Positions 1 through 64,000 of a stretch of DNA of 64,000 bases are shown here, one piece after another. Both the position numbers and the translations under genes were made by a program. The stretch is from Massilia sp. Root335 (lineage in GTDB: Bacteria > Pseudomonadota > Gammaproteobacteria > Burkholderiales > Burkholderiaceae_D). The notes under the pieces were generated by a model. The model did no database searches, had not been told where the DNA came from, and was given only the letters and a program-made list of their open reading frames with translations. Position 1 is the stretch's first letter; each line of letters starts with the position of its first letter. Location: NCBI RefSeq assembly GCF_001425685.1, contig NZ_LMCY01000005.1:62271-126270 (forward strand), in the 5' to 3' direction.

Positions 1-917
1 GCGTAGCTCGTGCCCGGCGGATGGTCGGCATCCGCCAGCGCGTGATACTGCCCGGCCGGGTCGAACTGGAGGATGCGTCCGCCCGCGCCGCTCGCGTACA
101 GATAGCCGTCGTGCGTCAGCGCCAGCGCGACGGGGCGCCGCAGCAGCGGACGCCGCTCGGCCTCGGGTGCGCGCGCCAGCGTCGTCACGGCGCCGGCCGT
201 GTCGATGCGCCGGATCGCGTTGTTGCCGGTATCGGCGACGAACAGCACGCCGTGCTTGTCGACCGCGATGGCGCAGGGCGTATCGAATGCCGCCGCGACG
301 CCGACGCCGTCCAGGTAGGCGGGCGTGCCGCTGCCGGCCACCGTCGTCACCGCGCCGTCCCTGGCGATGCGCCGGATGCGGTCGTTGTAGGTGTCGGCCA
401 CGTAGACGTTGCCGTCGCGGTCGACGGCCACGCCGACCGGCCCGTCGAAACCGGCGCCGCCGCCCGCCAGCGTGCTCACCCTGCCGTCGGGCGCCACCTT
501 GCGGATCGCGTTGTTGCGGGTGTCGGCCACGTAGAGGTTGCCCAGGCGGTCGATGGCCAGCGCCGACGGCGTGTCGAACGCGGCGGCGGCGCCCAGGCCG
601 TCCGCGAAGCCCGCGCGGCCGCCGGCGAAGGTCGTCATCCGGCCGTCGGGCGCAATGCGGCGGATGCAGCTGCAGTCGCCGCCGTCGGCCACGAACACGT
701 TGCCGTGGGCGTCGACGACGGTGCCGAACGGATCGCCGAAGCGGCCCGCCAGCGGCATCACGCGTGCGCTCCACGCGGCCCTGGTCGGCGCGTCCGCGGG
801 GCGCCAGAAGGGCCGTCCCGGCGTGGCGTCCTGGCGGGCGTTGAAGACGTACAGCGCCGTACCCCCGGCCAGCACGACGGCGCCCGCGAGCGCCGCGGCG
901 AGAGGTTTGCGCTTCAC
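1..917 (-). CDS. NHL-repeat beta-propeller protein, C-terminus cut by window edge
   Basis: An open frame reads from a GTG at 917 to the window edge (about 305 codons, no stop reached). The N-terminus is a basic start followed by a hydrophobic stretch (about residues 5-24), so it is probably a signal peptide or membrane anchor. After that come repeated units of about 55 residues with the pattern VAxDxxGNVYVADxxNxxIRRIxxDGxVTTxAG, at least four visible, which is the NHL six-bladed propeller signature. The GTG follows directly on the TAA of the DUF885 gene upstream (TAAGTG, no gap), suggesting translational coupling. NHL propellers bind ligands or proteins; no catalytic domain is visible in the part seen. 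The precise role is unknown. Confidence 0.8.
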   Translation of the reverse strand, partial: MKRKPLAAALAGAVVLAGGTALYVFNARQDATPGRPFWRPADAPTRAAWSARVMPLAGRFGDPFGTVVDAHGNVFVADGGDCSCIRRIAPDGRMTTFAGGRAGFADGLGAAAAFDTPSALAIDRLGNLYVADTRNNAIRKVAPDGRVSTLAGGGAGFDGPVGVAVDRDGNVYVADTYNDRIRRIARDGAVTTVAGSGTPAYLDGVGVAAAFDTPCAIAVDKHGVLFVADTGNNAIRRIDTAGAVTTLARAPEAERRPLLRRPVALALTHDGYLYASGAGGRILQFDPAGQYHALADADHPPGTSY

Positions 918-2804
918 TTACCGCATCAACTCGCCGATGATCTTGACCGGCGCATTCCCGTACCCCAGGAACTGGTCGTGGAACTGCTTGAGGTCGAAGC
1001 GGTCGCCCAGCTGCTGCTTGCGGCGTTCGCGCAGTTCCATGATGTCGCTGTAGCCGCTGAAATAGCTGGACAGCTGCACGGACGACAGCTGCGCGCGACG
1101 CCATTTTTCGGCCGCTTCCTGCGGGGTCTGGAAGGCCTGGCGCACCAGCAGGTCCATGGCCTGCTCGCGCGTCATGCCCAGCACGTGCACGCTGTAGTCG
1201 AGGATCGTGTTGGAGACGCTGCGCAGGTTCCACTTGCACCACATCAGCCACAGCTCCGGCGCGTTGTCGCCGTAGCCCGAATCCAGCATCATGCGCTCGC
1301 CGTACACGGCCCAGCCCTCGACCATCGCGCCGTTGCCGAACAGGGTTTTCACCAGCGAGGGCGAACGGTTGGCGTTCATCAGCTGCGTGTAGTGGCCCGG
1401 GATCGCCTCGTGGATGTTCAGGATTTGCAGCATCCAGTTGTTGTACTCGCGCAGGCTGCTTTCGGCCTGCTCGGGCGTGAGGCCGTCCAGCGGCGTCACG
1501 TTGTAATAGGTTTTATCCTTCGGACGGTACGGCCCCGGCGCATCGATGCTGGCGCCGGCGACGCCGCGCTGGTACAGCGGCGTCTCGCGCACGACGAGCG
1601 GCTTGCTCGGATCGATCGTCACGAGGTTGTTCTTGACGACCCAGTCCTGCAACTGCGGGATCTGGCGGCGGATCTCGGACAGGAAGTTCGCCGGCGTCGT
1701 GTGCTGCAGCGAGAGCTTGTCGATCACCATGCCGATCTTCTTGTAGCGGTCGGCCGGCTTGGCGGTGCCGGCACCCACGGTCTTGTCCCACAACTGGTCC
1801 GACAAAGCGTCCATGCGCGTAAGGAGTTCGTCGCGCGCGGCCAGCGCCTTGCGGTAGGTCTGTTCGCCCGTGTTGGACGACTGGATCTCGAAGGCGAACT
1901 TTTGTTCGTACAGGTCCTTCCCGATGCGGAACGAGCGGGCGCGCTGCATTTGCACCTGCGATTTATCGAGGTCCGTCAAAAAGTCGACCCAGCCCAGCAC
2001 CGCCGTGCCGGCGTTCGCGATGCGCACGGCGAAGATCGCCTTTTCCTGCGGCGAGAGAATCGATTCCTGCGCGGCCTTGCCGAGGTCCGCCAGCACGACG
2101 AGCGTGCCCGGCGCCTGCTGGATCGCCAGTTGCGTGTGTTCGTGCGTCGGGTTGACGATGGACGCCTGCGCCGCCTGGTAATAGGCCGGCACGTCGGCCA
2201 GGCGTTTCAGGATCGTGCGCAGGCGCTGTGCCTTGGCCGCGTATTCCGTATTCAGGATCAGGTCGAAGGCCTGCGCCACGTTGTATTCGGCCGGGTTCCA
2301 TTCGAACTCGCGGAACGTGGTCAGCTGCCAGCGGTCGTATTTGAGTTTGTTGAGGAGGACGGCGAGGTCGGTGCGCTGGTTCGGCGACAGCTTGTCGGCG
2401 TTCAGCTTGCCGAACTTGTCGAGCCATTCGTCGATGAAGGCGAGGCGCTTCGCGCGCGAGGCGGCGTCCGGAATCGTCAGCCTGGCGGCCGCATCGAACT
2501 TGCCGACGTAGATGCCGTCTTCCGGATCGATGCGCCACAGCGCGGTGAGGAATTGCATGGACAGCGAGTCCATGAAGCGGTCGTTGCGGTTCTGCGGCGC
2601 GGCGACGACGGATGGCGCGGTCTTGTTGCGCGCTTCGTTGTGGGAGCGCCCTTTGGCGGCGGGCGCCCTGGCCTTGCTCTTCGACGAGACCTTGGCCTTC
2701 GTGCTGTGTGGCGAGGCCTTGTGATGGGGTTTGGTGCGCGCACTCGCCGGCGCCAGCGCGACGCTGGTCAGCAGTACGGCAAGCGCGATTTTCGATTTCA
2801 TCAT
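918..2804 (-). CDS. DUF885-family secreted metallopeptidase-like protein
   Basis: A 628-residue protein. I chose the ATG at 2804 (MMKSKIALAVLL) because a clean signal peptide follows, ending near ...APASA; an upstream in-frame extension is arginine-rich and looks untranslated. A low-complexity Lys/Ala/Ser linker (about residues 24-65) precedes the DUF885 domain. The family's HExxPGH motif is present as HEAIPGHY at about residues 464-471; in the family it is thought to bind zinc. The product is probably exported to the periplasm or outside and may cleave peptides, but the substrate is not shown by the sequence. It lies 168 bp after the SNF2 helicase gene on the same strand and abuts the NHL gene. 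Confidence 0.85.
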   Translation of the reverse strand: MMKSKIALAVLLTSVALAPASARTKPHHKASPHSTKAKVSSKSKARAPAAKGRSHNEARNKTAPSVVAAPQNRNDRFMDSLSMQFLTALWRIDPEDGIYVGKFDAAARLTIPDAASRAKRLAFIDEWLDKFGKLNADKLSPNQRTDLAVLLNKLKYDRWQLTTFREFEWNPAEYNVAQAFDLILNTEYAAKAQRLRTILKRLADVPAYYQAAQASIVNPTHEHTQLAIQQAPGTLVVLADLGKAAQESILSPQEKAIFAVRIANAGTAVLGWVDFLTDLDKSQVQMQRARSFRIGKDLYEQKFAFEIQSSNTGEQTYRKALAARDELLTRMDALSDQLWDKTVGAGTAKPADRYKKIGMVIDKLSLQHTTPANFLSEIRRQIPQLQDWVVKNNLVTIDPSKPLVVRETPLYQRGVAGASIDAPGPYRPKDKTYYNVTPLDGLTPEQAESSLREYNNWMLQILNIHEAIPGHYTQLMNANRSPSLVKTLFGNGAMVEGWAVYGERMMLDSGYGDNAPELWLMWCKWNLRSVSNTILDYSVHVLGMTREQAMDLLVRQAFQTPQEAAEKWRRAQLSSVQLSSYFSGYSDIMELRERRKQQLGDRFDLKQFHDQFLGYGNAPVKIIGELMR

Positions 2805-2972
2805 GTTCGATCTGCCTGGTTGAATAAAGGGCCAGATGGCACGCATCACGCGGGACGCGCGCGGGGGCGCCAGATTAGCATCATTCGGCCTGCTTGCGGG
2901 TATCTGAAACAATCGGTCACGCCCGTGTCTTGACGCGAACCGCCGCCAACGCCCTCGCAACGGCGCTTATCG

Positions 2973-5900
2973 TCACCCGGACCGCCATTCGGCGGCCGAC
3001 GGCGCGCGCGGGCCCGCGCCACCGGACAGCCCCGCCTGCAGCATGGCCAGCATGTCCGCCGGCGACATGCGCGCGGCCATGTCCGTGCCTTCCAGCAGGC
3101 TGTCGGCGAGGTCGCGCTTGTGGCGGTGCAGGTCGACGATGCCTTCCTCGATCGTGTGGCGTGCGACGAGCCGGTAGATCGTGACGGGCCGTTGCTGGCC
3201 CATGCGGTGCGCGCGGTCGCTCGCCTGGTCTTCCACCGCCGGATTCCACCACGGGTCCATGTGGATCACGTAGTCGGCCGCCGTCAGGTTGATGCCGACG
3301 CCGCCGGCCTTGAGCGAGATGAGGAATAAATCGCCGTCGCCGGCCTGGAACGCATCCACGCGGCGCTTGCGTTCCTGCATCGGGGTCGAGCCGTCGAGGT
3401 ACTGGTAGCGGATGCCGCGTTCATCCAGATGCTTGCGGATCAGGGTGAGGTGGTCGACGAACTGGCTGAACACGAGCGCCTTGTGGCGGTTCTCCAGCAG
3501 TTCGTCGACGAGGCGCGCGAACGTTTCCAGCTTGCTGCTGCGGATGCCGCTGTCGGGCGCGACGAGCACCGGATTGCAGCACGCGCGGCGCAGCTTCATC
3601 ATCTCGGCCAGGATCTGGATCTGTTTTTGCGACTGCGGCGTTTCCAGACTCGCGATGCGTTCCAGCGCTTCGCGCCGCAGCGATTCGTACAGCGCCATCT
3701 CTTCTTCCGAGAGCTGCACGGGCAGATTGACCTCGGTGCGCGGCGGCAGCTCGGACAGCACCTGCGCCTTGGTGCGGCGCAGGATGAACGGCTGCGTGAG
3801 GCGGCGCAGGCGCGTGCGTGCCGCCAGTTCCGCACGCTTGTCCGACGCCTTTTCGATGGGGCCGGCGAAGCGCAACTGAAACTGGTCGCTCGTCCCGAGC
3901 AGGCCCGGATTGATGAACCGGAACAGATTCCACAGCTCGCCCAGGTGATTCTCCAGCGGCGTGCCGGTGGCGACCATTTTGAAATCGCCTTGCAGGGCCA
4001 TCACGGCCGCCGAGCGGCGCGTGTACGGGTTCTTGACGGCCTGCGCTTCGTCCAGCACGATCGTGTGCCAGCGGATGCCCTCGAACAGCGCGGACTCCAG
4101 TTGCAGCAGGCCGTAGCTGGCGACGATCACGTCGAACGGGCCCGCTTCCTTCAGCATCGCGGCGCGGTCGCCGGGGCCGAACAGGCGCACGTTCAGCGTG
4201 GGCGCGAAGCGCTCGGCTTCCGCCAGCCAGTTGGTCGCGACGGACGTCGGCGCCACCACGAGCGTCGGCCCGCCCGGTGCGCGCGCCAGGATCAGCGCGA
4301 GCGCCTGCAACGTCTTGCCGAGGCCCATATCGTCCGCGAGGCAGGCGCCGACGCCCCAGTGCGCGAGGCGGGACAGCCACTCGAAGCCTTCGATCTGGTA
4401 GTCGCGCAGTTCGGCCTGCAGGGTGCCGGGCAACTGCGGCTTGTATTCCGCATTCGCCTGCATGTGTTTCAGATGCGCGCGCCACGCCTTGTCGGCATCG
4501 ACGCCGCCCGCGTCCTGGGCCATCTCTTCCAGCGCGAAGCTGGCGAGCGGATGGAAGCGCAGCGCGTCCTTGTCCGCATCGCTGTAGGCGGACAAATCCA
4601 GCAGGCGGCGGTGCAGTTCGTGCGTGAGCGCGAGGAACTGGTTGTCGCCGAGCGCGATGAAACGGTCCTCGCGCACGCGCGCGAGCAGCTCGCGCAAGTC
4701 CATCACCTTGTTCTCGTCGACCTGCACGTCGCCGTTGGCCGCGAACCAGTCCTTGTCGCGCCGGATCTGCAGGCGCACGGACTTCGACGTGATCTTCTTC
4801 GACACGCGGAACGATTCGCCCTCGGGCCACGCGACGAGGACCCGGGAGGCATCCAGTTCCTGCAGCTGGACGACCAGTTCCAGGCAGTGGATCGGCGCCG
4901 CGAGCAGCCACTCGCCGTGTTCCATCTCCGCCTGCTCCAGCGCGGGCAGGTCGGCCAGCAGCTGGCGCTCGGCCTCGCGTTCGCCATTGAGATCGCGGCG
5001 CGCTTCCGTGCGCACGCCCGCCAAGTCGGCGATCACGCTTTCCGCGCCGTCGCCCGGACGGAAGTACGGACCGGCAGCGGGCAGCGGCCGCACCATCACC
5101 TGGATGCGCAAGCCCTGCTGGTAAGGCAGCAGGTTGACGTGCAGGCGCGGGTCGGCCGCCACCTGCTCGATGTCCGCCGCGCTGCCGCCGATGTCCGACT
5201 GCACGGTGACGATGGAGGCGATGGCGCTGATCGCCTGCAGCACGCGCTTCTCCGCTTCGAGCGGCACTTCCAGTCCGTCGCCGACGATGGCGCCGATGCG
5301 GCGGTGCTCGTCTTTTACGCGCACGATGCGCAATCGCGTCGGCGTCTCCTTCGTGACGACGACGTCGCCCTGCTGCTCGCGCAAGGGCGGCACCAGCGAG
5401 ATCCGGACCTTGCCGCCGCCGGCGCGCACGACCAGCTGCGGTTCGCCCGGCAGCAGTTCGATGCGCGTGCCCGGCGAATCCATCCAGAACAGCAGCGGGT
5501 GGCCGGCCAGCGCGGCCACGGCCTTGTCCAGGTCGAATTCATAGCGCGTGCCGGTGCCGCTGTAGTAGCGGAAGGCGCCGATGCTGGCGGCCACCTGCAC
5601 GTCCTGCGCGGTGAGAAAGTCCAGCTCCGCCGCGTCTTCCGCGAGGCGCTTGAGGCCCAGCGGACGGCCGCGCGTCCAGCCGCCCTGCACGTCGCGTTTC
5701 TGTTCCCTCGGTTCGATGGCGCGCACGCCCAGGTGCGCGTCCCACGCGACCAGCCAGGCGAGGCGCGATTCCTTCACGACTTCCACGTTCACGGCCGGCT
5801 GCAGGTTGATGAGGGCGTTCAGCTGGCGCTCCCACGGCTGTTCGCGCTCGAACCACAGGGCGAGGTCGACGAAGCGGTGCTGCTGGCGCAGCGCGATCGC

Positions 5901-7142
5901 CTGCCGCTCGATGCCGATCATCCCCAATTGGCCCAGCACGGACGCGATCTGCGCCGCGATGAAATCGAAGCCCGCGGCCAGCGCCACCTCGAACTGCTGT
6001 TCCAGCATGGCACGCTTGTCGGCAAGTTGCGGCATGCCGAGCCACCAGTGCAGCAGGGCGCGGAACATCACCGGCTGCAAGCCGGTTTCCCAGTTGCGCG
6101 ACGGGAGCACCTCGGCATCGACCGTGCCGCCGCGGATCTGGCGCAGCATCGACAATTGCTGGTACACGGCGGTGTCGTGGCTTTGCACGGCGCGCGTGGC
6201 GTTGTCCAGGTAGGCCTCGGCGGCCTTCGCGTGCTTCGGGTCGTCGCTGCGCAGCAGTGCCGTCACATACAGATGGCCGCCGATGCCCTCGAACACGGCT
6301 TTTCTCTTGCCCGTCTCGCGCCGGAGCAGCTTCAATGCCTTGTCGAAGCCGGCCAGCGCGGGTGCCGTGTCGCCCCGCAGCAGTTGCAGCACGCTGTGGT
6401 AGTACAGGGTCGCGGATTCGTCGAGGTCGACGAGCAGGCCGGCCGCGGCGTCGAGGCGGCCGCACAAAATGAAATGCTCGGCCAGTGCCGTGCGCAGCAC
6501 CATCGACGCGCCGCCTTGCGCGACAAGGTCTTCCGCGTAGGCGCGGATCGCGGGCGCGCTCGCGGGTTCGCGCTGCACGTGGTTGACGAGGACGGCGAGC
6601 ACGTCGTCGCGCACGAGGCCATTGATGCGCTCCATCAGGTCCGGCTCGAACGGCCGCGCGCAGATGTCGACGAGCGGATGCAGGTACGCCGCTTCGTGGC
6701 AGCGCAGGCAGGCGGCGAGCAGCGGTGCGATGGTCTTCGGGCCTTCGCCGGCCAGCAGCGCCATGCGCAGCAGCGCGACGCCCTGGCGGTAGCTGCGCAG
6801 CATGGGCGTGCCCTGCCAGTCGACGCGCAGCGGCGTCACCTGCTGGTAGACCTCGCGCAGTTCGTTGAACCGGCGCGCGCGCAGCACCCACTGGATGGCG
6901 GGCCAGGCGACATCGGCGTCGATCGTGTAGCCGCGCGACGGCAGTTCGCCGATCAGGCCATCGGCGCGCAGGCGTTCGAGCGCTTCGGCCACGTCGTCCT
7001 CGTTCGCGCTGGCCGCAAGCGGCGCCAGGTGGTCGTGGATGCGGCGCCGTCCCATCGGTTCGCCGGTCAGCGCCAGCAGCGCGAGGATCAGTTTCCGGCG
7101 CTCGTCGCAGGCCTCGACCACCGCGTGCAACACCTCACTCAT
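2973..7142 (-). CDS. SNF2/Rad54-family DEAD/DEAH-box helicase (ATPase)
   Basis: A very large protein of 1389 residues. The ATG at 7142 overlaps the stop of the upstream S9 peptidase gene (ATGA), which fixes the start. The helicase core is C-terminal: motif I DDMGLGKT at about 935-942, motif II DEAQ at about 1030, then the helicase-C lobe with YLDGSTP, GGVGINLT (about 1280) and HRMGQQRPV (about 1312). This is the Swi2/Snf2 class of DNA translocases that remodel protein-DNA complexes without classical strand separation. The ~900-residue N-terminal region has no domain I recognise, but begins with a short winged-helix-like segment. Likely cytoplasmic and nucleoid-associated. The cellular target in bacteria is unclear. 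Confidence 0.9.
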   Translation of the reverse strand: MSEVLHAVVEACDERRKLILALLALTGEPMGRRRIHDHLAPLAASANEDDVAEALERLRADGLIGELPSRGYTIDADVAWPAIQWVLRARRFNELREVYQQVTPLRVDWQGTPMLRSYRQGVALLRMALLAGEGPKTIAPLLAACLRCHEAAYLHPLVDICARPFEPDLMERINGLVRDDVLAVLVNHVQREPASAPAIRAYAEDLVAQGGASMVLRTALAEHFILCGRLDAAAGLLVDLDESATLYYHSVLQLLRGDTAPALAGFDKALKLLRRETGKRKAVFEGIGGHLYVTALLRSDDPKHAKAAEAYLDNATRAVQSHDTAVYQQLSMLRQIRGGTVDAEVLPSRNWETGLQPVMFRALLHWWLGMPQLADKRAMLEQQFEVALAAGFDFIAAQIASVLGQLGMIGIERQAIALRQQHRFVDLALWFEREQPWERQLNALINLQPAVNVEVVKESRLAWLVAWDAHLGVRAIEPREQKRDVQGGWTRGRPLGLKRLAEDAAELDFLTAQDVQVAASIGAFRYYSGTGTRYEFDLDKAVAALAGHPLLFWMDSPGTRIELLPGEPQLVVRAGGGKVRISLVPPLREQQGDVVVTKETPTRLRIVRVKDEHRRIGAIVGDGLEVPLEAEKRVLQAISAIASIVTVQSDIGGSAADIEQVAADPRLHVNLLPYQQGLRIQVMVRPLPAAGPYFRPGDGAESVIADLAGVRTEARRDLNGEREAERQLLADLPALEQAEMEHGEWLLAAPIHCLELVVQLQELDASRVLVAWPEGESFRVSKKITSKSVRLQIRRDKDWFAANGDVQVDENKVMDLRELLARVREDRFIALGDNQFLALTHELHRRLLDLSAYSDADKDALRFHPLASFALEEMAQDAGGVDADKAWRAHLKHMQANAEYKPQLPGTLQAELRDYQIEGFEWLSRLAHWGVGACLADDMGLGKTLQALALILARAPGGPTLVVAPTSVATNWLAEAERFAPTLNVRLFGPGDRAAMLKEAGPFDVIVASYGLLQLESALFEGIRWHTIVLDEAQAVKNPYTRRSAAVMALQGDFKMVATGTPLENHLGELWNLFRFINPGLLGTSDQFQLRFAGPIEKASDKRAELAARTRLRRLTQPFILRRTKAQVLSELPPRTEVNLPVQLSEEEMALYESLRREALERIASLETPQSQKQIQILAEMMKLRRACCNPVLVAPDSGIRSSKLETFARLVDELLENRHKALVFSQFVDHLTLIRKHLDERGIRYQYLDGSTPMQERKRRVDAFQAGDGDLFLISLKAGGVGINLTAADYVIHMDPWWNPAVEDQASDRAHRMGQQRPVTIYRLVARHTIEEGIVDLHRHKRDLADSLLEGTDMAARMSPADMLAMLQAGLSGGAGPRAPSAAEWRSG

Positions 7143-9082
7143 GCAGGCAGGTTCTCGATCCCGATGGCCGGCAGGCTGGTCGGAACGGGAATGCCGAACA
7201 CGCGCAGATAGAAATACAGCTCCGCTTCGAGCGTGCGCACGATGCTCTCGGCCTTGCGGAAGCCGTGGCCTTCGCCTTCCAGCGTGACGTAGGCGACCGG
7301 CACGCCGCGGGCGCGCAGGGCGCACACCATCACTTCCGATTGCGGCGGCGGCACGACCTTGTCGTCCAGGCCCTGGAAGAAGATCATCGGCCGGTGCAGC
7401 TTATCGGTATGGTTGATGGGCGAGCGCTCGGCGTAGACGCGGTCGGCGCTTTCCTTCGGCGCGATCAGGTATTCGTTGTAGTGCGATTCGAACTTGTGCG
7501 AGTCGGCGTCCAGGCCCTTCAGGTCGGACACGCCGTAATAGCTGGCGCCGGCCTTGAACACGTCGTGGAAGGCGAGGGCGCACAAGGTCGTCAGGCCGCC
7601 GGCGCTGCCGCCGCGGATCACGAGGCGCTCGCGGTCCACGAGGTCCTGGTCGGCCAGATACTGGGCGCCGGCCACGCAATCCTCGACGTCGATCACGCCC
7701 CACTGGCCCTTGAGCAGGTCGCGGTAGGCGCGGCCGAAGCCGGTGCTGCCGCCATAGTTCACGTCCAGCACGGCGACGCCGCGGCTGGTCCAGAACTGCG
7801 TGGCCAGTTTCAGGGTGCTGGACGCCATGCCGGTCGGACCGCCGTGGCCGATCACCATCAGCGGCGGCAGCTCGCCCGGCTGCGGCGCGTAGTCGCGGTT
7901 GGTGGGCGGATAGTAAAACGCGTACGACGTGCGTCCATCCTTGCTCGGGTAGCGGATGCTTTGCGGGACGGACAGGTAGCCCACGTCCGGCAACTGTTCG
8001 ATCGAGCGCGCCGGCACGTCGCGCTGGCCGGTGGCCAGGTCGATGCAGGCGATTTCCGCCGCCAGCGTGGGCGCGCCGCCCAGCAGCGCCACGGTGTCGC
8101 CGGCCACGCGCAGCTCGCGGATTTCCTGGTAGGGCGTGTCGATGTCGGCCAGCCTGCCGCAGGCCGTGTCGATGCGCGCGAGGCGGCTGACGCCATGTTC
8201 GATGTACGTGCAGACGATTTCCGTGGCCGAGCGGAAGCCGTACATGCTGTTCCCGAAGGTCCAGTGCGGGCCGCCGAATTCGGCCGCGCGCGGGCACACG
8301 CCATGCACGACGCCGTGCTCGTAGCGGTACAGGTTCCACCAGCCGCTGCGGTCGGAGACGAAGTGCAGCGTTCCGTCCGGCGACCATTCCGGCTGGACGA
8401 TGGCTTCCTCGGCGCCGCCCGCGACCAGCCGGCCGTCCAGCAGCGTGCCGTCGGCGCCGATCTCGGCCAGCCACAGTTCCGTCCCCTGCCACGGCATGCG
8501 CGGGTGGTCCCAGCTCAGCCAGGCGAGCTGCGTGCCGTCCGGCGAAATGCGCGGCGACGAATAGAAATCGTTGCCGTCGACGAGCACCGTCTGCGTGCCG
8601 TCGGCGCCGAGCGCGCACAGCGTGTTCTGCGGATAGGTGCCGCCCGCCGAATGGTCTTCGCGCACGCCGATCAGGCGAAGGTGGCAGCGGTCCAGCACGA
8701 AGTCGGCCCAGCGTTCGGCGCCACCGGCGCTCACCGGCTGCGGCGCGCCGCCCCCGATGCGGTCGATGCGGTAGACGCGGTTGTCGGCGAAGTTCGAGAA
8801 CCAGATGTGGCTGTCCGCGACCAGCGTGGCGCCGCCGCCGTACTCGTGCACGCGGGTGCGCACGTTGAACGGGGCCGGCGTCAGTTCCTCGACCTGCCCG
8901 CCGCGGCTGCGCATCAGCGTGTTGCGGCCGCCCTCGCTGGCGCGGCCGGCCAGCCAGTAGACGTCGCCGCCATCGAGCAGCACCTGCGACAGCGGCGTGG
9001 CGCCGGCCGCGACGATGGCGGCGGTGATCGGGGAAGTCCAGGCGCCGCAGGGCGTGGCCTGTTTGCGGGTGGTGTCGGTCAT
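7139..9082 (-). CDS. S9 family prolyl oligopeptidase-like serine peptidase
   Basis: A 647-residue cytoplasmic-looking protein with no signal peptide. The ATG at 9082 (MTDTTRKQ) is preceded by AGGA at good spacing; the longer reading upstream is not needed. N-terminal half: beta-propeller of TolB/WD40-like repeats. C-terminal half: alpha/beta hydrolase with nucleophile in GGSAGG (Ser at about 492), Asp in GLDDKVVPP (about 572) and His in EGEGHGF (about 605), so the Ser-Asp-His triad is intact. It resembles dipeptidyl aminopeptidase/acylaminoacyl peptidase enzymes that trim short peptides. It overlaps the SNF2 gene by 4 bp and is divergent from hemE, with 144 bp between the two starts. Confidence 0.9.
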   Translation of the reverse strand: MTDTTRKQATPCGAWTSPITAAIVAAGATPLSQVLLDGGDVYWLAGRASEGGRNTLMRSRGGQVEELTPAPFNVRTRVHEYGGGATLVADSHIWFSNFADNRVYRIDRIGGGAPQPVSAGGAERWADFVLDRCHLRLIGVREDHSAGGTYPQNTLCALGADGTQTVLVDGNDFYSSPRISPDGTQLAWLSWDHPRMPWQGTELWLAEIGADGTLLDGRLVAGGAEEAIVQPEWSPDGTLHFVSDRSGWWNLYRYEHGVVHGVCPRAAEFGGPHWTFGNSMYGFRSATEIVCTYIEHGVSRLARIDTACGRLADIDTPYQEIRELRVAGDTVALLGGAPTLAAEIACIDLATGQRDVPARSIEQLPDVGYLSVPQSIRYPSKDGRTSYAFYYPPTNRDYAPQPGELPPLMVIGHGGPTGMASSTLKLATQFWTSRGVAVLDVNYGGSTGFGRAYRDLLKGQWGVIDVEDCVAGAQYLADQDLVDRERLVIRGGSAGGLTTLCALAFHDVFKAGASYYGVSDLKGLDADSHKFESHYNEYLIAPKESADRVYAERSPINHTDKLHRPMIFFQGLDDKVVPPPQSEVMVCALRARGVPVAYVTLEGEGHGFRKAESIVRTLEAELYFYLRVFGIPVPTSLPAIGIENLPA

Positions 9083-9226
9083 GGTCGGTCCTGAAGATGG
9101 GGGACGGCAGCGGGAAGACAAGCATTATAAGTGCCCGCCGCGGCGAAGCATGTCCGGGAAGTCGCCTGCGCGCGCCAGGAATGCGATAATAAACGTTTGC
9201 CCTCGATTTCGACCGGATTGTCAGCC

Positions 9227-10309
9227 ATGCCACAATTTGCCCCGCTCCAGAACGACACCTTCCTGCGTGCGCTGCTGCGCCAGCCGACGGACTACACGCC
9301 GGTGTGGTTGATGCGCCAGGCGGGGCGCTACCTGCCGGAGTACCGCGCCACGCGCGCGCGCGCCGGCTCGTTCCTGGGGCTGGCCAAGAATCCCGACTTC
9401 GCCACCGAAGTCACGCTGCAGCCGATCGACCGCTATCCGCTGGACGCGTCGATCCTGTTCTCGGACATCCTGACCGTGCCGGACGCGATGGGCCTGGGCC
9501 TGTATTTCGAGGATGGCGAAGGCCCGAAATTCGAGCGTACCGTCCGCACCGAAGCCGAAGTCGCCGCCCTGCGCGTGCCCGACATGGCGTCCCTGCAGTA
9601 CGTGTTCGACGCCGTGACGTCGATCCGCACGGCGCTGAACGGCCGCGTGCCGCTGATCGGCTTTTCGGGCAGCCCCTGGACCCTGGCCTGCTACATGGTC
9701 GAAGGCGGCGGCTCGCGCGAATTCCACACGATCAAAAAGATGCTGTATGCGCGTCCGGACCTGATGCACCGCATCCTGGACATCAATGCGGAAGCCGTCG
9801 CGCAATACCTGAACGCCCAGATCGACGCGGGCGCGCAGGCCGTCATGATCTTCGATTCCTGGGGCGGCGCGCTCGCGGACGGCGCCTACCAGGCGTTCTC
9901 GCTCGCGTCCATGCGCAAGGTCGTCGCGCAACTCCAGCGCGAGAAAGACGGCGTGCGCATCCCGGCCATCGTGTTCACGAAGGGCGGCGGCCTGTGGCTG
10001 GACGAGATGGCCGACATCGGCGCGGACGCGCTGGGCGTGGACTGGACCGTCAACCTGGGCCGCGCGCGCGCCCAGGTCGGCGACCGCGTCGCCCTGCAGG
10101 GCAACCTCGATCCCGCCATCCTGTTCGCCGGTCCGGAGCAGATCCGCGCCGAGGTCGAAAAGGCGCTCGCCAGCTACGGCACCCCGTCCGCCGGCCACGG
10201 CCACGTATTCAATCTCGGCCACGGCATCTCGCAATTCACGCCGCCGGAGTCGGTGACGGCGATGGTCCACGCCGTGCACGATTTCAGCCGCCGCCAGCGC
10301 ACCGCCTGA
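9227..10309 (+). CDS. hemE: Uroporphyrinogen decarboxylase
   Basis: A 360-residue enzyme of tetrapyrrole synthesis that removes four acetate carboxyls from uroporphyrinogen III to give coproporphyrinogen III in the cytosol. The start at 9227 ([18 protein letters not shown]) matches family N-termini; an in-frame ORF extends 96 bp further upstream but lacks family similarity. Signature segments are complete: [11 protein letters not shown] near the N-terminus, [10 protein letters not shown] in the middle, and GNLDP and NLGHGI near the end. Full length for the family. It is the first gene after the switch from minus- to plus-strand coding and lies upstream of the DnaA-box gap and priA. Confidence 0.97.
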
Positions 10310-10537
10310 CGTCCGCCGCGCTGCCGTCCTTTGCGCAGCGCGATAAGCGTGCAATCACACTTATTCACAATAATTTGCGCTGCGCCGGCGCGGACTGTAG
10401 AAATATACAGTGGCCGCCCGCATATGGTAAGTAATTGATTTTATTGGATTTAGTGCCGCCGTGAGGGCGTCGTGCCGGTGTGCTTCCCAGGGAGTGACCG
10501 GTTATCCACCGAAGCTGTCAGCCTATTGTTCACAAAG

Positions 10538-10560
10538 TTATGCACAGCTTCTGTGCATAA
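10538..10560. promoter_or_regulatory. Inverted pair of perfect DnaA boxes
   Basis: Two 10-bp arms, TTATGCACAG and CTGTGCATAA, face each other across a 3-bp spacer (CTT). Each arm contains a perfect 9-mer DnaA box. A further near box (TTGTTCACA) lies 3 bp upstream at 10526-10534, giving three adjacent sites. Confidence 0.65.
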
Positions 10561-10815
10561 TCCGGAAAAGTGCTTGGTTTACCGTGGTTTACGAGTTTTC
10601 TTCAAGTGTTGCATCAAGTTTTTGCTGCACTGCGCTCAAGTTTTTCACCGGAAAGGCGCAGTTATGCACAGAAGCGCTCAAGCGATGAGAAATTTCGTGT
10701 GCTCAAAGTCGAAAAAACTAAGTCATTGAATTTATAGGGTATTTTTAGGGATATACATAGAGATTTTCCTAACGTTTTGATCTAGCGTAAACCTTCTCCA
10801 CGGTCAACTTTTCCA

Positions 10816-10846
10816 TTTTCCACAAAGTTTTCCACAGTTCTCCACA
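10816..10846 (+). promoter_or_regulatory. Array of three direct DnaA-box-like sites
   Basis: TTTTCCACA at 10816 and 10828, and TTCTCCACA at 10838, lie in the same orientation at 12- and 10-bp intervals, about one helical turn apart. Each differs from TTATCCACA at one position. They end about 20 bp before the priA start, so they could also influence priA expression. Confidence 0.5.
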
Positions 10847-10867
10847 GTTTCTCGACAAGGTCCCGGA

Positions 10868-12874
10868 TTGTCCCACTGCATCCTGCAAATCGCGCTCGAC
10901 ACGCCGCTCGACAGCCTGTTCGACTACCGCTGGGCATGCGAACCCGGTAGCGAGCCGCAAGTCGGGCAATTGGCGCTCGTGAACTTCGGGCGGCGCGAGG
11001 CGGTCGGGCTGATCGTCGCCGTCAAGCACGAGACGGACGTCCCGGCCGACAAGCTCAAGGACGCCATCGCCGTGCGCAGCCAGCTTTCTCCGCTGCCTGA
11101 ACGATGGATCGCGCTGGCGCGCTTCGCCGCCGCCTACTATCACCGGCCGCTGGGCGAGGTGGCGCTGCCGGGCCTGCCGAAAAACCTGCGCCTGTCGACG
11201 ACGGTGGCGCTGGACCGCGCGCTCAAGAAGCTGGCCAAGCTGCCGGACGCGCATGACCCGATGCCGACCGACATGCCCGTGCTGAATGCGGCCCAGCGGC
11301 AGGCGGCGGATGCCATCGGCGGTGCGCTAGGCTTCAGTCCGATGCTGCTGTACGGCGTGACGGGCAGCGGCAAGACCGAGGTCTATCTGCAGGCCTGCGC
11401 CCAGGTGTTACACCGCGACGACGCTGCGCAGATCCTGATCCTGGTCCCCGAAATCAACCTGACGCCGCAGCTGGAAGCGAACATCCGCGCGCGCTTTCCC
11501 GGCGTGATGCTGGCGACGCTGCACAGCAGCCTGTCGGAAGGCGAACGCATGCTGCACTGGCTGGCCGCGCACACGGGCCGCGCGCGCATCGTGCTGGGCA
11601 CGCGGTTGGCGATCCTGTCATCGCTGCCGAACCTGAAAATGATCGTCATCGACGAGGAACACGACCCGTCGTACAAGCAGCAGGAAGGCCTGCGTTATTC
11701 GGCGCGCGACCTGGCCGTATGGCGCGCGCGCCAACTGGACATTCCGATCGTGCTCGGGTCGGCCACGCCGTCGCTGGAAAGCTGGCACCACGCGCAGACG
11801 GGCCGCTACCGCAGGCTCGAACTGCGCGAGCGCGCCGTGCGCGATGCCGTGCTGCCGCGCGTAAAACTGATCGACATGGAGCGCGACAAGCCGAAGGAGG
11901 GCCTGACGCCGACGCTGATGCAGGCGCTGCGGCTGCGCATCGAACGGGGCGAGCAATCGCTGCTGTTCCTGAACCGGCGCGGCTACGCTCCCGTGCTGTG
12001 CTGCGAGGCCTGCGGCTGGATCAGCAACTGCACGCGCTGCACCGCATTCATGGTCCTGCACCGGCCGGAACGGCGCCTGCGCTGCCACCACTGCAGCCTG
12101 GAGACGCGCATCCCGCACGCGTGCCCGACCTGCGGCAACGTCGACCTGCAGCCGCTGGGCCGCGGCACCCAGCGCGTCGAGGAAGGCTTGCAGGCGCTGT
12201 TCCCGCAGGCGCGCATCCTGCGCATCGACGCCGATTCCACGCGCCGCAAGGGCAGCGCGCAGGAGGCGTTCGATACCGTGCACCGCGGCGACGTCGACAT
12301 CCTGATCGGCACGCAGATGGTCGCCAAGGGCCACGATTTCAAACGGCTGACCCTCGTCGGCGTGCTGAATCCGGACACGGCGCTGTTCTCGCAGGATTAC
12401 CGCGCCAGCGAGCGCCTGTTCGCGCAACTGATGCAGGTGGCGGGACGCGCCGGCCGGGCCGGACTGGAATCGGAAGTGCTGATCCAGTCGCGCTACTGCC
12501 AGCATCCGCTGTACGGCGCCGTGATGCGGCACGACTACGACCGCTTCGCCGGCAGCCTGCTGGAAGAACGCCACCAGGCCGCGCTGCCGCCGTACATGTA
12601 CCAGGCGCTGCTGCGTGCCGAGGCGCCCGAGCTGGCGACCGCCATCGAATTCCTCGAGGCCGCGCGCGACGCGATGCCGTCGGACGCGGTCGTCATCAAC
12701 GATCCGATCCCGATGACGATGACCCGCGTGCACAACGTCGACCGCGCGCAACTGCTGGTCGAATCGAATTCGCGGCCGGCGCTGCAGGCGTTCCTGACCG
12801 AGTGGGTGGAGGCGTTGCGGGCGCTGAAGTCGCGGGTGCGGTGGTCGCTCGAGGTCGATCCGCTGGATATTTGA
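10868..12874 (+). CDS. priA: Primosomal replication restart helicase PriA
   Basis: 668 residues, slightly shorter than the E. coli protein. The start is TTG at 10868; the next codons (SHCILQIALDTPLDSLFDY) match the conserved PriA N-terminal DNA-binding domain, and AAGG lies 8 bp upstream. Walker A GVTGSGKTE at about 163-171, DEEH at about 262-265, and the helicase-C motifs near IGTQMVAKGHDF and QVAGRAGRAG are intact. Zinc-binding cysteines are present between about 377 and 421 (CCEACGW, CTRC, CHHC, CPTCG). PriA recognises stalled forks and recombination intermediates and reloads DnaB. It is preceded by the DnaA-box region. Confidence 0.97.
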   Translation: MSHCILQIALDTPLDSLFDYRWACEPGSEPQVGQLALVNFGRREAVGLIVAVKHETDVPADKLKDAIAVRSQLSPLPERWIALARFAAAYYHRPLGEVALPGLPKNLRLSTTVALDRALKKLAKLPDAHDPMPTDMPVLNAAQRQAADAIGGALGFSPMLLYGVTGSGKTEVYLQACAQVLHRDDAAQILILVPEINLTPQLEANIRARFPGVMLATLHSSLSEGERMLHWLAAHTGRARIVLGTRLAILSSLPNLKMIVIDEEHDPSYKQQEGLRYSARDLAVWRARQLDIPIVLGSATPSLESWHHAQTGRYRRLELRERAVRDAVLPRVKLIDMERDKPKEGLTPTLMQALRLRIERGEQSLLFLNRRGYAPVLCCEACGWISNCTRCTAFMVLHRPERRLRCHHCSLETRIPHACPTCGNVDLQPLGRGTQRVEEGLQALFPQARILRIDADSTRRKGSAQEAFDTVHRGDVDILIGTQMVAKGHDFKRLTLVGVLNPDTALFSQDYRASERLFAQLMQVAGRAGRAGLESEVLIQSRYCQHPLYGAVMRHDYDRFAGSLLEERHQAALPPYMYQALLRAEAPELATAIEFLEAARDAMPSDAVVINDPIPMTMTRVHNVDRAQLLVESNSRPALQAFLTEWVEALRALKSRVRWSLEVDPLDI

Positions 12875-12943
12875 TTTCCCCCTCCCAAGCCGAGTTCCTG
12901 AAAACAGCGTATCGTCACGCTCGTGAACTTCCCGGAGGTGAGG

Positions 12944-14380
12944 ATGAAGAAACTGAAGGTCGATGTCGCCATCATCGGCGCCGGCACGGCCGGCCTGGTC
13001 GCCTACCGCGCCGCCAGGGCGCAGGGTGCGCGTACGGTACTGATCGAGAGCGGCGTCTACGGCACCACGTGCGCGCGCGTGGGCTGCATGCCCAGCAAAC
13101 TCCTGATCGCCGCCGCCGAGGCCGCGCACATGCTGCATCTCGCGCCGGGGTTCGGCGTGCATCCGGGCGCTGTCCGCATCGACGGCGTGGCCGTGATGGA
13201 ACGCGTGCGGCGCGAGCGCGACCGCTTCGTCGGCTTCGTCGTCGACGGCGTCGATGCCATGCCGGACGAGGACAAGGTGCGCGGCCACGCCCGCTTCACC
13301 GATCCGCACACGCTGATGGTCGACGACCACACCGAGATCGACGCCTGTCGCATCGTGATCGCCACCGGCTCCAGCCCGACCCGCCTGCCGGCGCTGGACA
13401 ATGTAGGGCCCGGCGTGATCACGAGCGACGACGTGTTTTACTGGAACGACCTGCCGCGTTCCGTGGCCGTGATCGGCACGGGCGTCATCGGCCTGGAAAT
13501 CGGCCAGGCCCTGGCTCGCCTGGGCGTGCGCGTGCGCATGGTCGCGCGCGGCGGCAGCGTGGCGCAACTGTCCGACCCCGTCGTACTCAAGACCGCCGCG
13601 CGCGTGCTGTGCGAGGAACTCGACATCCACTTCCAGTCGCGCATCCTGCGCGCCGAGCAGGACGGCGACGACGTCGTGCTGACGACGGGCCGCCACGACG
13701 AAGCGCATACGGAACGTTTTCAATACGTGCTGCAGGCCGCCGGCCGTACGCCCAACGTGCACGACCTCGGCCTGGAAAACGCCGGCATCGCGCTGGACGG
13801 CAACGGCGTGCCGCTGTTCGACCCGCGCACCATGCAATGCGGGAACAGCCACATCTTCATCGCCGGCGACGCCAACCACGAGCGGCCCGTGCTGCCCGAG
13901 GCGGCCGACCACGGCAAGATCGCCGGCGACAACGCCGGCCGCTTCCCGGACATCCGTCCCGGCCTGCGCCGCACGCCGCTGACAGCCGCGTTCACGGAGC
14001 CGAACGTCGTCACCCTGGGCGCCAGCTACAAGACGCTGTGCGCGCCGGGTAGGTCGAAGTTCGCGGTGGGGCAGGTGTCGTTCGAGAACCAGGGCCGCAG
14101 CCGCGTGATGTTGCAGAACAAGGGCATGCTGCGCGTCTACGGCGAGTACCGCACGGGCCGCTTCCTGGGCGCCGAGATGATCGCCCCGCGCGGCGAACAC
14201 ATCGGCCACTTGCTGAGCTGGGCGGTGCAGTCGCGCATGACGGTCGACCAGATGCTGGAGATGCCGTTTTACCACCCCGTGATCGAGGAGGGCGTGCGCA
14301 CGGCGCTGCGCGACCTCGCGGCCAATCTCGCGAAGGGAGAAAGCGACATCGATCCGGACGAGGTGGAACCCGGTACGTGA
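12944..14380 (+). CDS. Dihydrolipoyl dehydrogenase-like FAD disulfide oxidoreductase
   Basis: 478 residues. ATG at 12944 has GGAGG five bases upstream, favouring it over an in-frame GTG at 12923. N-terminal FAD-binding GAGTAG (residues 12-17), redox pair in C43-ARVG-C48 followed by MPSK, NAD-binding GTGVIGLE in the middle, and a C-terminal dimerisation domain with the active-site HPVIEEG His-Glu pair. These are class I pyridine-nucleotide disulfide oxidoreductase features. It stands alone, not beside E1/E2 dehydrogenase genes, so whether it serves lipoamide or another disulfide is open. No extra N-terminal metal-binding domain of the MerA type is present. Confidence 0.88.
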   Translation: MKKLKVDVAIIGAGTAGLVAYRAARAQGARTVLIESGVYGTTCARVGCMPSKLLIAAAEAAHMLHLAPGFGVHPGAVRIDGVAVMERVRRERDRFVGFVVDGVDAMPDEDKVRGHARFTDPHTLMVDDHTEIDACRIVIATGSSPTRLPALDNVGPGVITSDDVFYWNDLPRSVAVIGTGVIGLEIGQALARLGVRVRMVARGGSVAQLSDPVVLKTAARVLCEELDIHFQSRILRAEQDGDDVVLTTGRHDEAHTERFQYVLQAAGRTPNVHDLGLENAGIALDGNGVPLFDPRTMQCGNSHIFIAGDANHERPVLPEAADHGKIAGDNAGRFPDIRPGLRRTPLTAAFTEPNVVTLGASYKTLCAPGRSKFAVGQVSFENQGRSRVMLQNKGMLRVYGEYRTGRFLGAEMIAPRGEHIGHLLSWAVQSRMTVDQMLEMPFYHPVIEEGVRTALRDLAANLAKGESDIDPDEVEPGT

Positions 14381-14399
14381 TGCGTGGTTCAGTCGTAGC

Positions 14400-14419
14400 G
14401 TGGGCACCCCGTGCCCACC
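14400..14419. repeat. Palindromic extragenic repeat, family 2 copy A
   Basis: GTGGGCACCCCGTGCCCAC, followed by C, forms a tight palindrome between the convergent ends of the oxidoreductase gene and the DUF1857 gene. The same core recurs at 43744 and 54190, and a variant at 46991. It could serve as a shared transcription terminator or REP-like site. Confidence 0.75.
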
Positions 14420-14423
14420 ATTC

Positions 14424-14909
14424 CTAATTCAGCAGCGAGGCGTCCAGTTTTCCGTCCGCCGCCAGCTGCCGCACGACCTTGACGGTGTCGATGTCCGCTT
14501 CCTTGTACGCCGATTTCTTGAAGTCCTCGTACATCCGGCCGGTCTCGTCGGTGGCCGACGGATTGCCGTCGTCGTAGCGGAAGCGCACCACCAGCGCTTC
14601 CTGCGTCGGCGTCTCGATGCTCATGGTCAGCAGCGATTGGGCGATGTCGCCCTGCGCCGGCACTTCGTAGCGCACCTCGCGCAGCGGGGTCAGGATCACC
14701 TTGTCGTCGATGACGAGGTCGCCATAGCGCAGGCGGCGCGCGAAGCTGCCGCTGGTCCGTTCGCTGATCGTGCATTCGTCCAGGTGCGGCACGAACAGCT
14801 TCGGATCCTCGGCGCGCAGCACGAGGCCGCGCCACAGCTGTTCGCGGGTGATCGTGTCCATCAGCGGGTTGAGGGGATCGTTTATCTCAATCAGGTGTTC
14901 AAATTTCAT
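14424..14909 (-). CDS. DUF1857 (AtaL-like SRPBCC fold) protein
   Basis: 161 residues, start ATG at 14909 (MKFEHLIEINDP). The protein matches the DUF1857/AtaL-like branch of the SRPBCC helix-grip fold: N-terminal LIEIND, central W-x-G-L-V-LR and alternating beta strands with RRLRYGD and EVRYE. SRPBCC proteins hold small hydrophobic ligands in a cavity; some are cyclases or lipid binders. No catalytic function can be read from the sequence. Upstream ORF sequence beyond 14909 looks untranslated. It ends 43 bp from the oxidoreductase gene, convergent, with a palindromic repeat in between. Confidence 0.8.
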   Translation of the reverse strand: MKFEHLIEINDPLNPLMDTITREQLWRGLVLRAEDPKLFVPHLDECTISERTSGSFARRLRYGDLVIDDKVILTPLREVRYEVPAQGDIAQSLLTMSIETPTQEALVVRFRYDDGNPSATDETGRMYEDFKKSAYKEADIDTVKVVRQLAADGKLDASLLN

Positions 14910-15090
14910 TTTGATTAACTCGTGCAAACGGCGCCGGAGGCGCTGACAGGGCGATGGTAACGCATACCGTGTCCGGGGCGCGACATATCGGTCCATGCAT
15001 TTGTAAAGGGTCGTTAAACCACGCGACATATGCGGACGAATTGCGGCACACTCTCGGCGATTGTGTCACCCATATTGTCGAGTATTTACA

Positions 15091-15972
15091 ATGCCCCTGC
15101 ATCGCGTTCCCCCTATTCTCAAAAGCGTTGCCCTCGTGCGCAACTGGCTGGTCGAAAACGTTCCCTGTACCGATTCGATGCTCGGCTACGACCTGTTCCT
15201 CAAACTCGGCAACGACTTCGTCGCCGGCCAGCGCCTGAAACTGTCCGCGCTGGCGCAGGGCCTGCCGTACTCCGCCGAGGAGGTTGCCGCCCAGTTGCGC
15301 CGTTTCGAGGAACACGGCCTGGTGGCGCTGGCGAGCGATGCCGACGACGGCCTCGTGGTGGAAGGCACCGAGCGCTTCCTGGCGCTGCTGGACCGCTACG
15401 GCCGCGTCTTCGACGCCGTGTTCATCGTGCGCGGCGAATTGCGCGGCCAGCAGTTGCTGGTGTCGTCGAACCAGCCCGAACTCGCCGATTTCGGACGCCT
15501 GCTGTACGACCGCATGTATGACCTCGGCTGGCTGTACCTGCACAATTTCGGCAGCGCGTGCTTCCTCATCGCCTCGCTGGCACGGCGCCTGGCCGAACTG
15601 CACGGCCACCGCGCCCGCATCGTGTCGGGCCTGGTCGAAGTGGAAAACCAGGGCAATATGTTCCTGCTGGGCGGGCAGGGCTTCGCGAAGCCGGGCCAGA
15701 TCGACGGCCACGCCGTCTGCGTGATCGACGACGCGCTCGTCCTGGATTTCGGCCTGGGCAACGTACGCAAATCGTACCGGCGCGATTTTTATTGGGGCAC
15801 GATCGCCGATTACGAGCGCGACGGCGCCGTGTTCGCCCGGCTGACGCTGCCGGACGGCGTCACCATGGCCTGGAAGGACGACTGGCAGTCGCCCAACACC
15901 GAGGCCGAGCTGGCCCGCTACGCGCCGCACATCGACGAATTGGCCGCGCAATACGTCGCCCGCTACCGTTGA
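15091..15972 (+). CDS. Winged-helix protein with transglutaminase-like C-terminal domain
   Basis: 293 residues; ATG at 15091 (MPLHRVPPILKS). Residues ~1-95 look like a winged helix: LKLGNDFVAGQRLKLSALAQ, then a helix of the form AEEVAAQLRRFEEHGLVAL, then a short wing. The C-terminal half has a conserved Cys in GSACFLIASLARRL, a His in DGHAVCVIDD and an Asp in LVLDFGLGN, the order of the Cys-His-Asp triad in transglutaminase/papain-like folds. I do not recognise a named family. It could be a DNA-binding regulator fused to an enzyme-like sensor, or an unusual hydrolase. No operon partner is obvious; rep follows 122 bp downstream. Confidence 0.7.
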   Translation: MPLHRVPPILKSVALVRNWLVENVPCTDSMLGYDLFLKLGNDFVAGQRLKLSALAQGLPYSAEEVAAQLRRFEEHGLVALASDADDGLVVEGTERFLALLDRYGRVFDAVFIVRGELRGQQLLVSSNQPELADFGRLLYDRMYDLGWLYLHNFGSACFLIASLARRLAELHGHRARIVSGLVEVENQGNMFLLGGQGFAKPGQIDGHAVCVIDDALVLDFGLGNVRKSYRRDFYWGTIADYERDGAVFARLTLPDGVTMAWKDDWQSPNTEAELARYAPHIDELAAQYVARYR

Positions 15973-16094
15973 ATCCGGCGCCCTTGCCGGCGCGTCAAGG
16001 CAGGTCTGCAACACGGCCGTGCGCATTTGCGCCGGCCCGCTTCAACGCGGGGACGAGCTTGTTACAATGCTGAGCTCTCCCATCCAAGGTTCCC

Positions 16095-18155
16095 ATGTCC
16101 AACGCCCCGAATTTCGGCCTGAACGGTCCGCAAAGCGAAGCCGTGCTCTATCTCGACGGTCCCTGCCTGGTGCTGGCCGGCGCCGGCTCGGGCAAGACGC
16201 GCGTCATCACGCAGAAGATCGCCTACATGATCGAGCACCGCGGCTACGATCCGCGCACGATCGCCGCGCTCACGTTCACGAACAAGGCCGCGCTCGAAAT
16301 GCAGGAACGCATCGCCAAGCTGCTGAAACAGCCCAAGCAGGCCAAGCAGCTGACCGTATCGACGTTCCACTCGCTGGGCGTGAAAATCCTGCGCCAGGAA
16401 GCGGCCGGCGTCGGCCTGAAGGACCGGTTTTCCATCATGGACAGCGACGACTGCTATACCGTCGTCTCCGACCTCGCCGTCACCACGGATAAACAGGAGA
16501 TCCGCCGCATCCAGAACGCGATCTCGCTGTGGAAGAACGGCCTCGTTGACCCCGAGGACGCGATCCGCGACGCGCGCGACGAGGACGAGGCCCAGGCCGC
16601 CCGCATCTACCGCAGCTATGTCGCGACCTTGCAGGCCTACCAGGCCGTCGACTTCGACGACCTGATCCGCTTGCCGGTGGAATTGTTCCGCAATAACGAG
16701 CCGATCCGCGACCGCTGGCAGCGCCGCCTGCGCTACCTGCTGATGGACGAGTACCAGGACACCAACACCTGCCAGTATGAACTGGTGAAACTGATGGTGA
16801 CGGGCCTCGGCAAGAAGCCGATGTTCACGGCCGTGGGCGACGACGACCAGGCGATCTACGCGTGGCGCGGCGCGTCGGTGGAAAACCTGCGCACCTTGCA
16901 GACCGACTTCCCCGACCTGAACGTGATCAAGCTGGAGCAGAACTACCGCTCCACCACGCGCATCCTGCAGGCGGCCAATGCCGTGATCGGCAACAACCCG
17001 AAATTGTTCGAGAAATCGCTGTGGTCCGAGCACGGATTGGGCGAGCCCATCAAGGTGCTGGGCATGCCGAACGACGAGACGGAGGCCGACCAGGTCGCGA
17101 TCATGATCTCGGCCGACCACTTCCAGCGCAAAAATAAATGGTCGGACTTTGCGATCCTGTACCGCGGCAACCACCAGGCCCGCGTGATCGAGCAGGCGCT
17201 GCGCAAGGAACGCATCCCGTACACGATCTCGGGCGGCCAGAGTTTTTTCGACAAGGCCGAGATCAAGGACATCATCGCCTACCTGCGCCTGATCGCGAAC
17301 GAGGGCGACGACCCGGCATTCATCCGCGCGATCACGACCCCCAAGCGCGGCGTCGGCATGACGACCCTGGAGGCGCTGGGCGAATTCTCGAAGCAGTGGA
17401 ACTGCTCGCTGTTCGAGGCCGCGCTGAAGGGCGGCATCGAAGCCAGGCTGCAGGACCGGCAACTCATTCCGCTGCGCGAATTCTGCCACTTCATCAACGA
17501 CATGGAAGCACGCGCCACGCGTCCCGGCCCATCCGGCAGCGGCGACAACGCCGCCGAACTGCTCGACGACATGATGAAAGAGATCAATTACGAGCACTAC
17601 CTGTACGAGAACTTCGACGACCGGGCCGCGCAAGGCAAGTGGCAGAACGTGCTCGAGTTCACCAACTGGCTGAAGGAACGGGGCCGCGGCGGGCGCGACC
17701 GCGACGGCGAGGAAAAAAACCTGCTCGAACTGACGCAGATGGTGGCGCTGATGTCCATGCTCGAGGGCCAGGACGAGGAGCCGGACGCCGTGCGCATGTC
17801 GACCTTGCACGCCTCGAAGGGCCTCGAATATCCGCACGTCTACCTCGTCGGTTGCGAGGAGGGCATCCTGCCGCACAAGGGCGACCCCGACGACCCTGTC
17901 GAAAAGATCGCCGCCCGCATCCAGGAAGAACGCCGCCTGATGTACGTCGGCATCACGCGCGCGCAGCGCAGCCTGCACGTTACCTGGTGCAAGAAGCGCA
18001 AGCGGGCGGGCGAGCTCGTGCATTGCGACCCGTCGCGCTTCATCAAGGAAATGGCGCTCGACGTCGGCGACGCGGTCCCCAAGGAAAACGAAGTCATGAC
18101 GCCCAAGGAACGCCTCGCCAACCTGAAAGCCCTGCTGGCCACGCCCAAGGTCTGA
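16095..18155 (+). CDS. rep: ATP-dependent DNA helicase Rep (UvrD/Rep family)
   Basis: 686 residues, the usual size for Rep. Superfamily 1A motifs are in order: Walker A AGAGSGKTRV (about 28-37), ALTFTNKAA (Ia), DEYQDTN (II), GDDDQAIYAWRGA (III), and HASKGLEYPHVYLVG followed by RRLMYVGITRAQ (V-VI). It moves 3' to 5' on single strands, displaces proteins and helps forks pass obstacles. Rep rather than UvrD is suggested by the N-terminus (LNGPQSEAV) and the absence of the long UvrD C-terminal tail. Start ATG at 16095. No operon partner is seen. Confidence 0.9.
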   Translation: MSNAPNFGLNGPQSEAVLYLDGPCLVLAGAGSGKTRVITQKIAYMIEHRGYDPRTIAALTFTNKAALEMQERIAKLLKQPKQAKQLTVSTFHSLGVKILRQEAAGVGLKDRFSIMDSDDCYTVVSDLAVTTDKQEIRRIQNAISLWKNGLVDPEDAIRDARDEDEAQAARIYRSYVATLQAYQAVDFDDLIRLPVELFRNNEPIRDRWQRRLRYLLMDEYQDTNTCQYELVKLMVTGLGKKPMFTAVGDDDQAIYAWRGASVENLRTLQTDFPDLNVIKLEQNYRSTTRILQAANAVIGNNPKLFEKSLWSEHGLGEPIKVLGMPNDETEADQVAIMISADHFQRKNKWSDFAILYRGNHQARVIEQALRKERIPYTISGGQSFFDKAEIKDIIAYLRLIANEGDDPAFIRAITTPKRGVGMTTLEALGEFSKQWNCSLFEAALKGGIEARLQDRQLIPLREFCHFINDMEARATRPGPSGSGDNAAELLDDMMKEINYEHYLYENFDDRAAQGKWQNVLEFTNWLKERGRGGRDRDGEEKNLLELTQMVALMSMLEGQDEEPDAVRMSTLHASKGLEYPHVYLVGCEEGILPHKGDPDDPVEKIAARIQEERRLMYVGITRAQRSLHVTWCKKRKRAGELVHCDPSRFIKEMALDVGDAVPKENEVMTPKERLANLKALLATPKV

Positions 18156-18267
18156 CGCACGGCCGGAGGCGCAGGGTGCGCACGATTGAAATTCTTATTT
18201 GACTTCAACTGTTGCGCGGGAAATACTTTCACGAATCAATTTTCACGCAGCAAGCATCGTTAATTTA

Positions 18268-20454
18268 ATGGCTACCGTATCCGACATCACGACCACCCCC
18301 TTGTCCGGGCTGAACTATATCGATGCCCTGCTCGACACTGGCCCGGACTGGAATTTCCTGACGAATTCCTCGGGCACACCGATCACCACGCTGACCTATA
18401 CGTTTTCGGTTGCTTCCGGTAACGAAGACGCGGCTTCGGCGCAAACGAATTTCACGGGGTCGGCGCAAGCGTTCTCCGCTTCGCAGCAGGCTGCGACCCG
18501 TGCCGCCCTTGCCTATATTTCCAAGCTGACAGGCATCCAGTTTGCCGAGACGAGCGACGGCAACGCCGCGCAGATCCACCTGGCCGATGTCAACCTGGCT
18601 GCCAGCAATGTGACCGGCCTGTGCAGCTGGCACAGCAGCTATGGCTACAGCGGCGTCCAGCTGAGCAGCTACGATGCCGATGCCTATGTGTATCTCGACA
18701 ACGTCGAGTGGAATTTTCAGAACGCCAACCTGACCGCGGGCGGCGAGGGCTACCAGACGTTGCTGCATGAGCTGGGCCATGCGCTCGGCCTGAAGCACCC
18801 GTTCGACGACAACATCAACCTGCCGGCATCCGAGGACAACACGTCGAACACGCTGATGTCCTACACCGACGTCGGCGGTCCGTATTCGACTTACCAGCAG
18901 GACGACATCGCCGCGCTCATGTGGCTGTACGGCGACGACGGCCTGCGCGGCAAACTGGGCATCAATTCGACAGCGGGCGCCCACTACCTCGTCGGCACCA
19001 CCGGTGCGGACGTCATCACGGGAACGGGCGCGGACGACAAACTTGAAGGCGACGGAGGAAACGATATGATCGACGGGGGAGCAGGGACCGACACCGCGGT
19101 ATTCCGCGGCGTACGCAGCAGCTATACCTTCAGCGCGCTGGCCAACGGCAACTTGCAGGTGACCAGCACGAACGGCAGCGATGGGGTCGACACGCTGCAC
19201 TCGATCGAGGTCCTGCAGTTCGCGGACATGAGCGTCAGCAGCGCGGACGTCGTCAATGCCGACACCACGGCACCCGGCGCGCCCACGCTGGCCGTGACCA
19301 AGAACGCCAACGGCTACGCGGCCGGCAGCAATCCGGCCGTCACCGGCGCCGCCGAGGCGAATGCCACGGTCAAGGTCTATACGGCGGACAATACCCTGGT
19401 CGGCACGGCCACGGCCGACGCGAGCGGCGTGTGGAGCCTGACGACGACGAAAGCCTTCGTCGACGGCACGGGCTATTCGATCTTTGCTACCGCCACCGAC
19501 GCCGCCGGCAACACGTCCGCGGCCAGCAGCGCGGTCACCTTCAACATCGACGCGCACGCGCCCGTGATCCCGGTCGCCACGCTGTCCTACACCGAGGGCG
19601 GCAACCAGGCCACGTTCAGCGGCACCGGCGAGGCCGGCACGACGATCGAGCTGATTCGCGGCGGCGACTTCGTCGACATCGCCACCACGACCGTCGGCGC
19701 CGACGGCAAGTGGAGCGTCACGACGTCGCCGCTCCCCAACGCCACCTATACGGTCAGCGCCGTCTCGGTCGACCTGGCCGACAACGCGACCAGCGCCGCC
19801 AGCACCATGGGATTCACCGTGGCCAGCAGCGCCAACCTGGCCGGCACCACCGGCAACGACAAACTGACGGCCACTGCCGGCAACAATGCGATCGACGGCC
19901 AGGCCGGCATCGACACGGTCGTCTACGCCGGCCAGCGCGCCAATTACACGGTGGCCAAGGAAACCCTCGGCTTTGGCGTGACGGACAAGGTCGGCGACGG
20001 CGGCCATGACGCCGTCATCAACGTCGAGCGCCTGCAATTTTCCGACGGCGCGGTGGCGCTGGACATCAGCGGTTCCGCGGGCCAGGCTTTCCGCCTGTAC
20101 CAGGCCGCGCTCGACCGCCCGGCGGAAAGCGCCGGCCTGGGCTTCTGGATCTATCAGCTGGACCACGGCCTGACGCTGGACGACATGGTGCAGGACATCA
20201 TTAAAAACCAGCCGGAATTCACCCAGAAATACGGCGCCAATCCGACCGATGCCCAGTTCGTGAACCTGCTGTACGCCAACGTGCTGCATCGTGCACCCGA
20301 TGCCGCCGGCTACGATTTCTGGGTGAATGCGCTGGCGCACCACGATACGACGCAGGTCGGCATCGTCAAGTTCTTCAGCGAAAGCCCGGAAAACCAGGCG
20401 CAGGTCATCGGCACGATCCAGGACGGCATCGCCTACACGCCCTGGGCGGGCTGA
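18268..20454 (+). CDS. Secreted M10 (serralysin-type) metalloprotease with Ig-like repeats and DUF4214
   Basis: 728 residues from ATG 18268 (MATVSDITTTPLSG), with no classical signal peptide. Zinc motif HELGHALGLKHP at residues 167-178 and Met-turn LMSY shortly after identify the M10 fold. Next come an RTX-like patch (GGNDMIDGGAGTD, about 265-280), two bacterial Ig-like repeats (about 330-520), a second RTX-like remnant, and a C-terminal DUF4214 domain (AFRLYQAALDRPAES... through YANVLHRAPDAAGYDFW). RTX-type proteases of this layout leave through type I secretion, but no secretion genes are nearby. A strong terminator follows. Likely extracellular protein degradation. Confidence 0.9.
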   Translation: MATVSDITTTPLSGLNYIDALLDTGPDWNFLTNSSGTPITTLTYTFSVASGNEDAASAQTNFTGSAQAFSASQQAATRAALAYISKLTGIQFAETSDGNAAQIHLADVNLAASNVTGLCSWHSSYGYSGVQLSSYDADAYVYLDNVEWNFQNANLTAGGEGYQTLLHELGHALGLKHPFDDNINLPASEDNTSNTLMSYTDVGGPYSTYQQDDIAALMWLYGDDGLRGKLGINSTAGAHYLVGTTGADVITGTGADDKLEGDGGNDMIDGGAGTDTAVFRGVRSSYTFSALANGNLQVTSTNGSDGVDTLHSIEVLQFADMSVSSADVVNADTTAPGAPTLAVTKNANGYAAGSNPAVTGAAEANATVKVYTADNTLVGTATADASGVWSLTTTKAFVDGTGYSIFATATDAAGNTSAASSAVTFNIDAHAPVIPVATLSYTEGGNQATFSGTGEAGTTIELIRGGDFVDIATTTVGADGKWSVTTSPLPNATYTVSAVSVDLADNATSAASTMGFTVASSANLAGTTGNDKLTATAGNNAIDGQAGIDTVVYAGQRANYTVAKETLGFGVTDKVGDGGHDAVINVERLQFSDGAVALDISGSAGQAFRLYQAALDRPAESAGLGFWIYQLDHGLTLDDMVQDIIKNQPEFTQKYGANPTDAQFVNLLYANVLHRAPDAAGYDFWVNALAHHDTTQVGIVKFFSESPENQAQVIGTIQDGIAYTPWAG

Positions 20455-20481
20455 GTTCCCGCCGGTTTCCCGTTTTTCTCC

Positions 20482-20516
20482 GCAAAGAGCCGCTTTCGAG
20501 CGGCTCTTTGCTTTTG
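20482..20516 (+). terminator. Rho-independent terminator after M10 protease
   Basis: A 13-bp perfect stem (GCAAAGAGCCGCT and its complement) closes on a TTCG tetraloop and is followed by a short T-rich tail. It lies 28 bp after the protease stop. Confidence 0.85.
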
Positions 20517-20565
20517 CGCGGCGCAGTATTATGCGCCTTTTACTTTTTTATCGAAGGATAGCGAC

Positions 20566-20769
20566 GTGAGCGACGAAAACCGTTTTATCGACATCGAAAT
20601 CAAGCTGGCCGACCAGGAAAACCTCGTCGACACCCTCAACCGCACGGTCTACGAGCAGGGCCGCCGCATCGATCAACTGGAAGCTATGGTGGCCAAACTT
20701 GCCGAACACGTGCGGACCTTGCGCGACGCCGGACAGGGGCCGGTCAACGAGAGGCCGCCGCATTATTGA
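20566..20769 (+). CDS. slyX: SlyX family coiled-coil protein
   Basis: 67 residues, the family size. GTG start at 20566 with AAGGA seven bases upstream. The sequence is one heptad-rich helix (IEIKLADQENLVDTLN, then VYEQGRRIDQLEAMV) ending with a Pro-rich, His-containing tail (ERPPHY), which is typical of SlyX. Function is not established in the family. It is isolated between a terminator and a long AT-rich gap. Confidence 0.88.
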   Translation: MSDENRFIDIEIKLADQENLVDTLNRTVYEQGRRIDQLEAMVAKLAEHVRTLRDAGQGPVNERPPHY

Positions 20770-21174
20770 GTCCACGCCAGGGTGGGGCGCGAAGTCACAA
20801 TTGGAGAAAGAGTCTGGTTATTCTGGAAATTTAAGGAATCTGATAGTGACTTTGGTTACCAATGAAAGAAGAAACATTATTGCACAAATACATTTTTTGT
20901 TTGATTTATGCAACGATTACATTTGAGTAAATTGATTATTTGAGCGGCGTTTTGCGCGCGCTCAAAAAATGCCTTTCGGCATCAAAACCCATGTATTTTC
21001 TCTTATTTTTCCGATTTGCAAGAAAATAGGCGCTGTTTTTGGTTATTTTTAGAAAATTTAGAGCGAAAGCAGCGTGCTACATCGATTTTATCAATATGTC
21101 ATCTTCAATTTTCCTGTCTAATCTGTAATCAAATTTAGCTATACCTTCAGGATGAGCTCAAGGTAGTATCGCGT

Positions 21175-21203
21175 AAATACATACTGCTCGGCAGTGTGTA
21201 TTT
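21175..21203 (+). promoter_or_regulatory. Strong leader hairpin (13-bp stem, 3-nt loop)
   Basis: AAATACATACTGC pairs with GCAGTGTGTATTT around a TCG loop; the single mismatch is a G-U wobble in RNA. It lies two bases before a terminator-like stem, an arrangement found in attenuators and at the 3' ends of small RNAs. As DNA it could also be a dimeric operator. Confidence 0.5.
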
Positions 21204-21204
21204 G

Positions 21205-21234
21205 GCCCGCAAAAACGTTAAATCGCGGGTTTTT
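21205..21234 (+). terminator. Terminator-like hairpin in leader
   Basis: GCCCGC pairs with GCGGGT across a 14-nt AT-rich loop and is followed directly by TTTT. It is positioned 25 bp before the acetyltransferase ATG, where it would stop or attenuate transcription entering that gene. Confidence 0.45.
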
Positions 21235-21259
21235 CCTTCTCCAAACGAGGGCTGACACG

Positions 21260-22510
21260 ATGTTCATGCGTAACCTTGAGATGAGCGAATTCGCGCCATC
21301 GGCGCCGGCGCCATTGCTCGTCCGTTCCCGGGCGATGCGGTGCCCGGACCGGTACGAACTGAACGTCGCGACCGGTTATTACGACCGCCCGGACATCCTG
21401 GATGCGTGGCATCGAATGCTGGCCGTCGCCACCAGCCCGGAAACGCTGTACCAGTCCCCGCAATTCTTCAGCCACCTGATCGACATGTATCGTGGGCAGG
21501 ATGCGAACTGCGAACTGTTCATCGTCCGCCGCAGCGTCGATTACGCGATCGTCGGCTTCATCCCCGTGCGCACCATCGCGTGCGGCCTCGAGTTCCGCGT
21601 CGGCCCGGTGCCGCTGTTCAAACGAACCATGCGCGCCTGCCAGATTCTCGGCAGCGTCCCGTTGCTGGATCCAGCGGAAGAAGGCCTCGCCGAGTTCGTC
21701 ATTCAGCAATTGCTCGAACGCTATGCGCAGTGCGACGTGCTGTACATGCAGGCCGTTCCGGAAGACGCCGGCGCCGCCCTGGGCGGCATCGCGGGCGTGT
21801 CGGCCTATGTCATGAACGGCTGGCGCGCGTGCCATACGCAGCCTCTGCCGGACAGCGTCGACGGCTATCTGCAGAAATTCAGTGCCAAGAAGCGCTACAA
21901 CCTGTCGCGCCAGGTCCGCCTGCTGACGGAAGCGGCGGGTGCGCTGCAGGTGCTGCGTATCGAGCAACCCGGGCAGATTCCGGCCATGCTCGACGCCATG
22001 ATCGCCACGGGCGCGTGCCCAGGCGCGGAGCGCGGCGCCGAACAGGCCCGGCTGGAAGGCCTGGCGCGCCACGGCCTGCTGCTGTCCTACGTGATCCGTT
22101 GCGGCGACGAGGACGTCGCCGTCGTGTACGGCTCGCGTTCGGCCTCCGTCTGGCACGTCTACAAAATCGCCTGCCTGCAGAAGTATCTGCACCTGTCCGT
22201 GGGTACGAGCGCGATCCACCTGGCGGTGCAGGACGTGCTGGCCCATTTCGCGTTCAGGGACATCGATTTCGGCTACGGTACGCCGAGCGCGGAATTCCGC
22301 TCGACCCATGTGCTCAAAACGCGCGGGCTCGTGCTGCTGCACCGCGCGCGCAGCCTGACCGCCTTGTCGTTGAAGGTACACGGCATGTACGACGCCATGA
22401 ACGACGCCCTGATCCGCCAGGTCAAGCGGGCGCAGAAATGGCACGCGCAACGCCGGCAGGCGACCAAAAAGACGTCGCCCAAGGCCGACACGGCGCCGAC
22501 CGTTTCCTGA
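21260..22510 (+). CDS. FemAB/CelD-like GNAT-fold acetyltransferase (BioF2-like)
   Basis: 416 residues; ATG at 21260 (MFMRNLEMSEF) with GAGG upstream. The segment SVDGYLQKFSAKKRYNLSR followed by a second GNAT lobe (YVIRCGDEDVAVVYGSRSASVWHVYKIAC... DIDFGYG) is typical of the double-GNAT Acetyltransf_6/CelD group, enzymes linked to exopolysaccharide or peptidoglycan modification. The C-terminal tail is Lys/Ala-rich. No polysaccharide genes are adjacent, so the substrate is unknown. Its leader contains a hairpin and terminator-like element, suggesting conditional expression. Confidence 0.75.
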   Translation: MFMRNLEMSEFAPSAPAPLLVRSRAMRCPDRYELNVATGYYDRPDILDAWHRMLAVATSPETLYQSPQFFSHLIDMYRGQDANCELFIVRRSVDYAIVGFIPVRTIACGLEFRVGPVPLFKRTMRACQILGSVPLLDPAEEGLAEFVIQQLLERYAQCDVLYMQAVPEDAGAALGGIAGVSAYVMNGWRACHTQPLPDSVDGYLQKFSAKKRYNLSRQVRLLTEAAGALQVLRIEQPGQIPAMLDAMIATGACPGAERGAEQARLEGLARHGLLLSYVIRCGDEDVAVVYGSRSASVWHVYKIACLQKYLHLSVGTSAIHLAVQDVLAHFAFRDIDFGYGTPSAEFRSTHVLKTRGLVLLHRARSLTALSLKVHGMYDAMNDALIRQVKRAQKWHAQRRQATKKTSPKADTAPTVS

Positions 22511-22676
22511 GCGCGCCGGACGCGCACCGCCATGGCCGCCGCGTGCGGCCATTTTCTTTTGTGTGCCGCCAGCGGGCAGCCGGCGTTTCTTGTTGTTATT
22601 GCCAGTCTGTTATGGGATTATTTTCCGATCCGGCCGACCTGCGCCCCTGGCCCACCAACGACGAGGAACCCACGAC

Positions 22677-23177
22677 ATGCCTCTGCCACCCGACGCCAAC
22701 GCCCCCAGCGATTTTGATTTCATCATCGGCGACTGGCTCGTCAAACACAAACGCCTGAACGCCCGGCTCGCGGGATGCACCGAATGGACGGAATTCGAAG
22801 GTCGGACGTCGACGATGAAGATTCTCGGCGGCTTCGGCAACCTCGAAGACAATCTCCTGCATTTTCCCGAAGGCGCCTTCCGCGCCGCCGCCATGCGCTC
22901 TTACTGCCCCACGTCGGGCACGTGGTCCATCTGGTGGCTGGACGGCCGCAACCCGACGGCACTCGACACGCCCGTCGTCGGCAGGTTTGCCGATCACGTC
23001 GGTCTGTTCTTCGCGGACGACTTCCTGGACGGGCAGCCCATCAAGGTGCGGTTCATCTGGACGGCGCGGCCGGGTGCGCACCCGCGCTGGGAACAGGCGT
23101 TTTCGAGTGACCAGGGTCAAACCTGGGAGACGAATTGGGAGATGGAATTCATTCCTGTCGGCGGTGGCGAGGGGTGA
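22677..23177 (+). CDS. DUF1579-like lipocalin-fold hypothetical protein
   Basis: 166 residues from ATG 22677 (MPLPPDANAPSDFDF) with GAGGAA upstream. The FIIGDWLVKHKR start, several beta strands, W-rich segments (GTWSIWWLDGR) and a closing WETNWEMEF are typical of small beta-barrel proteins grouped near DUF1579. No signal peptide. A role in binding or modifying a small molecule is possible but not shown. It lies just before a rearranged patch of DNA. Confidence 0.65.
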   Translation: MPLPPDANAPSDFDFIIGDWLVKHKRLNARLAGCTEWTEFEGRTSTMKILGGFGNLEDNLLHFPEGAFRAAAMRSYCPTSGTWSIWWLDGRNPTALDTPVVGRFADHVGLFFADDFLDGQPIKVRFIWTARPGAHPRWEQAFSSDQGQTWETNWEMEFIPVGGGEG

Positions 23178-23238
23178 CGGAATATGCGCCAATAGGTGAG
23201 TTACCTGTCATCCACCAACAAATAGGAACACGACACAA

Positions 23239-23389
23239 ATGGATAACGGCCCTCCGGACAAGCGCGGCTTGAAAATCCTGATAGGCCATTACTGGTCGTC
23301 TCAAGGCTGGGTTCCCGAGAATGAACGGACCGTGACGCCGGAAGACTTCGAATATGCGAAGTCGAAAGGGCTGATGTTTGATCCGAGAG
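23239..23389 (+). pseudogene. Truncated N-terminal fragment of a hypothetical gene
   Basis: An ATG at 23239 opens MDNGPPDKRGLKILIGHYW, then SSQGW, VTPEDFEYAKSKGLMFDP, which reads like the conserved start of a small hypothetical protein. At about 23389 the coding sense breaks, because the following DNA is a TMEM175 gene start in another frame. The continuation to 23493 is low-complexity His/Arg sequence produced by reading that segment out of frame. I interpret it as a gene cut by recombination. The original family is not recognised. Confidence 0.55.
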
Positions 23390-23540
23390 ATGGGCAAGAA
23401 CCGCCTGGAGGCCTTCAGCGATGGCGTCATCGCCGTCATCATCACCATCCTCGTGCTGGAACTGAAAGTCCCGCACGGCGGGACTTTTCATGAGCTACGT
23501 GATGAGTCTCATCGACATCGGCATCTACTGGAACAAGCGC
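23390..23540 (+). pseudogene. 5' fragment of a second TMEM175 K+ channel gene
   Basis: Starting at ATG 23390 the frame reads MGKNRLEAFSDGVIAVIITI and on through VLELKVPHGGTF, nearly identical to the start of the intact gene at 24090. About 30 bases (the DVLLPLWPV segment) are then missing, which shifts the frame, and similarity (MSYV, IDIGIYWNK) continues in another frame to about 23540. DNA differences are mostly at third positions, so this was a diverged paralogue rather than a very recent copy. Non-functional. Confidence 0.75.
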
Positions 23541-23620
23541 CAGTATGCGGATCACTCACCAGTTTCGGCCTTACCGATGCTGAAGCCTCGACTCACAACT
23601 GCCTGACGACAGGATCGGTT

Positions 23621-24058
23621 ATGGCACAAATACACCATTCGGCAGCATGCCTACGTATTTTCGGAGATGGTCTGATACCAGAAGAGATAACTCAGGCTTT
23701 GCGATGCGCGCCAACCGTAGCGCAGAGAACTGGTGAGTTGATTCGTTACCAGTCTGGGCGTGAGCGCGTCGTGAGGTGCGGGAACTGGCGATTGGAGGCT
23801 GAGTCGGCAGAGCCGGAAAATATCAACGGGCAGGTGCGTTGGCTGTTGTCGCAGGTCGAATCTGACCCTGAGGTGTGGAAGGCGCTGGTACAGCGGTTTG
23901 ACGTCGATATCTTTTGCGGTCTTTTCATGCAAGAGTCGAACGATGGCATGTCCTTGGCTCCTGACGTCATGGCGCTACTGGGCGAACGAGGGATTCATCT
24001 AGCCCTCGACATATACAATGCCAGCGAAGACGACGACGTCACGCCGAGCCAGACTTGA
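23621..24058 (+). CDS. DUF4279-containing protein, possible immunity-type gene
   Basis: 145 residues from ATG 23621 (MAQIHHSAACLRIF), with AGGA six bases upstream. The frame is open further upstream into the TMEM175 fragment, but that is fortuitous. Features LRIFGDGLIPEEITQALRCAPT, WRLEAES, VWKALVQRFDVDIFCGLFM and RGIHLALDIYNA match the DUF4279 pattern. DUF4279 proteins are small cytoplasmic proteins, some of which are found with polymorphic toxins. No toxin gene is next to it. Its GC looks lower than its neighbours, and it sits between two gene fragments and the intact channel gene, which suggests acquisition. Confidence 0.75.
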   Translation: MAQIHHSAACLRIFGDGLIPEEITQALRCAPTVAQRTGELIRYQSGRERVVRCGNWRLEAESAEPENINGQVRWLLSQVESDPEVWKALVQRFDVDIFCGLFMQESNDGMSLAPDVMALLGERGIHLALDIYNASEDDDVTPSQT

Positions 24059-24089
24059 ACTCAGCCTTCCCTAACTCTAAAGAAAACAC

Positions 24090-24698
24090 ATGGGCAAAAA
24101 CCGCCTGGAAGCCTTCAGCGACGGCGTCATCGCCGTCATCATCACCATCCTCGTGCTGGAACTCAAAGTCCCGCACGGCGGCACGTTCGACGTGCTGCTG
24201 CCGCTATGGCCCGTCTTCATGAGCTACGTGCTCAGTTTCATCTACGTAGGAATTTATTGGAACAACCACCATCACCTGATGCACGCCGTAAAGGAAGTCA
24301 GCGGCGGCGTCCTGTGGGCCAATCTGCACTTGCTGTTCTGGTTGTCGCTGATCCCGTTCGTCACCGCGTGGATGGGCGAGAACCATTTCGAGACCGGGCC
24401 GACCGCGGCGTATGGCTTCGTCCTGTTCATGTGCTCGGTTGCGTATCTGCTGCTGGTCAAAAGACTGATCGCCAATCATCCGAAGAACGCCAAGCTGGCT
24501 GAGGCAATCGGCAACGATCGCAAGGGCAAGCTGTCGTGCGTCCTGTACCTGGCCGGCGTGGCGCTGGCGTGGTTTGCCGCCTGGCTCGGATTCCTGGTCT
24601 ATGCGGCCGTGGCGATCGTATGGCTGATTCCGGACCGGCGCATCGAGGAAAAAGTCGCCGAGGAGACCGAGCAGGAAGAGCAATCCGAACGGGGTTGA
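24090..24698 (+). CDS. TMEM175-family potassium channel protein
   Basis: 202 residues with about six hydrophobic segments. The hallmark (R/K)xxxFSDGVxAI pattern is present as RLEAFSDGVIAV in the first helix, and IYWNNHHHLMH follows in the second membrane region. Bacterial TMEM175 proteins form tetramers that conduct K+ with low selectivity. The C-terminus is a charged Glu-rich tail. The complete gene lies 31 bp after the DUF4279 gene, and a broken paralogue of its 5' end lies 700 bp upstream. Confidence 0.88.
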   Translation: MGKNRLEAFSDGVIAVIITILVLELKVPHGGTFDVLLPLWPVFMSYVLSFIYVGIYWNNHHHLMHAVKEVSGGVLWANLHLLFWLSLIPFVTAWMGENHFETGPTAAYGFVLFMCSVAYLLLVKRLIANHPKNAKLAEAIGNDRKGKLSCVLYLAGVALAWFAAWLGFLVYAAVAIVWLIPDRRIEEKVAEETEQEEQSERG

Positions 24699-24924
24699 GC
24701 ATCTCCGGAACTCCTTTTTTTCGGCCGTAAATATGTAACATACGGCAATATCCCTGCTATGCTTTGCGGGCACTGCCGCCGGGCTCGCCCGGCGGTTTCC
24801 ATTCCGGTGTCCGTACGTGATCGATAAACCGCACGGCGCGGATGGGTGTGCGCGTAGCACAAAAAGAGATTGGCCCGTGGCACAAGCATGGGCGGATCCG
24901 ACAACCCTCCGGAGATCCCAAAGA

Positions 24925-27051
24925 ATGAACCGTTCGCACATCCTGGCCGTCGCTGTTACCGCAGCCGTCGCCAACCTGGCCTATGCCGCCCCCGCTTCGC
25001 TGCTGCCGGCGTCCAATCCGTTCGCCAAGCCGAGCACCCTGCAATACCAGTACCCGGCCTTCGACAAGATCAAGAACGACGATTTCGCGCCGGCGTTCGA
25101 CGAAGGCATGCGCCAGCAGTCGCTGGAAATCGACGCCATCGCCAATAACAAGGCGGCGCCGACCTTCGACAACACGATCGTCGCGATGGAGCGTTCGGGC
25201 CAGCTGCTGAACCGCGTCTCGACCACGTTCTTCAACCTGGTCGGCTGCAACACCAATCCGACCCTCGACGCGCTCGACAAGGATCTCGCGCCGAAGCTGG
25301 CCGCCCACACCGACAAGATCCGCCTGAACGACAAGCTCTACAAGCGCATCCAGACCCTGTACGACAAACGCGCCAAGCTGCACCTCGATCCGGAATCGGC
25401 CTACCTGCTCGAGCGCTACCACACCGACTTCGTGCGCGCCGGCGCCAAACTGTCCGCCGCCGACAAGGAAACGCTGAAGGCGTATAACGGCAAGATCGCC
25501 GCCCTGCAGACCCAGTTCAGCCAGAACGTGCTCAAGGAAGCGAACGCGTCGGCACTCGTCGTCGACACCCGCGCGGAACTGGCCGGCATGTCGGACAAGG
25601 CGATCGACGCCGCCGCCGCGCTGGCGAAGAAGGATGGGCTGGACGGCAAGTTCAAGGTGCCGGTCGTGAACACGACGCAGCAGGCGCCGCTGTCCGTGCT
25701 GACCAACCGCGCCACGCGCGAGAAACTGCTGGCGCTGTCGCTGGCACGCGGCAGCCATGGCGGAGACTATGACAATCGCCAGATCGTGCTGGACCTGGTC
25801 AAAGCACGCGCCGAGCGCGCCAAGCTGCTCGGTTATCCGAGCCACGCCGCCTACATGCTGGAAGACCAGACCGCCAAGACGACGGGCGCCGTCAACCAGC
25901 TGCTGGCCGAGTTCGCCAAGCCGGCCGTGCGCAACGCGAAAAAGGAAGCGGCCGAGATCCAGAAGGTCATCGATGCCGAAGGCGGCAAGTTCCAGGCTAC
26001 CGCTTACGACTGGAACTATTACACCGACAAGGTGCGCCAGGCCCGCTACGCGTTCGACGAAAACCAGCTGCGTCCGTATTTCGAGTACAACAACGTGCTG
26101 TTGAACGGCGTGTTCTATGCCGCCAACAAGGAATATGGCATCACGTTCAAGGAACGCCACGACCTGCCGGTGTACAACCCGGACGTGCGCGTGTTCGACG
26201 TGTTCGATGCCGACGGCAAGCAGCTCGCGATCTTCCTGCACGATCCGTACGCCCGCTCGAACAAGCGCGGCGGCGCGTGGATGAATGCGTACGTCGGCCA
26301 GAACAAGCTGATGGGCACGCATCCGGTCATCGCCAACCACCTGAACATCCCGAAGCCGGCCGCCGGCGAGCCGACCCTGCTGACGTATGACGAAGTGCGC
26401 ACGATGTTCCACGAGTTCGGCCATGCACTGCACGGCATGTTCTCGAACGTGAAATACCCGCGCTTCTCGGGCACCCGCGTGCCGCGCGACTACGTCGAGT
26501 TCCCGTCGCAGGTCAACGAGATGTGGATGGCCTGGCCGGAAGTGCTGGCGAATTATGCCAAGCACTACCAGACGGGCGCGCCGATGCCGAAGGAGCTGCT
26601 GGATAAAGTCCAGGCATCGTCGAAGTTCAACGAGGGCTACCGCACGACCGAGTACCTGGCCGCGTCGATCCTCGACCAGAAATGGCATCAGCTGGGCGCC
26701 GACCAGATCCCGGCCGACGTGCCGGGCTTCGAGGCGACCGCGCTGCATGACGCCGGCGTCGACTTCCCGCTCGTCCCGCCGCGCTACCGCACGACCTATT
26801 TCTCGCACGTGTTCTCGGGCGGCTACTCGGCCGGCTACTACGGCTACCTGTGGGCCGAGAAGCTGGACGCCGACACCGTCGAGTGGTTCAAGGAAAACGG
26901 CGGCCTGCTGCGCAAGAACGGCGACCGCTTCCGCCAGATGCTGCTGTCGCGCGGCGGCACGATGGATGCGATGGAGATGTACCGCAACTTCCGCGGCCGC
27001 GACGCGAAGATCGAGCCGCTGCTGGAGCGCCGCGGCCTGACGGGCGAGTAA
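24925..27051 (+). CDS. dcp: M3 family peptidyl-dipeptidase (Dcp-like), exported
   Basis: 708 residues. ATG at 24925 is preceded by GGAGAT and followed by a signal peptide (MNRSHILAVAVTAAV...AYA). The zinc motif HEFGHALHGMFS lies at about residue 495, and the C-terminal ...FSGGYSAGYYGYLWAEKLD segment is typical of the M3A dipeptidyl carboxypeptidases. The enzyme removes C-terminal dipeptides from oligopeptides, probably in the periplasm given the signal peptide. A 5' region of 226 bp separates it from the channel gene. A GC-rich terminator follows. Confidence 0.92.
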   Translation: MNRSHILAVAVTAAVANLAYAAPASLLPASNPFAKPSTLQYQYPAFDKIKNDDFAPAFDEGMRQQSLEIDAIANNKAAPTFDNTIVAMERSGQLLNRVSTTFFNLVGCNTNPTLDALDKDLAPKLAAHTDKIRLNDKLYKRIQTLYDKRAKLHLDPESAYLLERYHTDFVRAGAKLSAADKETLKAYNGKIAALQTQFSQNVLKEANASALVVDTRAELAGMSDKAIDAAAALAKKDGLDGKFKVPVVNTTQQAPLSVLTNRATREKLLALSLARGSHGGDYDNRQIVLDLVKARAERAKLLGYPSHAAYMLEDQTAKTTGAVNQLLAEFAKPAVRNAKKEAAEIQKVIDAEGGKFQATAYDWNYYTDKVRQARYAFDENQLRPYFEYNNVLLNGVFYAANKEYGITFKERHDLPVYNPDVRVFDVFDADGKQLAIFLHDPYARSNKRGGAWMNAYVGQNKLMGTHPVIANHLNIPKPAAGEPTLLTYDEVRTMFHEFGHALHGMFSNVKYPRFSGTRVPRDYVEFPSQVNEMWMAWPEVLANYAKHYQTGAPMPKELLDKVQASSKFNEGYRTTEYLAASILDQKWHQLGADQIPADVPGFEATALHDAGVDFPLVPPRYRTTYFSHVFSGGYSAGYYGYLWAEKLDADTVEWFKENGGLLRKNGDRFRQMLLSRGGTMDAMEMYRNFRGRDAKIEPLLERRGLTGE

Positions 27052-27064
27052 GCCGCACGCGCGC

Positions 27065-27096
27065 GCCGTTCCCGCCGCGGCGGGGACGGCGTTTTA
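27065..27096 (+). terminator. Rho-independent terminator after dcp
   Basis: A 12-bp GC-rich stem (GCCGTTCCCGCC with GGCGGGGACGGC, one wobble) with a 2-nt apex is followed by GTTTTATTTA, 14 bp after the stop. Confidence 0.75.
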
Positions 27097-27179
27097 TTTA
27101 TCACGCGTAAACACCGCCGCGCGCCAATCCTCCCCCATCAGGTATAAACTTTCTCACAACACTCTACTGTGAGAAAGCC

Positions 27180-27461
27180 ATGCTGCCCGATAACGAAGAC
27201 ACCCTGAAAGCGCACCTGAAAGCCCTGCACCGCAGTCTCGAGGAGCGGGGCGAGGTCGACGACGAACTGGAAATGCTGCTGCGCCAGCTCGATGGCGACA
27301 TCAAGCACGTACTCGACAGGCGCGCCCAGGACCCCGACGCGACGACGTACGGCCTGGCCTCGCGGACGCAGGAGCTGACGGCCCGGTTCGCCATCCGCCA
27401 TCCGCACCTGGAACCGGCCCTGCGCGAGCTCGGCAACATCCTGGCGAGCATGGGGATTTGA
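27180..27461 (+). CDS. DUF4404 family small protein
   Basis: 93 residues, mostly helical and acidic (LKAHLKALHRSLEERGEVDDE, then LLRQLDGDIKHVL, then FAIRHPHLEPALRELGNILASMGI), the layout of DUF4404. Start ATG at 27180. Function unknown in the family; size and charge suggest a cytoplasmic helper or adaptor. It sits alone between dcp and ygiQ. Confidence 0.8.
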   Translation: MLPDNEDTLKAHLKALHRSLEERGEVDDELEMLLRQLDGDIKHVLDRRAQDPDATTYGLASRTQELTARFAIRHPHLEPALRELGNILASMGI

Positions 27462-27538
27462 CACAAGCCATTGAAAATTAAGCCATTTTTACGACGATCG
27501 GCAGATTAATACAGCGTTTTCCGGTAAAATGCCGGCCA

Positions 27539-29815
<2,277 letters not shown>

Positions 29816-29819
29816 ACAC

Positions 29820-29893
29820 ACACCGGGGTCAGAGCCCGTTTTTTGGCAATAGCTCAAAAGCCATTGCCTAAATTCGGGCTCTGACCCCGGTGT
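29820..29893. repeat. Extragenic palindrome family 1 (GGGGTCAGAGCCC), full copy
   Basis: Perfect 19-bp arms ACACCGGGGTCAGAGCCCG at 29820 and its complement at 29875, enclosing a nested GGCAAT/ATTGCC stem. It fills the gap between convergent ygiQ and the AI-2E permease gene and may terminate both transcripts. Other copies are at 45509 (full) and 37513 (one arm). Confidence 0.9.
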
Positions 29894-29896
29894 TCT

Positions 29897-31033
29897 TTAT
29901 ACGCTCAGGTCGGCGCTCGCCTGCTTGTCCCGCAACCGGCGCGCATACCGGTGCCGCGCCCTGAGCCGCGGATTGGTCATGAGTCTGCCCATGGTCTCGC
30001 CGACCACCATCACGACGCCCAGCAGCGGCAGCACGAGCATCAGGCCGGCCACGCCGGACAGCGCGCCGCCGATGAAGATCATCAGCACCGTCACCAGGGG
30101 GTGGATGTGCAGGCTGCGGCCCAGGGTCAGCGGCATGAAGACGAAGTCGTCCAGCAGGCGGGCCAGGATGAAGACGACGATCGCGCCGTAGGCGATCAGC
30201 GGGTTGGCCGGGGCGTCCGTGGCGGCGACGACCACGACCATCATGCAGCCCACGATCGAGCCGACGAACGGCACCCACGCCAGCAGCGCGGAGATCAATC
30301 CCAGCACCAGCGGCGACGAGACGCCGATCACCCACAGGCCGAAGCCGAGCACGATGGTGTCCAGTACGGTCAGCCTCAGTAAGCCTTCGAAGTAGCGGCG
30401 TGCCGTCTGGTCGACCTGGTGCAGCAGGAACAATGTGCGTTCGAAATAAGCGTTCGGCACGGCGCGCGCGAGGAATTTTTTGAAGCGCAGGCCGTCGCGC
30501 AGGAAGAAGAAGGCGAGGAACGGGGCCAGCAGCAGCGACGGCAACCAGCCGGCCGCGCCCAGCAGGATGGACGTCAGGTGGCGCTGGGCGAAATTGTCCG
30601 TATAAGCCTTGAAGCGCTTGTTGACGATCGCGGTCAGGTGCATCTCGGCCAGGATGGGGAACTTGGCTTCCAGCAGCGTCATCGTGTTGCGCACGAAGGC
30701 GACGCCGCCGTCCAGGTACAGGGCGCCCGTCTTGTGCCAGCTGTCGGCGTCGCCGGGGGATGCGGTCCAGGTCATCGCCGCCATCAGCAGCAGGGCGCTG
30801 GCGCCGTAGAACACGGCGCACACGAGCGTGGCCGAGACGTTGCGGGTAAAACCGGCGCGCAGCAGCCGTTGCATCGGGCCAAGCAGGATGTAATACAAGA
30901 CGGTGCCGAGGATGAACGGCAGCACCAGCCACAGCATGTGTTCGAGCAGCACCAGCAGTAAACAGGTGATGCCGACGATGCCGATCCAGACGAACGGGCC
31001 GTTGCGCTCGTCGCGGAGGGGGGCGTGGATCAC
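29897..31033 (-). CDS. AI-2E transporter-family (PerM/YdiK-like) permease
   Basis: 378 residues, about eight membrane segments; segments such as LAPFLAFFFLRDG and FVGSIVGCMMV followed by a late GPLLGVVMVVGE-like stretch are typical of the AI-2E_transport family. Members export or import varied small molecules or ions, and the quorum-signal name is not safe to infer. The GTG start at 31033 overlaps the upstream gene's TGA by four bases (GTGA), so the two are co-translated. The C-terminus is basic and cytoplasmic. Confidence 0.85.
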   Translation of the reverse strand: MIHAPLRDERNGPFVWIGIVGITCLLLVLLEHMLWLVLPFILGTVLYYILLGPMQRLLRAGFTRNVSATLVCAVFYGASALLLMAAMTWTASPGDADSWHKTGALYLDGGVAFVRNTMTLLEAKFPILAEMHLTAIVNKRFKAYTDNFAQRHLTSILLGAAGWLPSLLLAPFLAFFFLRDGLRFKKFLARAVPNAYFERTLFLLHQVDQTARRYFEGLLRLTVLDTIVLGFGLWVIGVSSPLVLGLISALLAWVPFVGSIVGCMMVVVVAATDAPANPLIAYGAIVVFILARLLDDFVFMPLTLGRSLHIHPLVTVLMIFIGGALSGVAGLMLVLPLLGVVMVVGETMGRLMTNPRLRARHRYARRLRDKQASADLSV

Positions 31034-31512
31034 AGGGCCTCCACCTGGGCGTGGCCGTCGAGCCAGCCGCGCAGGCGCTGGCCGATGTGGCGCGCCAGTG
31101 CGAGCGAGATCTTGTAGCCGATCACGGCATCCGTTTCCATCAAGGCCAGGAAGTCGTCGCGGAAGAATACGGCCAGTTCGCAGGCGTCGAGGGCGCGTAC
31201 CTGGGCGCTGCGTGGCGAATTGTCCAGCAGGGCCAAGTCGCCGAAGAAACTGCCCGCTCCAAGGTCGCCGACTATCTGGCGGCCCCTGCTGTGGCTGCGG
31301 CTGATCTGCACGCGGCCACTCATCACCAGATACAGGGCCTGGCCCTCCTCGCCCTCGTCGAACACGATTTCGTCCGGCAGGTAGCGGCGTTCGTGCATGA
31401 GGCCGTCGACGAACTTGATTTCCAGGGGCTTGAGGGAACGGAACAGTGGCGTGTTCTGCAGCCGGAGCTGACGGGGGGACAACGTGTGCGATTTGAGGAA
31501 ACCAAAGATCAC
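31030..31512 (-). CDS. Cyclic nucleotide-binding domain protein
   Basis: 160 residues, GTG start at 31512 with GGAG six bases upstream. It is almost entirely one cNMP-binding beta-barrel: EIVFDEGEEGQALYLVMSGRVQ, GAGSFFGDLALLDNSPRSAQV (the phosphate-binding cassette, with the Arg of PRSAQ) and a closing helical region. No DNA-binding domain follows, so it should act as a sensor on its partner, most likely the AI-2E permease translated from the same mRNA (4-bp overlap). Confidence 0.88.
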   Translation of the reverse strand: MIFGFLKSHTLSPRQLRLQNTPLFRSLKPLEIKFVDGLMHERRYLPDEIVFDEGEEGQALYLVMSGRVQISRSHSRGRQIVGDLGAGSFFGDLALLDNSPRSAQVRALDACELAVFFRDDFLALMETDAVIGYKISLALARHIGQRLRGWLDGHAQVEAL

Positions 31513-31736
31513 GAAAGCTCCGGGACAATGCAGCAGAGTAGCTGTACGTCAATTATGAACGATTCATTTGTGCTTGCGCAGCTACTACGCAACGCTCGGC
31601 AATCACGGTGCATATCGCTCAACAGTTGATATGAATCATGCGTGCGCGCGATTGAAAAACGTGTAATATAATTCCTTTGGGAAATATTCCTTACATTAAT
31701 GGCATCATCTCACCACTTCCGACCAGGAGGAACCGA

Positions 31737-32891
31737 GTGATCGATATCCAGACCTTCATGCTGGCGCTTGGCGTCGGTAACACGGCGTTTGCCCTGCTGA
31801 TGGCGGGCTATATGCGCGGCGCCGTACCGAATCCCGCGTTGCGCACCTGGATGTGGGCGCGCCTGTCGTCCGGGCTGGCGCAGATCTGCTGCTGGATGGC
31901 GCCGCATGCCGGACTGCCCATCGCCGAGGAACTGGCCGCCTTCGGCTGGGTTGGCGGTGTCGCGCTGGAACTGGCGTCGTATTGCGTGTTCTTCGGGTTC
32001 CGCAACTGGCACCGGGTGCTTGCGCCGGCCGCCGTCGCGGCCCTGCTCATCGTCGCCGCCGCGGCGATGGCGCAGGCGTCGCGCGAGCAGATGACGCAGG
32101 TGGTGGCCGTGATCGTCGCCCTGTTCGCGTCCGGCGCCGCCGCCATCCTGCTGCGGCCCCAGGCCGACGCCCCGCTGCTGCAGCGTGTCATCGGCGCCAA
32201 CGATGCCCTGTTCGCCATCGCGATCTGGACCTGGATGGCCGTGGCCAACGGCGGCGTCGGCATGTTCGATGCGAATCCGGTGTATGGCTTTGCCTATCTG
32301 GCGAGCTATTTACTGATGATCGTCAATGGGTTCGGCTTCTTGTTGTTGTGTAAGCTCAAGGACGACCAGCGCATGCACCACCTGGCCACGATCGACGGCT
32401 TGACCGAGATGCTGAATCGCCGCGCCTTTTTCGAACGGGCCGAAAAGGCGCGCCAGCAGGCTGTGCGCCTGCGCAAGCCGATCGCGCTGATGATGCTCGA
32501 CCTCGACCATTTCAAACAGCTCAACGACGGCTTCGGCCATGCCTGCGGCGACGAGGCCCTGCGCCTGTTCGCCGACACCGCCCGCGCGCGCCTGCGCGAC
32601 AGCGACGTGATGGGCCGGCTGGGCGGCGAGGAATTCGCGCTGGCGATGCCGGGCACGTCGCTGGCGGGCGCGCAACACGCGGCGGAACGCCTGCGCGCCG
32701 CCGTCGCCGAGGCACCGGGACTGGCCTGCGCCGCGACCTATCGCATGACGGTCAGCATCGGCGTCGTGATGATCGATCCGAACGAGGAATTGACGGCCGC
32801 CCTGGCGCGCGCCGATCACGCCTTGTATGCGGCCAAGACGGGCGGACGCAACCGCGTCGAGATCGGCGGACCGCTCCTCAAGCGGGCCTGA
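31737..32891 (+). CDS. Diguanylate cyclase with N-terminal membrane domain
   Basis: 384 residues. The GTG at 31737 has AGGAGG six bases upstream, which beats upstream ATGs. Six or so hydrophobic segments (residues ~5-200) anchor it in the inner membrane. The C-terminal GGDEF domain is catalytically intact: DLDHFKQLNDGFGH binds GTP and metal, and GRLGGEEFALAMPG is the active-site motif. An RxxD inhibitory I-site (RDSD) sits five residues before GGEEF, so product inhibition by c-di-GMP is expected. It converts two GTP to c-di-GMP. The signal sensed by the membrane part is unknown. Confidence 0.9.
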   Translation: MIDIQTFMLALGVGNTAFALLMAGYMRGAVPNPALRTWMWARLSSGLAQICCWMAPHAGLPIAEELAAFGWVGGVALELASYCVFFGFRNWHRVLAPAAVAALLIVAAAAMAQASREQMTQVVAVIVALFASGAAAILLRPQADAPLLQRVIGANDALFAIAIWTWMAVANGGVGMFDANPVYGFAYLASYLLMIVNGFGFLLLCKLKDDQRMHHLATIDGLTEMLNRRAFFERAEKARQQAVRLRKPIALMMLDLDHFKQLNDGFGHACGDEALRLFADTARARLRDSDVMGRLGGEEFALAMPGTSLAGAQHAAERLRAAVAEAPGLACAATYRMTVSIGVVMIDPNEELTAALARADHALYAAKTGGRNRVEIGGPLLKRA

Positions 32892-32902
32892 ACCGCCGGC
32901 GT

Positions 32903-33535
32903 TCACAGCACACCGGGTTGCGCGTCCAGGTCGAGCGTGGCCGTGGGCGGGATGCGCAGGTCCAGGTGGCTCGTCAGCACGATGCAGCGGTTGTCCGCGT
33001 GCGCGCGGCGCGTCAATGCCGTCTCCAGCACGTCGACCGCCTGCACGTCCAGGCCGTTGAACGGTTCGTCCACCAGCAGCAGGCGCGCCGGCAGGGCGAG
33101 CGCCAGCGCCAGTTGCAGCTTCTTGTATTGGCCCAGCGACAGGCCCGCGACCGGCTGGCCGCCGATGTCGGCGATGTGAAAAGCGTCCAGGTGGCGGCCC
33201 AGTGCGTCGCGGTCGGCGTCGGCGTAGAGCGCCAGGTGCAGTTCGAGCCATTCGCGCGTCGTCAGCCAGTCCAGTGCCGGCGCTTCTCCGCCGCAATAAA
33301 AGCTCAGGCGCCGGTAGGCGAGCGCATCCGTTGCGCTGTCCAGGCCGTCCAGGCGGATGTGGCCGCGGCTTGGCGCCAGCGCGCCGCCCAGCAGTTTTAA
33401 TAATGTCGTCTTGCCGCGGCCGTTGCGGCCGCGCAGCCAGGTGAGGCCGGGGCCGAGCTGCAGGTTCAGCCCGACGAAGACGCTGCGCGTCGCAAAGTGA
33501 AAACCGAGGTTCTCGACGGCGACGGATGGACTCAT
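32903..33535 (-). CDS. ABC transporter ATP-binding protein (CcmA-like)
   Basis: 210 residues, a single ABC domain: Walker A GRNGRGKTT, signature LSLGQ (a variant of LSGGQ), Walker B LLLVDEPFNGLD and H-loop TSHLD. Small size resembles CcmA-type and multidrug exporter ATPases. The ATG at 33535 overlaps the membrane-gene stop (ATGA), which links the two as one transporter. An in-frame ATG also exists at 33541. Confidence 0.9.
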   Translation of the reverse strand: MSPSVAVENLGFHFATRSVFVGLNLQLGPGLTWLRGRNGRGKTTLLKLLGGALAPSRGHIRLDGLDSATDALAYRRLSFYCGGEAPALDWLTTREWLELHLALYADADRDALGRHLDAFHIADIGGQPVAGLSLGQYKKLQLALALALPARLLLVDEPFNGLDVQAVDVLETALTRRAHADNRCIVLTSHLDLRIPPTATLDLDAQPGVL

Positions 33536-34605
33536 TCCCATAATTTGCTTCCGGTGGCGCACAACAGCATGATGGCGAGCGCGACGAGCGCCATGCGGCC
33601 GCGTGCCGTGAAGGGAGGCGTCAGCACGAGCAGCGGCGCAATGCCCCAGGCCAATGCGAGGTAGAGGTGGCCGGCCGTGCCGTGCCACGCACCGGCCGCC
33701 GAGCCGATGCCGGTCAGCATGGCCAGCGCGGGCGTCAGGATCAGCAACGTCATGGCACGCGCGTGCCGGGCCAATGCGGCAACGTCGATGGGCCAGCCGG
33801 CCGCCGGCACCCGCACGCGTGCCAGCTGGGTCCGCAGCGCCTGGTCGGCGTCGTGCACGAGCAAGACCAGCAGGATGCTCGTCAGCACCGCGCCGAGCGC
33901 GCGCGGCATGGCCTGCGGCCCCATCATCCACAGCGCGGCGGCGCCGGCGGTGGCGGCCAGCAGCACGCACTGGCGCGCGCCGGCGATGGTGCCGCGCCAC
34001 AGCGGCAGCCAGAACAGCCGGCGCCACAGGTACAGCGCGCCGATGCGGGACGCGCGCGGGTGGGTGCCGGCAACGGCAACGGCCGGCGCCCGGTGCGCAG
34101 GTTGCGGGAGGCCGGCGCCGCGTACGAGCAGCACGGTGGCGCACGTCCAGGTCAGCAGGAAGGACAGCACGGTCCCGGCGACGGCGCGCGGCGGCGCCAG
34201 CCAGTCGGGACGTTGATACAACCAGACCGCCAGCGAGGCCACGTACGCGAGGCCCAGCGGCCCGGTCAACAGGGTGGCGACAACGGCGGAGGCGCGCAGC
34301 AGCAGGCCGGGCGGCACCGGCAACGGATGCAGCCACGCGCGCACGTGCGCGGGCATGACGCGGGACCGCAACAGCACGACGGGCAGGCTCATCGCGACAC
34401 CATGCAGGCACAGCAGGGGCAGGGCGAGCGGCAGCGGTTCGGCGGCCGCGAGCATCGCGGGCATGGCGGCAAAAGCGAGCAGGCCGACGAGGGTCGGACC
34501 CAGCACGAACATGACGATCTCGGCGGAGCCGCGCAGGCGCGCGGCCAGTTGCGCCAGGGCGTGGCGGGCGAGACGGAGACGGAACCGGGTGTAGGGATGC
34601 GTCAT
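33532..34605 (-). CDS. Multi-pass membrane protein, putative ABC permease partner
   Basis: 357 residues from ATG 34605 (MTHPYTRFRLRLARH) with about eight to ten hydrophobic segments. The gene precedes and overlaps the ATP-binding gene by four bases, so it most likely forms the membrane part of the same exporter. It lacks a clear match to a named permease family. Substrate unknown. No ribosome-binding site is obvious. A terminator and two tRNA genes lie just upstream on the same strand. Confidence 0.7.
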   Translation of the reverse strand: MTHPYTRFRLRLARHALAQLAARLRGSAEIVMFVLGPTLVGLLAFAAMPAMLAAAEPLPLALPLLCLHGVAMSLPVVLLRSRVMPAHVRAWLHPLPVPPGLLLRASAVVATLLTGPLGLAYVASLAVWLYQRPDWLAPPRAVAGTVLSFLLTWTCATVLLVRGAGLPQPAHRAPAVAVAGTHPRASRIGALYLWRRLFWLPLWRGTIAGARQCVLLAATAGAAALWMMGPQAMPRALGAVLTSILLVLLVHDADQALRTQLARVRVPAAGWPIDVAALARHARAMTLLILTPALAMLTGIGSAAGAWHGTAGHLYLALAWGIAPLLVLTPPFTARGRMALVALAIMLLCATGSKLWE

Positions 34606-34628
34606 CGATAGAGTAGGGAGATAAAACG

Positions 34629-34658
34629 AAAAAAGGTCCGACGAATCGGACCTTTTTT
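34629..34658. terminator. Bidirectional terminator downstream of tRNA-Asp
   Basis: AAAAAAGGTCCGA pairs with TCGGACCTTTTTT across a CGAA loop; T-rich on one side and A-rich on the other, so it can end transcription both ways. It would end the minus-strand tRNA transcript. Confidence 0.85.
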
Positions 34659-34666
34659 CTTGATAC

Positions 34667-34743
34667 TGGCGGAGCGGACGGGGCTCGAACCCGCGACCCC
34701 CGGCGTGACAGGCCGGTATTCTAACCAACTGAACTACCGCTCC
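34667..34743 (-). tRNA. tRNA-Asp (GUC)
   Basis: 77 nt including an encoded CCA. On the minus strand it starts GGAGCGGTAGTTCAG and has anticodon loop CTGTCAC (GTC), T-loop GGTTCGAGCC and acceptor CCGCTCC with G discriminator. The cloverleaf is complete. Confidence 0.95.
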
Positions 34744-34785
34744 GTTTACTCTGATCGGTTCTTCACTTTGCAAATTGCCGGAACC

Positions 34786-34861
34786 TGGTGGGCGCTGAGA
34801 GGCTCGAACTCCCGACCTAATCCTTGTAAGGGATCCGCTCTACCAACTGAGCTAAGCGCCC
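34786..34861 (-). tRNA. tRNA-Val (UAC)
   Basis: 76 nt including CCA. Minus-strand sequence starts GGGCGCTTAGCTCAG, anticodon loop CTTACAA (TAC), T-loop AGTTCGAGCC, acceptor GCGCCC with A discriminator. It precedes tRNA-Asp by 42 bp, and both likely share one transcript. Confidence 0.95.
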
Positions 34862-34916
34862 GTCACTTTGTTCCGGTTTCTTGCCAACGTTTGTCATCAC
34901 GTCCGAAGAGGCCCGA

Positions 34917-34946
34917 ATCATAGCGTATCCCTTCAAAAACGTGCAA
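34917..34946 (-). promoter_or_regulatory. Sigma-70 promoter of the tRNA operon
   Basis: On the minus strand TTGCAC (34946-34941), an 18-bp spacer, and TATGAT (34922-34917), followed by a GC-rich discriminator (CGGGCC) typical of stringently controlled stable-RNA promoters. Confidence 0.75.
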
Positions 34947-35214
34947 GGGTTTTTCAGAAAAAAGTGAACAGGAATGCAGCGTGCCACTTTCTCATATACA
35001 ACAAACTGTTGTAAGGATGTATGCGGCCGGCTGTATTCCTTGCATAAGGATATACACATAATCGACAATTGCCGTTTTACACGCCGGCAATATTTAGACA
35101 TCAACAACCAGGTGCGAGTTTGCCGAGGCCCACAGCCTGCCCTACCCGGGTGCCTCAGGAGAGACAGCGGAGACAACGCGGCAGTTTTTTTCACTCTTCC
35201 CTAGGAAAAACTCA
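34947..35214. other. AT-rich gap between tRNA promoter and TonB receptor
   Basis: About 270 bp with no gene. A possible promoter for the receptor is TTGCCG, 16-bp spacer, TATTTA near 35065-35095. No Fur box or riboswitch fold recognised. Confidence 0.4.
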
Positions 35215-37437
35215 ATGATCAAGATGTCCAAGATGCACAAGCGCGTCCTCGCCGCGCACGGCGCGCTGCTGGCGCTGGCCGCCGTACCCGGCGGCGCGGC
35301 CCTGGCCCAGACTGCGCAGGCGACCCAACTGCAGACGGTCACCGTGACCGCGCAGCGCCGTACCGAAAACATCAAGGAAGTACCGGTGTCCGTCACCGCC
35401 ATCAAGGGCGAAAAGCTGGACGTGCTCGTGTCCGGCGGCGCAGACATCCGCCTGCTGGCGGGTAAAACCCCCAGCCTGAACGTTGAGTCCTCGAACGGCC
35501 GCACGTTCCCGCGTTTCTATATCCGCGGCTACGGCAACACGGACTTTTCGGAATTCGCGTCGCAACCCGTGTCGCTGGTCTATGACGACATCGTCCAGGA
35601 AAACCCGATCCTCAAGGGCTTCCCGATCTTCGACCTGGCCGGCGTGGAAGTGCTGCGCGGCCCGCAGGGCACGCTGTTCGGCCGCAACACCCCGGCCGGC
35701 GTCGTGAAATTCGAATCCGAAAAGCCGAATTTTAAAAAGGTCGAGGGTTACTACAACCTGTCGTACGGCACTCACGGCACCACCAACGTCGAAGGCGCGG
35801 TCAACGTGCCGCTGTCGGACAAGTGGGCGATGCGCGTGTCGACCCTGCGCCAGCACCGCGACGACTTCGTCGACAACTACAGCGACATCGCGAAGACGAA
35901 CAAGACCGGCGAACTGGACGGCTACAACGAACACGCCGAACGCGTGCAATTCCTGTACAAGCCGGATACCACGTTCAGCGCCCTGTTCAACGTGCACCAG
36001 CGCACAACCACCGGCAGCGCCCGCCTGTTCCGCGCGAACCTGATCAAGAAGGGCACGAACGACATCGTCGACGGCTACGACCTCGACAGCATCGTCACCA
36101 ACGCCCAGAATTTCCAGAACCTCAAGACGAACGGCGCCAACGCCCGCATCACCTGGGACCTGGGTCCGGTCCTCTTCCACTCGATCACCGGTTACGAGTC
36201 GGTCGGCAATTACTACAGCCGCGGCGACATCGACGGCGGCACGCCGCAAGGCCCGGGCTTCATCCCGTTCCAGTCCGAGACGGGCGGCTTCATCGACGAC
36301 CTGAAGCAGTATTCGCAGGAATTCCGCGTCGAATCGAAGGATGCGGGCTCGCTGCACTGGCAGGCCGGCGTGTACTACTTCAAGGAAGACGTGACGGGCG
36401 GCAGCGACGGCTACAGCAGCGCCACCGGCGCCCGCACGTCGCGCCAGTCCAGCGAGCAGAACAACAAGGCCTGGGCCGCGTTCGGTTCGGTGATGTACAA
36501 CATCAACGACGCCCTGTCGGTGCGCGGCGGTATCCGCTACACGGACGACAAGAAGGACTTCCACACCGTCACCGCGATCGGCTTCACTCCGGTCGGCCCG
36601 AACAGCGTCGGCGAAAGCAAAGACAAAATCAACTGGGATCTGTCGAGCACGTACAAGCTGAATGCCGACGTGAACCTGTACGCCCGCATCGCGACCGGCT
36701 TCCGTGCCCCGAGCATCGCGCCGGCCTCGACCTTCGCTCCGGTGGGCATCACCGTCGCCGACGCCGAGACCATCACGTCGTACGAAGGCGGCATCAAGGC
36801 CGACCTGTTCGAGCGCCGTGCCCGTGTCGCGTTCTCGCTGTACGACTACGACGTCAAGAACCAGCAGCTGACCGTGGTCGGCGGCAACACCAACGTCACC
36901 AAGCTGATTAACGCGAAGAAGACCGAAGGCCGCGGCGCCGAATTCGACTTCGAAGGCCTCGTGACTCCGGACCTGCGCGTCGGCGCCAGTGCCTCGTACA
37001 ACTTCACGGAAATCCGTGACCCGAGCCTGTCGCTCAGCAAGTGCGCAGCTTGCACGATCACCGACCCGCTCAACGCCGCCGGCAACGTCGTGATCGACGG
37101 CAATCCGCTGCCCCAGGCACCGAAGTGGATCATGAACCTGAACGCCCGCTACAGCATGCCGGTGGGCGATGGCGAGTTCTACGTTTACACTGACTGGTCG
37201 TACCGTTCGAAGATCAATTTCTTCCTGTACGAAGCGAAAGAGTTTACGGGCAAGCCGCTGACGGAAGGCGGCCTGCGCCTGGGCTATATCTGGGCGGACG
37301 GCAAGTATGAAGTGGCCGCCTTCGGCCGCAACATCCTCGACCAGCGCCGCATCACCGGTGCGATCGACTTCAATAACCTGACGGGCTTCACCAACGAACC
37401 GCGCACCTACGGTGTTCAGTTCAAAGGCAACTTCTAA
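35215..37437 (+). CDS. TonB-dependent outer-membrane receptor
   Basis: 740 residues. ATG at 35215 is followed by a signal peptide (ending near ...ALA, about residue 31). Next come a TonB box-like stretch (TVTVTAQRR), the plug domain (VPVSVTAIKG, RGYGNTDFSEF, EVLRGPQGTLFGRNTPAG) and a beta-barrel ending in aromatic FKGNF. These receptors take up iron chelates, vitamins or sugars/peptides, driven by TonB-ExbBD. The ligand cannot be read from the sequence. It shows the Pfam order TonB plug plus barrel. A terminator follows 24 bp downstream. Confidence 0.92.
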   Translation: MIKMSKMHKRVLAAHGALLALAAVPGGAALAQTAQATQLQTVTVTAQRRTENIKEVPVSVTAIKGEKLDVLVSGGADIRLLAGKTPSLNVESSNGRTFPRFYIRGYGNTDFSEFASQPVSLVYDDIVQENPILKGFPIFDLAGVEVLRGPQGTLFGRNTPAGVVKFESEKPNFKKVEGYYNLSYGTHGTTNVEGAVNVPLSDKWAMRVSTLRQHRDDFVDNYSDIAKTNKTGELDGYNEHAERVQFLYKPDTTFSALFNVHQRTTTGSARLFRANLIKKGTNDIVDGYDLDSIVTNAQNFQNLKTNGANARITWDLGPVLFHSITGYESVGNYYSRGDIDGGTPQGPGFIPFQSETGGFIDDLKQYSQEFRVESKDAGSLHWQAGVYYFKEDVTGGSDGYSSATGARTSRQSSEQNNKAWAAFGSVMYNINDALSVRGGIRYTDDKKDFHTVTAIGFTPVGPNSVGESKDKINWDLSSTYKLNADVNLYARIATGFRAPSIAPASTFAPVGITVADAETITSYEGGIKADLFERRARVAFSLYDYDVKNQQLTVVGGNTNVTKLINAKKTEGRGAEFDFEGLVTPDLRVGASASYNFTEIRDPSLSLSKCAACTITDPLNAAGNVVIDGNPLPQAPKWIMNLNARYSMPVGDGEFYVYTDWSYRSKINFFLYEAKEFTGKPLTEGGLRLGYIWADGKYEVAAFGRNILDQRRITGAIDFNNLTGFTNEPRTYGVQFKGNF

Positions 37438-37460
37438 GGTTTAGCGAGTCGTTGGACAGA

Positions 37461-37490
37461 AAGGCCGCGAGCGATCGCGGCCTTTTTTTT
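37461..37490 (+). terminator. Rho-independent terminator after TonB receptor
   Basis: AAGGCCGCGA pairs with TCGCGGCCTT with a GCGA loop, followed by a run of T. Confidence 0.88.
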
Positions 37491-37512
37491 GCCCCAAAGA
37501 TTGTGCCAAAAA

Positions 37513-37528
37513 CCGGGCTCTGACCCCG
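37513..37528. repeat. Half copy of extragenic palindrome family 1
   Basis: CCGGGCTCTGACCCCG is one arm of the palindrome found complete at 29820 and 45509; the partner arm is missing here. Confidence 0.7.
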
Positions 37529-37912
37529 AATTGACGACTTCAGATCAAACTTGCGGAGAAGGTCGTGCGACACGATTGAGCTATCTCAACGCCCATAAAT
37601 TGGATCTGTGGGCAACGCCAGAAAGTCACCGTACATTGTTAATTCACGGGCAGTTTTATTGGCGATATCTTCTTCTGTTGAGTTCACATTTTTCCGAAGA
37701 ATCTAGGTTTTAGCGCTATCAGATCGGCGATGTGTTGTATAGACATCGAATTCAATTGTGAAATTTCTACACGGTTATTCCTTTCGCGCTAATCTGCCGT
37801 GTCCGCTTTCAGACGGGCAATCGGTGCTCACAAAATGACGCCGAACAACTAGATCTCAGGCAATCCTGCCTGCGGAAAATCAAACTTTTGTGTTTTTCTA
37901 AAAGGAATAAAC
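37529..37912. other. AT-rich upstream region of subtilase 1
   Basis: 384 bp, low GC relative to neighbours, with no credible gene. A short open frame reads here, but has no start signals or family features. It probably holds the promoter and leader of the S8 peptidase gene. Confidence 0.4.
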
Positions 37913-39754
37913 ATGAAGTCTCAGCAATCGAAGTATCCGGCAATGTTGAAACTGTGCGCCGTGGCCGTCCTCGGTCTCGGCGCCGGCGTCGCGGGCGCGG
38001 GGACGCCCACGAACGTGCAGGCCGCACCCGCCGGGAAGCAGATGGTCGTCGCGGACCTGACCGACCGCATCATCGTCAAGTACAAGGACGAGAGCGCACC
38101 GGTTGCCGTCAAGAGCGCGAAAGGCATGGCGACCATCAGCCGCAGCGCCGCGCCGCTGGCGGCATCGCGCAAGGCCATGGTCGACCGCGCCGGCCAGCAG
38201 TTCGGCATGCTGGTGAAGGAATCGCATTCGATCGCCACCGGCGCCCGCGTATTCAAGCTGGACCGCAAGGTGTCGCTGGCCGACGCCGCCAGGCTGGCCG
38301 CCGACCTGAAGGCGCGCGATGCCTCCGTCGAGTACGCCGAGCCGGACCGCATGATGCACCCGCTGTTCACGCCGAACGACTCGATGTACAGCCAGCAGTG
38401 GGATTACTTCGAAGCGACCGGCGGCATGAATCTGCCGGCCGCCTGGGACAAATCGACCGGCACCGGCATCCGCGTGGCCGTGATCGACACGGGCTACCGT
38501 CCGCACGCCGACCTGTCGGGCCAGATCCTGGCCGGCTATGACTTCATTTCCGATACTGCCGTGTCGAACGACGGCAACGGCCGCGACAGCGATGCCAGCG
38601 ACCCGGGCGACTGGGTGACGGCGGGCGAGTGCGGCAGCGGCCAGCCGGCCGAGAACTCGAGCTGGCACGGCACCCACGTGGCCGGCACCATCGCCGCGCT
38701 GACGAACAACGGCACCGGCGTCGCCGGCATCGCGTACGGCGCCAAGGTCGTGCCGGTGCGCGTGCTCGGCAAGTGCGGCGGCTACACGTCGGACATCGCC
38801 GACGGCATCATCTGGGCGTCGGGCGGCACCGTGTCCGGCGTGCCGAACATCGCGGCGCGCGCCCAGGTGATCAATATGTCGCTGGGCGGCGGCGGCGCCT
38901 GCGACACGACGACGCAGAACGCGATCAACAGCGCCCGTTCGCGCGGCACCGTGGTCGTGGTCGCCGCCGGCAACGAGTCCCAGAACGCCAGCAACAGCAA
39001 CCCGGCCAACTGCGCCGGCGTGATCGCAGTGGCGGCGACGAACCGCTCCGGCGGCCGCGCCTCGTACTCGAACTACGGCACCATCGTCGACGTCGCGGCA
39101 CCGGGCGGCGATACCGGCGCCGGCATCCTCTCGACGCTGAACGCCGGCACCACGTCGCCGGGCGCCGACAGCTACGCTTCGTACATGGGGACGTCGATGG
39201 CGACGCCGCACGTGGCGGCCGTCGCTGCGCTGATGTTGTCCAAGAACCCGGCCCTGACGCCGGACGACGTCGAAGCCCGCCTGAAGTCGAGCGCACGGCC
39301 GTTCCCGGCCAGCTGCTCGGGTTGCGGCGCCGGCATCGTCGACGCCTCGGCCGCGATCGATGCGGCTGCCGGCACCGGCGGCGGCGGCACGACGATCTCG
39401 GAATCGGAGTCGAACAACACGGTCAGCACCGCCGACAGCGTGACGACGTCCGGCACGACGGTCAACGGCACGATGGGCAGCTCGACCGACTCGGACTATT
39501 TCGTCGTCCAGCTGCCGGCCGGCAAGACCCTGACCGCGACGATGACGCCGAACGCGAGCTCGGACTACGACCTGTACATCTACAACAGCGCCGGCACCTT
39601 GCTGTCGTACAGCGAGAACGGTACGGGTTCGGTGGACAGCGCGACGTCGTCGAACACGGGCTCGAGCACGTCGGCCCGCTATGTGCGCGTCGTGTACTAC
39701 GCCGGCGGCACCGGGTCGACCAGCGGCAAGTACACGCTCAAGCTGACTTGGTAA
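37913..39754 (+). CDS. Secreted S8 family subtilisin-like serine protease with PPC domain
   Basis: 613 residues. Signal peptide at the N-terminus (LCAVAVLGLGAGVAGAG), then an inhibitor-I9-like propeptide ending near YAEPDRMMHPL. Catalytic Asp in VIDTGY (about 192), His in SWHGTHVAGT (about 252) and Ser in MGTSMATPH (about 428). A C-terminal pre-peptidase (PPC) beta-domain (about 500-613: SDYFVVQLPAGKTLTATMTP, then YDLYIYN) follows a Gly/Thr linker. Extracellular protein digestion is likely. It is the upstream member of a tandem pair with high identity through the catalytic domain. Confidence 0.95.
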   Translation: MKSQQSKYPAMLKLCAVAVLGLGAGVAGAGTPTNVQAAPAGKQMVVADLTDRIIVKYKDESAPVAVKSAKGMATISRSAAPLAASRKAMVDRAGQQFGMLVKESHSIATGARVFKLDRKVSLADAARLAADLKARDASVEYAEPDRMMHPLFTPNDSMYSQQWDYFEATGGMNLPAAWDKSTGTGIRVAVIDTGYRPHADLSGQILAGYDFISDTAVSNDGNGRDSDASDPGDWVTAGECGSGQPAENSSWHGTHVAGTIAALTNNGTGVAGIAYGAKVVPVRVLGKCGGYTSDIADGIIWASGGTVSGVPNIAARAQVINMSLGGGGACDTTTQNAINSARSRGTVVVVAAGNESQNASNSNPANCAGVIAVAATNRSGGRASYSNYGTIVDVAAPGGDTGAGILSTLNAGTTSPGADSYASYMGTSMATPHVAAVAALMLSKNPALTPDDVEARLKSSARPFPASCSGCGAGIVDASAAIDAAAGTGGGGTTISESESNNTVSTADSVTTSGTTVNGTMGSSTDSDYFVVQLPAGKTLTATMTPNASSDYDLYIYNSAGTLLSYSENGTGSVDSATSSNTGSSTSARYVRVVYYAGGTGSTSGKYTLKLTW

Positions 39755-39828
39755 CGCCTGTTATAACAGGAATAATTACCGTTAAAATTCAATCACTTAA
39801 CTGAAATTTTCCTGTTGTAAAAAACCCG

Positions 39829-39856
39829 AAAACGGCCCGTTGCGGGCCGTTTTTCG
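39829..39856 (+). terminator. Terminator between the two subtilase genes
   Basis: AAAACGGCCCG pairs with CGGGCCGTTTT across a TTG-loop, followed by TCG. It ends the first subtilase mRNA, so the second is transcribed separately. Confidence 0.8.
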
Positions 39857-39904
39857 TTACGCTGCCCAGTTCGCTTAGTTCGGTACTCCCGGAAAGGATG
39901 CAGC

Positions 39905-41551
39905 ATGACGCAGCGCCACACGATGTCCCCGATGTTGAAACTTTGTGCCGCGGCCCTGATCGCCGCCGCCCCGCTGGTTGCCGGCGCCGCCGGCCAGGAC
40001 GCGGGCCTGGGCACCCATTACGTGGTCCAGACGGACCGCCTGATCGTCAAGTACAAGGACGACGGCGACACGTCGAAGACGGGCGTGGCGGCACGCGGCA
40101 TCGACCGCGCGCGCCAGGCGCTGATCGACCGCGCCGGCCAGACCTACGGCGCCACCCTGCGCGCGCTGCGCGCGACGGCGAACGGCGCGAACGTCCTGCA
40201 ACTCAACCGCACGATGTCGCTCGACGAGGCGCGCCAGCTGGCCGCCGAGCTCAAGTCGCGCGACGCCAGCGTCGAGTACGCCGAGCCGGACCGCATCATG
40301 GTCCCGCTGGCCACCCCGACCGACCCCAGCTACACCCAGCAGTGGGACCTGTACGAGGCCACCGGCGGCATCAACGCGCCGGCCGCCTGGGACAAGTCGA
40401 CCGGCGCCGGCATCAACGTGGCCGTGATCGACACGGGCTACCGTCCGCACGCGGACCTGTCCGGCCAGATCCTGCAGGGCTACGACTTCATCTCCACGAG
40501 CACCGTCGCCAACGACGGCGGCGGCCGCGACGCGGACGCCAGCGATCCGGGCGACTGGGCACCGGCCGGCAGCTGCGGCACGGGCATCCCGGCCGCGGAC
40601 CAGAATTCGAGCTGGCACGGCACCCACGTGTCCGGCACGATCGCCGCGAAGACCAACAACGGCCTCGGCGTCGCGGGCATCGCCTACAACGCCAAGGTCG
40701 TCCCGGCGCGCGCGCTGGGCCGCTGCGGCGGCTACACGTCGGACATCGCCGACGCCATCGTCTGGGCGTCGGGCGGCACCGTTACCGGCGTGCCGGCCAA
40801 TGCCAACAAGGCGCGCGTGCTGAACCTGTCGCTGGGCGGCAGCGGCGCCTGCGACACGACGACGCAGAACGCGATCAACAGCGCCCGTTCGCGCGGCGCC
40901 GTGGTGGTCGTCGCGGCCGGCAACGCGAACACCAACGCGTCGAATACCAACCCGGCCAACTGCGCCGGCGTGATCACCGTCGCCGCGACGAACCGCGCGG
41001 GCGGCAAGGCGTCGTATTCGAACTACGGCACCAACGTGACGATCGCGGCACCCGGCGGCGACAACGGCGCCGGCATCCTGTCGACCCTGAACTCGGGCAC
41101 GACGACGCCGGCATCGGACAGCTACGCCGCGTACATGGGGACGTCGATGGCGACCCCGCACGTGGCCGGCGTCGTTGCGCTGATGCTGGCGGCGAATCCG
41201 AACCTGACGCCGGACGACGTGGCCGCCAAGCTGAAGTCGACGGCGCGCGCATTCCCCGCCCCGTGCTCGGGCTGCGGCGCCGGCATCGTCAATGCGGCGG
41301 CTGCCGTGAACGCGGCGCTGGCGTCCGCCACGACCACGGCGCCTCCGACGACGACGGCCGTGACCTGGACCACGTGCGCCACCGAAGGCGGCACGTGCTC
41401 GTTCAGCGGTACGCGCGACGTACGCTACGGCACCGCCACGAGCTTCGTGACGAAGACGTTCACGAGCGCCGTCAAGTGCTCGAACACCGTGTTCGGCGAC
41501 CCGGCGCACGGCATCGTCAAGTCGTGCAGCTACTCCAGCGCGACGAAGTAA
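39905..41551 (+). CDS. Secreted S8 subtilisin-like protease, paralogue with Cys-rich tail
   Basis: 548 residues. ATG 39905; signal peptide through about ...VAGAAG; propeptide ending near YAEPDRIMVPL. Triad: Asp in VIDTGY (about 176), His in SWHGTHVSGT (about 238), Ser in MGTSMATPH (about 415). The catalytic domain is very similar to the upstream gene, but the C-terminus is different: a Thr/Ala linker (about 475-490) and a short Cys-rich module (WTTCATEGGTCSF... KCSNTVFG... KSCSYSSATK) in place of PPC. The module may bind a substrate or carbohydrate, though I do not recognise it with certainty. Confidence 0.94.
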   Translation: MTQRHTMSPMLKLCAAALIAAAPLVAGAAGQDAGLGTHYVVQTDRLIVKYKDDGDTSKTGVAARGIDRARQALIDRAGQTYGATLRALRATANGANVLQLNRTMSLDEARQLAAELKSRDASVEYAEPDRIMVPLATPTDPSYTQQWDLYEATGGINAPAAWDKSTGAGINVAVIDTGYRPHADLSGQILQGYDFISTSTVANDGGGRDADASDPGDWAPAGSCGTGIPAADQNSSWHGTHVSGTIAAKTNNGLGVAGIAYNAKVVPARALGRCGGYTSDIADAIVWASGGTVTGVPANANKARVLNLSLGGSGACDTTTQNAINSARSRGAVVVVAAGNANTNASNTNPANCAGVITVAATNRAGGKASYSNYGTNVTIAAPGGDNGAGILSTLNSGTTTPASDSYAAYMGTSMATPHVAGVVALMLAANPNLTPDDVAAKLKSTARAFPAPCSGCGAGIVNAAAAVNAALASATTTAPPTTTAVTWTTCATEGGTCSFSGTRDVRYGTATSFVTKTFTSAVKCSNTVFGDPAHGIVKSCSYSSATK

Positions 41552-41564
41552 TACCTGCCTCATC

Positions 41565-41587
41565 CGCCGCCGCGTCCTGCGGCGGCG
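41565..41587 (+). terminator. Possible terminator after second subtilase
   Basis: CGCCGCCGC pairs with GCGGCGGCG; only a weak T tail follows, so termination is uncertain. Confidence 0.4.
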
Positions 41588-41619
41588 TTCCCACTTGCAT
41601 TAAACCCACAATCCGACGA

Positions 41620-41639
41620 TACTGTATGCAATTACAGTA
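41620..41639. promoter_or_regulatory. LexA (SOS) box of dinB
   Basis: TACTGTATGCAATTACAGTA matches the CTGT-N8-ACAG consensus exactly with flanking TA symmetry and lies 27 bp before the dinB start. This indicates damage-induced expression under LexA. Confidence 0.9.
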
Positions 41640-41665
41640 GTCGCTCGGCGCGGGCGACCGTCACC

Positions 41666-42742
41666 GTGAACGCCCACGTCCGCAAGATCATCCACTGCGA
41701 TTGTGATTGTTTCTACGCATCCGTCGAGATGCGCGACGATCCGTCCCTGCGCGGCCGGCCGCTGGCCGTGGGCGGGCGGGCCGAGCAGCGCGGCGTGGTG
41801 GCCACGTGCAACTACGAAGCGCGCCGCTACGGCATCCACTCGGCGATGGCGACGGCGCAAGCCGTCAAGCTGTGCCCGGACCTGATCCTCATTCCGCCGA
41901 ACATGGAAAAGTATCGGGTCGCGTCGCGCCAGATCATGGACATCTACCGCGACTACACCGACCTCGTGGAACCGCTGTCGCTGGACGAAGCCTACCTCGA
42001 CGTGACCAACTCGCCGCACTGCAAGGGCAGCGCCACGTTGATCGCCCAGGAGATCCGCCGGCGCATTGCCGAGACGGTCGGCATCACGGCGTCCGCCGGC
42101 GTCGCGCCGAACAAGTTCGTGGCCAAGATCGCCAGCGACTGGAACAAGCCGGACGGCTTGTTTCTCGTGAAGCCGGGCGAAGTCGACGCCTTCGTTGCCG
42201 CGCTGCCCGTGAAAAAATTGTTCGGCGTGGGCAAGGTGACGGCTGCCAAGCTGCACAGCCTCGGCGCGCAAACCTGCGGCGACCTGCGCGACTGGAGCAT
42301 CGACAAGCTGCAGCAACACTTCGGCTCGTTCGGCACGCGGTTGCACGACTTGTGTCGCGGCATCGACTACCGCGACGTGAATCCCGTGCGCGAGCGCAAA
42401 TCGATCAGCACGGAGGAGACGTACACGCCGGACGTGCCGGATCTGGCCGCCTGCCTCGCGCTGCTGCCCGACCTGTACGAGCACTTGCTGGGCCGGATCA
42501 AGCGCAATAATGCTGAAAAATTCATCAACAAGTTATTTGTAAAAATTAAGTTTGCCGATTTCCAGCGCACGACGGTCGAGTGCGTCGGCTACGCGCCGAA
42601 CCTGGAGACGTACCGCCACCTGATGGAGACGGGCTGGTTGCGCGCGAGCCGTCCCGTGCGCCTGCTGGGCGTCGGCGTGCGGCTCAGCGATACGGAGACG
42701 GTCGAGCAGCTGAGCTTGTTTGACGAACGTGCAACACATTAA
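41666..42742 (+). CDS. dinB: DNA polymerase IV (Y-family translesion polymerase)
   Basis: 358 residues; GTG at 41666. Family motifs: IIHCDCDCFYASVE (the catalytic D-x-D region is present, though the usual HxDMDxFF reads HCDCDCFYA), YSxxLD-type YLDVT with PLSLDEAYLD, the thumb KFVAKIASDWNKPDG, and the HhH-type helix FGVGKVTAAKL. The C-terminal little-finger domain is present but short (358 in total). There is no clear terminal beta-clamp-binding pentapeptide beyond QLSLFDE, which fits QLxLF and is likely that clamp site. A perfect LexA box lies upstream. Confidence 0.95.
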   Translation: MNAHVRKIIHCDCDCFYASVEMRDDPSLRGRPLAVGGRAEQRGVVATCNYEARRYGIHSAMATAQAVKLCPDLILIPPNMEKYRVASRQIMDIYRDYTDLVEPLSLDEAYLDVTNSPHCKGSATLIAQEIRRRIAETVGITASAGVAPNKFVAKIASDWNKPDGLFLVKPGEVDAFVAALPVKKLFGVGKVTAAKLHSLGAQTCGDLRDWSIDKLQQHFGSFGTRLHDLCRGIDYRDVNPVRERKSISTEETYTPDVPDLAACLALLPDLYEHLLGRIKRNNAEKFINKLFVKIKFADFQRTTVECVGYAPNLETYRHLMETGWLRASRPVRLLGVGVRLSDTETVEQLSLFDERATH

Positions 42743-42831
42743 AAAACCATCGCCAACGACGTGAATTTTGCCGCCAGTCAGCGTGTAGAATGTCGTTCCT
42801 TTGAAATATCGAGATAACTGGAAGCAACGTT

Positions 42832-43728
42832 ATGTGGTTCAAGAATCTTCAGATCTACCGCCTGCCCGCACCGTGGAATTTTTCCCCTGAACAGATGGAA
42901 GAGGCGCTGCAGTCGCAGGCGTTCACGCCCGCCAGCAGCAATGAATTGCTGCGCCAGGGCTGGGATTCGCCACGCGGCAACGGCAAGCTCGTCCACGTCG
43001 TCAACAAGCAGATGCTCATGATGCTGGGCACGGAAAAGAAATTGCTGCCGAGCTCGGTCATCAACCAGGTCGCCAAGGCCAGGGCCGCCGAGCTGGAAGA
43101 GCAGCAGGGCTTCCCGCCGGGCAAGAAGGCGATGAAGGAACTCAAGGAACGCGTGGCCGACGAGCTGCTGCCGCGCGCCTTCTCGATCCGCGGCAACGTG
43201 TGGACGTGGATCGACCCGGTCAACGGCTGGCTCATCGTCGACGCGGCCAGTCCGAGCAAGGCCGACGACGTCATCAAGCTGCTGCTGAAGGCCGTCGACA
43301 AGATGCCGCTCGAATCGCTGCGCGTGCAGCGCTCGCCGGTCGCCGTGATGACGGGCTGGCTGGAATCGGACGAGGCGCCGTACAACTTCACGATCGACCA
43401 GGACACGGAACTGCGCGCCACGGGCGAAAGCAAGGCCGCCGTGCGCTACGTGAAGCACTCGCTGGACCCGGAAGACATCCGCCGCCACATCGCCGCCGGC
43501 AAGCAGTGCACGCGCCTGGCCATGACGTGGAACAGCCGCATCTCGCTCGTGCTGACCGAGCAGCTGGCCGTCAAGGGCATCAAGCCGCTGGACGTGATCA
43601 AGGAAAACGAGACCATCACCTACAGCGATGACGAACGCTTCGACAACGACGTCATGCTGATGACCGGCGAGCTGGCCAAGATGCTGGCGGATCTGGTCGA
43701 GGCGCTGGGCGGCGAGGCGAAGGCGTAA
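42832..43728 (+). CDS. rdgC: Recombination-associated protein RdgC
   Basis: 298 residues starting [12 protein letters not shown], the strongly conserved RdgC N-terminus. The protein forms a ring dimer around DNA and limits RecA loading; members are nucleoid-associated. The conserved central [15 protein letters not shown] and the late [21 protein letters not shown] are intact and full length. It lies 89 bp after dinB, so both recombination/repair genes may share regulation, but no second LexA box is seen. Confidence 0.96.
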
Positions 43729-43743
43729 TTTGGCGGTGTGCAT

Positions 43744-43764
43744 GGTGGGCACCCCGTGCCCACC
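43744..43764. repeat. Palindromic extragenic repeat, family 2 copy B
   Basis: GTGGGCACCCCGTGCCCAC flanked by G and C lies between convergent rdgC and catalase genes. Same core as at 14400 and 54190. Confidence 0.75.
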
Positions 43765-43780
43765 GATCGTGCCGCGCCAA

Positions 43781-43820
43781 CAAAACGGCCTGGATGCATG
43801 TCCGGGCCGTTTTGCTTTTA
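43781..43820. terminator. Terminator between rdgC and catalase gene
   Basis: A 14-bp stem (CAAAACGGCCTGGA with TCCGGGCCGTTTTG, one mismatch) around a TGCATG loop and followed by CTTTTATTTC. It overlaps the catalase stop by three bases. Confidence 0.8.
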
Positions 43821-45440
43821 TTTCGCCGCCGCCACTTCCTCCGTGGTCGCCGGCTCCTTCTTGCCGCCGCCGGTTTCCGGCTGGCCGCCCGTGTACGTCG
43901 GCGTCTCGCGGCGCTGTCCCGGCGCCGGCTTGCCCGGCAGCGGCTGCAGGGCCCTGGCCTGGTCCAGATCGATGCCGGCGACCTCGGCCACGCGGCGGCC
44001 ATAGTCCTCGTCGCAATGCCACAGATGCCACACCATGCGCAGCTGGATCACGTCGGGACATTTCCTGAGGTCGCCGCCGACGTTGTTGACGAGTTCGTCG
44101 CGCTCCCAGTCCGCGAACGTGCGGTAGCGCTCGCCCGCTTGCCGGTAGTCGTCGGCCGTGCGGCTTGTCTGGTAGCGCCCCAGGTGGCCCTCGACGTGCT
44201 GGTGATAATCCTTGTCCGGCTGCGGCGCTTCACCCAGGCCGCCCAGCAGGCTCGGTTCGTAATTGATGTGTTTTTCTTCGCCGCCGCCGTCGACATAAAA
44301 CGTCATCTGGCCGTCGCGCTGGTTCGTGCGCGCCATGGCTTTGTCTTGCGGGGCATTGATCGGTAGTTGCAGGTAGTTCGGACCGATGCGGTAGCGCTGG
44401 GTGTCCGAGTACGACAGCGTCCGGCCCTGCAGCATCTTGTCGTCCGAGAAGTCGACGCCGTCGACGAGCACGCCCGTGCCGAAGGCCGACTGTTCCGTTT
44501 CGGCGAAGACGTTGTCCGGGTTCTTGTTCAGGACCATGCGGCCCACGGGCAGCAGCGGGAACTGGTCTTCCGGCCAGCGCTTGGTGTCGTCGATCGGGTC
44601 GAAGTCGAGTTGGGGATGTTCGCCGTCGCTCATGACCTGCACGCAGAATTCCCATTCCGGAAACTCGCCGCGCTCGATCGCATCGTACAGGTCGCGCGTG
44701 GCGTGGCTGGTGTCGTGCGCCTGGATTTCGGCCGCTTGCTGGCTCGTCAGGTTGCGCACGCCCTGTTTCGGTTGCCAGTGGAATTTGACGAGGTGGGCGA
44801 TGCCCTGGTCGTTCACGAGTTTATACGTGTTGACGCCCGAGCCTTCCATCTCGCGGTAATTGGCCGGGATGCCCCAAGGGCTCTTGACCCACGTAACCAT
44901 GTGCAGCGCTTCCGGATGGCTGCAGATGAAATCGTAGAAGCGCCACGGCTCCTGCTGGTTCGTGACGGGGTCCGGTTTGAAGGCGTGGATCATGTCCGGG
45001 AACTTGATCGCGTCGCGGATGAAAAAGACCTTCAGGTTGTTGCCCACGAGGTCCCAGTTGCCGTCGACCGTCTTGAGCTTGACGGCGAAGCCGCGCGGAT
45101 CGCGGGCCGTCTCCGGCGAGTCCTTGGCGCCGATCACGGTCGAGAAGCGCACGAACACGGGCGTCTGCACGCCTGTCTCGTTGAGCACGCGGGCGCGGGT
45201 GTACTTACCGGCCGGCTCGTCGCCGATCTTGCCGTAGGCTTCGAAGTAGCCATGCGCGCCCGTGCCGCGCGCATGCACCACGCGCTCGGGGATGCGTTCG
45301 CGGTCGAAGTGGGTGATCTTTTCGATGAACTGGTAGTTCTCGAGGGTGGCCGGACCGCGTTCGCCGACGGAACGCATGGCCTGGTTGTCGCGGACGGGAT
45401 GGCCCTGGCGCGTGGTCAGGGTGGGGCGCTGCTCGCTCAT
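43818..45440 (-). CDS. Monofunctional heme catalase
   Basis: 540 residues; ATG at 45440 with GAGGAG upstream. The distal His is in [16 protein letters not shown] (about residue 57) and the proximal heme-ligand Tyr in [14 protein letters not shown] (about 340). NADPH-site region [21 protein letters not shown]. It splits hydrogen peroxide to water and oxygen in the cytosol. The C-terminal extension is Pro/Gly-rich and poorly conserved. It stands alone with a family 1 palindrome 70 bp upstream; no OxyR site was recognised. Confidence 0.94.
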
Positions 45441-45508
45441 CGCAATGGCTCCTCAGGTTCGTGGGGAAAACCATTATAGGAACTGGCGACCGCGCGCAGC
45501 GCCCGGCA

Positions 45509-45566
45509 CACCGGGGTCAGAGCCCGATTTTGGGAAATTTCCAAAATCGGGGCTCTGACCCCGGTG
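45509..45566. repeat. Extragenic palindrome family 1, full copy
   Basis: Arms CACCGGGGTCAGAGCCCG... and ...CGGGGCTCTGACCCCGGTG extend to about 25 bp each around a short AAATTT centre. It lies between the catalase start and the asparaginase-like stop, both minus strand, so it could end the upstream mRNA. Confidence 0.88.
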
Positions 45567-45571
45567 GTGGG

Positions 45572-46057
45572 TTACAGTGCCTGGAACACGCCCGCTGCGC
45601 GGTTCTTCGTGACGTTATCCCAGGTGAACACTTTGCCGTTCATCGCCACGTAGACGCCCGGCGGCAGCGTCTGCGCCGCGGCGCAGGCGAAGCCCAGGTT
45701 GAACAGCGCGTCCGAGTTGGCGATCTCGTACGGGATCATGGCGCCCGTGAAGACGATGGTCTTGTCCGACACGGCCGCGCCCAGCACCTCGGCCGTTTCG
45801 CGCATCGTATCCGTGCCATGCACGATCACGATCTGCTTTTCGCTGGCGCCCTGGCACGCGGCCAGCACGTTCCGGCGGTCGCTGTCCTGCATGTCCAGCG
45901 AATCGAGCAGGGAGACGACCTGCAGCTCGACGGGAATGGTCATGCGGGAACGCGCGATGACCTCCGGCAGGTGGCTTTCGGCAAAGCCCAGAACGCCGTT
46001 GAGTTCGTTGTAGTGTTTGTCGAAAGTGCCGCCGGTGGCGATGATCCGCAAAGTCAT
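45572..46057 (-). CDS. Short asparaginase-domain protein
   Basis: 161 residues, start ATG 46057 (MTLRIIATGGTFDKHY). It carries the first catalytic Thr in ATGGTFDK and the second motif HGTDTMRETA, but ends after about half the length of a normal type I/II L-asparaginase (about 330 residues), missing the C-terminal lobe. Short stand-alone proteins of this type exist in proteobacteria, so it is probably intact rather than broken; activity on asparagine or another amide is uncertain. No signal peptide. Confidence 0.8.
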   Translation of the reverse strand: MTLRIIATGGTFDKHYNELNGVLGFAESHLPEVIARSRMTIPVELQVVSLLDSLDMQDSDRRNVLAACQGASEKQIVIVHGTDTMRETAEVLGAAVSDKTIVFTGAMIPYEIANSDALFNLGFACAAAQTLPPGVYVAMNGKVFTWDNVTKNRAAGVFQAL

Positions 46058-46192
46058 GATGATTTGAAAACTCGGTAAAAAAAGGTGGGTAATGATAGCC
46101 GCAAACCGTAGTGTATCCGTATGTGTCTGCGCTAGAATCGTTCGGATCGGATGAGTATCCTTTCTCCTTTTTGGGCCGAGCCCGTCTTCCCA

Positions 46193-46957
46193 ATGAAACC
46201 CGTCGCACCCGGAACCGTCATCTTCCACCGCCATCGCGGTTATGGCGTCATCACCCACGTCAACCTGCTGACAGGCTGGATTTCCGCACGCTTCGGCAAC
46301 GAAACGCGTACGCTCGACCTGAACCTGTCGACCGACGAAGTGCAGCACGCCGACGGCGAAGCGATCCTGTTCCGCCGCTCGCCGCCGGACCGCATGCCGC
46401 ATGCGCGCCTGATGGCGATGGTGCGCGAGCTGCACAAGGCCGGCTACGAAAAATTGTATTTGTATTCCTGGCCGAAACCATCCGGGCTGCACTGGCGCTG
46501 GCATCTGTTCACGGGCCAGCGCGACTGGATGCAGCGACCCTGGCGCGAAGGCTGGTACGGCTCCGGTGCCGACTACAACAACAATCCCGTGATGGGCTGG
46601 AGCGACGCGCCCGGCGCCAGCACGGACGAGCTCATTCACGCGCTGGCGATGTTCGACCCCGAAGGCCTCGCGCGCGCGCTCGGGCGCGACGACGACCACA
46701 CGGCCTGGTTCGCGAACGTGTGCGACGCGCTGCTGCCAGGCTACATGTATTCCTTCGACATGGCGCCGATGCAAAAGAACGCGGACGGCGGCCTCGTCGA
46801 GATGCCGCCGGTGCCCGTCGTGCCCGTGCGCGCCGGGCTACCCGCGTACGCCGGGCCCGTGATCGATTGGCCGCCCGGATGGGCCGGATTGTGGACGCGC
46901 CGGCACGAGATGCCGATGCGTAAGCCCAATTTCACCGGCGAGCCCGAGCTCGGGTGA
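46193..46957 (+). CDS. Conserved hypothetical protein with SH3-like N-terminus
   Basis: 254 residues if read from ATG 46193 (MKPVAPGTVIFHRHRGYGVIT); an earlier in-frame ATG at 46151 would add 14 residues, but a TAGAAT -10-like element at 46134 lies too close to it, favouring the later start. The first 60 residues (GTVIFHRHRGYGVITHVNLLTGWISARFGNETRTLDL) look like an SH3-like barrel. The rest has several Trp-rich segments (HWRWHLFTGQRDWMQRPW) without a family I recognise. Soluble and cytoplasmic. Convergent with the dehydrogenase gene. Confidence 0.65.
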   Translation: MKPVAPGTVIFHRHRGYGVITHVNLLTGWISARFGNETRTLDLNLSTDEVQHADGEAILFRRSPPDRMPHARLMAMVRELHKAGYEKLYLYSWPKPSGLHWRWHLFTGQRDWMQRPWREGWYGSGADYNNNPVMGWSDAPGASTDELIHALAMFDPEGLARALGRDDDHTAWFANVCDALLPGYMYSFDMAPMQKNADGGLVEMPPVPVVPVRAGLPAYAGPVIDWPPGWAGLWTRRHEMPMRKPNFTGEPELG

Positions 46958-46990
46958 GTCGTTGGGCACGTGACGTATGCGGTTTGTTGG

Positions 46991-47024
46991 CGTAACGCGT
47001 GGGCGGATGGCCGCCCACCCTACG
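46991..47024. repeat. Palindromic extragenic repeat, family 2 variant copy D
   Basis: In minus orientation it reads CGTAGGGTGGGCGG... ending in GCGTTACG, the same flanks as copy C at 54190 but with a different palindrome core (GGGCGGATGGCCGCCC). Its edge supplies the TAG stop of the dehydrogenase gene at 47020-47022. Confidence 0.65.
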
Positions 47025-48006
47025 AAAGCACGTCCGCATTCAGGATATTGGTCGGATTTCCGTTCGCGAACTGCACGACATTCTCGAACGCCGCCCGGAA
47101 ATACAGCTCATAACTGTCGCGCTCGACATAGCCCAGGTGCGGCGTCGCCAGCACGGTCGGAATCTTCAGCAGCGGCGCATCCGCCGCCAGCGGCTCGCTC
47201 GTGAACACGTCCAGCGCCGCCTGGCCCGGCCGGCCCTTGCGCAGCGCATCCTCCAGCGCGCCTTCCTCGACCAGTTCCGCCCGGCTCGTGTTCACGAACA
47301 AGGCGTCGCGCTTCATGCGGCCCAGGTCGTCGGCCGTGACGATGCCCCGCGTCGCATCGTTCAACCGCAGGTGCAGCGTCACCACGTCGGCCTGCTCGAA
47401 GAACGCCGCGCGCGTCGGCGCGGCCGACAAACCGTCCGCGGCCGCGGCGGCACGGCTTTTTTCGCTGCCCCACACCATCACCTGCATGCCGAACGCCTTC
47501 GCATAGCCCGCGATCAGGTGCCCGATCTTGCCGTAGCCCCAGATGCCCAGCGTGCGGCCTTTCAGTACGCGGCCCAGGCCGTTGAGCTCGGGATTGATCG
47601 AGGCCGTCTGCCACAGCCCGTCCTTGAGGTTATTGGCGTAGGGCACGATCTTGCGGCTGGCCGCCATGATCAATGCCCACGCCAGCTCGGCGGGCGCGAC
47701 GGGCGAGCCGATGCCCTCTGCGATCGCGACGCCGTGCTCGGTCGCGGCCACCACGTCGATGTGGCCGGCGACCTTGCCCGTCTGTGACAGCAGCTTGAGA
47801 TTCGGCAGCTTGGCCAGCAGCGCGCGCGGAAACGTGGTGCGTTCGCGGATCAGCACGAGGGCGTCGAACGGCGCCAGGCGGATCGCCAGCTGGCCCAGGC
47901 CGCGGGTCGAACTGTTGAACACTTTGACGTCGTGGCCGTCCAACAAACGGAAGCATTCGAGGCCGCGTACGGCGTCTTGGTAATCGTCAAGGATCGCAAT
48001 TTTCAT
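47020..48006 (-). CDS. D-2-hydroxyacid dehydrogenase family protein
   Basis: 328 residues; ATG 48006 (MKIAILDDYQDAV). NAD-binding GYGKIGH in GIWGYGKIGHLIAGYAKAFGM, then Arg in the VNTSRAELV segment, Glu in the DVFTSEPLA segment, and active-site His in ATPHLGYVERDS. These are the catalytic triad positions (Arg-Glu-His) of the 2-hydroxyacid dehydrogenase family that reduce 2-keto acids with NAD(P)H. The particular substrate is unknown. No operon. Confidence 0.9.
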   Translation of the reverse strand: MKIAILDDYQDAVRGLECFRLLDGHDVKVFNSSTRGLGQLAIRLAPFDALVLIRERTTFPRALLAKLPNLKLLSQTGKVAGHIDVVAATEHGVAIAEGIGSPVAPAELAWALIMAASRKIVPYANNLKDGLWQTASINPELNGLGRVLKGRTLGIWGYGKIGHLIAGYAKAFGMQVMVWGSEKSRAAAAADGLSAAPTRAAFFEQADVVTLHLRLNDATRGIVTADDLGRMKRDALFVNTSRAELVEEGALEDALRKGRPGQAALDVFTSEPLAADAPLLKIPTVLATPHLGYVERDSYELYFRAAFENVVQFANGNPTNILNADVLS

Positions 48007-48120
48007 GGGTGTTGGCAGATGTTATCGGCAAGAAAGTAATGAAATGACAGAATTTGAACGGCAGGAAATAGCCTACTACATTACTCAACCAAAATTCCTA
48101 CATTTTTGTTATTGAAGCAT

Positions 48121-48148
48121 TTGAAACGGGTTTGCGCAGGTGTAGAAT
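48121..48148 (+). promoter_or_regulatory. Candidate sigma-70 promoter of pckG
   Basis: TTGAAA, 16-bp spacer, TAGAAT. Transcription would begin near 48155, leaving about 295 nt of leader before the pckG ATG. Confidence 0.5.
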
Positions 48149-48449
48149 CGACCAGACATAAGAGCCCATGATGTCAGATTGATATTACTTGAGGCCAGTA
48201 GCACACGTTCCAACCAGTCCGGCGGCACCGCGCACACGCGTCCCCTGGCTGGCGACATGACCGCCGTAGCGCCGAGCCGTGAACCGCACGGATTCCCTGG
48301 TGCGGGCCCACGAGGCCATCCTTGACGACGATCCTGCCGGGACAAGATTAACGGGATTTCGATGACCGCGCGCATTGCAGGCCGCCGCCTCTGCCGCATG
48401 AAAAGGCATCGGAATCGCCAGGAATTCTTAATTGGCATTGGAGGTATGT
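48149..48449. other. Long 5' leader of pckG
   Basis: About 300 bp between the candidate promoter and the pckG start with no gene. It contains GC-rich segments that could fold, but no known riboswitch is recognised. Confidence 0.35.
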
Positions 48450-50315
48450 ATGAACCAGCCCGTGATGGGCGGCGTCGCCGCACTGAACGTCCCAGCTTAC
48501 ATCAAGCACAACAAACTCATCAATTGGGTGGCCGACATCGCGGCCCTCACGAAGCCCGACGCCATCTACTGGTGCGACGGCTCGGAAGAAGAGTATGACC
48601 GCCTGTGCGCGCAGATGGTCGAGGCCGGCACGATGAAGCGCCTGAACCCGGAAAAGCGCCCGAATTCCTATCTGGCGTGCTCCGACCCGAGCGACGTGGC
48701 GCGCGTGGAAGACCGCACCTTCATCTGCGCGGCAACGAAGGAACAGGCGGGCCCGACCAACAACTGGGTCGACCCGAACGAGATGCGCCAGACCCTGAAT
48801 GGCCTGTTCGACGGCTGCATGGCCGGCCGCACGATGTATGTCGTGCCGTTCTCGATGGGCCCGCTGGGCTCGCCGATCGCGCATGTCGGCGTGGAACTGT
48901 CGGATTCGCCGTATGTCGCGGTCAACATGCGCATCATGACCCGCATGGGCAAGGCCGTGTATGACGTGCTGGGCAGCGACGGCGACATCGTGCCGTGCGT
49001 GCACTCCGTCGGCATGCCGCTGCAGGCGGGCCAGCAGGACGTGCGCTGGCCGTGCAACTCGACCAAGTACATCGTGCACTACCCGGAAACGCGCGAGATC
49101 TGGTCGTTCGGCTCCGGCTACGGCGGCAACGCGCTGCTCGGCAAGAAATGCTTCGCGCTGCGCATCGCCTCGAACATGGGCTATCAGGACGCCCAGCAGG
49201 GCGGTCCGGGCTGGCTGGCCGAACACATGCTGATCCTGGGCGTGGAATCGCCGCAGGGCGACAAGAAATACGTCGCGGCCGCGTTCCCGTCGGCTTGCGG
49301 CAAGACGAACTTCGCGATGCTGATCCCGCCCGCCGGCTTCGAGGGCTGGAAGGTCACGACCATCGGCGACGACATCGCCTGGATCAAGCCGGGCGCGGAC
49401 GGCAAGCTGTACGCCATCAACCCGGAAGCGGGTTACTTCGGCGTCGCCCCGGGCACGAACGAAAAGACGAATCCGAACTGCATGGCGTCGCTGCGCGAAA
49501 ACGTCATCTTCACCAACGTGGCGCTGACCGATGATGGCGACGTGTGGTGGGAAGGCATGACGAAGGAGCCGCCGGCGCACCTGATCGACTGGCTGGGCAA
49601 CGACTGGACGCCGGCCTCCGGCACCAAGGCCGCGCACCCGAACGCGCGCTTCACCGTGGCCGCCACGCGCAACCCCGTGATCGACCCGGCCTGGGACGAT
49701 CCGACCGGCGTGCCGATCTCGGCCTTCATCTTCGGCGGCCGCCGTTCGACGACGGTGCCGCTCGTGACGGAAGCCCGCAACTGGACGGAAGGCGTGTACA
49801 TGGCCGCCACGATGGGCTCGGAAACGACGGCCGCCGCCGCCGGCCAGATGGGCATCGTGCGCCGCGACCCGTACGCCATGCTGCCGTTCATCGGCTACAA
49901 CATGAGCGACTACTTCCAGCACTGGCTCGATCTCGGCAAGAAAGTGGCCGCCAAGAACCCGCAAGCGCTGCCGAAGATCTTCTGCGTCAACTGGTTCCGC
50001 ACCGATGACCAGGGCAAGTTCGTGTGGCCGGGCTACGGTGACAATATGCGCGTGCTGAAGTGGATCCTGGACCGCAGCCAGGGCCAGGCCGGCGGCGTCG
50101 AGCACATGTTCGGCACCACGCCGACGTATGGCGACCTGAACTGGACCGGCATCGACTTCACGACCGAGCAATTCGACCGGATCACGTCGATCGACAAGGA
50201 TGCCTGGCGCGAAGAACTCAAACTGCACACCGAGCTGTTCGACAAGCTGGCCTACCGCCTGCCGCAGGAACTGGTGGCCACCAAGCAGCAGCTGGAGAAG
50301 CGCCTGGCCGAGTAA
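48450..50315 (+). CDS. pckG: Phosphoenolpyruvate carboxykinase (GTP)
   Basis: 621 residues, start ATG 48450 with GGAGG close upstream. P-loop-like FPSACGKTN (kinase-1a), the mobile active-site lid region and [17 protein letters not shown] (binding of PEP/metal) are intact, with the late [17 protein letters not shown] and DNMRVLKW segments of the GTP class. It converts oxaloacetate and GTP to PEP, GDP and CO2, and is the entry step of gluconeogenesis in cytosol. A strong terminator follows. Confidence 0.97.
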
Positions 50316-50382
50316 CACCGGCCGGAGAAAGATCAGTGGGGAGACGACGGCGGCCCCATGAGGCAGCCGCAAAAACGGAAGA

Positions 50383-50412
50383 AGGGACAGGCGTGCGCCT
50401 GTCCCTTTTTTT
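50383..50412 (+). terminator. Rho-independent terminator after pckG
   Basis: AGGGACAGGCG pairs with CGCCTGTCCCT around TG, followed by a run of T. Confidence 0.9.
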
Positions 50413-50552
50413 CATGGAAATTTCAGTAAGCGCACCCCGTACCGGTCGACGTTTCATCGCCTATTTCATGACGCCGGCGCACGCATGCGAGCTTCACGTT
50501 CTCGTCATATTGCAAAGGAATAATGCGCGGCTCCACTGTCTCCGGAGCAACC

Positions 50553-52436
50553 ATGCCACGTTCCCACGCCGTCCTGTCCCGCCACGCGATCGCCATCGCC
50601 GTCCTCGTACTGTTGTCCGCTTGCGGCAGCAGCGACTATATCGATGTCGCACCAGTCTCGACCGCCCCCGCCGCGCCGGCCGATCCGGGCTTCGTCGAGA
50701 ATGTACCGGCGCCATCCGTCGCCGCCTTCGTCGACAATGCCGCAACTAACCAACAGAGCCAGCCGACGGTCGACGTCAATGCCGGCGTGCGCGCGCTGGC
50801 GCCGTTCCTGGAACTGTGGCAACCCGTCACGCAGACGGTCGACGTCAGCACGTGGAACGGCCTGCCGGGCCAGGGCACCGTGCTGAACCAGGCCGTGCAC
50901 GACAAGAACATCCAGTACGTCGTCGACGCGACCACGCAGCGCACGGCCGCGCAGGCGACGAACGCCTACCTGGACGACCGCCAGAACCAGGCCTACAGCA
51001 TCGTCGACGGCATGGGCCCGCTGACGGCGGCCTGGCGCGCCGGAACCAGGGCGACGACGACGATCACGGCCGTCGCGCCCGACGCCACGACGGTCAAATA
51101 TGACGACGGCGGCAACGGCGCCGGCGATGCGACCACGGCCGAATTCGGCTCTGTCGTGTCGTTCATTAATGCGATGCGCAGCAATGGTTCGACGGAACCG
51201 TCCAAGCGCTTCTACAAATACCCGCGCCCGTGGCGCTGGACCAGCGCGGTCAAGGTCGTGCCGGCACTGGAACCGGCGAAAAGCCCGACGCCCGCGACGG
51301 ACGGCGGCTTCCCCAGCGGCCACACGAATGCCGCGATGCTGAATTCGCTGGCGATGGCGTACGCGCTGCCGGAGCGCTTCCAGGAAATGATCTCGCGCGG
51401 CCTGGAACTGGGCGAGAACCGCATCCTGGCCGGCATGCATTCGCCGCTGGACGTGATGGGCGGCCGCATGCTGGCGCATGCCATCTTCACGGGCAATATC
51501 AACGCCGCCGCCAACGCGACCCTGAAGCAGAAGGCCTATGCCGACGCCCACGCCTGGCTGCAGGCGCAGACGGGCACGACTGCCGACACCTTGTATGCCT
51601 ACGCGCACGGCGGCACGACCGCGACGGACCGCTTCGCCGACCACGACACGAACAAGGCGAATTATCTGCGCCGCCTGACGTTCGGCTTCACGCCCATCAA
51701 GGCGACGAATGTGCCGGCCGTCGTGCCCAAGGGCGCGGAAGCCATCCTCGAGACGCGCCTGCCCTACCTCGATGCGATGCAGCGCCGGGCCGTGCTGCGC
51801 AGCACGGCGCTGCCGTCGGGCTATCCGCTGCTGGACGACGCCGAAGGCTGGGGCCGCCTGAACCTGTTCGCCGCGGCAGACGGCTACGGCGTGTTCACCG
51901 GCAGCGTCGTCGTGACGATGGATGCGTCGCGCGGCGGCTTCTGGGCGATGGACGCCTGGCGCAACGACATTTCCGGCAGCGGCAAGCTGACCCTGAAAGG
52001 CACGGGCCGGCTGGCGCTGTATGGCAAGAACAGCTGGACGGGCGGCACCGAGATCGCCGGCGGCACGCTGGAAGCGGATGCGAACGGTGCGCTCGGCACG
52101 GGCGACGTGTATGTTGGCGGCGCGGGCACGCTCGCGAGCGCGGCGCCGGGCCAGCTCGCCATCGGCGGCAACTATGCGCAGCTGGACAAGGGTACGCTCG
52201 ACATTTCCCTCGGCGCCAATCAGGCGGGCACGGTGGCGGTGCGGGGCACGGCGACGATCGTCGGCGGCACCCTGCACGTGACATTCGCCGGCGGCTTCAG
52301 GCCGTCCGCCGGCACCACGTATCCAGTGCTGTCGGCCGCCAGCCGCAAGGGCGTGTTCACGAACGTCGTCGCGGACGGCTACAAGTCGACCGTCATCTAC
52401 AGCAACACGGGCGTGTCCGTGCGGATCGACGGCTGA
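50553..52436 (+). CDS. PAP2-family acid phosphatase lipoprotein with autotransporter-type repeat
   Basis: 627 residues; ATG 50553 with GGAG six bases upstream. A lipobox (LLSAC) near residue 28 marks a lipoprotein. The PAP2/vanadium-haloperoxidase fold motifs are in order: KxxxxxxRP in KRFYKYPRPW (about 217-226), PSGHT (about 253-257) and SRxxxxxHxxxD-like ENRILAGMHSPLD (about 288-300). After about residue 470 comes an autotransporter-associated beta-strand unit (GTGRLALYGKNSWTGGTEI, then AGGTLEADANGALG) with no membrane barrel. It probably dephosphorylates organic phosphates at the cell surface. The repeat part is a helix-like stalk for display or binding. Confidence 0.85.
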   Translation: MPRSHAVLSRHAIAIAVLVLLSACGSSDYIDVAPVSTAPAAPADPGFVENVPAPSVAAFVDNAATNQQSQPTVDVNAGVRALAPFLELWQPVTQTVDVSTWNGLPGQGTVLNQAVHDKNIQYVVDATTQRTAAQATNAYLDDRQNQAYSIVDGMGPLTAAWRAGTRATTTITAVAPDATTVKYDDGGNGAGDATTAEFGSVVSFINAMRSNGSTEPSKRFYKYPRPWRWTSAVKVVPALEPAKSPTPATDGGFPSGHTNAAMLNSLAMAYALPERFQEMISRGLELGENRILAGMHSPLDVMGGRMLAHAIFTGNINAAANATLKQKAYADAHAWLQAQTGTTADTLYAYAHGGTTATDRFADHDTNKANYLRRLTFGFTPIKATNVPAVVPKGAEAILETRLPYLDAMQRRAVLRSTALPSGYPLLDDAEGWGRLNLFAAADGYGVFTGSVVVTMDASRGGFWAMDAWRNDISGSGKLTLKGTGRLALYGKNSWTGGTEIAGGTLEADANGALGTGDVYVGGAGTLASAAPGQLAIGGNYAQLDKGTLDISLGANQAGTVAVRGTATIVGGTLHVTFAGGFRPSAGTTYPVLSAASRKGVFTNVVADGYKSTVIYSNTGVSVRIDG

Positions 52437-52452
52437 GAACGCAGGACCACGG

Positions 52453-52490
52453 CTTCCCGCATCGTGCCGCGGGAAGTCATTTAGTTTTTT
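52453..52490 (+). terminator. Terminator after PAP2 gene
   Basis: CTTCCCGC pairs with GCGGGAAG across an 8-nt loop, followed by TCATTTAGTTTTTT. Confidence 0.7.
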
Positions 52491-52502
52491 GATTTTACTA
52501 AA
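52480..52502. promoter_or_regulatory. Inverted repeat upstream of GH39 gene
   Basis: TTTAGT and ACTAAA face each other across 11 bp in AT-rich DNA, about 90 bp before the GH39 start. It may be an operator for a sugar-responsive regulator, but overlaps the tail of the preceding terminator. Confidence 0.35.
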
Positions 52503-52593
52503 CGGCGGTAATCTACTATCCTGTCGTCAACTCGCACTGTTAGCGCAAACATTTCCTCTAAAAGCGAGCTCCGACGTTATAAGGACAATAAGC

Positions 52594-54168
52594 ATGAGAC
52601 ACCGCCGCACCGTGCTGCGCGCCGCTCTGGCGCTGGCTTTTACCACTCCATTCGCACTGCCCGCGACTGCCCTGGCGGCGGACGCCGGGCGCCAGATCGT
52701 CATCGACGCCAAGGCGCCGACCGTCGCCCGCGATCACTTCGCCGACCTGTCGGTGGGCTCCGACTATCCGGGCACGCTGATCCGCGACGACAGCCTGGCC
52801 CAGCTCAAGATTGCGAAGGATGAACTGGGCTTCCGCTACATCCGCTTCCACGCCATCTTCCACGACGTGCTGGGCACTTATAAAGTTGTCGACGGCAAGC
52901 CGGTGTACGACTGGACCAAGCTCGACTACCTGTACGACAAGCTGCTGGGCATGGGCATCAAGCCGTTCGTCGAGCTGGGCTTCACGCCGGACGCGATGAA
53001 GACGTCGGACCAGACGATTTTCTACTGGAAGGGCAACACGTCGCATCCGAAACCGGACCAGTGGGCGGGCCTCGTCGACGCCTTCGTGCGCCACGTGCAG
53101 CAGCGCTACGGCAAGGACGAAGTGCGCACCTGGTTCTTCGAAGTGTGGAACGAGCCGAACCTGGACGGCTTCTGGGAAAAGGCCGACCAGAAGGCCTATT
53201 TCGACCTGTTCGACCTGACGTCGAAGACACTCAAGGCGATCGACCCGGCTTTGCGCGTGGGCGGTCCGTCGACGGCGGGCGCGGCCTGGGTGCCGGAATT
53301 CCTCGCGCACACGAAGCAGAGCGGCGCGGCCGTCGACTTCATCACGACGCACACGTACGGCGTGAACGGCGGCTTCCTGGACGAAGAGGGCAAGGGCGAC
53401 AACAAGCTGTCCCCATCGCCAGACGGCATCGTCGGCGACGTGCGCAAGGTGCGGAAGGAAATCGAAGCATCCTACCTGCCCAAGCTGCCCTTGTACTTCA
53501 CGGAATGGAGCACCAGCTACTCGCCGCGCGACCTCGTGCACGATTCGTACATGAGCGCCGCCTACATCCTCAGCAAGCTGAAGGCGACCGAGGGCATCGC
53601 GCAGGGCATGAGCTACTGGACCTACACGGACCTGTTCGAGGAACCGGGCCCGCCGACCGCGCCGTTCGAAGGCGGTTTCGGCCTGATGAACCCGCAGGGC
53701 ATCCGCAAGCCGGCCTGGTTCGCGTACAAGTACATGCATGAGCTGGGCGACCAGCAGGTGCAGACCACCGACAAGCAAAGCTGGGTGACGAAGGACGCGA
53801 ACGGCGTGCAGGTGCTTGCGTGGGACTTCCAGACGCCGGACATGGGCAACAAGAGCAACCGTCCGTTCTTCGGCGTGGTCCAGCCGACGCACGCCGGCAC
53901 GCCTTTGAAACTCGCGCTGAAGGGCATGAAGCCGGGCACGTACACGATGCAGGTTTATCGGACGGGCTTCAAGGCCAACGATGCGCACACGGCCTACATC
54001 GAGATGGGCAAGCCGAAGACGCTGACGGGCGAGCAGGTCGCCAAGCTGCAGGCGCAGACCGTGGACAAGCCGGAGACGCGCAAGGTCACGGTCGCGGCGA
54101 ACGGCACGGCCAGCGTGCAGGTGCCGATGCGCGTCAACGACGTCGTGCTGGTGAAGATCGCGAAATGA
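52594..54168 (+). CDS. Secreted GH39-family glycoside hydrolase (beta-xylosidase type)
   Basis: 524 residues; ATG 52594 with AAGGA upstream; signal peptide ending near ALAADA. The TIM barrel carries the acid/base Glu in EVWNEPNLDGFW (about 187) and the nucleophile Glu in LYFTEWSTSY (about 303), the paired positions of GH39. The C-terminal ~110 residues form a beta-rich domain. GH39 enzymes remove beta-xylose or alpha-iduronate from oligosaccharides. The exact sugar is not shown. Likely acts outside the cytoplasm on plant or matrix polysaccharide. No transporter or regulator gene is adjacent. Confidence 0.9.
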   Translation: MRHRRTVLRAALALAFTTPFALPATALAADAGRQIVIDAKAPTVARDHFADLSVGSDYPGTLIRDDSLAQLKIAKDELGFRYIRFHAIFHDVLGTYKVVDGKPVYDWTKLDYLYDKLLGMGIKPFVELGFTPDAMKTSDQTIFYWKGNTSHPKPDQWAGLVDAFVRHVQQRYGKDEVRTWFFEVWNEPNLDGFWEKADQKAYFDLFDLTSKTLKAIDPALRVGGPSTAGAAWVPEFLAHTKQSGAAVDFITTHTYGVNGGFLDEEGKGDNKLSPSPDGIVGDVRKVRKEIEASYLPKLPLYFTEWSTSYSPRDLVHDSYMSAAYILSKLKATEGIAQGMSYWTYTDLFEEPGPPTAPFEGGFGLMNPQGIRKPAWFAYKYMHELGDQQVQTTDKQSWVTKDANGVQVLAWDFQTPDMGNKSNRPFFGVVQPTHAGTPLKLALKGMKPGTYTMQVYRTGFKANDAHTAYIEMGKPKTLTGEQVAKLQAQTVDKPETRKVTVAANGTASVQVPMRVNDVVLVKIAK

Positions 54169-54186
54169 TCTAAGCGCCTATTTCAG

Positions 54187-54258
54187 TAGGGTGGGCACCC
54201 CGTGCCCACCATGCGTTACCGAGACGCGAGCGTCCGGTGGGCGGAAGCCCGCCCTGCC
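54187..54258. repeat. Palindromic extragenic repeat, family 2 copy C (extended)
   Basis: GTAG plus the GTGGGCACCCCGTGCCCAC core, then ATGCGTTACCGAGACG and a second stem (GGTGGGCGG with CCGCCC-like GCCCGCCC). It lies between the convergent GH39 and YfcC genes. Confidence 0.75.
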
Positions 54259-54275
54259 GGGACAGGTTCCAGGTC

Positions 54276-55685
54276 TCAGCTCCACTGCATGAGACACGGC
54301 GGCACCAGCAGGGCGAGGGCCAGCACGAGGTAGATCAGCTGCAGCGGGATCATCCACCTGGCCCACGTGATCCAGGGCACGCGCGCGAGCGCGAGCACGC
54401 CGACCGTGATGCCGGACGTCGGGATCATCGGCGTCGACAGCTCACCCAGCTGAAACGCGAGGATCGCGGTCTGGCGCGTGACGCCCACCAGGTCCGCGAG
54501 CGGCGCCATGATCGGCATCGTCAGCGCGGCCTGGCCCGTGCCCGAGTGGATGAAGAAGTTGATCACCGACTGGATCAGGTACATCTTCTGTGCCGCGAAC
54601 ACGGGGTGGCTCGACTGCACGAGCGGCATCAGCCCGTGCAGCATCGTGTCGATGATGTGGGCGTCGCGCGCGAGGATCATCGTGCCGCGCGCGACCGCGA
54701 TCACGAGCGCCGTCGGTGCCAGGTCTTTTGCCCCCTGCATGAATGCCGCCACCCAGTTGTCGGGCCCGAGGCGGCCGACGATGCCCACGACGATCGCCAT
54801 GGATAAGAACAGCGCCGCGATCTCGTCGATGTACCAGCCGAATTTCACGACCCCGATCACCATCGAACCCAGCGCCAGCGCGAAGATCGCCAGCACCGCC
54901 TTGTGCCGTCCCATCATGCGGTCGCCCGTTTGCCCGGACGGCGCGGCCGCCGGATGTTCCAGGCGCCGCGCCTGGTCCAGCACATAGGTCGGGCTGAGCA
55001 TGGGGTTCTGCTTGACGCGGGCCGCGTACCACATCAGGAAGACGATCGTGACGGACGTCGCCGCCACCCACACGACCAAACGATACCCGATCCCGGAAAA
55101 CACGGGCACGCCCGCGATGCCTTGCGCGATGCCGACGTTGAACGGATTGAGGAAGGCCGCGCCGAAACCGGCCTGCGAACCGAGGAAGGGAATCGACACG
55201 CCGACGATGGTGTCGTAGCCGAGCGCCAGCGCCAGCGGCACGAAGATCAGGACGAACGGAATCGCCTCCTCGTTCATGCCGAACGTGGCGCCGCCGAGCG
55301 AGAACAGCGTGACGAAGACCGGAATCAGCGCGGCGCGCACGAGCGCCGAGTGCTCGTGCATGCGGGCGATCGAGCGGATGCCGGTGTCGATCGCGTCGGT
55401 CCGCTGCACGACGGCGAACGCGCCGCCGACGACCAGCACGAAGCCGATGATCTGCGCCGCCTCGACGAAACCCTTGATGGGCGCCTTCATCAGCGCGACG
55501 ATGCCCTGCGGCGCGTTCGCGACGTAGTGGAACGAGGCCGGGTCGACGAGCTGCTTGCCGTTCACGAGATGGGTCTCGTACTTCCCGCCGGGGACGAGCC
55601 ACGTCGCCAGCGCGATCAGGGAGAGAATCGCGAACAGCAGCACGAAGGTATTGGGCATTCGCAGGCGCATACGCATTGGCCTCAT
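54276..55685 (-). CDS. YfcC/DcuC-like carboxylate or peptide transporter
   Basis: 469 residues with about 11-12 membrane segments. The family segment GGATFGMNEEAIPFVLIFVPLALALGYD and a late LSTPMIPTSGITVGVLALA are typical of YfcC family (C4-dicarboxylate anaerobic carrier superfamily) proteins, some of which act on arginine, ornithine or short peptides. ATG 55685 overlaps the stop of the M14 deacylase gene (ATGA). In context it would bring a beta-aspartyl dipeptide or its products across the inner membrane. Confidence 0.82.
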   Translation of the reverse strand: MRPMRMRLRMPNTFVLLFAILSLIALATWLVPGGKYETHLVNGKQLVDPASFHYVANAPQGIVALMKAPIKGFVEAAQIIGFVLVVGGAFAVVQRTDAIDTGIRSIARMHEHSALVRAALIPVFVTLFSLGGATFGMNEEAIPFVLIFVPLALALGYDTIVGVSIPFLGSQAGFGAAFLNPFNVGIAQGIAGVPVFSGIGYRLVVWVAATSVTIVFLMWYAARVKQNPMLSPTYVLDQARRLEHPAAAPSGQTGDRMMGRHKAVLAIFALALGSMVIGVVKFGWYIDEIAALFLSMAIVVGIVGRLGPDNWVAAFMQGAKDLAPTALVIAVARGTMILARDAHIIDTMLHGLMPLVQSSHPVFAAQKMYLIQSVINFFIHSGTGQAALTMPIMAPLADLVGVTRQTAILAFQLGELSTPMIPTSGITVGVLALARVPWITWARWMIPLQLIYLVLALALLVPPCLMQWS

Positions 55686-56800
55686 TGACTCAGCAGGGAA
55701 CCGGAACGGAAGGGCGTCGTGCCCGCGATCTTACAGACGTGCATGCCCCGCAGCAGGTGGCGATGCGCGGTGCTGGCGAACAGCAGCCCGTCGCGGCTCG
55801 CACGCACGGTGGCCGTCGCGCCGGTCACGGGGTTGACGATGTCGGCGACGGCGTCCCCGGCCTTGACCTCGTCGCCCAGCGCTTTCAGGAAGACGAGCAC
55901 GCCCGACTGCGGCGCGTGCAGCGGCTCGACGGCTTCGAGCGGAGACGGTTCGCACAGCGGCGCGGGCAGCGCGGCCGGCGGGATGTCGACGATGCCCTCG
56001 CGTGCCAGCCATTGCAGCAGCGCCTGCGCATCCTGTTCGGCGTAATCGTAGCGCACGTCCATCTCGCCGCGCAGTTCGACCGTGACGGCGGCGCAGGCCG
56101 GCGGGATCGGGATCGCCGGTCCGAAGTGCGCGGCGAGCTCCCACCACAACCGGCCGCACGCTTCGTCGAACGGCTCGCCGCCCGACCCGGCGGACAGCAG
56201 GTACGCGCGCGCGCCGAGCAGCGCCGCCAGCGGTTTTACGCGGTCCGCCAGCGCGGGACCGGTGTACACGTGCAGCAGGGCTTCGTTGTCGCAGTGCAGA
56301 TCGAGCACGATGTCGGCGTCGATCGCCAGCGCCAGCAGCGTTTTCTTCAAGACCTGGGTCGCATCCAGCGGCTCCCAGCGATCGACGGCGGCGCGCGCTT
56401 GCGCGCGGATCGCGGCGACGTTGGCGGCCGCGTCGGGCCCGAGCCTGCCGGCCAGCGTCGTTTTGAGTTCGCCGGCGACGTGGCGGAAGGCGCGGTTGAA
56501 ATTCACGCCGGAGGCAAGGTCGAAACGCCCGAGCGGCGTGCCGTGCACGACCTGCGACAGCCCGATGGGATTCGCGGCCGGCACGAGGATCACTTCGCCG
56601 CGGATGCGGCCTTCAAGATCGAGCCTTTCCAGTTCGCGCCGCAAATAATGCGCGACCAGCATCGCGGGGACTTCGTCCGCATGCAGCGACGCCTGGATAT
56701 AAACCTTCTTGCCGCTGCCCGCGCTGCCGTAGTGGCAGGAGGTCAGCTGACAGGTGGCGAGGCCAGGCTCGGTGGCGATCGGGTGTGTCTTCGTATGCAT
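55682..56800 (-). CDS. Succinylglutamate desuccinylase/aspartoacylase (M14-type) family zinc hydrolase
   Basis: 372 residues; ATG 56800 (MHTKTHPIATEPG) with AGGAG upstream, the longer upstream reading being untranslated. Zinc ligands HxxE in QASLHADEVPA (about residue 42-45), then DLHCDNE (about 177), and catalytic Glu in VTVELRGEMD. The last ~80 residues form a lipoyl-like barrel (PQSGVLVFLKALGDEVKAGDA). Family members deacylate N-acyl amino acids or split beta-aspartyl peptides. The four-base overlap with the YfcC-type gene indicates one operon. No signal peptide, so cytoplasmic. Confidence 0.86.
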   Translation of the reverse strand: MHTKTHPIATEPGLATCQLTSCHYGSAGSGKKVYIQASLHADEVPAMLVAHYLRRELERLDLEGRIRGEVILVPAANPIGLSQVVHGTPLGRFDLASGVNFNRAFRHVAGELKTTLAGRLGPDAAANVAAIRAQARAAVDRWEPLDATQVLKKTLLALAIDADIVLDLHCDNEALLHVYTGPALADRVKPLAALLGARAYLLSAGSGGEPFDEACGRLWWELAAHFGPAIPIPPACAAVTVELRGEMDVRYDYAEQDAQALLQWLAREGIVDIPPAALPAPLCEPSPLEAVEPLHAPQSGVLVFLKALGDEVKAGDAVADIVNPVTGATATVRASRDGLLFASTAHRHLLRGMHVCKIAGTTPFRSGSLLSQ

Positions 56801-56953
56801 GCGCAAGATCTCCTGGCGGCTGCTGCTGCGGCCGATTATGTATGAATTTTTACACAACGTAAATCGATGAAAGCCGATTTTCAAAATCTTGTTGAACTTT
56901 TCGAGGCACCTGTTTTACATTTAAAAACATTAACTCATTGACATCCGGTTACG
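56801..56953. promoter_or_regulatory. Divergent promoter region between deacylase and rpiR-type genes
   Basis: 153 bp of AT-rich DNA between divergent starts. An inverted repeat TGTTTT-N7-AAAACA lies at 56911-56929 and a TTGAAC (56892) to TTACAT element overlaps it. It is a plausible operator for the neighbouring regulator, controlling both sides. Confidence 0.45.
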
Positions 56954-57922
56954 ATGGCTCCTCCCGCCCCGCGCAGCGCTTCGCCCGACATCGGTTTCGC
57001 CGAGTCTTCGCTCGGCCAGTCGCTGTTGCGCGTGCTGGCCGGGGGATCGGCGTCGAACCGCGCGATCGCGGACTACGTGCTGCGCAACCAGGTGCGCGTG
57101 ACGGCGCTCGGCATCGAGGAACTTGCCGACGCGTGCGATGTGTCGACGGCGACCATCAGCCGGTTCGCGCGCGATCTCGGTTTTAAAAATTACGCGGCGA
57201 TGCGCGGCGCGGTGGCGGAGACGCTGCAGTCCGTACTGCAGCCGGTCGAAAAGCTGCGCAGCACGATCGCGCGCCGCGCCGCGAAGGTGTCGCCCGCGCT
57301 GGAAAGCCTGGGCTATGCGGAGGCCGCGCTGACGGCGACCCGGCGCGGCCTGGCCGGCAGCGAGATCGACCGCGTCGGCACGGTGCTCACGAAGGCGCGC
57401 ACCGTGTACGTGCTGGGGTTCGGGCTGTCGTCGTTCCTCGCGGGCGCGCTCGCGATGCACCTGCAGCCTTTCTGCCGTCACGTGGTGGAAGTGGCCGCGA
57501 GCGGCGGCACGGAGGTGGCGGCCAGCCATCTCGCCACCGTCACCGGCCGTGACGTGCTGGTCGTGATTTCGCTGCCGCGCTACACGCTGGACGCCGCGTC
57601 GCTGACCCGGTTCGCGCGCGCCGCCGGCGCGACCATCGTCTCCATCACGGACTCGCCCGCGTCGCCGCTCGCCGAGCTGGGACACCACGTGCTGTATGCG
57701 CACAGCGCGCATCCCGTGCTGCCCAGCAGTTCCAGCGCCGCGCTGGCCGTCATCGAAGCGCTGGCCGTGGCGCTGATGACGTCCAACAAGGCCAACGTCG
57801 CCAAGGCGGCCCGCCACACCGAGGCGATCGCCGCCTACCTCCACGGCGAGCACCAGATCCGTACCGGCGGCACGCAGAAAAAAGAGGGCGTGCGCAAGCG
57901 TCCCGCCGTCAAGAAGTCCTGA
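56954..57922 (+). CDS. RpiR (MurR/RpiR) family transcriptional regulator
   Basis: 322 residues; ATG 56954. N-terminal HTH_6 domain (NRAIADYVLRNQVRVTALGI..., then CDVSTATISRFARDLGFKNYAAM) followed by a SIS domain (about 140-270: VYVLGFGLSSFLAG, then VLVVISLPRYTLDA) that binds phosphosugars or other metabolites. The tail is Lys-rich. Divergent from the deacylase/transporter operon and 35 bp before the TonB receptor, so it most likely controls this whole locus in response to a metabolite. Confidence 0.9.
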   Translation: MAPPAPRSASPDIGFAESSLGQSLLRVLAGGSASNRAIADYVLRNQVRVTALGIEELADACDVSTATISRFARDLGFKNYAAMRGAVAETLQSVLQPVEKLRSTIARRAAKVSPALESLGYAEAALTATRRGLAGSEIDRVGTVLTKARTVYVLGFGLSSFLAGALAMHLQPFCRHVVEVAASGGTEVAASHLATVTGRDVLVVISLPRYTLDAASLTRFARAAGATIVSITDSPASPLAELGHHVLYAHSAHPVLPSSSSAALAVIEALAVALMTSNKANVAKAARHTEAIAAYLHGEHQIRTGGTQKKEGVRKRPAVKKS

Positions 57923-57957
57923 GTCACCACCCAAGACACCGAGAGAGGATGCACCGC

Positions 57958-60696
57958 ATGACCAAGCACATTACGAGAGCCTTGCAACCGACCGTCCTCG
58001 CGGCGGCCGTGGGCCTGATGGCGCAACAGGCATACGCGCAGGCGCAGGCGGACGAACCGAAAATGCACCGCGTGGAAATCACCGGTTCGTCGATCAAGCG
58101 CATCGACACCGAGACCGCGCTGCCGGTGCAACTGATCTCGCGCGAGGACATCGAGAAGATGGGCGCGACGACCGCCGCCGAACTGGTGAAGAACATCAGT
58201 GCGAACACGGCGCCGCTGACGGACGGTCCCAGCATCTCGGACGGCACCTCCGGCCAGCGCGGCATGAATGGCGCCAACCTGCGCGGCCTGGGCGTCTCGT
58301 CCACGCTGATCCTGCTGAACGGCCGGCGCCTCGCCAACTTCGCGTCCCCGGGCGACAACTCGGGCGTCGACTTGAACAACATCCCGGCCGGCGCGATCCA
58401 GCGCGTCGAGGTGCTCAAGGACGGCGCGTCGGCGATCTACGGCACGGATGCCATCGGCGGCGTGATCAACTTCATCACCCGCAAGGATTACACGGGCATC
58501 GACCTGGCCGCGTCGGCCGCCGGCACCCAGCAGGGCGGCGCCGGCAAGCGCACCCTGAGTCTCAGCGGCGGCACGGGCGATTTGTCCACCGACCGCTTCA
58601 ACGTGTTCGGCGTGCTCGACGTGCAGCAGCTCGACCGCCTGCGCTCGGGCCAGCGCCGCTTCATCGCGGAGCGCCCGCTCGCGACGACCCTGCCGGCGCA
58701 GATGTCCAGCAACACCTTCCCCGCCAACGTCGACATCTCGGGCGCGCAGCGCGCCGCCCTGATCGCCGCGGGCCTGCTGCCGGCCGGCAGCAAGTCCAGC
58801 CGCGTCAATCCGAGCTCGCCGAAGTGCAATCCGCCCGCCACCGTCTACGCCGAAAAGGGACCGGGCGGCGCGGCCGGCTGCAGCTACGACTACATGGAAG
58901 ACACGGAGATCTATCCCGATTCGCGCAAGATCGGCTTCATCGGCCGCGCGACGTTCCAGCTCGATGCGGACAACCAGCTGTTCGCGGAACTCGTGCAGAC
59001 GGAGGCGACGTCGAAATACGTGCTGTCGCCGAACCCCGTCCGCATCCGCAATCTGCCGGTGAGCATCCTGCCGGACGCCTATCGGACGGCGTTGTCGGCA
59101 CCGGGCCTGCCCGACACCTTCAGCGGCATCCGCTACCGCATGGCGGAAGCGGGCAACCGCAGCAACGAGGTGACGAGCACCGGACAGCGCCTGCTGCTGG
59201 GCGCCACCGGCACGCTCGCGGGCTGGGACTACGACGTCGCGCTGGGCCGCGCCGAAAACAAGGCCGTCGACAAGTACGTGAACGGCTACGTCCTGTACGA
59301 CAAGTTCGAGGCCGGCGTGCGCGCGGGGACGATCAACCCGTTCGCCCCGTCCTCGCAGGCGGGACTGGACCTGATCAACAGCATCAAGATCAACGACGAG
59401 GCGAGAAAGGCCAAGGGCGTGTCCACTTCGCTCGACGGCAAGATGTCGCGCTCGTTGACGGCGCTGGCGGGCGGCGATCTCGCGCTCGCCGTCGGCGGCG
59501 AATTGCGGCACGAGCACCAGACGTTCACGCCGTCGGAACTGCTCAAGTCGAACAACATCGCCGGTGACCGCGACAGCACGATCCCGGCCGGCGAACTGGC
59601 CGACGTCGAGACGGCGGACAATACGAGAAAGGTGGCGTCCGTGTTCACCGAGGTGGTCGCGCCGTTCACCAAAGAGCTGGAGATGCAGTTCGCGCTGCGC
59701 TGGGACCATTACAGCGAAGTGGGCAACACGACCAATCCGAAGATCGGCCTGCGCTGGCAGCCGATGCAATCGCTGCTGCTGCGCGCGTCGGCCGGCACGG
59801 GCTTCCGCGCGCCGTCGCTGTCGGACCTGAAGCGCCCGACGATCTTCGGCACGACGGCCGGCATCCTCACCGACCCGCAGTGCGTCAAGCAGGAAGGCAG
59901 CATCGATACGTGTACCGACCAGTGGAACGTCGAACGCCGCTCGAACCCGAACCTCAAGCCCGAGAAATCGCGCCAGTTCACGCTCGGCGTCGTGTTCGAG
60001 CCGGTCAAGCGCACGAGCCTCTCGATCGATTACTGGAACATCGAGAAGAAGGACGTCATCAGCACGCTGGGCGAGCAGGTCATCATCGAAAACCCGGCGG
60101 CCTACAACGGCAAGTACATCCAGCGCGACGAGGACGGCTTCATCTCCAACATCCTCCTCATGAAGGAAAACCAGGGCAAGCTGAAGACGTCGGGCTTCGA
60201 TATCGGCGGCGACTGGCGCACCGAGCGCGGGCCGTGGGGCCGCTTCGGCATCAACCTGTCCGGCACGCTGATCCTGCACTACGACCGCCAGTTCGGTCCG
60301 GACGAGCCGTACCGCAGCAACCTGGGCGTGTTCCTGAACGACCAGGTGATCCAGAAGTGGCGCCACCGCGTGAACTTCGAATGGGACAACGGTCCGCTCG
60401 CGCTGACCCTGGCGAACCAGTACTCGACCGGGTACACGGATCAGAACACGACCTACGACCCGTACACGGACAAGCTCCTCGCACCCAATCACGTGAAATA
60501 CTATTCGCTGTGGGACCTGACCGGCAGCTGGACGGTCAACAAGCAGTTGAAGGTGCGCGCAGGTGTGCTGAACCTGTTCAACGCGGACCCGCCGTTCTCG
60601 AACCAGGCCTGGTTCTTCCTGGCCGGGTATGACCCGAGCTACACGGACCCGCGCGGCCGCAGCGCGTTCGTGAGCGCGAACTACTCGTTCCGCTGA
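57958..60696 (+). CDS. TonB-dependent receptor of peptide/polymer-uptake locus
   Basis: 912 residues. Of two ATGs, 57958 (MTKHITRALQPTVLAAAV) has a better-spaced GAGAGG than 57949. Signal peptide to about ...AYA. The plug reads VEITGSSIKRIDTETALPVQLISREDI and RGLGVSSTLILLNGRRLANF, typical of large TonB receptors for oligomers (CirA-like long N-terminal group). The barrel ends NYSFR with the usual terminal aromatic. It starts 36 bp after the regulator and ends one base before the cyanophycinase start, so co-transcription is likely. Confidence 0.93.
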   Translation: MTKHITRALQPTVLAAAVGLMAQQAYAQAQADEPKMHRVEITGSSIKRIDTETALPVQLISREDIEKMGATTAAELVKNISANTAPLTDGPSISDGTSGQRGMNGANLRGLGVSSTLILLNGRRLANFASPGDNSGVDLNNIPAGAIQRVEVLKDGASAIYGTDAIGGVINFITRKDYTGIDLAASAAGTQQGGAGKRTLSLSGGTGDLSTDRFNVFGVLDVQQLDRLRSGQRRFIAERPLATTLPAQMSSNTFPANVDISGAQRAALIAAGLLPAGSKSSRVNPSSPKCNPPATVYAEKGPGGAAGCSYDYMEDTEIYPDSRKIGFIGRATFQLDADNQLFAELVQTEATSKYVLSPNPVRIRNLPVSILPDAYRTALSAPGLPDTFSGIRYRMAEAGNRSNEVTSTGQRLLLGATGTLAGWDYDVALGRAENKAVDKYVNGYVLYDKFEAGVRAGTINPFAPSSQAGLDLINSIKINDEARKAKGVSTSLDGKMSRSLTALAGGDLALAVGGELRHEHQTFTPSELLKSNNIAGDRDSTIPAGELADVETADNTRKVASVFTEVVAPFTKELEMQFALRWDHYSEVGNTTNPKIGLRWQPMQSLLLRASAGTGFRAPSLSDLKRPTIFGTTAGILTDPQCVKQEGSIDTCTDQWNVERRSNPNLKPEKSRQFTLGVVFEPVKRTSLSIDYWNIEKKDVISTLGEQVIIENPAAYNGKYIQRDEDGFISNILLMKENQGKLKTSGFDIGGDWRTERGPWGRFGINLSGTLILHYDRQFGPDEPYRSNLGVFLNDQVIQKWRHRVNFEWDNGPLALTLANQYSTGYTDQNTTYDPYTDKLLAPNHVKYYSLWDLTGSWTVNKQLKVRAGVLNLFNADPPFSNQAWFFLAGYDPSYTDPRGRSAFVSANYSFR

Positions 60697-60697
60697 C

Positions 60698-61921
60698 ATG
60701 GTCAAGAGCGTATGTTGCGCGCTGGCGCTCGTCGTCGCCAGCGCCGGCGCGGCGGCGGCCGATGCCGGTGCGGCGAGAGGATCGCTGGTCATCATCGGCG
60801 GCGGCCTGCGCGTCAATAATGCCGAGGTGTGGGAAAAAGTCGTCGCGCTGGCGGGCGGGAAGGGCGCGCGCATCGCCGTGCTCCCGACGGCCGCGGAGAA
60901 TCCCGCGAAGGAAGGCCGGCTCACCGTGGACGCCCTGAACCGCTACGGCGCGCGGGCGTTTGTCGCGCCGGTCGCGCCGCGGCTGGCCGGCCCGGACAGC
61001 ATCGACGCGGCGCGCAAGGCCGCGGACGATCCGGCCCTGGCCGATGCCGTGCGCAAGGCCGGCGGCGCCTTCTTCACGGGCGGCGATCAAGCCCGCATCA
61101 CGGGTTCCCTGCGGCGCGCCGACGGCAGCAACACGGCCGTGCTGGACGCGCTGTGGGCGCTGTACCGGCGCGGCGGCGTCATCGCGGGCACGAGCGCCGG
61201 CGCCGCGATCATGAGCAGCACGATGTTCTACGACCCGCCGCTGGACGTGATGCCGGTGCTGAAGAACGGCGTGGTCGACGGCAAGGACGTGGCGCCGGGA
61301 CTGGGCTTCATCGGCACCGACGTCTTCGTCGACCAGCACCTGCTCGCGCGCGGGCGCTTCGGCCGCATGCTGCCCGCGATGCTGGCCAAGGGATACACGC
61401 TGGGACTGGGCATCGACGAGAACACGGCAGCCATCGTCGGGCCGGCGCGCGACGTGACCGTGATCGGTTACCGCGGCGCGCTCGTGCTCGACCTGGCGGG
61501 TGCAAGCACCGACAAGGCCAAGGCGGGGTTCAACCTGTCCAACGCGCGCATCAGTTATCTGGACAGCGGCGACCGGTTCAACCTGGCCACGCGCACCTAT
61601 GTGCCGGGACCGGACAAGGAGCCCGTGGACCGGAAGTACGTCGAGCACCGCGCGCCGATCTTCTACACGGACATCCTCGGCAACACGGCGGTCGCTGACC
61701 TGCTCGAAAAACTGGTGGACAGCGATCTGCAGCGCGCCGTCGGCGTGGCGTTCGAAGGGCCGGACAGCCAGTCTCCGGAACGCGGGTTCGAGTTCACGTT
61801 CACACGCGTGCCGGACAGCGCGGAATACGTCACGAACCGCGAGGATGCGTATTCGGTCTACCGGATCAGGATGGACGTGCGGCCGGTGCGGGTGAAGCAG
61901 CCGTTTTATACGGTGGAGTAG
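60698..61921 (+). CDS. Exported cyanophycinase-like S51 serine peptidase
   Basis: 407 residues; ATG 60698 begins one base after the receptor stop. Signal peptide MVKSVCCALALVVASAGAAAA; the domain reads GSLVIIGGGLR, TGGDQARITG, then the nucleophile Ser in IAGTSAGAAIMS (about residue 165), GLGFIGTDVFVDQHLLARGR and a His/Glu-containing segment. This is the S51 dipeptidase E/cyanophycinase group. The length and signal peptide match the extracellular type (CphE) rather than the cytoplasmic CphB of about 275-300 residues. It releases beta-Asp-Arg dipeptides from cyanophycin. The target polymer is inferred. Confidence 0.88.
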   Translation: MVKSVCCALALVVASAGAAAADAGAARGSLVIIGGGLRVNNAEVWEKVVALAGGKGARIAVLPTAAENPAKEGRLTVDALNRYGARAFVAPVAPRLAGPDSIDAARKAADDPALADAVRKAGGAFFTGGDQARITGSLRRADGSNTAVLDALWALYRRGGVIAGTSAGAAIMSSTMFYDPPLDVMPVLKNGVVDGKDVAPGLGFIGTDVFVDQHLLARGRFGRMLPAMLAKGYTLGLGIDENTAAIVGPARDVTVIGYRGALVLDLAGASTDKAKAGFNLSNARISYLDSGDRFNLATRTYVPGPDKEPVDRKYVEHRAPIFYTDILGNTAVADLLEKLVDSDLQRAVGVAFEGPDSQSPERGFEFTFTRVPDSAEYVTNREDAYSVYRIRMDVRPVRVKQPFYTVE

Positions 61922-61997
61922 AGCTACGGTGCAGCAGGGCTCCGGCGCAGGAGGGCTACGGTGGAGTGGGGTGTGTGAGGAGGGCGGCGCACTAAAA

Positions 61998-62105
61998 ACC
62001 GTCGTTCCCGCGCAGGCGGGAACCCAAGCAATGTACGCGTCGCGTCAGCTCCAGCCGCAGGACTGCATGCAAAACTTGGATCCCCGCCTGCGCGGGGACG
62101 ACGGT
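61998..62105. repeat. REPIN-like inverted repeat pair (family 3)
   Basis: Two 31-bp units, ACCGTCGTTCCCGCGCAGG... at 61998 and its near complement ending ...ACGACGGT at 62105, face each other about 46 bp apart with only a few differences. Each unit carries its own CCCGC/GCGGG palindrome. It fills the gap between convergent cyanophycinase and uvrA genes. Confidence 0.8.
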
Positions 62106-62148
62106 GAAGCGGTTCGGGCCACGATCGATCTCATGGCCCTGCCGCTCT

Positions 62149-64000
<1,852 letters not shown>

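Follow-up and report, generated by a model that had tools for sequence, protein, structure and literature searches.

A probable cyanophycin utilisation locus with a DcuC/YfcC-like carrier in Massilia sp. Root335

Do five linked genes in Massilia sp. Root335 form a single locus for the use of cyanophycin and beta-Asp-Arg, and whose polymer would it serve? The genes lie within positions 54276..61921 of the 64,000-nt stretch of DNA that was analysed (the window; Table 1), where all five open frames were confirmed. The layout described in the original prediction was borne out by these frames, including the single base between the receptor stop and the S51 start and the four-base overlap of the carrier ATG with the hydrolase stop. 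The domain search identified DcuC (PF03606), AstE_AspA_cat (PF24827), HTH_6 with SIS, Plug with barrel, and Peptidase_S51, and the arrangement is more than chance because it is conserved across genera. It had also been proposed that the S51, CphZ-type, TonB, YfcC-like and RpiR genes act as one locus, which family matches and co-occurrence support. Based on sequence comparisons, we consider the whole to be a cyanophycin utilisation locus with a probability of about 85%, because the S51 protein passes its family cut-off with the pocket kept, the hydrolase matches CphZ, the linkage is conserved, an ABC set takes the carrier's place in other loci, IadA loci share the carrier, and an operator-like pair recurs. 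We infer the following route: the putatively exported CphE-like serine peptidase would cut cyanophycin or its oligomers to beta-Asp-Arg outside the cytoplasm, with the first cut in the periplasm or outside the cell; the TonB receptor would take the fragments or the dipeptide over the outer membrane; the DcuC/YfcC-like protein would move beta-Asp-Arg across the inner membrane, presumably inward; and cytoplasmic CphZ would then hydrolyse the dipeptide, releasing Asp and Arg.

Table 1. Features of the locus, with positions in the window.
Feature	Position	Strand	Evidence
DcuC/YfcC-like inner-membrane carrier, proposed beta-Asp-Arg transporter	54276..55685	-	PF03606, 331 bits; PRK11588, 380 bits; adjoins cphZ in 16/16 family genomes with a carrier of at least 69% identity
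CphZ-like M14 hydrolase (predicted beta-Asp-Arg to Asp + Arg)	55682..56800	-	8ein, 258 bits; H40/E43, H169, E242 in conserved motifs
Promoter-like site TTTACG-17-CATAAT, ahead of cphZ-carrier	56835..56863	-	Sole match in 54000-62200; 0.6 expected by chance
Operator-like 16-bp inverted repeat 1, in promoter spacer, touching -10	56839..56854	.	Recurs in related loci
Operator-like 16-bp inverted repeat 2, start 29 bp from first repeat	56868..56883	.	Recurs in related loci
RpiR-family regulator (HTH_6 + SIS)	56954..57922	+	Domain search
TonB-dependent receptor	57949..60696	+	Plug + barrel domains
Putatively exported S51 cyanophycinase, CphE-like	60698..61921	+	TIGR02069, 146 bits; pocket and Ser166/His214/Glu241 kept

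Judged by its sequence, the S51 protein is a CphE-like cyanophycinase with predicted release of beta-Asp-Arg. Its score against the TIGR02069 cyanophycinase profile lies above the cut-off of 126.6 bits, which places it in the family, and its PDB matches are cyanophycinases or cyanophycinase-like. An identity as ordinary dipeptidase E, which would have counted against the original prediction, was rejected, as no such chain is among the four PDB matches (E<=0.001) and the protein clusters with cyanophycinases by both profile and PDB matches. The serine, histidine and glutamate of the active site are retained, and all the CphB catalytic and pocket residues that Law reportedly listed in 2009 (Q101, S132, D172, Q173, R178, R180, and R183) are aligned in it. 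A signal-like stretch was recognised by eye at the N terminus. The available text on the extracellular CphE of Pseudomonas alcaligenes DIP1 (PMC3235067) describes a protein of about 400 aa with a Sec-type signal and a Ser/His/Glu set; the S51 protein shares this approximate length, the Ser/His/Glu set and a His-Glu spacing of 27, whereas the Ser-His spacing is 48 here and 53 in DIP1 when the two are set side by side without alignment.

The hydrolase matches chain 8ein, which we take to be CphZ, over its full length (residues 45-392 of the 400-aa frame). The metal ligands and the catalytic Glu are present in the HADE, LDLHCDN, and TVEL motifs, and this Glu is the residue mutated to Ala in 8eip. 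Close homologues with a different substrate, another outcome that would have spoken against the prediction, did not appear: the hydrolase groups with 8ein. A TTG start at 56884 was considered for cphZ and rejected, as database relatives are mostly 372 aa long and begin at 56800; the latter start is more likely because of these relatives and because 56801-56953 holds the promoter-like and operator-like sites. The profile search of the genome found no IadA over the cut-off, and CphZ stands in for it.

The gene content of 80 cphZ loci was counted by tblastn. They are the top 80 out of at least 541 loci that were confirmed and hence lean to close kin, and some of them reach contig edges (e.g. L027, L029, L058, L061, and L094). 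Within this best 80 of 541, the carrier adjoins cphZ in 39 loci, 35 of which also hold both the S51 gene and the TonB receptor, while an arginine-type (aot-like) ABC set replaces the carrier in 17/80; the two transporters occur together in 0/80, and 24/80 have neither. The genome of Massilia sp. Root335 also contains a second, lone cphZ, which together with the 24 transporter-less loci indicates that CphZ does not need such a locus. Sharon et al. reportedly showed in 2023 that the aot operon of Pseudomonas encodes CphZ (AotO) beside an ABC importer; as there, cphZ adjoins an inner-membrane transporter proposed for its dipeptide, but here it is a DcuC/YfcC-like carrier. In the family sample, where proximities were taken from coordinates by hand, carriers of at least 69% identity touch cphZ in 16/16 genomes and the S51 gene lies within 5 kb of the close carrier in 15/16, the exception being G212, a close-carrier genome without S51 beside cphZ. 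Of 23 receptor relatives with at least 46% identity, 15 have S51 or cphZ no more than 5 kb away and the other eight stand apart from both, whereas this proximity is seen for 0/59 of those with at most 42% identity, with at most seven candidates scored per genome. A lack of co-occurrence elsewhere, also named beforehand as adverse, is thus contradicted by strong linkage in related loci and genomes.

The carrier was originally called YfcC-like; this stands insofar as it is a relative in the DcuC family (gathering cut-off for PF03606, 23.1 bits), but it falls below the YfcC equivalog cut-off of 500 bits for PRK11588. It has no PDB relative by sequence. The most plausible role for it is transport of beta-Asp-Arg, an interpretation that was not met in the literature searched: no paper there joined cyanophycin with YfcC or cyanophycinase with Massilia, and those on YfcC with dipeptide were off topic, judging by their titles. 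The prediction thus gives a concrete, testable function to a carrier group for which that search found no substrate assignment. The NCBIfam name on the carrier match, 'putative basic amino acid antiporter', suggests that it could instead act as an exchanger, one that either exports ornithine or aspartate or brings in free arginine, the dipeptide entering by another way. More distant relatives do adjoin arginine deiminase or ornithine carbamoyltransferase, but in the tree the branch closer to our carrier is linked to IadA and not to the deiminase. Moreover, among the best 80 of 541 cphZ loci, the carrier takes the place of the aot-type ABC set, and the carrier-type ones revealed no further aot-like transporter for the inner membrane; we therefore regard the exchanger as unlikely. 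Our neighbourhood assignments come from 29 distant carriers, in which family models were applied to the neighbours in five IadA cases, three deiminase cases, and one ornithine carbamoyltransferase case, the rest being named by resemblance. Six distant carriers share their loci with S51, receptor, and IadA genes, and the S51 proteins there score 88-112 bits, under the cyanophycinase cut-off. These loci, together with the promiscuity of IadA described in the available part of PMC10206079, would fit another beta-aspartyl peptide as the true substrate, such as isoaspartyl peptides of aged protein. This is very improbable for the locus studied here, given that its S51 protein exceeds the cut-off with the whole pocket kept and that some relatives carry arginine succinyltransferase genes (L068 has the whole ast set). 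We find it reasonably probable that a clade of DcuC/YfcC-family carriers is the beta-aspartyl dipeptide transporter of the inner membrane, interchangeable with the aot-type ABC set, that serves the unrelated CphZ and IadA and is ruled by an RpiR/SIS regulator sensing a peptide or amino-acid signal, not a sugar phosphate.

Special attention was given to the source of the polymer. The original prediction of a scavenger of foreign polymer without cphA fails: the genome has cphA matches of 994 and 916 bits (cut-off 850) on two contigs, one of which carries an iaaA-like/cphB/cphA1 run away from the locus. In the family sample, cphA is present in 83/116 genomes and exceeds the cut-off in 16/16 of those bearing the locus. 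These counts make it conceivable that the locus serves polymer freed by the same cell or by related ones and not foreign (cyanobacterial) polymer, a view that we regard as less likely than not. A cell's own cphA is silent on the source of outside polymer, both sources can hold, and for the stored polymer the cell has cphB and the iaaA-like gene elsewhere in its genome, which can act on it. The source may be foreign, kin, or own. Taken together with cphA in so many of the family genomes, the locus suggests that communities with cyanophycin-making members also recycle the polymer extracellularly.

Published work already describes loci for cyanophycin utilisation, as well as a TonB receptor encoded close to a cyanophycinase. 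The locus that Ben Hania et al. reported in 2017, as cited in the available part of PMC10206079, clusters cyanophycinase, iadA, and a transporter for outside polymer in a Bacteroidetes strain framed there as lacking cphA. Our locus likewise clusters cyanophycinase, dipeptidase, and transporter, but it falls outside that definition, although it would function in the same manner, having CphZ in place of IadA, with a DcuC/YfcC-like carrier, a TonB receptor, RpiR, and cphA in the genome. In Citromicrobium sp. JLT1363, a TonB receptor near the cyanophycinase gene was read as serving cyanophycin uptake, and the receptor adjoins the cyanophycinase here as well; the description, in the available text of PMC3400609, is without the CphZ, carrier, or operator of our locus. 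The present analysis links all of these parts, from receptor and enzyme to carrier, hydrolase, and operator, in a single unit that can be tested as a whole.

The RpiR gene is kept in 23 of the 39 carrier-type loci among the best 80 of 541. Its product would control, and probably repress, the cphZ-carrier operon via the two operators, and perhaps also its own receptor-peptidase run. The promoter-like site is on its own not above chance; the site and its spacing fall inside a conserved stretch, flanked by the two repeats, which are conserved as a pair in related loci. The operator test set comprised the window and 21 of the 23 RpiR-bearing carrier-type loci (L053 and L061 were excluded by the orientation/gap rule). 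The motif was built from 11 Massilia-type regions, one of them the window itself; the genuine test therefore consists of the 11 others, and the best scores of the two window repeats within the window are circular. The comparison sets were RpiR-less loci, without the too-short L071 and L089, and eight lone Massilia cphZ genes, with L027 and L052 left out. SIS domains usually bind sugar phosphates, and the presence of one in this regulator is odd for a peptide locus.

All five genes of the original prediction (a putatively exported S51 cyanophycinase, a TonB-dependent receptor, an RpiR regulator, a CphZ-like hydrolase and a DcuC/YfcC-like carrier) are present as it listed them in this genome (G000; 7.11 Mb, 71 contigs, with the window at C5:62271-126270), whose closest named protein relatives belong to Massilia and Telluria. 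The S51 protein scored 146 bits against the cyanophycinase model, above the cut-off of 126.6, and each of the four PDB chains that it matches at E<=0.001 is a cyanophycinase or cyanophycinase-like. An alignment with 3en0 shows that the glutamine of GDQ, the serine of GTSAG and the D-Q-H...R-x-R-x-x-R pocket are conserved in it; the importance of these residues was reportedly described by Law in 2009. The hydrolase scored 258 bits against 8ein and 255 against 8eip, which we take to be CphZ entries and whose PDB title is succinylglutamate desuccinylase; its predicted start is most likely 56800, because its relatives in the database are mostly 372 amino acids long and begin there. Ser166, His214 and Glu241 of the S51 protein agree with Ser171, His224 and Glu251, the residues put forward as a set in P. 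alcaligenes CphE (PMC3235067). Two further proteins of the window are included in the table.

Our family sample comprised 116 genomes, G000 included, and its counts are raw and ignore kinship. The carrier was identified at E<=1e-60 in 18 genomes, 16 of them with a carrier at least 69% identical and the remaining two at 34% and 39%. In all 16 close-carrier genomes cphZ overlaps the carrier gene or lies within 40 bases of it, and 15 have an S51 gene no more than 5 kb from that cphZ; the sole exception (G212) has its receptor-S51 pair on a different contig. Across the sample, S51 occurs in 28 genomes, cphZ in 41 and both in 26, with G173 and G251 having S51 but no cphZ. Receptor relatives at least 46% identical have S51 or cphZ no more than 5 kb away at 15 of 23 places, those at most 42% identical at none of 59, and the next scored receptor of G000 reaches only 37% identity.

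Among the best 80 of 541 loci in a CphZ-anchored scan of named genomes, with gene presence scored by tblastn, 39 have the carrier within 1.5 kb of cphZ, 17 have an aot-like ABC set, none has both and 24 have neither. Of the 39 carrier-type loci, 36 hold S51, 37 the receptor, 35 both of these, 23 RpiR and 6 astA; the corresponding numbers for the 17 ABC-type loci are 6, 5, 4, 1 and 5, and the 24 loci without either transporter have S51 once and the receptor never. Exceptions of the carrier type are L042, without receptor, L100 (a Myxococcales MAG), without S51 and receptor, and L058 and L061, where the contig end falls inside the receptor. In Massilia, Janthinobacterium and some Rugamonas, S51-receptor-RpiR is divergent from cphZ-carrier; a Duganella-type group (seven loci) has two S51 genes and no RpiR; and in Roseateles and Paucibacter the receptor is divergent from S51-cphZ-carrier-regulator-astA. 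The order in L068 is receptor, S51, arginine-type ABC, cphZ, AraC-type regulator, astC, astA, astA, astD, astB (ten proteins placed by family models, several slightly under equivalog cut-offs), an order that tblastn also gave for L097. Given these ast genes, arginine is likely the prize.

A single carrier family accompanies two unrelated isoaspartyl dipeptide hydrolases (CphZ and IadA) and is replaced in other loci by an ABC importer of the arginine type; because of these partners and this swap, we infer that the carrier transports beta-Asp-Arg. In a phylum sample it was found at E<=1e-60 in 34 of 398 genomes, at no more than 43% identity outside G000. None of the 29 new carrier neighbourhoods (1.5 kb each side) contains cphZ; six show receptor-carrier-IadA, all six with a divergent S51 gene once the stretches were widened, and IadA was above cut-off in all five loci scanned with family models. 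The S51 proteins of the IadA loci score 88-112 bits, under the cyanophycinase cut-off, and by eye their second pocket glutamine is threonine (L151-L156). These proteins are about 600 amino acids long, with a long N-terminal part. Other distant carriers adjoin arginine deiminase (three scanned) or ornithine carbamoyltransferase (one scanned). In a tree of 73 carriers, whose deeper joins are unsure owing to some long branches, all 40 that are linked to cphZ group together (100/99), and the six linked to IadA make up a separate group (99/94). A second kind of locus, L157, has a YfcC-like carrier at 480 of 500 bits.

Features located in the window, in other contigs of G000 and in locus L157
Feature	Position	Strand	Remark
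Sigma-70-like promoter match	56863-56835	minus	TTTACG-17-CATAAT; between cphZ and rpiR
Two 16-bp inverted repeats	56839-56854 and 56868-56883		starts 29 bp apart; one within promoter spacer
Glycoside hydrolase family 39 protein	52594-54168		adjoins locus; retained beside it only in close Massilia relatives
PAP2-type phosphatase domain	50553-52436		fused to autotransporter-like repeats
Cyanophycin genes, C37	L014:6889-13767
S51 paralogue region, C28	L015:5823-10140
Second CphZ paralogue, C7	L021:9581-10699
Second locus kind (G253:C226)	L157:4056-13503		enolase-superfamily protein, YfcC-like carrier, receptor, S51, M20-type amidohydrolase, CphZ, regulator, astA

The promoter-like match is the sole sigma-70-like one in 8.2 kb (chance expectation 0.6). 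The motif was derived from 11 Massilia-type regions, of which 10 have the repeat pair at its 29-bp spacing; among 11 further regions with RpiR, 9 have it as well, the two that deviate being L058 and L063. The pair precedes none of the eight lone Massilia cphZ genes tested. On a simple reading, the neighbouring RpiR protein would repress through these putative operators. The seven Duganella-type loci (L048-L051, L054, L055, L057), within which no rpiR was found, all keep one operator-like site before cphZ, a hint that an RpiR protein is encoded elsewhere.

Cyanophycin utilisation loci are known already as a kind, since CphZ is reportedly encoded in the Pseudomonas aot operon (a finding said to be that of Sharon et al. 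in 2023), and a utilization locus and a receptor near a cyanophycinase gene have been published. The former consists of cyanophycinase, iadA and a transporter (Ben Hania et al., as cited in PMC10206079); the latter, a TonB receptor, was interpreted as cyanophycin use (PMC3400609). In the literature searched we found no joint mention of cyanophycin and YfcC, and no description of the form combining CphZ, carrier, receptor and RpiR, of the transporter swap or of the operator pair; cyanophycin was likewise absent from the matches listed in a wider DcuC / C4-dicarboxylate search.

Elsewhere in G000, two contigs carry cphA above its cut-off: C12, at 994 bits, and C37, at 916. The latter contig holds an operon-like series made up of an iaaA-like gene (103 bits against PRK10226, whose cut-off is 567), cphB (259 bits) and cphA1; a second cphA-like gene (833 bits, cut-off 850) is divergent from it. 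The genome has five S51 matches, four above cut-off, and no IadA above cut-off. Of the 116 family-sample genomes, 83 have cphA (above cut-off in 80), including all 16 that carry the locus. The cell is probably able to make, store and mobilise its own polymer internally, and the five-gene locus is probably a separate set for outside polymer, be its source foreign, kin or own. The second CphZ paralogue (71%) is a lone gene with no S51, receptor or carrier adjoining; similar lone CphZ genes occur in L030, L031, L033-L037 and L045. On C28, an S51 paralogue above cut-off lies beside genes that by eye resemble dadA, alanine racemase and an Lrp-type regulator.
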